Virus record (IMG/VR): IMGVR_UViG_3300005356_000019
Span: 1-22,686 of that record
Length of the DNA stretch: 22,686 nucleotides
Source: a virus
Direction: 5' to 3' (one strand)
The notes under the pieces are model-generated. The model was not told the origin of the DNA. It saw nothing but the letters and a program-made list of their open reading frames with translations, and searched no databases. The position numbers were made by a program, and so were the translations under genes. Of the stretch, positions 1 through 22,686 are shown piece by piece; position 1 is the first letter of the stretch; each line of letters opens with the position of its first letter.

Positions 1-136
1 CGAACGCACCGCCCTCCTGCAGGGCAAGAACAGCGATCAACAATTCATAGAAATTGGTGTCGAGCTCTCCCTTGGTGAGCTTCGAGCCCTTGCCTGTGTA
101 GATGCCAATATCGTCTCTGAATACAATTGTTGTCAT
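1..136 (-). CDS. Start of a tail-fibre-like protein, cut by the window edge
   Basis: Only the first 45 codons are present. KGSKLTKGELDTNFYELL matches a short motif (G..LT..E.D.NF..L) common at the start of phage tail-fibre and tip proteins. The ATG at 136 overlaps the previous stop (ATGA). The gene runs off the left edge. Fibre or tip protein is the likely role; a longer sequence would settle it. Confidence 0.65.
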   Translation of the reverse strand, partial: MTTIVFRDDIGIYTGKGSKLTKGELDTNFYELLIAVLALQEGGAF

Positions 137-606
137 GGTGCTGCGCTGCCACCCCCACCACCCGTCCACTCTGGATTTGCGTCTGTGATATCCTCAGTAA
201 GGACTTCGATCGTCTCGCTCTCCTCTTGCTTGGTATATACCGTCGTGACGTTGGCCGGCCCGGCCGCGCCCTTATTCGGGCGGGGCGGGGCACCGCGGGT
301 GTTTTCATTCGATTGTGCGTTAACTTTTTTGGGTCGCTTGACGTCGACGTGTTGGTTGGGATTGTCCTTGTTTTTGATACGAACCTCGTCGTATGTGCGC
401 TGAGTTTCCATCAACACAGTTCGGGTGTGGTTCTCGCTCTCCGAGTGGTTCAGGTTGATGACGGACGCACCGCTGCCCTTGATGCGAATCAGTCCGTCGT
501 CTACCTGCTCGGTTGCGGCCGGCGGTGGAATGCTCGCCTTGCGCTTGGGTATCTCGGCTTGACCAAGACGATTGGGCAACAGCAGATTGTTGGAAAAATC
601 ACCCAT
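133..606 (-). CDS. Unknown protein between the tail hub and a fibre gene, 157 residues
   Basis: No family is recognised. The protein is hydrophilic with a Lys/Asn/Pro-rich, probably disordered middle (DNPNQHVDVKRPKKVNAQSN) and a Gly-rich end (EWTGGGGGSAAP). The start contains NNLLLPNRLGQAEIPKRKAS. It has no clear ribosome binding site and starts four bases after the hub gene stop, so it may be translated by re-initiation. The end overlaps the next gene by four bases (ATGA). A linker or chaperone for tail fibres would fit, without proof. Confidence 0.68.
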   Translation of the reverse strand: MGDFSNNLLLPNRLGQAEIPKRKASIPPPAATEQVDDGLIRIKGSGASVINLNHSESENHTRTVLMETQRTYDEVRIKNKDNPNQHVDVKRPKKVNAQSNENTRGAPPRPNKGAAGPANVTTVYTKQEESETIEVLTEDITDANPEWTGGGGGSAAP

Positions 607-610
607 CGCA

Positions 611-2617
611 CTACGTCGCTGCCAGATTTATCATCTGCGGAATCTTGAGCTGGGTTACCGTGATTGGCACCTCGGTGCTGAAGTCCGCGGACATGCTCTT
701 GAGCTTGAATGATATCTCGGTCTCCAGATTCGACAGCAGGGCTTTCATCATATTGTTACGATCCTGAACCATTGCCTGCCGCGCCTCTTGCCAGGTATTG
801 AAGCCGCCCGGAGGAGGTCCAATCGGAAGTCCAGGCGCGGCCCACGTCCCGGCTGATGGCTCAAGGTGTTCGATCTGATCGTTGGCGACACTATGAATTG
901 AGATCGGCACCTCGAAGACGGACGCGTCGTTGAGCCCGAACGGGGTGATGAAATCCATGCCATCGTCGTTCGGCGCGAATAGCGGCGGCGTGAAGCCAAC
1001 CTCATCGTCGAACGTCAAAACGGCTCCGTCGTACTGCTGATAGTCCTGGTCCGCGTCGATGTACTCGTCGTCGACGTATTCTTCCTCGCCACCTACCGCC
1101 GACACGGTGCCGCCGTTGCCGATGGTGCACCCGATGGTGCATTCAAGTCCGACATTCACTGCGTCGTCGTCGGTTGGTGGAGTCAACGTCAGACTGAACG
1201 AGATGATCTTGCCAATTGCATTGCCTCCAGGAATGCGCCAGTCGAAGACTTGTGCGCTGCGATTGAGTTTCAGATCCTCCAGGCGAGTGAGAAACGGCGC
1301 GAATGAGATCTCGACGGCCCGCGCCCGCTTGCGCAACTGAGCGCGTGCCAGAAGAATGAGATACTGCAAACTGTCTTCGCCCCGCGCCTGTGTCATGTAG
1401 CTTCTGCGGCGCGGGTCACCGATCGGCGGCACTCCGTCGATCGGCTCGCTGAGATCAGCCGTGTTGAGGCCGTCGATGCGCATCGTCTCATCGTCCCCCG
1501 GAAGGGTCGCGAGCGGCTGCACGTCTGCCGTCAGAACAAACGTGACGTGCTCGGTGAATGGACGCTTCGCGTCGTATCCAACGGTATACCCAGCCGACAC
1601 AACATATCGAGGGATCAACCCGGTCGACCACGTCTGGCTCTGGCTCCAGGATGTCAATTCAATGTGCCCGGAGCTGTCTGGCTTTGAATAGGTCGCGTCC
1701 TGTTGAGAGTCGGTTATGATCGGGGGCAACGGCAACCCTGGTCCCACGACGGAATCATGGCTCTTCTTGATGTTTGAGGTCGTCTTCTGACCGTCCCACC
1801 AGTCAATGTTGAGAGTGTAATCCGTCTGTACGGTTTTGGTTTCGAATGCCTGGTCGGCACTCACCGCGGCGCCGAGGATCTTCCAGCCATCTCCCATCGA
1901 GGCGCCGACCTTCGGGAATGCATCGGCCTTCAGCGTGTATGACGACGATGTAAATCCCATGCTGATCGAACCGACCGCGCGCTGGGTCCACGCAATTTCT
2001 GCGTCGACGGTGACCGATGAAAGTGGCGGGTCGCCAATCGTTAGCTGAAGCCCATCGGCTGCATGCTCATTGATCTGGAAGACTTGCGCGCCGTCCTCGC
2101 CCAGCAGCAAGTCACTGAGCGATATTTCGTGCGTCACAGGGTCGACGTACCAGACCCCCGCATACGTATCGAGAATGATGTCCATGTTTTCGCGCTTCTG
2201 CTCGTCGATGAACACCGGATCCCAATACGGCAGAACGCGCAGCGCATCGTTGAGCGCGGCCTTTTGTTCATTGAAGTCGGACGGCCGGGCGGAAAAATCC
2301 AGGGTCACAGTCGCAAGAAATACGTCAGTCGGAACGCCGACCAGGCGCAGGAGCGCGAGAGGGCTCGGCGCAGCACCATTCAGGCCCCAGCTAAACCAGG
2401 CCCACCGTTTACGGCCCGGCCCGAGAAGACCGAGCGCCCAGTTTGACAAGCCGCTGATCGGATTGCGCGTCAGCAGGCGAAGGGTCGCAAACTCGCCCTC
2501 CCGCTGCGAGAAGGTAAACCCAAGCAGCTCCGTATCCTGTACATTGTGAACGGCCGGATCGAACGCGACCGCATCATCATCGACCCACGCCAGATACCAG
2601 ACCGCGCTGACGGACAT
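611..2617 (-). CDS. Large tail tip or hub-like protein, 668 residues
   Basis: The N-terminal part, SAVWYLAWVDDDAVAFDPAV, then LLGFTFSQREGEFATLRLLT and GPGRKRWAWFSWGLNG, is of a type I know from hub proteins of alphaproteobacterial phage tails: it reads like a gp27-type domain in which the segment defines a local surface property. DALRVLPYWDPVFIDEQ and VDPVTHEISLSDLLLGED follow. The middle is beta-rich, and around residues 508-530 there is a very acidic Asp/Glu/Tyr stretch. The C-terminal 100 residues include ARQAMVQDRNNMMKALLSNL. It probably sits at the tail tip between tube and fibres. The start ATG directly follows the previous stop. Family placement is from memory of patterns, not from a search. 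Confidence 0.7.
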   Translation of the reverse strand: MSVSAVWYLAWVDDDAVAFDPAVHNVQDTELLGFTFSQREGEFATLRLLTRNPISGLSNWALGLLGPGRKRWAWFSWGLNGAAPSPLALLRLVGVPTDVFLATVTLDFSARPSDFNEQKAALNDALRVLPYWDPVFIDEQKRENMDIILDTYAGVWYVDPVTHEISLSDLLLGEDGAQVFQINEHAADGLQLTIGDPPLSSVTVDAEIAWTQRAVGSISMGFTSSSYTLKADAFPKVGASMGDGWKILGAAVSADQAFETKTVQTDYTLNIDWWDGQKTTSNIKKSHDSVVGPGLPLPPIITDSQQDATYSKPDSSGHIELTSWSQSQTWSTGLIPRYVVSAGYTVGYDAKRPFTEHVTFVLTADVQPLATLPGDDETMRIDGLNTADLSEPIDGVPPIGDPRRRSYMTQARGEDSLQYLILLARAQLRKRARAVEISFAPFLTRLEDLKLNRSAQVFDWRIPGGNAIGKIISFSLTLTPPTDDDAVNVGLECTIGCTIGNGGTVSAVGGEEEYVDDEYIDADQDYQQYDGAVLTFDDEVGFTPPLFAPNDDGMDFITPFGLNDASVFEVPISIHSVANDQIEHLEPSAGTWAAPGLPIGPPPGGFNTWQEARQAMVQDRNNMMKALLSNLETEISFKLKSMSADFSTEVPITVTQLKIPQMINLAAT

Positions 2618-2998
2618 TCAGACCTGCAACAAGGTCAGGGACCAACTCGTCATGGCCCCCCATTCGTCGGTACTCGTCTCCCACGATGACAGCATACAGT
2701 CGAACTCCTGTTCGCCAGCCGTGTCGCCAGCAAGCCCAGTGTTCGGGATGATCGTGATGCTGACTGCCTTGCCCTTCCATACGTCAGTCAGTTCGGGCGC
2801 AGTCGTGTCCTCGCACGATATGGTGAAAGAGTATTTGCGGAACTGTTCGATCGTCAGGTCGTGCAACGTGCCGTTCGCGTCCCGAATGAGCGGGCCAGTA
2901 TCGAGCGGCGTGACCTGCAAGGTCAGTCCGCGCGACGAGTAGTTTCCCAACGCGATACCGTCGAGTTCGAGAATGGTACCGGTGCCGTCGAGCGCCAT
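2618..2998 (-). CDS. Small tail protein after the tape measure, 126 residues
   Basis: The gene begins one base after the tape measure stop and ends directly before the next ATG. The protein is beta-rich (GTILELDGIALGNYSSRGLT, YSFTISCEDTTAPE, KAVSITIIPNTGL, SWSLTLLQV). Position after the tape measure, size and fold suit a distal tail or minor tail protein. The segment DVWKGKAVSITIIPN resembles strands of tail tube-like folds. I do not recognise a named family. I chose the ATG at 2998; the frame is open to 3061 inside the tape measure gene but without a better start. Confidence 0.75.
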   Translation of the reverse strand: MALDGTGTILELDGIALGNYSSRGLTLQVTPLDTGPLIRDANGTLHDLTIEQFRKYSFTISCEDTTAPELTDVWKGKAVSITIIPNTGLAGDTAGEQEFDCMLSSWETSTDEWGAMTSWSLTLLQV

Positions 2999-2999
2999 G

Positions 3000-4871
3000 T
3001 TATCTGTCCCACATCGGCGCCCGGCGCATGGTCGTGTTGTTGCCGCTGCGCCGCGCAACACGCGTCAGCGCAATGGCTGTGTCTTCGTCAGTTGTCATCG
3101 CGAACGTGCCAGCATTGGTGCGAAGATCCACTGTGAAGCGCCTACCACCGGATGCCGGCACCAGCCCGCCTGCAGCAAAGCCGGGGAGCATGCCAACCGA
3201 CAGCGACCGATTCAGCCCATCGACCAGCCCGCCCATGTCAAAGCCGCGCGTGAAACGACGGATCGTGGCTTCAAGATCACCGGTCCGGCGCAGCATTTCC
3301 ATGAATGGCAGCACGCCCGGCCGCCCCACCACACGCGCGGGCTGCACGTATTCGCCGCGATGCACGATCCCGGCCGGTGTCATGCGGCTGCCGGCACCCG
3401 TGTAGCCGCCACTGGCAAACGGTGCCCCGCCGGTATCGGTCAAGCCACCGCCAGGTGTGCCCGGCTCCGGGCTCATGGTCAGCAACTGTTGCAGCCGCGC
3501 GATCGCATTGCCGATCGCCTCGATCACCGCATTGATTGGACCCATGACGCCCTCGATCGCACTGCCGATCGCATTCCACGCGGCAACGCCCGCAGCCTCG
3601 AACGCCGCCCAGACACTCGCATCCAGCGCATTGCTGAAGGCCATGAAGCCGCTGAACGCGGTCTGCAGCGCCTGCTTGATGCCCTCGATGGTCGTGGTGA
3701 CGTCGGACTTCAGCCGCGCCATTTCGGCATTGAACTGGCGCGTGATCCAGCTCCACAGCGTGTCGTCGGGCTGGATGTTGAACAGCGTTTTGACGATTGC
3801 CCACTCGCGCGCGATGTCAGCTTTCAGCCGCGCAATTTCCTCGTTGAACAAGCGCGTGAGCCACGACCAGACGCCGCTGGTCTGGATCTCGGCGATGTTG
3901 CGCATGATCACTCCCGCACCGGCGGCGAGCAGCCGATCGAGCGCGGCGTTCATCTCGGCGATGAGGTTGGTGTAGCCGTTGATCAGCGGCGTCAGCAGCT
4001 CCGCCAATGCCAAGCCAGTCCTTTGGCTTGCCGAGGCGCGCACTGCCGTCAATCGTTGCTGGGCCTTCTCGAACGCGTCGGCCACCTTGCGCTGTGCATC
4101 GGTCTGCACGATGCCGAGACGCTCGGCATCCAGCGCCGCCGCGCGCATCGCCTCGCCGCCGTTTTTCACTTCGGCTGCAAGCCGCCGGCCGAGCGTCTCG
4201 CCGAACAGTCTCGTCAACACTTCCACACGTTTGAGCGGGTCCTGGATTTTCGCGATGCTATCCGCGAACCTGGCCCAGACTTCCGGCGTCTGCTGCATCG
4301 CGCCAGTGGTCACATCGATCGCTGCCCCGGATCGTTTCATGAACTCCAAAACAGCCGCATTGGCCTCGTTGGTCTTGTCGGTGAACAAACCCATCGACTG
4401 CGCCGCGGCTTTAGAACCCTCCGCCGTCGGCGCGAAGAACACGCCGAGCTTGGCGGCTGCCGCACGCAAATCGTTGACCGCCTTCGCGGCACCGGCAGAG
4501 GACTTCTGCATCGCCTGCCCCGCCTCATCGGCGGTCAGGCCCGCTTGCTGAAGCGCAAACTTGGTCTTCTGGAAATTCTCCACCGTCTGCCCTGCGGCAT
4601 CGGCGGCGCGTCCCAGAGTGGCAGCGGCCTTTGCGGCATCATCCGCCATCGCAACCAGGGCCGTTCCAAGCTTGTTGACCGCCGTCACGACGACGCCGGC
4701 AACAACTCCGACGGCCGCAAGTTTTTCCCGAAATGACAACAGCTCACTGCCGTCGAACGAGGCTTTGGCTTTCGCGAGGAACTTCTCGACATTGTTGCCC
4801 AGATCCTCGATTTTTTTATTTATCTCTTCAGCGCCCTCAAGCGTGATCTTTTGTTTGAGCACGTTGGCCAT
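3000..4871 (-). CDS. Tail tape measure protein
   Basis: This 623-residue protein sets tail length and is carried inside the tail. It is almost all helix, Ala-rich, with a hydrophobic stretch at about 52-76 (VGVVAGVVVTAVNKLGTALV) and another Ala/Ile-rich part at about 420-460. Two units of 38 residues, beginning at WSWLTRLFNEEIARLK (335) and WSWITRQFNAEMARLK (373), repeat. The part FASGGYTGAGSRMTPAGIVH plus RGEYVQP at about 485-512 is the well-known C-terminal mark of tape measure proteins. At the usual 0.15 nm per residue the tail would be about 90 nm, short for a siphovirus. GAAGG stands upstream of the ATG at 4871. A 587-codon open frame on the opposite strand is a shadow. Confidence 0.92.
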   Translation of the reverse strand: MANVLKQKITLEGAEEINKKIEDLGNNVEKFLAKAKASFDGSELLSFREKLAAVGVVAGVVVTAVNKLGTALVAMADDAAKAAATLGRAADAAGQTVENFQKTKFALQQAGLTADEAGQAMQKSSAGAAKAVNDLRAAAAKLGVFFAPTAEGSKAAAQSMGLFTDKTNEANAAVLEFMKRSGAAIDVTTGAMQQTPEVWARFADSIAKIQDPLKRVEVLTRLFGETLGRRLAAEVKNGGEAMRAAALDAERLGIVQTDAQRKVADAFEKAQQRLTAVRASASQRTGLALAELLTPLINGYTNLIAEMNAALDRLLAAGAGVIMRNIAEIQTSGVWSWLTRLFNEEIARLKADIAREWAIVKTLFNIQPDDTLWSWITRQFNAEMARLKSDVTTTIEGIKQALQTAFSGFMAFSNALDASVWAAFEAAGVAAWNAIGSAIEGVMGPINAVIEAIGNAIARLQQLLTMSPEPGTPGGGLTDTGGAPFASGGYTGAGSRMTPAGIVHRGEYVQPARVVGRPGVLPFMEMLRRTGDLEATIRRFTRGFDMGGLVDGLNRSLSVGMLPGFAAGGLVPASGGRRFTVDLRTNAGTFAMTTDEDTAIALTRVARRSGNNTTMRRAPMWDR

Positions 4872-4875
4872 GCGT

Positions 4876-5565
4876 TCAAACCTTCATGTTCTTTGTGTAA
4901 AATTCGGCCAGGCGCGCCACGACACGCTTCACAATATCGCGGATGTGGAAGCGCCGGCGCAGCGTGACGGTCGGCACGCCGACGAACAGCGGCTTGCGCT
5001 CGCGCACATCGATCTTGCCCAGCATAGCCCGGCGCCGCGCGCGCCCCGGTTCAAAGCGCACCCGCTTGCCGAACAGCATCGGCCGCTTGCCCGGAAGGTT
5101 GACCGACACGAGCGGCCCGACGTCGCGCGCATATCTGCGCGGCGACCACCGGCCCGGTGGGAGGTTCTGCTCGATCGGAAGCCAGAGCAGCGGCTCGCCT
5201 TTGATCGTCGCGCCGGTTTCGAACACGGATGCAAAGGCCAGGCGATGACGCACTAGCACCGCGGCGTCGATGGTCGGCGGCTGACCCGGCTTCGGCGAAA
5301 CCATGTCGGCGCGCCAGCCCTCCTGCCAGCGCTTGGAGGTGAAGCCTGCGCTGGCAATATCGCGACGGCCTTCACGCTGAATGGTCTCGCCGGCCTCACG
5401 CACCGCAGCCGTCGCGGCCTTGGCGATCTTTAAGCGATCTTCCTCGAGCGCCTTTTTGAAGGCACCTTGTACATATTGATAATTGAACTTCATCGGCCGG
5501 CCCTCGTCCTCCCCGTCGGGCAACTCATCGATGATCGCTTCCTGCGCGGAGAAAACCAGCCTCAC
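4876..5565 (-). CDS. DUF6441-like phage tail protein, 229 residues
   Basis: The protein lies between the tail chaperone and the tape measure. FKKALEEDRLKIAKAATAAV with REAGETIQREGRRDIASAGF, then RHRLAFASVFETGATIKGEP and a basic C-terminal part, match what I know of the DUF6441 family in this spot in alphaproteobacterial phages; its role is unknown. Three starts are possible. GTG at 5565 gives a GTGA overlap with the previous stop, which is the style of this block, and I use it. ATG at 5493 has GAGGG upstream and may be real. GTG at 5574 overlaps more. It is rich in Arg and Lys. Confidence 0.72.
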   Translation of the reverse strand: MRLVFSAQEAIIDELPDGEDEGRPMKFNYQYVQGAFKKALEEDRLKIAKAATAAVREAGETIQREGRRDIASAGFTSKRWQEGWRADMVSPKPGQPPTIDAAVLVRHRLAFASVFETGATIKGEPLLWLPIEQNLPPGRWSPRRYARDVGPLVSVNLPGKRPMLFGKRVRFEPGRARRRAMLGKIDVRERKPLFVGVPTVTLRRRFHIRDIVKRVVARLAEFYTKNMKV

Positions 5566-5714
5566 GCGCGCCACTCTTTGAGGACTTTAACGATTGCCTT
5601 CGGATCGCCCTGCGCGCCCATGGCGGCAATCTCCAAGTCGTCCGCACAGTCGATGCGGTCAAGCTTGTTGCCGAATTCGAGCCAGGCCGCAATCTGGCGC
5701 GGCGTCAGCGTCAT
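5562..5714 (-). CDS. Second part of the tail assembly chaperone (gpT-like), 50 residues if translated alone
   Basis: A short ORF, MTLTPRQIAAWLEFGNKL and on to VKVLKEWRA, overlaps the stop of the previous gene by four bases (ATGA) and lies in its -1 frame. Its own frame is open far upstream and there reads AFEELAIGVAAIVRRGF, which looks like the true start of a domain that continues into TLTPRQIAAWLEF. So it is more likely made as the tail of a frameshift fusion (gpGT type) than from its own ATG. Fifty residues with a Trp/Leu helix fit the T-like part, which recruits tail tube subunits. Confidence 0.7.
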   Translation of the reverse strand: MTLTPRQIAAWLEFGNKLDRIDCADDLEIAAMGAQGDPKAIVKVLKEWRA

Positions 5715-6184
5715 TGCATGGTCAGGCGAGAAGCCTCGCCGGACAATGGCGGCGACGCCGATGGCGAGTTCTTCGAACGCATCTTGACGACGACCTTTGC
5801 GGCCCCCTCGCTCGTCCCGCCGATCAGACGCGACAGTTCCTCGACGAAGGAGCCGATCCCGTTTGGGAATGTCAGCCCGAAGATGGCGCGGATGAATTTG
5901 AGCTGTTGTTCGGGCAACAAACTCGCCGCGCGCTGTTCATATTCCTCCTCGCCGGAATGCCCGCATCCAGCCGCGATAATCGGCCCGACCGCCGCGCCGC
6001 ATCCAGCGATCAGCCGCGGCACGATGTCACCGCCGCCACCATTGAAAAGCACTTTCAATTCGGGGAACCGCGCGACAATCGATGCGATGGCGTCGATGGA
6101 AACGCCGCGCACCTTGATGCGACGTTCGTTGATCGTGACGATCGCAACCGCAGTCGATGGTGCAATGTCGAGAAGATCTGCCAT
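5711..6184 (-). CDS. Tail assembly chaperone, short form (gpG-like)
   Basis: This 157-residue protein lies between the tail tube and tape measure genes, where gpG-type chaperones that coat the tape measure during tail assembly are found. Residues 1-115 look well formed (STAVAIVTINERRIKVRGVS, ARFPELKVLFNGGG, EQQLKFIRAIFGLTFPNGIG). The last 25 or so residues are Ser/Pro-rich and unlike a conserved fold. GAGG stands six bases before the ATG at 6184; the GTG at 6196 overlaps the upstream stop and is less likely. From the middle of the gene the -1 frame is open and joins the following small ORF, as in lambda G-T. Confidence 0.78.
   Translation of the reverse strand: MADLLDIAPSTAVAIVTINERRIKVRGVSIDAIASIVARFPELKVLFNGGGGDIVPRLIAGCGAAVGPIIAAGCGHSGEEEYEQRAASLLPEQQLKFIRAIFGLTFPNGIGSFVEELSRLIGGTSEGAAKVVVKMRSKNSPSASPPLSGEASRLTMQ
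5861..5867 (-). promoter_or_regulatory. Canonical -1 slippery heptamer CCCAAAC in the chaperone gene
   Basis: C CCA AAC lies in the gene's own frame (codons 107-108), the exact X XXY YYZ form for -1 slippage. The -1 frame is then open without a stop for 99 codons to 5562, through the small ORF. A second, less perfect G-run (G GGG GCC, 5807-5801) lies nearer to where the -1 frame begins to look like protein. Confidence 0.5.
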
Positions 6185-6192
6185 GATGATCC

Positions 6193-6720
6193 TCACACCG
6201 TTGCTGCTTCGTCGCGCACCGTCCAGATGCCGAACGTGCCGTTGGCATCCTTCTGCACCTCGGCGGTGAGTTCGAGGATCGTGAACTCGTCCTCGGCCGT
6301 GATGAAGCTGAAGTCGCCGTCCGGAATAAACGACACGGTGGCGAGAAAATCGACCTGCTGGCCGATGTCGTTGGTGCCGACGACCTTGATCTCACCGACG
6401 AATTCAGTCTTGGTCAGGGCACTCAGGGTCACATTGCCATCGGTGTCGACGCCCTGTTCGGCGAGTGCGAAATAGGCCAGGTTCTCTCCGGTGATTTCGT
6501 CGATCGTGACCTTGATAGTCGCGGCAACCTGGGTGATCGCGGTGAAGTCCTTGGTCTTGACACCCTCTCTCGAACTGAAGTGCTCGAGCTTCTCGATCGT
6601 CGGCGTGTAGACGAAAGATGGCGCGTTGCCGAGATCACGAAAGACCGACTCGCCGGTTTCCTTGAACGAAACAATTCCTTTGCCGATGTGGTAGTTATTG
6701 ACATTCGGTGACGTGGGCAT
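6193..6720 (-). CDS. Major tail (tube) protein
   Basis: This 175-residue protein is in the place of the tail tube subunit, between the tail terminator and the tail chaperones. It has the usual traits: an N-terminal arm (NVNNYHIGKGIVSFKETGES), then a beta barrel with LGNAPSFVYTPTIEKLEHFS, AATIKVTIDEITGENLAYFA and GDFSFITAEDEFTILELTAE. AAGGAGGG stands nine bases before the ATG at 6720, one of the best ribosome binding sites in the window, which suits a protein needed in many copies. The 67 bases upstream hold no clear terminator; a small imperfect stem is visible but has no U tract. Confidence 0.85.
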   Translation of the reverse strand: MPTSPNVNNYHIGKGIVSFKETGESVFRDLGNAPSFVYTPTIEKLEHFSSREGVKTKDFTAITQVAATIKVTIDEITGENLAYFALAEQGVDTDGNVTLSALTKTEFVGEIKVVGTNDIGQQVDFLATVSFIPDGDFSFITAEDEFTILELTAEVQKDANGTFGIWTVRDEAATV

Positions 6721-6787
6721 CTTAACGCCCTCCTTTCAGGTCAGTGATGATGAGAGCGCTTGCCCAAGGCGCGGCGAAGGGCGGCGA

Positions 6788-7243
6788 CTACAGGTCTTCA
6801 GGCTTGAGCGTGTACTTGAACATGAACTGAGCGCGCAGCGCGCCGTGCAGCGAGCGCATCCAGCCGACATCGGTCTGGCATCCGAGATAACGGATCGCTC
6901 CATTGCCGTGCCGCCCGGTCTTGACGATCTGCTCGTTCAACTCCGCGTCGGTCAGCACCCGCTTGATCAGCTCGCGCCGCAGCGTAGTGATGTCGGAGCC
7001 AACCTCGTCGGCCTGCTGCACGATGACGATCTCCGGTGTCATCTGCACGCTGGTCGGCCGGTGCGCCGGACGCATCGATACATCGGTCGCGTCGTTGGTT
7101 TCCTCATCGCCGTCGAACACAATCGCCGCCGGCAGATGCTCGGCGGTAAGGTCGACGTTGTTGCGCACTGCGGTACGGATGTTCGGAATGGTGGCGACCA
7201 CCTCGAGCAGCCGCGCCAGGATGTCCTCGCGAACGTCAACCAT
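6788..7243 (-). CDS. Probable tail completion or tail terminator protein, 151 residues
   Basis: The protein begins with a helix typical of tail terminator and completion proteins (REDILARLLEVVATIPNIRT), then a strand (EHLPAAIVFDGDEE). The middle holds MTPEIVIVQQADEVGSDITT and LRRELIKRVLTDAEL; the end is beta (QFMFKYTLKPEDL). This helix-strand order and its place right before the major tail protein support the call: it would cap the tail tube where it meets the head. It overlaps the upstream gene by eight bases. Exact family not confirmed. Confidence 0.7.
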   Translation of the reverse strand: MVDVREDILARLLEVVATIPNIRTAVRNNVDLTAEHLPAAIVFDGDEETNDATDVSMRPAHRPTSVQMTPEIVIVQQADEVGSDITTLRRELIKRVLTDAELNEQIVKTGRHGNGAIRYLGCQTDVGWMRSLHGALRAQFMFKYTLKPEDL

Positions 7244-7592
7244 TGACGGCTTTCAGCAGGAACCGCACCTCGCCGAGATCCTCGCCGTTCGGACTGCCGC
7301 GCAGTTCATAGGAGCGCACCGTCCAAGTGCGGCCATTGAAGGCGAGAACCGCGTCGAGATAGTCCTCACGATCGATGCCGTTCTCGGCAAGCTCCGGAAT
7401 GCGGGCAAACGCACCAGGCCCGACATCGCGCACCTCGCCGGACCCGGCCGGCAATATCTTCGGCCGCGTGTCGTCGATCACGGTAATGTCGGCCACCGCG
7501 CCATCCGTCGTGCTTGTCACGGTGAGCACCGCTTCCACACCGATCTCGGCATAGACCGGGTCATAAAGCAGCGCGCTGTAATCGACCGGCAT
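7236..7592 (-). CDS. Probable head-closure or neck protein, 118 residues
   Basis: No family is certain. The size and beta-rich make-up (AVLTVTSTTDGAVADITVID, then FNGRTWTVRSYELRG, VRFLLKAV) suit a head-closure (stopper) protein, and such a gene is expected between the connector and the tail terminator. The ATG overlaps the methyltransferase stop (TGATG), and the end overlaps the next gene by eight bases. The position is strong, the fold reading weak. Confidence 0.65.
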   Translation of the reverse strand: MPVDYSALLYDPVYAEIGVEAVLTVTSTTDGAVADITVIDDTRPKILPAGSGEVRDVGPGAFARIPELAENGIDREDYLDAVLAFNGRTWTVRSYELRGSPNGEDLGEVRFLLKAVNG

Positions 7593-8218
7593 CAGGCTTG
7601 CCTCTTGAATGCAAACGTCCCGATGTCCTCGCGGCCGAGATCGGTCTCGAACTTGCTCTGCGACACCAGGTCAAAGCCGCACCATTTCATGGCGTAGAGC
7701 AGCCCCGGCTGCGAAAAATACCACATGTGTTCCATCGGCCGGAAATGCTTCGAGCGCAGCACGTGCTCGGCATCGGTGAAGATCGGCAGCGAGACGAAGA
7801 CCCACTGGCGCACGTTGACGAGGAGCCGCTGGAAGTCTGGAATGTGCTCCAACACGTCCCACAAACTCATGGCATCGAATTGTGCGTGGTACGGGTCGAC
7901 GTGCAGATCACGCGCGTTGAGCCATTCGATGCCGGCCGGGTTCACGTCGTAGCCGTAGGTGTCGCGCTTGTGCTCCAGGCGCCGTTTGATGAATGCGCCG
8001 CAGCCAATGCCGACATCGACCAGCGGTCCCTTGTAGTGCAGTTCGACGAAGTCGACGCGGCCTTGCATCAGCGACAGCCCGAGCGGTGTATGTGCATCGC
8101 GGGCAAACCGATCGAAGTATTCCTGGTCGTAGGGTTCGACGCCGGCCGTCACCGGATAGTGGCCGATGCCGAGCTGCGGCCACCAGGTCAGGCGGCTTGC
8201 CGCGAATTCTGAAACCAA
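7592..8218 (-). CDS. Class I SAM-dependent methyltransferase
   Basis: About 208 residues. The Rossmann core is clear: PLVDVGIGCGAFIKRR is motif I, TYGYDVNPAGIEWL gives the acidic residue after strand 2, and DAMSLWDVLEHIPD is the usual motif near strand 4. VRQWVFVSLPIFTDAEHV and MEHMWYFSQPGLLYAMKWCG follow as in Methyltransf_23-type enzymes. The start is uncertain. An ATG at 8281 would overlap the glycosyltransferase by 94 bases. TTG at 8218 overlaps by 31. A CTG at 8191 would give a CTGA overlap and a product starting at TWWPQLGIGHYP, which looks like the natural beginning. Its TGA overlaps the next ATG. With the two genes upstream it may finish a sugar structure by O-methylation. It has no DNA target domain, so it is unlikely to be a DNA methylase. 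Confidence 0.8.
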   Translation of the reverse strand: MVSEFAASRLTWWPQLGIGHYPVTAGVEPYDQEYFDRFARDAHTPLGLSLMQGRVDFVELHYKGPLVDVGIGCGAFIKRRLEHKRDTYGYDVNPAGIEWLNARDLHVDPYHAQFDAMSLWDVLEHIPDFQRLLVNVRQWVFVSLPIFTDAEHVLRSKHFRPMEHMWYFSQPGLLYAMKWCGFDLVSQSKFETDLGREDIGTFAFKRQA

Positions 8219-9072
8219 CGGAAAAACTGTCCGACCGGGTCGGTGATGTCCTTCATGCAATTGTGCGGCATATGTGTGCATCGGCAGAACCTGTCCGGCA
8301 TGGCAAACCCGATGCGGCTGAGATCGAGCCGCGGGTCGGTGATCTTCTCGGGCGCGTTGTGGCCGCCGTGACCGCCAAGCACGATGAAAGTCCGCATCTT
8401 CAGTGCAAGCGCAGCCGGCACAATCCAGCCGACGCCGCCGACCACGATGTCCGCATCACGCACCAGTGCAAGCAACTCGCGCACCTTGAGTTCGCCGAAA
8501 ATAAAATGCTGGTGCGCTGGCGGCAGATTTCCGACCAACCATTCCTGGTTCACGGCGAGAGAGGCAACCGCAACCACGGTATGGGTCGCCATCAGCTCGG
8601 CCGCCAGCGCGTTGACATATTCCGGTTTCGGGTTACGCGCCGGATTGAGCCATTCGCTGCGAACCGTCACCGGCCGGATGACCGCAATTGGCCGGTCAGA
8701 CACGACCGGCGACGGTCCCATATCCGGCAGATCGAACAGCGCCGGGTCGAACTTGACGCGCAGTTTGGCGCTCCAGCGGCTCTCCAGTGACCGGATGATC
8801 GAGCTTGCGGCTATGTTGCCGTAGTTAAGGATCACCTCTCGGGTCGACAGTGGCGGACGCGACCAGCGGTCCTCCGACTGCAGCGCGATGTTGTCTGTCT
8901 GCGTGCGCAGTTTCCTGTGGCCGCGCACAAACCGGATATCGAGATCCTCGTACAGTTCCGGCCAGGGTGTATCGAGCCAGAGATCGAATTGCGATGCAGC
9001 GGCGCGCATGAACGGCCGCGCGTACACATTGTCGCCGAGTCCGTACATCCCCCGAAGCAGGATGGTCCTCAA
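8188..9072 (-). CDS. Glycosyltransferase family 9-like protein (heptosyltransferase fold)
   Basis: This 294-residue protein looks like a GT-B fold enzyme of the ADP-heptose:LPS heptosyltransferase type. RTILLRGMYGLGDNVYARPF at the start is the first strand plus the G.GD loop. RPIAVIRPVTVRSEW opens the second half. ELLALVRDADIVVGGVGW with AALALKMRTFIVLGG (about 199-234) matches the donor-binding region. FCRCTHMPHNCMKD near 262-275 holds three Cys and two His that could bind a metal. I chose TTG at 9072, which overlaps the previous stop (TTGA) and leaves the first strand whole; ATG at 9048 would cut it off. It may modify a virion protein, or the host surface during infection. The acceptor is unknown. 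Confidence 0.75.
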   Translation of the reverse strand: MRTILLRGMYGLGDNVYARPFMRAAASQFDLWLDTPWPELYEDLDIRFVRGHRKLRTQTDNIALQSEDRWSRPPLSTREVILNYGNIAASSIIRSLESRWSAKLRVKFDPALFDLPDMGPSPVVSDRPIAVIRPVTVRSEWLNPARNPKPEYVNALAAELMATHTVVAVASLAVNQEWLVGNLPPAHQHFIFGELKVRELLALVRDADIVVGGVGWIVPAALALKMRTFIVLGGHGGHNAPEKITDPRLDLSRIGFAMPDRFCRCTHMPHNCMKDITDPVGQFFRWFQNSRQAA

Positions 9073-9701
9073 GCAGCGCGCCGCTCGCCGAGTGCTTCCT
9101 GCAGACTGATCACCGGTAGCAGATCGGCCCACGCCGTGCCGGGCGAGGCATTGTAGGCCGCGATCCCCATCGCCTTGAGCGATGGCACGATGGTCACCAG
9201 ATCGGCCTTTTGGATGTCGTAGCAGCCCGGTTTGTGCCGCCATCGGTGCGGCTTGTGATGATGCGTGCGGCCGTCCGCCGCCAGTCGTCCATCGGCGCCG
9301 AGCCAGACGATCGTTCCGCCGCGGCCGACCAGATGTGCCGCCAGATTAGTCGCAGCCGTCAGCGACGTGCGCCGCTGCATCAGACTGTTGCGCTCGATCG
9401 CCAGTCCCGGCGGGTTGGTCTTGCCGCATACCAGCACCTTGCGATCTCCGCCCACCATGCGCGACGTGGTCACGACACGGCCGGGAAAGCTTGCGATCGC
9501 CGCCCGGTTGTCTTCCGACCAGCGCCAGTCGCCGAAATACAGAATGTCGGCCCATGGCACGGCATAGGCGCTCGAGTTGATCGCGATCACGCGTCGTCCG
9601 CGCAGGCTTCCAAGATCCTGTCCAAGTACCGATGGCCCACCGCCAATGACAAACACCGTCTCGCCGGGCCACTCGTGCGGCACCGACCAGAATGCCGTCA
9701 T
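9069..9701 (-). CDS. DUF115/MptE-like Rossmann-type protein, possibly glycan-related
   Basis: This 210-residue protein begins with TVFVIGGGPSVLGQDL, a nucleotide-type GGGPS loop at residues 20-24. RRVIAINSSAYAVPWADILYFGDWRW follows (written here in two parts: RRVIAINSSAYAVPW, ADILYFGDWRW). This order (GGGPS, iaiN, aD, D) is that of DUF115/MptE-like proteins, some of which act near glycosyltransferases, and I know similar proteins from many proteobacterial prophages. A His-rich segment (THHHKPHRWRHK) lies near 145-157. It overlaps the connector gene upstream (ATGA) and the glycosyltransferase downstream (TTGA). It may make or move a sugar for the next enzyme. The true reaction is unknown. Confidence 0.7.
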   Translation of the reverse strand: MTAFWSVPHEWPGETVFVIGGGPSVLGQDLGSLRGRRVIAINSSAYAVPWADILYFGDWRWSEDNRAAIASFPGRVVTTSRMVGGDRKVLVCGKTNPPGLAIERNSLMQRRTSLTAATNLAAHLVGRGGTIVWLGADGRLAADGRTHHHKPHRWRHKPGCYDIQKADLVTIVPSLKAMGIAAYNASPGTAWADLLPVISLQEALGERRAA

Positions 9702-10318
9702 GCCACGGTCAGCCGCCGATATGGCGCGATCAGATCGACGACCGGCGCCGACAGGTAACCCGCTGACGCTGTCGACAGCGCCGAGGTGAAGTAGCTGATG
9801 CGCGTGTCGCCGTGCTGCACCTCACGGATCGACGAGTCGCGCGTGCCGGACGTGCGCCCCTCGCGCACCGCTTCGATCACCGCTTTCTGCAGCCTGGCCG
9901 GCGCTTCCTCGGGCAGGTCGTAACCACCCGAATAGGTGATCGCGACTGAACTCGCGCCGCACCAGCCATTGGCCCAGACGCGGCCGGATACCGGATCGAG
10001 CTGATAGTCCAATGCCGTTGCACCGGCAGTCGAGAACTCCAAGATCTCGACGACCGGATAGAGCGACAGCGTCAGCGCCATTCGCGCCGGCATCGTTTCG
10101 CCGCGGTCGAACGTGAACGTCTCCAACGCCTCGGCGCGGCCGAAACGGCGGTGGCAATATTCTGCAATGATGCGTGACTGGAAGGTGATCATCGCCTGCA
10201 GCGCAGCGTCTTCGCTGTCGCCGCCGATGCCAAGCGCCAGTTTCAGATCGTCGAGACTGATCAGGTCCGGCCCGGCGCTGTCGGTCGCCTCCTCGAGGAT
10301 TTCAAAGACCGAATACAT
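9698..10318 (-). CDS. Head-tail connector, gp6-like
   Basis: This 206-residue protein fits the phage gp6-like head-tail connector family, which forms the ring below the portal. The helical N-terminal part has the standard look: LISLDDLKLALGIGGDSEDA, then LQAMITFQSRIIAEYCHRRF. A middle beta part (LTLSLYPVVEILEFS, with VAITYSGGYDLPEEAPARLQ) and a helical part (KAVIEAVREGR) follow. I chose the ATG at 10318, in the TAATG overlap with the collagen-like gene; the open frame upstream to 10405 is only a shadow of that gene. Its stop overlaps the next ATG (ATGA). Confidence 0.85.
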   Translation of the reverse strand: MYSVFEILEEATDSAGPDLISLDDLKLALGIGGDSEDAALQAMITFQSRIIAEYCHRRFGRAEALETFTFDRGETMPARMALTLSLYPVVEILEFSTAGATALDYQLDPVSGRVWANGWCGASSVAITYSGGYDLPEEAPARLQKAVIEAVREGRTSGTRDSSIREVQHGDTRISYFTSALSTASAGYLSAPVVDLIAPYRRLTVA

Positions 10319-10854
10319 TATTTGAACCTGACCGGCTCGAGGACGCGCTTTTCGTCCACCTTGGCGTCCCTGCCGTCGCGCCCGCGCTTGATCGCGAGCC
10401 GCCATGCCTTGCCCTGTTCAGGCTTGTCGCTGGTGTCTTCCTCGGCGACGAACAGCGAGCCGCCATAGGTGACGCAGTCGCCCTTGAGGAACGCACCGTC
10501 GCGCCAGACGCCGCGGTTGATCATCAGGTCGGTGCGGATCTCGCGGCGGATTTCCGTATCGCCGCGCTTGAGGATCAGCGCCATAAAGCGGCCGCCGTCC
10601 TTGGCCTCGAACTCGAAGTCTTCCAATTGCATCGCATCGCGGCCGGCCGGGCCTTGTGGCCCAGCAATACCGCGTCCGCCTTCGGATCCCGCAGGTCCCG
10701 CCCGGCCGACTGGTCCCGGCTCGCCTTGCGGGCCGGGCACGCGCGACAGCGCACGGATTTCCTCGATGGCGCGCCGCGACAGGGCGAGCGCGGTCCCGAT
10801 GCATTGCCACAATGTATAGGTCGGTGGCGGAATGAGCGGCGGCTTGTTGCTCAT
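10318..10854 (-). CDS. Collagen-like fibre protein with a carbohydrate-binding-like module
   Basis: This 178-residue protein carries eleven unbroken Gly-X-Y triplets at residues 41-73 (GPQGEPGPVGRAGPAG and on), which form a collagen-like triple helix in phage fibres. Before them are a Pro-rich start and a helical segment (LSRRAIEEIRALSRV) that could start the trimer. After them, GVWRDGAFLKGDCVTYGGSL and the later W in KAWRLAIKRG follow the pattern of small chitin-binding-like modules (W..G..Y..GD.V.y.g.l) found at fibre tips. The ATG at 10854 lies one base past the stop of the repeat protein, and the gene ends in a TAATG overlap with the connector gene. It is probably part of the same adhesion device as the repeat protein. 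Confidence 0.8.
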   Translation of the reverse strand: MSNKPPLIPPPTYTLWQCIGTALALSRRAIEEIRALSRVPGPQGEPGPVGRAGPAGSEGGRGIAGPQGPAGRDAMQLEDFEFEAKDGGRFMALILKRGDTEIRREIRTDLMINRGVWRDGAFLKGDCVTYGGSLFVAEEDTSDKPEQGKAWRLAIKRGRDGRDAKVDEKRVLEPVRFK

Positions 10855-10855
10855 G

Positions 10856-13549
10856 TCACGCCGCCATCATCAGGGCGATGATCACATTTTCATCCGGATC
10901 ATGATGGCCCATGGCGGCACCCTTGAAGATCGAGAGATTGACTTGCGCCTGGCCGGCGGACCCAGCTGCCGCATTGGCAGACGCCACCATCGGCAGGCGA
11001 GCGACGCTGTAGGCAGCGCCCTTGACGCCGATGTCGCCGAACGCGTGTCCGGCGAGAGCGACGACGCCTTTGGCTCTTCCGGCAATGAGTTTCGGACGAT
11101 AGCCGACCTCGCCGATCGCGAGCCCGACGAGCTCGGGCAGGACACCGTAGCCGACACCCTCGATAACAACCGGGCGAGGTCGGAAACGAATACCGCCGCC
11201 GCCAGCGACCGGTAGCTGCTCCTCGAGCGACCGCCCGATGGCTTCGCCAATGCCGGCCGCAGTGCCGACAGCTTCAGCAATAACGCCAGCTTCCGCACTG
11301 ACCGCGGCCGCCGCACCGATCCCGCTGGCGGTGCCAACACCTGCCGCAATGATGGCGCCGGTTGCCGATGCGGTCCCGACACCAGCAGCCGAGCCGACCG
11401 CAACCGTGATCGCACGGCCGGTCGCAGCCGCAGTACCGATACCTTCGGCGGTGCCGGTGGTCGTTCCCGGATCGGATAGCGCAAGAGCGGTGCCGTCGCC
11501 TTCGGCCGTTCCGACCGATGCGGCCGTGACCGTGGCAGTTGCCGCGCCGGTTCCCAGTCCGGCCGCAGAGCCTGCCGCAGCGGCTGTCGATCGACCTGTA
11601 GCACTTGCCGCACCGACGCCGACTGCATTGCCTGCGCCGGCACACGTCACCGCAGCGCTTGCAGATGCCGCACCGATACCAGCGGCAGAGCCCGCGCTCG
11701 CACTAGTCCCGCGCCCGACGCCTGACGCCGTACTCGTGCCGGCCGCCGTGCCCGCCGAGGGCATGACGGCGGTACCGGTCGCGCTCGCCGCGCCCGTGCC
11801 TGCGCTCGTCCCGTCGCCCGAGACGACAGCCGTGGCTGTGCTGCCCGTAGCAGTCGCTGCGCCAATGCCGGCGGCTGTGCCTACGCCTGCACCGATCGTG
11901 ACGCCTGTCGCAGTTGCAGCACCGATGCCAGCCGCACTACCGGCACCCGCGCCAATCGCTGCGCCTGTCGCCGATGCGGCGCCTATCCCGGCGGCCGTAC
12001 CGACTCCCGCGCCAACCGCAACCCCGGTCGCGGACGCCGCGCCTATACCTGCCGCAGTTCCTACACCCTCAAGGATCGTGATCGATGATCCGGTAGCCGC
12101 CGCAGTACCGACGCCCGCCGCGGTGCTTGCATCCGCAGACTTGATGCCGGTCCCGGTGGCACTCGCCGAACCGGTGCCGGTCGCCGTGCTGGCATTGCCC
12201 GTCGCAATTGATGCGCCTGTGGCTGACGCAGCACCAACACCGTCAGCGTCGCCAACACCGTCGCCGGCCGGCGGTGCGTAGATCTTGAACGCGCCAGCGA
12301 TGACGACATGTCCGGCCGAAACGGACGCCGTCGCGGTGAGGTTGCCGGTCGCGCCACTGGTCAGCTTGACGGCATCGAAGATCGCGAGCGAACCGTCGGC
12401 ACCCGTTGTGACGAGACTGTCGGCGCGCTCGGACCATGTCGTCGTCGGCGCGGTGGTGACCGTCGCACCCGACGCTCCAGCCGGATCAGTCGCGTTGAAC
12501 GCGGACCAAGCAGCCTCCTGCCCGCCGCACGCCATTGCGACAATCAGGTCTTCGATCTGCGTGGTCGTCAGCCCGGTGCCGGTGACCGCCGTAGTACCGG
12601 TGGCTGTGGTGAAACTAGTCTGCGTGTCCTTCGGCGAGGACGTGTTGACGTTTCGATAGGCGACGATCCGCCCCTGCGCCTGACTTGGAGCAACCGGATG
12701 GGTAAACGTCAGGTTCGGGTTGGACGCACCCCGAACGCAGTAGGCCATCAACCCCGAAGGCAGGGCAGAGCTGGTGGTTAGGGTGTTGTTGTTCTTCTGC
12801 TCTGCGACCAGCGTCCACTCACCGCCGGTTGGCAGCGTGACCGACGTGGTCGATGCGATACGCGACGTGATGCAGGCGACCAGCAGATCGCCCGCTTGCA
12901 GGGTACCGCTGATGCCGGTGGTGACCAGTGCATGCGCGGTGGTGGCGACTGCGACTTCGTTGGAGACGCCGACGAATTCCCAGAGCAGTCCTGTCGTATC
13001 GAGCTGAATGTACGGGTCGTTAGTGGTACCGGTAACGTCAGCTAGATTGCAGTCAAATCTGGTTAGCCCTGTCGGAACGGTGCCGTTTTGCTCACCAACT
13101 GTATGAGCAACGACATTGACCGTCGCTGATCTCGGAAACGCATAGATGCTTGGTATGCTGGCAGTATAAACACCTGTCCCGGTTGGAAACGTGCCGGGAT
13201 CACACAAAATCGGCGTCTGAGCAGACAGCGATGCGCCAGCGATCTTGTTGGCGACCGACGAAACCTGACGAAAACGAACGGTGTCGGCGTTATGATTGCC
13301 TAAAAACGTGACGACATTGAGCGAGAAAAACCCGGTTCCCCCACCTGTTGGAACCGCCGATGTATCAAAAACCAAAAATGCTTGGTTACATGAATAATTG
13401 GCACCGGATATTGAGTTAGAAACTGCTGAAGTCGTATTCGTCGTATTAGTCGCATTTGTGGCGGCACGAGCAGTTGAATAAGTTGTGCTAGTCGTACCCG
13501 CAGCAGAGGCATCTGCCGTGCTGCTGTAGACAATATAGATTGTCCCCAT
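10856..13549 (-). CDS. Large fibre-like virion protein with Gly/Ala/Thr tandem repeats
   Basis: This 897-residue protein has four parts. Residues 1 to about 190 are Thr/Ser-rich and contain NQAFLVFDTSAVPTGGG, the mark of a jelly-roll domain seen in phage and secreted surface proteins. About 195-425 follow a pattern known from phage fibres: AGDLLVACITSR, LPTGGEWTLVAEQ, GLMAYCVRGASNPNLTFTHP, GRIVAYRNVNTSSP. Residues about 428-771 are some 18 repeats of 18-20 residues built on GVGTAAGIGAASATG. About 772-897 are a non-repeat end (VGYGVLPELVGLAIGEVGYR and on). GGAAGGG-like purines (GGAAGGG) precede the ATG, which overlaps the upstream stop. It is probably a side or tail fibre that touches the host. 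The repeats could form a stiff beta shaft. Position before the connector genes is unusual for a fibre. Confidence 0.8.
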   Translation of the reverse strand: MGTIYIVYSSTADASAAGTTSTTYSTARAATNATNTTNTTSAVSNSISGANYSCNQAFLVFDTSAVPTGGGTGFFSLNVVTFLGNHNADTVRFRQVSSVANKIAGASLSAQTPILCDPGTFPTGTGVYTASIPSIYAFPRSATVNVVAHTVGEQNGTVPTGLTRFDCNLADVTGTTNDPYIQLDTTGLLWEFVGVSNEVAVATTAHALVTTGISGTLQAGDLLVACITSRIASTTSVTLPTGGEWTLVAEQKNNNTLTTSSALPSGLMAYCVRGASNPNLTFTHPVAPSQAQGRIVAYRNVNTSSPKDTQTSFTTATGTTAVTGTGLTTTQIEDLIVAMACGGQEAAWSAFNATDPAGASGATVTTAPTTTWSERADSLVTTGADGSLAIFDAVKLTSGATGNLTATASVSAGHVVIAGAFKIYAPPAGDGVGDADGVGAASATGASIATGNASTATGTGSASATGTGIKSADASTAAGVGTAAATGSSITILEGVGTAAGIGAASATGVAVGAGVGTAAGIGAASATGAAIGAGAGSAAGIGAATATGVTIGAGVGTAAGIGAATATGSTATAVVSGDGTSAGTGAASATGTAVMPSAGTAAGTSTASGVGRGTSASAGSAAGIGAASASAAVTCAGAGNAVGVGAASATGRSTAAAAGSAAGLGTGAATATVTAASVGTAEGDGTALALSDPGTTTGTAEGIGTAAATGRAITVAVGSAAGVGTASATGAIIAAGVGTASGIGAAAAVSAEAGVIAEAVGTAAGIGEAIGRSLEEQLPVAGGGGIRFRPRPVVIEGVGYGVLPELVGLAIGEVGYRPKLIAGRAKGVVALAGHAFGDIGVKGAAYSVARLPMVASANAAAGSAGQAQVNLSIFKGAAMGHHDPDENVIIALMMAA
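11235..12268 (-). repeat. Coding tandem repeats, about 18 units of 54-60 bases
   Basis: The stretch encodes repeats of a Gly-x-Gly-Thr-Ala-Ala-Gly-Ile-Gly-Ala-Ala-Ser-Ala-Thr-Gly type. The four units from about residue 490 to 570 are nearly identical, while the outer ones have drifted and vary in length. This suggests growth by unequal copying from the middle. DNA third positions differ between units, so the protein pattern is under selection. The opposite strand is open through the whole stretch, as expected from the base pattern, and is not taken as a gene. Confidence 0.85.
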
Positions 13550-13884
13550 CAGACGAACCCTTCCAGCATTTCGCTGATCGCGGTTCGCAGATCGTCCTGC
13601 TCGTTGCCGGTCCTCTCGCGCGGCAACACGGGCGGGTTGGTGATGATGATCTGGTGGGTGACCTCAGTCGGCCCGCGCGCGAAGGTCACGTCGAGGAACA
13701 GCCGTCCCTCGCCAACCATGCGCGCGTCGTTGATGCGGAAGGTGCAGCCCTTGTGTTCAACGCTCTTGCCCCGCTCGATCACGCCGAGCAGCGCGTTGGT
13801 CTTCAGCGCGTAGATCTCCAGCGTCTGCGCGCGCTCGTCTTTCCGGCTGGCGCGAATCGCGGCGATGTCCTCGACAATGCCCAT
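13549..13884 (-). CDS. Unknown phage protein, 111 residues
   Basis: No family is recognised. A helical, charged N-terminal part (DIAAIRASRKDERAQTLEIY) is followed by beta strands (CTFRINDARMVGEGRLFLDV) and a helical end (LRTAISEMLEGFV). The gene starts six bases after the previous stop, and its TGA overlaps the ATG of the large repeat protein (TGATG). The coupling suggests it may help to assemble or attach that protein, but this is not shown. Confidence 0.72.
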   Translation of the reverse strand: MGIVEDIAAIRASRKDERAQTLEIYALKTNALLGVIERGKSVEHKGCTFRINDARMVGEGRLFLDVTFARGPTEVTHQIIITNPPVLPRERTGNEQDDLRTAISEMLEGFV

Positions 13885-13890
13885 GGATGG

Positions 13891-14337
13891 CTATCTGCCG
13901 AACAGTTTCTTCACCGCATACGCTCGCGCCTCGTGCATGCGCGCCTTGACGAACGGCGCATCGGTCAGCCGCCCATCCGCCTCGGCCTCGAGCACCGCGT
14001 TGGTCATCGCCAGCGTGACGGCCGATTTGACTTCCAGGTGTCGCGAATTGACCGAGATGCCGACACCCGACGCGATCACCGGATAGATGCGCTGTGCCCG
14101 CGGGCGCAACTCATCCGGGAGCAGCGACGGATAGCCGTGATCGATCAGCCAGGCATGCGACCAGGCGCGCAGGTTGAAGCGCACGAGCTCCGACTTGGTG
14201 CGCGCCAGATGGATCGCCGCAACCATGCCGGCGTCGTCGTGCTGCGCGAACTGCGGCGCCACCTTGCCCCACAGCCGGCGCATGCCCTCGACATCCACCG
14301 CCTCCAGGCAGGCAACCAGCTCGCGCGAGTGGTACAT
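13891..14337 (-). CDS. Unknown phage protein, 148 residues
   Basis: No family is recognised. The protein looks mainly helical (SRELVACLEAVDVEGMRRLW, then ARTKSELVRFNLRAWSHAWL) with a Pro/Arg turn (DELRPRAQRIYP) and a basic C-terminus. It has no signal peptide or membrane segment. ATG at 14337 shares a base with the HNH stop. The frame stays open upstream to 14391 inside the HNH gene, so the HNH gene may have replaced the original start region of this gene. It is likely a small head or neck protein by position. Confidence 0.75.
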   Translation of the reverse strand: MYHSRELVACLEAVDVEGMRRLWGKVAPQFAQHDDAGMVAAIHLARTKSELVRFNLRAWSHAWLIDHGYPSLLPDELRPRAQRIYPVIASGVGISVNSRHLEVKSAVTLAMTNAVLEAEADGRLTDAPFVKARMHEARAYAVKKLFGR

Positions 14338-15287
14338 CAACTCGCCAGACAAACGTGTCCAATATTGTGCGAACCGCAATCGAGACAGCACATCGCGACG
14401 TGCTTACCGTGCCTGCCTTGCCTCAGTTGCAGATTGTCCGGCGCATTGTTCTGATGGTTGCCGTCAATGTGATGAACAGTTTCGGTTCGCCGCAATGGAC
14501 GGCCGAGCTTGCGCGCCATCACGAGGCGATGCTCAAGCACGTACATCATATTCCCGTTACGACCATTTTTGACTCGCATCGACGCCATCGGGTCGTCTTT
14601 ATCGAGCCACACCCAAACATATCCTTGACCATCGTGGGTCTTCCCACCACGCCAATGCGGACTGCCGGGACCAACCAAACCGGAGCGTATGATATCTGGA
14701 TTGTATCTATTCAAAGCAGACGTTATCTGTCTTTCAGACCGACCAAGTGCCTTCGCAGTCTGCTTAAAGGTCATACCAGATTGGTATAAACGTCTTGCCT
14801 CCTTAATCTCATCATCGGTAATTCGCGGCTTCTTTCGGGTTTCTACTCCTGCTTTCAACAATGCATGGCTCACGGTCCACACCGAACAACTAAACTGCTC
14901 TGCCAACGATTGTGCAGAACGTCCCTCCTGATAGAGTTGTATCAACTCGTTTCGAAGCTTCTCGTCCCTAAACAGTCTCGATTTGTCGATTGCCACACCG
15001 TGCTTGGCAAGCGCGCCATACACAGTCTTGTCATTCACACCAAGTCGCTTGGCAACTTCAATGCCACTGCCTGTCTTCTGGTAGAGAGCAACAATCTCAT
15101 CATCAGAGACACGGCTTTGTCGCTTTTCCGCGTGCGATAGCGTTTTAATGCCATGCGCTCCAAGCACGTAGTATACCGTCTGGTCTGAAATCCCATACAG
15201 CGCAGCTACCTGCGCGGCTGATTGCAGCCTTTCATAATCGGCAATGATCTTCTGGTCCGACACCGGCCTTCTAGACTTGCCAGCCAT
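14337..15287 (-). CDS. HNH endonuclease with four tandem helix-turn-helix units (homing-type)
   Basis: This 316-residue protein is probably a mobile DNA endonuclease. Residues about 9-200 hold four units of 40-50 residues, each ending in a recognition-helix-like segment: AALYGISDQTVYYVLGAHGI, AKRLGVNDKTVYGALAKHGV, AEQFSCSVWTVSHALLKAGV and AKALGRSERQITSALNRY. From about 215 there is an HNH_3-type nuclease: EHRLVMARKLGRPL, then ETVHHIDGNHQNNAPDNLQL with the HH and N residues. The end has a Cys/His set (CCLDCGSHN...HVC) that could bind zinc. The chosen ATG has GGAG eight bases upstream; an in-frame ATG at 15377 is the alternative. Several 60-base lines here are only 40-48% GC by hand count against about 68% in a neighbouring line, a sign of transfer. 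Its stop overlaps the next ATG (TGATG). Confidence 0.85.
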   Translation of the reverse strand: MAGKSRRPVSDQKIIADYERLQSAAQVAALYGISDQTVYYVLGAHGIKTLSHAEKRQSRVSDDEIVALYQKTGSGIEVAKRLGVNDKTVYGALAKHGVAIDKSRLFRDEKLRNELIQLYQEGRSAQSLAEQFSCSVWTVSHALLKAGVETRKKPRITDDEIKEARRLYQSGMTFKQTAKALGRSERQITSALNRYNPDIIRSGLVGPGSPHWRGGKTHDGQGYVWVWLDKDDPMASMRVKNGRNGNMMYVLEHRLVMARKLGRPLRRTETVHHIDGNHQNNAPDNLQLRQGRHGKHVAMCCLDCGSHNIGHVCLAS

Positions 15288-15377
15288 TGTCTGGTCTCCA
15301 GCGGAGAGACCAAACATTGACACATAAGGCCCATCAAAAGCAAGACCATTGTTGTCTGCGAACGTAATGTAACCCAT
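15288..15377 (-). other. Open leader in frame with the HNH gene; possible fragment of an interrupted gene
   Basis: Thirty codons from an ATG at 15377 run without a stop into the HNH gene. The peptide (GYITFADNNGLAFDGPYV and on) looks like the start of a phage structural protein and not like the basic HTH protein that follows. The ATG has no good ribosome binding site. It may be an N-terminal extension of the HNH protein, or the severed head of a gene into which the nuclease gene was inserted. I cannot decide which from this sequence. Confidence 0.35.
15292..15312 (-). promoter_or_regulatory. Hairpin holding the ribosome binding site of the HNH gene
   Basis: Minus-strand RNA pairs TGGTCTC with GAGACCA around the seven-base loop TCCGCTG. 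The GGAG that precedes the ATG at 15287 by eight bases begins in the loop and continues into the 3' arm, so the fold would hide most of it. This would hold down translation of the nuclease. Confidence 0.45.
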
Positions 15378-15383
15378 TGATAT

Positions 15384-15812
15384 CTAATCCAAACTTATCG
15401 ATGTCGCAGTTGTGAGTCTAGGCGTCACCCCGTTACCAGCGGCTATAGTCGGCGACACGCCACCGCTCCACAGGATCGCCGTGGTGCCGCCGCCGGTCTT
15501 GCCGGTGCTAAAGAAATTGATGGTGCCGCTGCCACCCGTGCCGGCCGGGAAGTCGATGTTCGCCGCCGGGCTGACGCTGCCGGTCGTTGCCGTGCTCCAG
15601 CCGGTCGAGCGCGCGACGTTGACGCGAGCATATGAGGTGTATGTCGTCTCGCTCGACGACATCGTGCCGCTGTCGGTCGGGTCTGCGGTATGCAGCCCGA
15701 CGTGGATATTCGTTTCGGGCGACGACGATGCATTGATCGCATAGTTCGCCCAAGTCGTGGCGGAGAAGACCAAATTTAGGATTGAATTCTCAGTCGCATC
15801 AGCGATCGACAT
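15384..15812 (-). CDS. Phage virion protein of the LHTADP type, 142 residues
   Basis: The segment HVGLHTADPTDSG followed by TTYTSYARVNVARS matches a pattern I know from small structural and fibre-associated proteins of many tailed phages (VGLHTADPG ... SYARV). Their exact role is unsettled. The N-terminal helix (ENSILNLVFSATTWANYAIN) and the Gly/Thr/Ser-rich beta C-terminal half agree with this. AGGAG stands eight bases before the ATG at 15812. It ends at 15384, seven bases before an ORF that runs into the HNH gene. It may decorate the head or cap a fibre. Confidence 0.8.
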   Translation of the reverse strand: MSIADATENSILNLVFSATTWANYAINASSSPETNIHVGLHTADPTDSGTMSSSETTYTSYARVNVARSTGWSTATTGSVSPAANIDFPAGTGGSGTINFFSTGKTGGGTTAILWSGGVSPTIAAGNGVTPRLTTATSISLD

Positions 15813-15828
15813 GGTTATTTCTCCTGTT

Positions 15829-16209
15829 TTAAGCCGGCATGACCAGAACGAATTCCCTGATGCGTACGGGACCGCCGGCCACGATCCGGTTGCTGTTCAG
15901 GCGGATGACGGCGTCGCCTTTGCTGTCACTCACGTCGCACTCGAACACCACGCCACCAACCGCATCGACGATACGCGCCTTGACGGCGGTGCCCGATGCC
16001 TTGGCGGACGGATCTTCGGCGATGGTGTTGAATGTGACGGCGCCATTCACGGGCGGTGCGGCGCAGGGCTTGGAGCATTGCAGCGAGGCGAGCACCATGC
16101 CGGATGACGACAGCAGTTCGATCCGGCCGTTGCCGCGCTCGCCATCGATCAGCGTTGTCACCTCGCCGACCATCGCGTTGCGCGCTTCGTCGGATAGATT
16201 GATCTGCAT
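15829..16209 (-). CDS. Unknown phage protein, probable beta-rich head or decoration protein, 126 residues
   Basis: No named family is recognised. After a short helical start (INLSDEARNAMVGEVTTLID) the protein is mostly short beta strands: GRIELLSSSGMVLASLQC, VNGAVTFNTIAED, GTAVKARIVDAVGGVVFECD. This pattern suits a small immunoglobulin-like or beta-sandwich structural protein. The ATG at 16209 has GAGGA upstream and begins two bases after the previous stop. Head decoration is the most natural job for such a protein between portal and connectors, but this is inferred. Confidence 0.75.
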   Translation of the reverse strand: MQINLSDEARNAMVGEVTTLIDGERGNGRIELLSSSGMVLASLQCSKPCAAPPVNGAVTFNTIAEDPSAKASGTAVKARIVDAVGGVVFECDVSDSKGDAVIRLNSNRIVAGGPVRIREFVLVMPA

Positions 16210-16211
16210 CG

Positions 16212-16652
16212 CTATTCCTCGAACGCCGCGACGATGCGGTTCTCGGCATCGCGCTCGAAGCGGAAACTGCGCGGTCGGGCGAATTGCTTCTCGGCACCCG
16301 CCGTGCGGCCGGTGAACGGCTCGGCCAGCATCGCCGTCGCGTTGGCCATTTCCGCCACGACATCCTGCGGTGCCAGCACGTCTATGCCGCCCTTGTGGCT
16401 TTCCGCCATCAGTGCGTCGCGGACGATCGCGTCGACGTGCAGCGTGCGGATCACCTCGGTGACCTGCTCGATGGTTGGTGGTGGGCCGCAGTCGCCCTTC
16501 GCGCCGCGCTCGGGCTGCCGCGTCTCGAGCTCGACGAGACGGAAGCCCAGCTTCTCAAGCTCACCCTTGATCGGTGCGACCTGTCGATCCGAATATTCTT
16601 TGACCTGCGGGATGATGCCTTCCAGCAGGGCTGTGACGACACGATGATCCAT
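16212..16652 (-). CDS. Unknown phage protein with N-terminal coiled coil, 146 residues
   Basis: No family is recognised. Residues about 10-45 (VKEYSDRQVAPIKGELEKLG and on) have a heptad-like helical pattern, followed by a short Gly/Pro hinge (GAKGDCGPPP). A second helical part and an Arg/Phe-rich segment near the end (ARPRSFRFERD) complete it. GAGG stands eight bases before the ATG at 16652, nine bases after the portal stop, so the gene is part of the same transcript. Coiled coil plus GXX hinge resembles a short trimeric spike or fibre base, but the evidence is thin. Confidence 0.75.
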   Translation of the reverse strand: MDHRVVTALLEGIIPQVKEYSDRQVAPIKGELEKLGFRLVELETRQPERGAKGDCGPPPTIEQVTEVIRTLHVDAIVRDALMAESHKGGIDVLAPQDVVAEMANATAMLAEPFTGRTAGAEKQFARPRSFRFERDAENRIVAAFEE

Positions 16653-16661
16653 GTCATGCCC

Positions 16662-18050
16662 TCAATGCAGCAGCATCGACTTGCTGCCCCAGGTCGCGAT
16701 GTTCTTGATCGCGGCAAGTTTCTCGTCGTCCGTTGGTTCGTCGGCGTTGTCGTCGTTGGCCGGCGCGGGCATTGATGGCGCTGACGCCGGTGTGTTCGGC
16801 TTGAACGGATCTTCCTGCGCATCGCGCTTGGCCAAAGCCTCAAGGCTAAAGTCCTGCTGTTGAAGCATCGGACTGTCGCCGCCCTTTTTGGGCACAAGAT
16901 CAAGTTTCTTGCGCTGTTCGTTTGGTGAAAGGATGCCGGAAGATTTTTGCAGCACATCCATCTGCGTCACGCTATCCATGCGCAACAGGTTATCGGTATC
17001 AAACTCCGTGCCGAGTCCAACGCCCCATCCGATGCCGAGCGAGTGGTCGAGCAACTCCTCCGCTTCCTCTATTAAAGCCTGGAGCGCCTGGCTGAAGTAT
17101 TCAACGTTTAAACTCTGGACGTTATTATAGCTCGGCAGCGCACCGACGCCGACCTTGTACGGCGGGACGTGATAGACCGAACAGACCACCTCGGCCGACC
17201 ATTTGAGGTTCTCGATCATCTGCACTTCGACGTTGGTCATCGGCAGTTTTTCGTATTTCGCGCCGCCGGACAGCACGGCAACACGACCGAGATTGATCCG
17301 CGAAAAGCGCGCTTCCCATTCTTCCTTGACGCGCTGCCGCTCCTCCGGACTAACCTCGCCGGGCGCCGTGATGATTCCACCAGGCGTCGACGAATTCTCA
17401 AACAGCAACGCCGATGCTTTCTGGGCATTGAGGCCGAGCATGCTGGCCAGCCCTGACGCAAACACCGGCGGTGTCCCGCACAGCGGATGAAACAGGCAGT
17501 TCATTCGGTCGTGGATGATCTCGCGCGCCGGAACAGTGATTTCATTGGTGCCGGCCAGATTGTCTCTGCTGATACGATAGAACACGCTGCCATCGTCGGC
17601 GACCAGCACTTGCACCCGCGTCGGATCGAGCACGTGCAGCGCGGTCACCACGTTGCGGTTGTCGCGCACCTTGAGCACGTAGGTATTGCCCCGCGATAGT
17701 TTCGACAGCACCCAGCATTCCCAGAACTGGTTGCGCGTTTGATAGTCGTTTGGCCGACGCAGCACCGGACTGAATGCCGGGTTGGTCGTCTCCGACCAGA
17801 TGTCGTTAGCGTCCTTCTCGACCAGCTTGACGCGCAGTTTGGCGATATCGCGTGCGATCAATGTTTTGCACGCGAAGTCCGCATGAAACGACGCTGCGGT
17901 GTCGGTGTTGATCTCGATGTTGCGCTGCCATGCGCCGGGAAACGACTCTTGAATGATCGGATACCAATTGTGGCTGCTGCTGTACGGCACCGAGCTGAGT
18001 CCCTTCTGGTTTTCACCAGTGAACGGAATCGGCACGCCGAGGATGCGCAT
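16662..18050 (-). CDS. HK97-family portal protein
   Basis: This 462-residue protein forms the ring at one head vertex through which DNA passes and to which the tail joins. The family fit comes from several stretches. Near the N-terminus AASFHADFACKTLIARDIA matches the typical start of the portal core. LRRPNDYQTRNQFWE and RGNTYVLKVRDNRN follow, as does the segment LLFENSSTPGGIITAPG. Later come SAEVVCSVYHVPPYKVGVG and ILSPNEQRKKLDLVPKKGGD. The end is a flexible Pro/Ala/Asp tail. ATG at 18050 overlaps the upstream stop and has GAGG ten bases before it. A TTG at 18053 is the alternative start. The portal normally comes before protease and capsid; here it follows them, past a terminator. Confidence 0.92.
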   Translation of the reverse strand: MRILGVPIPFTGENQKGLSSVPYSSSHNWYPIIQESFPGAWQRNIEINTDTAASFHADFACKTLIARDIAKLRVKLVEKDANDIWSETTNPAFSPVLRRPNDYQTRNQFWECWVLSKLSRGNTYVLKVRDNRNVVTALHVLDPTRVQVLVADDGSVFYRISRDNLAGTNEITVPAREIIHDRMNCLFHPLCGTPPVFASGLASMLGLNAQKASALLFENSSTPGGIITAPGEVSPEERQRVKEEWEARFSRINLGRVAVLSGGAKYEKLPMTNVEVQMIENLKWSAEVVCSVYHVPPYKVGVGALPSYNNVQSLNVEYFSQALQALIEEAEELLDHSLGIGWGVGLGTEFDTDNLLRMDSVTQMDVLQKSSGILSPNEQRKKLDLVPKKGGDSPMLQQQDFSLEALAKRDAQEDPFKPNTPASAPSMPAPANDDNADEPTDDEKLAAIKNIATWGSKSMLLH

Positions 18051-18427
18051 CAAGCCGTTTCCTCAGTCCGGTGATGATCGAGCAGCGTCGCCTGGCTCGT
18101 ATCGCCTATGATGGTGAAAGTTCGACTGACTGTCTGGATCACCGGGCCGAAGCGAGAGCCGGAGCGGAATTTCAGCCAGCCGGCGCGCGCAGGAAGCATC
18201 ACCGCCTGGATCACCGTCCCCGGTATGACATTAAGCGTAATTTCACGGGCGGTTCGGTCGACAAGATCGCCAAACGTATTGCCGTCGTAGGAAATGAGAA
18301 ACGAGAGCAGGGCAGGCGTCCAGCCAGACGGCATATGACAGAAAGACGCGTCACCGGCCGATAGATCGACCGCGCTGGAGATTGATTGGCCGGCGGGGAT
18401 TGTCGCTGAAACGACGATACGAGGCAT
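18050..18427 (-). CDS. Conserved-looking phage protein upstream of the portal, 125 residues
   Basis: No function is recognised. The sequence looks beta-rich and begins MPRIVVSATIPAGQS. It contains SGWTPALLSFLISYDG and NVIPGTVIQAVMLPARAGWLKFRSG, the alternating hydrophobic pattern of a compact beta fold. The ATG at 18427 has GGGG upstream. Its TGA overlaps the portal ATG (TGATG at 18052-18048), so it is translationally coupled to the portal. A small soluble head protein, for example a decoration protein, would suit the position and fold. That is inference. Confidence 0.75.
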   Translation of the reverse strand: MPRIVVSATIPAGQSISSAVDLSAGDASFCHMPSGWTPALLSFLISYDGNTFGDLVDRTAREITLNVIPGTVIQAVMLPARAGWLKFRSGSRFGPVIQTVSRTFTIIGDTSQATLLDHHRTEETA

Positions 18428-18454
18428 GGTTCAATCCCCGCCGGTTGTCGCTGT

Positions 18455-18781
18455 TTACGTTTTGGGTTCCGCTTTGGGCCTCGAGTACGACGCTCGGTTC
18501 TCATCCGGCTCCTTGGCCAGCATCGACTTGGTGTCGTAGCCAAGCGGCACATTGGCCACGACCGTTTTTCTGATGACGGTCGGGCCGCTGCCATCGGGCT
18601 CCTTCTCGTCGACTTGAATGCCGAGTTTGGCGAGATCGTTTTCCTCCTGCGTCGGCGTCGGCTGCGCCGAGTCCATCCGCTCCATTGCTTCCTCGTTTGC
18701 AATGGCGCGTTCCTCGCGTTGCTCCTGCAGCATTGCATTGACGTCGGGACTGTCTTTGGTCTTGCGAAGTTCCTTAGCCAT
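18455..18781 (-). CDS. Unknown small charged phage protein, 108 residues
   Basis: No family is recognised. The protein is hydrophilic and acidic-basic mixed, with a likely helical N-terminal half (NAMLQEQREERAIANEEAM) and a Pro/Lys-rich end. It has no signal peptide or membrane segment. I chose the ATG at 18781 because AGGAGG stands eight bases upstream. An in-frame ATG at 18802 lies before that site and is less likely. It is the first gene after the capsid terminator and sits 27 bases ahead of the next gene. By position and composition it may be a head assembly or scaffold-like accessory protein, but this is a guess. Confidence 0.75.
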   Translation of the reverse strand: MAKELRKTKDSPDVNAMLQEQREERAIANEEAMERMDSAQPTPTQEENDLAKLGIQVDEKEPDGSGPTVIRKTVVANVPLGYDTKSMLAKEPDENRASYSRPKAEPKT

Positions 18782-18806
18782 GTTGATGGCCTCCTGTTTC
18801 AATGAG

Positions 18807-18839
18807 AAAAAACAGCAAGCCGCATTGGCGCGGCCTGCT
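18807..18839 (-). terminator. Strong intrinsic terminator after the capsid gene
   Basis: Just after the capsid stop, minus-strand RNA forms a 10-bp stem, AGCAGGCCGC with GCGGCTTGCT (one G-T pair), around the six-base loop GCCAAT. It is followed by GTTTTTT. This is the classic form of a factor-independent terminator. It lies inside the late gene block, so it probably lowers rather than stops transcription of the portal and later genes. Confidence 0.85.
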
Positions 18840-18852
18840 TTCGCTTGGAGGA

Positions 18853-20814
18853 TCAGTTCCAGGTCATCGTCTGGGTCCAGGCAACGACGCCTGTCCGACG
18901 CAGACCCCAGTTCAGATCGAGCAACATGCGAACGCCGATGCAGTCGGTCTGCCAGAGTGAACGCACGGGCGCGGCAACAGTAGCCGGCGAACCAACAGTC
19001 GAGATCGCCAGCGGCGTCGTGTCCTCCATGTGGATCGTCGCCTGGTCGGACACGTCGAAGCGCGGCGTGTCACCAGTCACGGACACGAAGTCCGCAGCGT
19101 CGACCAGCAGCATTGTGTCAGCCGTGACGTTGCTGCTCGAGATGACCGGCATGCCTTGCAACGTTCCCCCCGTCAGCTCTGCCTTGAACGGGAATTCGCC
19201 GCCGCCCGCCGTAGCCGGCAGCAACGAGGCCGCCAGTACATCGGCCGGGTTCATGATCCACACCGGCGAGCGCAGATTACCGTTGGTGCCGGTGATCAGC
19301 GCCCCGGTCAGCCCGCGGATATCGCCGATCAGCGCGTTGATGCCACCGGCCGCGGTTGCCGTGGTGGCGCTAACGCCTGCCTTCAAGCCGGCCGGTCGGG
19401 TGGTCGTGGCCGCCGTCGCATCGAGCAGCACCGAGTCGATCGCAACCGCGGTGTCCTCGATGATGGCTTGGCGGATCAGCCCTTCGATCGCGGGCGTCGA
19501 GTGCTCCGCGATGTCGCGCGTGAAAACGCTGATCACCGCCATCTTTTTCGGCGTGAACGTGATGGCCGAGAATGCGCCTTGCCGCACCGGGATCGCCGCG
19601 CCTTGCGCAACGAAGCTGCCGGCAATCGTCGGTGTGCTCGCCCGCGTCGGCATCGACACGATGCCCGCGCTGCCGAACGAGAATTTCCCGCCACGCGATG
19701 CCAGTGCCGGATAAACCGAGTTCGGCATCAGTGCGGCAAAGAATTCCGTGATCGAAGTGTTGACGAGCTGGCTGGCCCATCCCGAGGTCACGGTGTCGGC
19801 CGGCACCGTCGCCGCGCGCGTGATCACGTTGAGAACCGCCCGCGTCGGTTCGTCGTCGCCGTATTCCTGCTTCATCACGTCGTATGGCGACTGCTTGGTG
19901 AAGTGCGCCTTGAGTTTGCACACCAGCGAGCGCAACACATAATCCTGCGGCGGGATCTTCTTGGCCATCGGTTGCGCCCAGACGGTCAGGCCGCCGCGCG
20001 CGAGAGATCCCTCGTGAGCCGTCTCGGCCTTGGCCACCGGCTTGGCCTCCACCGCCTTGTTCTTCTCGATCTGGCGCAGCCGCACCAGGTCCGCGTCGAT
20101 CGACTTGATCTCCTGATCGAGGGTGTCGATCTCTTCTGCCTCGGCCGCATCGGTGGTCCGATCATCGTCGAGGCTCTTCTGCATCACGGCTTCTTGACGC
20201 GCAGCACTGGCCGCACGCTTGTTTTCAAGCGCGCTTATTTGTTCGGCTATCGTTTTCATTTTGGTGCCCTCCAGGGCAATCGGTTGAGATCGTCCGGAGG
20301 CGCCCGGTGGGTTGAGAGACACGGCACCGCGAGCTTGCTGGCCTGACGCGGCCCGCTGCGCGGTGTCGAGAGAACGGATGGTGGTGATCGTGGCGGTGCT
20401 GTTCGCCGGAATGGTCACGGCCGATAGCTCGAGCCAATCCCATTTCTTGAAGCGAATGCCCTTCGTTGCGGGAATGATCTCGTGCTCGAGCGACTTGAAG
20501 CCGATCGAAAGACCGGGGACGAGGCCCGCCTTGATCAATGACCAGGCACGGTCGATCTCGGCGGTCACGCCCTTGGCGATCTGCGCAACGATCTCGATGC
20601 CGGCCTTGGTGACCTTGGCATGCGTCACATGACCGATCGGCTCATCGCTGCGATGCTGCCACAGTAACGGGATCGGCAGATTGAACTGCGCACCCATCGG
20701 TTCGACGACGTCGTTCATGCGGTCAGCCGTCGGCGTCGTCGCCATGCCGGTAATCGTGCGCGCGTCTTCGTCCACCCGCTTGATTTCAAGCAGGCTGTAA
20801 GCCCGGTTGAGCAT
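18853..20814 (-). CDS. HK97-type prohead protease fused to major capsid protein
   Basis: This 653-residue protein joins two proteins that are usually separate. Residues 1 to about 160 match the S78 prohead protease: LLWQHRSDEPIGHV carries the likely catalytic His54, GLSIGF the likely Ser103, and WLELSAVTIPAN the likely Glu129. A charged, coiled-coil stretch at about 186-260 looks like the delta (scaffold) domain of HK97 capsid proteins. From about 290 to the end it is an HK97-fold capsid protein, with the N-arm, the segment around SVFTRDIAEHSTPAIEG and a typical C-terminal part. Start choice: ATG at 20814 has GAGG eight bases upstream. A longer open frame back to 20988 overlaps terL, crosses the hairpin region and looks non-coding. 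A second strong start lies inside at codon 186. The protease would trim the delta domain during head maturation. Confidence 0.9.
   Translation of the reverse strand: MLNRAYSLLEIKRVDEDARTITGMATTPTADRMNDVVEPMGAQFNLPIPLLWQHRSDEPIGHVTHAKVTKAGIEIVAQIAKGVTAEIDRAWSLIKAGLVPGLSIGFKSLEHEIIPATKGIRFKKWDWLELSAVTIPANSTATITTIRSLDTAQRAASGQQARGAVSLNPPGASGRSQPIALEGTKMKTIAEQISALENKRAASAARQEAVMQKSLDDDRTTDAAEAEEIDTLDQEIKSIDADLVRLRQIEKNKAVEAKPVAKAETAHEGSLARGGLTVWAQPMAKKIPPQDYVLRSLVCKLKAHFTKQSPYDVMKQEYGDDEPTRAVLNVITRAATVPADTVTSGWASQLVNTSITEFFAALMPNSVYPALASRGGKFSFGSAGIVSMPTRASTPTIAGSFVAQGAAIPVRQGAFSAITFTPKKMAVISVFTRDIAEHSTPAIEGLIRQAIIEDTAVAIDSVLLDATAATTTRPAGLKAGVSATTATAAGGINALIGDIRGLTGALITGTNGNLRSPVWIMNPADVLAASLLPATAGGGEFPFKAELTGGTLQGMPVISSSNVTADTMLLVDAADFVSVTGDTPRFDVSDQATIHMEDTTPLAISTVGSPATVAAPVRSLWQTDCIGVRMLLDLNWGLRRTGVVAWTQTMTWN
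20257..20272 (-). promoter_or_regulatory. Internal ribosome binding site and ATG for a free capsid protein
   Basis: Inside the fusion gene, GGAGGG (20272-20267) stands seven bases before an in-frame ATG (20259-20257, codon 186). This is a better ribosome binding site than that of the full gene. The ATG falls exactly between the protease domain and the coiled-coil delta domain. Translation from here would give a 468-residue capsid protein without protease, the form needed in hundreds of copies. The spacing and site are seen directly; use in the cell is inferred. Confidence 0.6.
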
Positions 20815-20841
20815 GGGATTTACCTCAGCGGCGTTTTGAAA

Positions 20842-20891
20842 GGACGGACGGCGGGAAGTAAGCACCGTCCGTCCCTCGAATGAGGGCGGAC
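20842..20891 (-). promoter_or_regulatory. Two overlapping, mutually exclusive hairpins between terL and the capsid gene
   Basis: In the 103-base gap after terL, minus-strand RNA can fold in two ways. Hairpin A (20891-20867) pairs GTCCGCCCTC with GAGGGACGGAC around loop ATTC, with one bulged A. Hairpin B (20874-20842) pairs GGACGGACGG with CCGTCCGTCC around a 13-base loop. Both need the bases at 20867-20874, so only one can form. This is the geometry of an attenuator. Hairpin B is followed by TTTCAAAAC, a weak U tract, so termination is uncertain. The capsid ribosome binding site, further along, is free in both folds. It could instead be an inserted palindromic repeat. Confidence 0.5.
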
Positions 20892-20917
20892 AGAGCGGGG
20901 GATTTAGCCCACCCTCA

Positions 20918-22594
20918 TCAGGTGAAAAACAGTTCGACCCGCGGCTGACTCTTCGGCCCAGGATTGAGCGCCAGAAGCGCCGCCGCATTGAACAAAGCCA
21001 TCAGCGGATCGATCTTGCCGAAGCCGCTGTCGTCGCGCGCGATGCGCATGCCGGTCGGCGTCGGCACGATGCGCGCATTGCCGGCGCACCATTGCATCAG
21101 CGCCTGGCCGCCATGCTTGAACGAGCCGTCGACCAGTTTGCGCTCAACCGTCTTGATCGCACCCATCAGCGAGATGCCCTGCCGCACACCGGCCAGCAGG
21201 TTGTTCTCCTGCGTGACACCGATGCGCGCCAAGGCGTCAACAATTCCGCCGATCCCGATCGCGTCGACACCGACACCGGCGAGCTTCTTCGACGCCTTCA
21301 CCTTCTCGACGATGTCGGTCACATAGCTGATGTCGTCCGGCAGTTCCTCGACCACCGTCAGGTCGCCATCGGCCTGGAACTTCTCGTAAAACCCGGTGTT
21401 GGCCTTGCGCCGCTCGAGCCCTTCCGGCGAGATGAGCGCATGCGTCCAGGCCAGATGCCGCTTGCTATCCTTCTCGCGCCCGACCACCGCAATGCCGAGC
21501 AGATCGTCCAGTCCACCGCCATCGATGCCGACAACCGCCGCCTCCGAGCGCTCCAGCACCGCATCCAGCGTCAGGCCCGCCTCGACGCCCCGGTTCCAGT
21601 AGTTCGCACCGGCCCAGCCATCGGCCCGCAGGCTCATGCCGATCTGCACATTGAAATGCTGGCTGGCGATCAGCGCCAGCGCAGCCGGGCCATCCGCCTC
21701 GGCCCGCAACACCTCGCGCGCGAGAAAGTCCTCGTTGGTCGAAAGCCCCAGGTTCGGGTTGACCAGTGGCCAATAGCGCCGGTCCTTCCAGCCATCATCG
21801 CGCGCATACCGGTCCGGCAACTCGTACAGCACCGGCAGCAGCGGCATGCGCGTCTTGCCGTCACGCACCGCGCGCGCCATCGCCAGCTCGGACGCAAACA
21901 CGCCGCTCGGCGTCTGCTTGCTCTGCGTCGTCACTTGAAACAGGAACCCGTCCGGCCGCTTGGTCAGCGCACCGCGCAACTCGATGAAGACATCCGCCGC
22001 ATTGCTCTTCTTCGCGAACACATGGGTTTCGTCGATCATCGTCCCGGTTGCCTTGCTCCCGGTGATGACGTCGGTGTCCGCCGCCTTGATCTGCAGCGTC
22101 GCACCGGACTGCCGATGTGTGATCTTGCGAATGTGGTCCTGAACCTGGAACACCTTGGAGAGCTCAGCATCGAGCCGGATCGTGCCACGCGCCTGCTTGT
22201 AGGCGATCGACGCTATTTCCATCGTCGGTGCGATAAATAGAAACTCAGCTTCTGGCCGACGATTGACGATCATCGCCGTCAACATCACGGCGCCGCCGTT
22301 CGACGACTTGCTGTTGCCTTTCGGAATGAGCTGGAAGACTTCCGAGATATGCCGGGTATTGGTCTCGCGATCGTATGACCCGAACAGCGCGGCAACGATC
22401 GGGTAGAACCACTCGCCGCACACCTCGCCCAGCGTCGGCGTGCCGATCACATCCGGCAGCCGCAGCCGCTTGAACACCCGCAGCGCCTTCGCCGCCTCTT
22501 CGGGAAACAACGGCAGATCGGGCACCAGCGATCGGCCCTCGAGGATCCGCGTTTCCCAGTCGATGCAGCTCGTGTCCCACGACTGCGTGAGCAT
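20918..22594 (-). CDS. terL: Phage terminase large subunit (packaging ATPase and nuclease)
   Basis: This 558-residue protein is the motor that pumps DNA into the prohead and cuts it. The N-terminal ATPase half shows a Walker A-like loop PKGNSKSSNGG at about residues 91-101, a variant of the RKNGKS form of the Terminase_1 family. A Walker B segment GTMIDETHVF lies at 184-193, with the acidic pair at D188 and E189, and a coupling-type VTTQSK follows near 221. The C-terminal half fits an RNase H-like nuclease: VVGIDGGGLDDLLG from about 354 supplies aspartates at 358 and 363-364, and VGVDAIG near 441 supplies another. The length is normal for the family. The ATG overlaps the upstream stop (TGATG). 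The assignment is from motif reading only, but the set of motifs and the position leave little doubt. Confidence 0.93.
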   Translation of the reverse strand: MLTQSWDTSCIDWETRILEGRSLVPDLPLFPEEAAKALRVFKRLRLPDVIGTPTLGEVCGEWFYPIVAALFGSYDRETNTRHISEVFQLIPKGNSKSSNGGAVMLTAMIVNRRPEAEFLFIAPTMEIASIAYKQARGTIRLDAELSKVFQVQDHIRKITHRQSGATLQIKAADTDVITGSKATGTMIDETHVFAKKSNAADVFIELRGALTKRPDGFLFQVTTQSKQTPSGVFASELAMARAVRDGKTRMPLLPVLYELPDRYARDDGWKDRRYWPLVNPNLGLSTNEDFLAREVLRAEADGPAALALIASQHFNVQIGMSLRADGWAGANYWNRGVEAGLTLDAVLERSEAAVVGIDGGGLDDLLGIAVVGREKDSKRHLAWTHALISPEGLERRKANTGFYEKFQADGDLTVVEELPDDISYVTDIVEKVKASKKLAGVGVDAIGIGGIVDALARIGVTQENNLLAGVRQGISLMGAIKTVERKLVDGSFKHGGQALMQWCAGNARIVPTPTGMRIARDDSGFGKIDPLMALFNAAALLALNPGPKSQPRVELFFT

Positions 22595-22686
22595 CAGTTA
22601 GCCCGGTCTTCTCCGAACTCCAGATCACGCGACCATTGCGTCCCCATGCCGGCCATCAAAGCCGCATCGGACTGCTGTTCTTTCTT
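22594..22686 (-). CDS. Probable terminase small subunit, C-terminal end only
   Basis: Only the last 30 codons lie in the window. The peptide runs from KKEQQSDAALMAGMG to the end ELEFGEDRAN-like tail (actual last residues LEFGEDRAN), followed by TGA. The stop shares its A with the ATG of the large terminase (TGATG), so the two genes are translationally coupled. No domain can be recognised in so short a piece. The call as small terminase, the subunit that recognises packaging-site DNA, rests only on its position directly upstream of terL, where that gene normally sits in tailed phages. It could be another small packaging gene. Confidence 0.55.
   Translation of the reverse strand, partial: KKEQQSDAALMAGMGTQWSRDLEFGEDRAN

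Follow-up and report, generated by a model that had tools for sequence, protein, structure and literature searches.

A predicted glycan-writing gene cassette of variable composition at the head-tail joint of an HK97-type phage and its relatives

The window analysed here, the whole 22,686-nucleotide stretch of IMG/VR virus record IMGVR_UViG_3300005356_000019, carries on its minus strand the late block of an HK97-type phage, as established by gene calls and family searches. Genes follow one another in the order terminase, protease-capsid frame, portal, several small genes, repeat fibre, collagen-like protein and gp6-like connector, then a trio encoding a Maf-like protein, a GT9-like protein and a methyltransferase (hereafter the cassette). 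These are followed by a small gene in head-closure position, the probable gene of the tail terminator and that of the tail tube. Coordinates are reported in Table 1. No Pfam or PHROG family matched the gene in head-closure position, which directly adjoins the connector in cassette-free relatives and stands where a related Phenylobacterium prophage has head closure. The GC content and third-position GC of the trio are those of the neighbouring virion genes. Elsewhere in the block, the protease and the major head protein seemingly form a single frame of 711 aa (18853-20988), annotated likewise in PAJU2 gp03. The stretch from portal to repeat fibre (13549-16652) holds small genes, few of which are shared with relatives; a 346-aa protein encoded there (14337-15377) has several helix-turn-helix units and an HNH domain, and matches the model of the CRISPR-repeat-binding protein Cbp1 below the cut-off of that model.

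Table 1. Cassette genes, their borders and the second methyltransferase family; positions refer to the window unless a locus identifier precedes them.
Feature	Position	Strand	Size	Basis
Maf/GT42-like protein (DUF115, MptE-like), predicted sugar transferase	9069..9701	-	210 aa	PHROG and fold
GT9/TibC-like GT-B glycosyltransferase (predicted)	8188..9072	-	294 aa, TTG start	PHROG 6804 and fold
Class I SAM methyltransferase	7592..8281	-	229 aa	PF13489 (E 4e-12), PHROG 6564 (7e-63)
Possible metal finger C263-x-C265-x4-H270-x-C272 of the GT9-like protein	8257..8286	-		Motif only
gp6-like head-tail connector, upstream cassette border	9698..10324	-		PF05135 (1e-5), PHROG 442 head-tail adaptor (3e-25)
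Gene in head-closure position, downstream cassette border	7236..7592	-		Position only
Probable tail terminator, neighbour outside the cassette	6788..7243	-		PHROG 4204 (E 0.009, weak)
PF13578 methyltransferase in relatives	L293:15412-15999; L347:10919-11725; L357; L366; L338; L386; L356; L333; L011; L088			

The first-pass annotation of this DNA had described three coupled genes between a gp6-like connector and neck genes, with ATGA, TTGA and TGATG junctions. This arrangement was found as described: ATGA joins the connector to the Maf-like gene (9698-9701), TTGA the Maf-like to the GT9-like gene (9069-9072), and TGATG the methyltransferase gene to the downstream gene (7590-7594). The description had left out the 94 bases shared by the GT9-like and methyltransferase genes (8188-8281). 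TTG is the likely start of the GT9-like gene, because a start at the next ATG (9048) would cost the predicted fold its first strand. The methyltransferase ATG at 8281 is embedded in the codons CGA-TGC of the GT9-like gene. CGA is used at this place in 64 of 99 relatives, which are not independent of one another, compared to 12% of their arginine codons overall, and the ATG at 8281 therefore looks selected. At the overlap, RNA structure was no better than that of shuffled sequences (z -0.03), a terminator-like match was at chance level, and a search for sigma-70-like promoters found none.

The Maf-like window protein, which itself had no Pfam match, matched PHROG 4603, named 'alpha-2,3-sialyltransferase' (E 1e-19), and 21 of its 32 homologues matched PF01973 (MptE-like) at E <= 0.01, with a best value of 9.5e-7. 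Its structure was predicted with a pLDDT of 90.3. In a structure search, the top match of the model was Maf (PDB 5MU5; Z 14.9 over 189 residues), followed by the sialyltransferase CstII of family GT42 (Z 11.8), and profile alignment to GT42/CstII gave an E value of 0.013. The model has the catalytic-domain fold of Maf, and the protein combines the GT42 fold with an N-terminal G-P-S nucleotide-binding motif; fold and GPS-type motif are common to Maf, CstII and the window protein. Among the 32 homologues, G22 is kept in 31, P23 in 30 and S24 in 31, and N42, D58, D137 and N184 are invariant or nearly so. Compared to Maf, the window protein is short, with only about 210 aa and none of the extra domains. 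A homologue also lies directly after the long tail protein gene of Caulobacter phage CcrPW (L394:6001-6651), where no GT9-like partner was seen; it is placed in the same way in related giant Caulobacter and Brevundimonas phages, with a methyltransferase gene a few genes on.

The GT9-like protein matched PHROG 6804, for which no function is given (E 4e-95). It had no Pfam match, and the Pfam GT9 profile failed to match it or any of its 44 homologues. The predicted structure (pLDDT 97.1) has the GT-B fold of WaaC, WaaF and 3TOV. TibC and the plain GT9 enzyme 3TOV were tied on top of the matches, with Z 18.4 each, and the LPS heptosyltransferases WaaC (Z 16.2) and WaaF (Z 16.1) came next. D14, P134, R138 and E177 are invariant in all 44 homologues. 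Based on the offsets of the structure alignments, D14 aligns with TibC Asp110 and with WaaC Asp13, which we take to be the catalytic Asp of WaaC. In TibC, a bacterial autotransporter heptosyltransferase (PDB 4RAP, 4RB4), Asp110 is the catalytic base and the N-lobe is four-stranded, compared to six strands in the classical lobe (PMC4358343). The window protein shares with TibC its fold, this Asp position and, according to the secondary structure of the model, a four-stranded N-lobe. It lacks the N-terminal beta-barrel of TibC, and residue 1 of the model aligns with TibC residue 96. Heptose transfer, which the first-pass annotation had mentioned as the activity of GT9 enzymes, is not borne out by this comparison: the catalytic Asp position is kept, but Arg286 and Trp305, named as the sugar-binding residues of TibC (PMC4358343), correspond to Leu and Pro on our reading of the alignment. 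Both proteins also have a Cys-based finger near the C-terminus. That of the window protein, C-x-C-x4-H-x-C, is kept in 40 of 44 homologues and, by analogy, may bind a metal as does the four-Cys iron finger of TibC, from which it differs in ligands and spacing.

The Z scores of the two LPS heptosyltransferases bear on the possibility that the enzymes alter the host LPS at a late stage of infection, which would keep progeny or rival phages from binding to the dying cell or its debris. Every phage whose record matched the GT9-like protein infects a Gram-negative host or Synechococcus, which agrees with such a role, and P. aeruginosa phages such as D3 use LPS. However, TibC rather than WaaC tops the structural matches, and the N-lobe departs from the classical six strands. 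Moreover, in most lineages the genes stand in the late virion block rather than with lysogenic genes, and no membrane or flippase gene was seen alongside in the loci inspected. We consider modification of the LPS unlikely.

Enzymes that add sugar to proteins are the nearest structural matches of both transferase models, alone or in a tie, and the enzyme classes named in the first-pass annotation proved right at the level of fold. The proteins modified by these closest enzymes are bacterial, Maf acting on flagellin (PMC11339370) and TibC on an adhesin (PMC4358343). The phage enzymes might similarly glycosylate a flagellin, pilin or adhesin of the host surface, and so hide or expose a receptor. 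Yet late timing, as deduced from gene position, leaves little time for a surface protein to be renewed, and placement among connector genes would then be a mere convenience of expression; we regard a host surface protein as an improbable target. Even less credit can be given to DNA as the substrate, with the GT-B enzyme glucosylating modified phage bases. DNA-modifying GT-B enzymes of phages are known (cited in PMC12619734), but the best folds here are those of protein or LPS transferases, the late virion block would be an unusual location, and the window proteins inspected included none recognisable as base-hydroxylating or nucleotide-modifying.

The conservation of the cassette was analysed on GT9-like loci collected from IMG/VR, phage records and bacterial genomes, clustered at 90%, of which 75 non-redundant loci with full flanks were retained. 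Far from being rarely found together, the three genes stay together across phages: all three kinds are present in 65 of the 75 loci, as counted from direct profile matches, in a survey that leans towards the kin of the window because most sampled loci were best-scoring matches. The methyltransferase gene is found in 72 loci and the Maf-like gene in 68, and no locus misses both partners. Divergence of the GT9-like protein follows that of the methyltransferase (Spearman 0.86, compared to 0.15-0.45 with neck and tail genes). The cassette recurs in hundreds of contigs, and chance is therefore ruled out.

Versions of the cassette are found in Pseudomonas phages PAJU2 and D3, in jumbo phage Eowyn, which has the trio, and in a Mesorhizobium prophage. 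PAJU2 gp10-gp12, which form the trio in order, and D3 orf7, orf12 and orf13 are the same three kinds of protein as in the window, also in the head-tail connector block; the GT9-like proteins of these two phages are 44-45% identical, and the methyltransferases 40% identical, to those of the window. Unlike in the window, their GT9-like and methyltransferase genes come after, not before, head closure, and in D3 the Maf-like gene stands by itself between those of the head protein and Ad1, so that two sites of one block are used. The parts of the cassette are annotated singly in phage records, and a literature search, which covered few subscription papers, found no paper treating the trio as a unit. 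A bacterial chromosomal origin was considered and rejected: the genome scan gave only 4 relatives, one of which (L144) plainly lies in a prophage, surrounded by head and tail genes. A scan of 289 genomes from the class to which G001 belongs gave one strong match, already among the known relatives, and a plasmid search gave two short, weak matches only.

Placement among virion genes, observed in the window, recurs widely. The 142 neighbour proteins taken from 34 diverse loci matched most often the families of head-tail adaptors, head closure, major head protein, Neck1 and tail terminator, and each tail-fibre family shown among these neighbours was represented by only two proteins. In a Phenylobacterium prophage, both transferase genes stand between the connector and head-closure genes. 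In a T4-like cyanophage, a GT9-methyltransferase pair is found downstream of neck gp14 and the tail sheath stabilizer, beside a small-terminase-like gene. Counting against a role in the virion, no recognisable virion genes flank the cassette of Eowyn.

Close relatives were then compared at this site, after retrieval with the connector and portal of the window. At the connector/head-closure junction, the trio was present in 47 unique loci and nothing in 15, the two transferases were accompanied by a methyltransferase of a second family, PF13578 (Methyltransf_24), in 10, and both methyltransferases were present in 7; one relative has the Maf-like gene alone. The PF13578 enzyme thus replaces or joins the methyltransferase of the window at the same site, and had no match in the phage record collection. 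In one relative (L386:10618-10965), a cupin resembling mannose-6-phosphate isomerase and D-lyxose isomerase is encoded between the Maf-like and GT9-like genes. On a quick portal tree of 48 rows, four of which fall on a very long branch and perhaps represent another portal type or a mis-assigned frame, the cassette underwent at least 5 changes of presence (gains or losses) and at least 12 of composition. What is new here is that, among close relatives, the site is empty or holds a second, different methyltransferase. We would expect a variable glycan locus to look like this, with tailoring enzymes exchanged at a constant site. The same observations can be read otherwise, the genes being accessory cargo of separate functions that happens to exploit a tolerant junction among the connector genes: the site is frequently vacant, and in some relatives it takes HNH genes or fibre genes. 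Against this, distant phages carry the same kinds of genes side by side at their connector junctions, and the divergence of the GT9-like protein parallels that of the methyltransferase; there is little probability, in our view, that the genes are unrelated cargo.

We favour, at slightly better than even odds, the reading that the cassette is an accessory, modular and late-expressed system for writing glycans, whose transferases and methyltransferases act on a protein of the phage particle. A phage virion glycosylation locus would be expected to encode glycosyltransferases, and two of them, predicted by fold, are found in the late block. The cassette would be made late, alongside the virion proteins, as its position suggests. 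The Maf-like and GT9/TibC-like enzymes would then use nucleotide donors to place one or two sugars on Ser/Thr residues of a particle protein, one or two exchangeable methyltransferases would cap the glycan, and the protein would receive its short methylated glycan before or during assembly. The findings are consistent with a methylated glycan on a virion protein as the product. The phages thus probably decorate a particle protein of their own with sugar, the host surface being a less likely target. As a guess, a CMP-sugar of the host could serve as donor, since CMP-Kdo can replace the own donor of a Maf enzyme (PMC11339370). A broader proposal, to which we give somewhat less than an even chance, is that of a portable Maf-like/TibC-like virion-glycosylation system with exchangeable methyltransferases, carried by tailed phages of Gram-negative bacteria, which has repeatedly settled at the head-tail joint and gives close relatives different glycan types on the particle.

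As to the acceptor, the suggestion that it might be the pair of fibres encoded just upstream found no support, as either of the two, fibres or cassette, can be present where the other is missing. Large fibre-like genes were found in cassette-free close relatives (L340, L374, L375, L284 and L376), and the cassette without such genes in L333 and in phages PAJU2, D3 and Psp6. The repeat fibre was accordingly rejected, being present in cassette-free phages and missing from some cassette-bearing ones; so was the collagen-like protein, whose gene is found in nearly all the phages, cassette-bearing and cassette-free alike. In a comparison of seven virion proteins between cassette-bearing and empty relatives, the Ser/Thr fraction, Ser/Thr-specific columns and gaps gave no consistent signal, and the stronger Ser/Thr columns in the head protein track two capsid types and uncertain ORF starts. 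Rather than the variable fibres, the acceptor is more likely a protein common to all these phages, such as the connector, tail tube or head. The repeat protein of the window (10856-13549) has 897 aa, is rich in Gly, Ala, Ser and Thr, has no family matches, and its gene contains a 60-base tandem repeat at 11902-12068. The C-terminal half of the collagen-like protein (10318-10854) is common to a PHROG named portal protein (phrog_1289, 4e-20), which is probably a fused or misnamed domain.

To our knowledge, phage particles have long been regarded as unglycosylated, and the proven cases of virion glycosylation that we found are mycobacteriophages. Phage-encoded glycosylation of virions is established in Che8 and other mycobacteriophages (Freeman et al. 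2023, as cited in PMC12619734, PMC10877033 and PMC11256854). There, glycosylation has been shown by experiment, on the capsid and tail tube of actinobacterial phages, with phage-encoded glycosyltransferases regarded as modifying particle proteins, as proposed for the window; the likeness drawn here is one of role. The cassette described here differs in being predicted only, in belonging to phages of Gram-negative hosts, and in including methyltransferases. If our reading is correct, glycosylation of the particle would be a widespread trait among phages that infect Gram-negative hosts, with the classical phage D3 and perhaps P1 as examples; it would bear on phage adsorption, particle stability and recognition by antibodies, and the cassettes would be a source of new protein glycosyltransferases.

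In phage P1, PmgO is homologous to the Maf-like protein of PAJU2 (41%). PmgO and PmgP (L395:5941-7127), whose morphogenetic role is unassigned, gave weak matches to PF01973 (MptE-like/DUF115), and pmgQ, near their genes, is annotated as a glycosyltransferase. Unlike in the window, no GT9-like or methyltransferase gene of the cassette was seen beside them. Both proteins are non-essential in lytic growth (PMC10695390), a dispensability that would be expected of a decoration. P1 may possess its own glycan locus.
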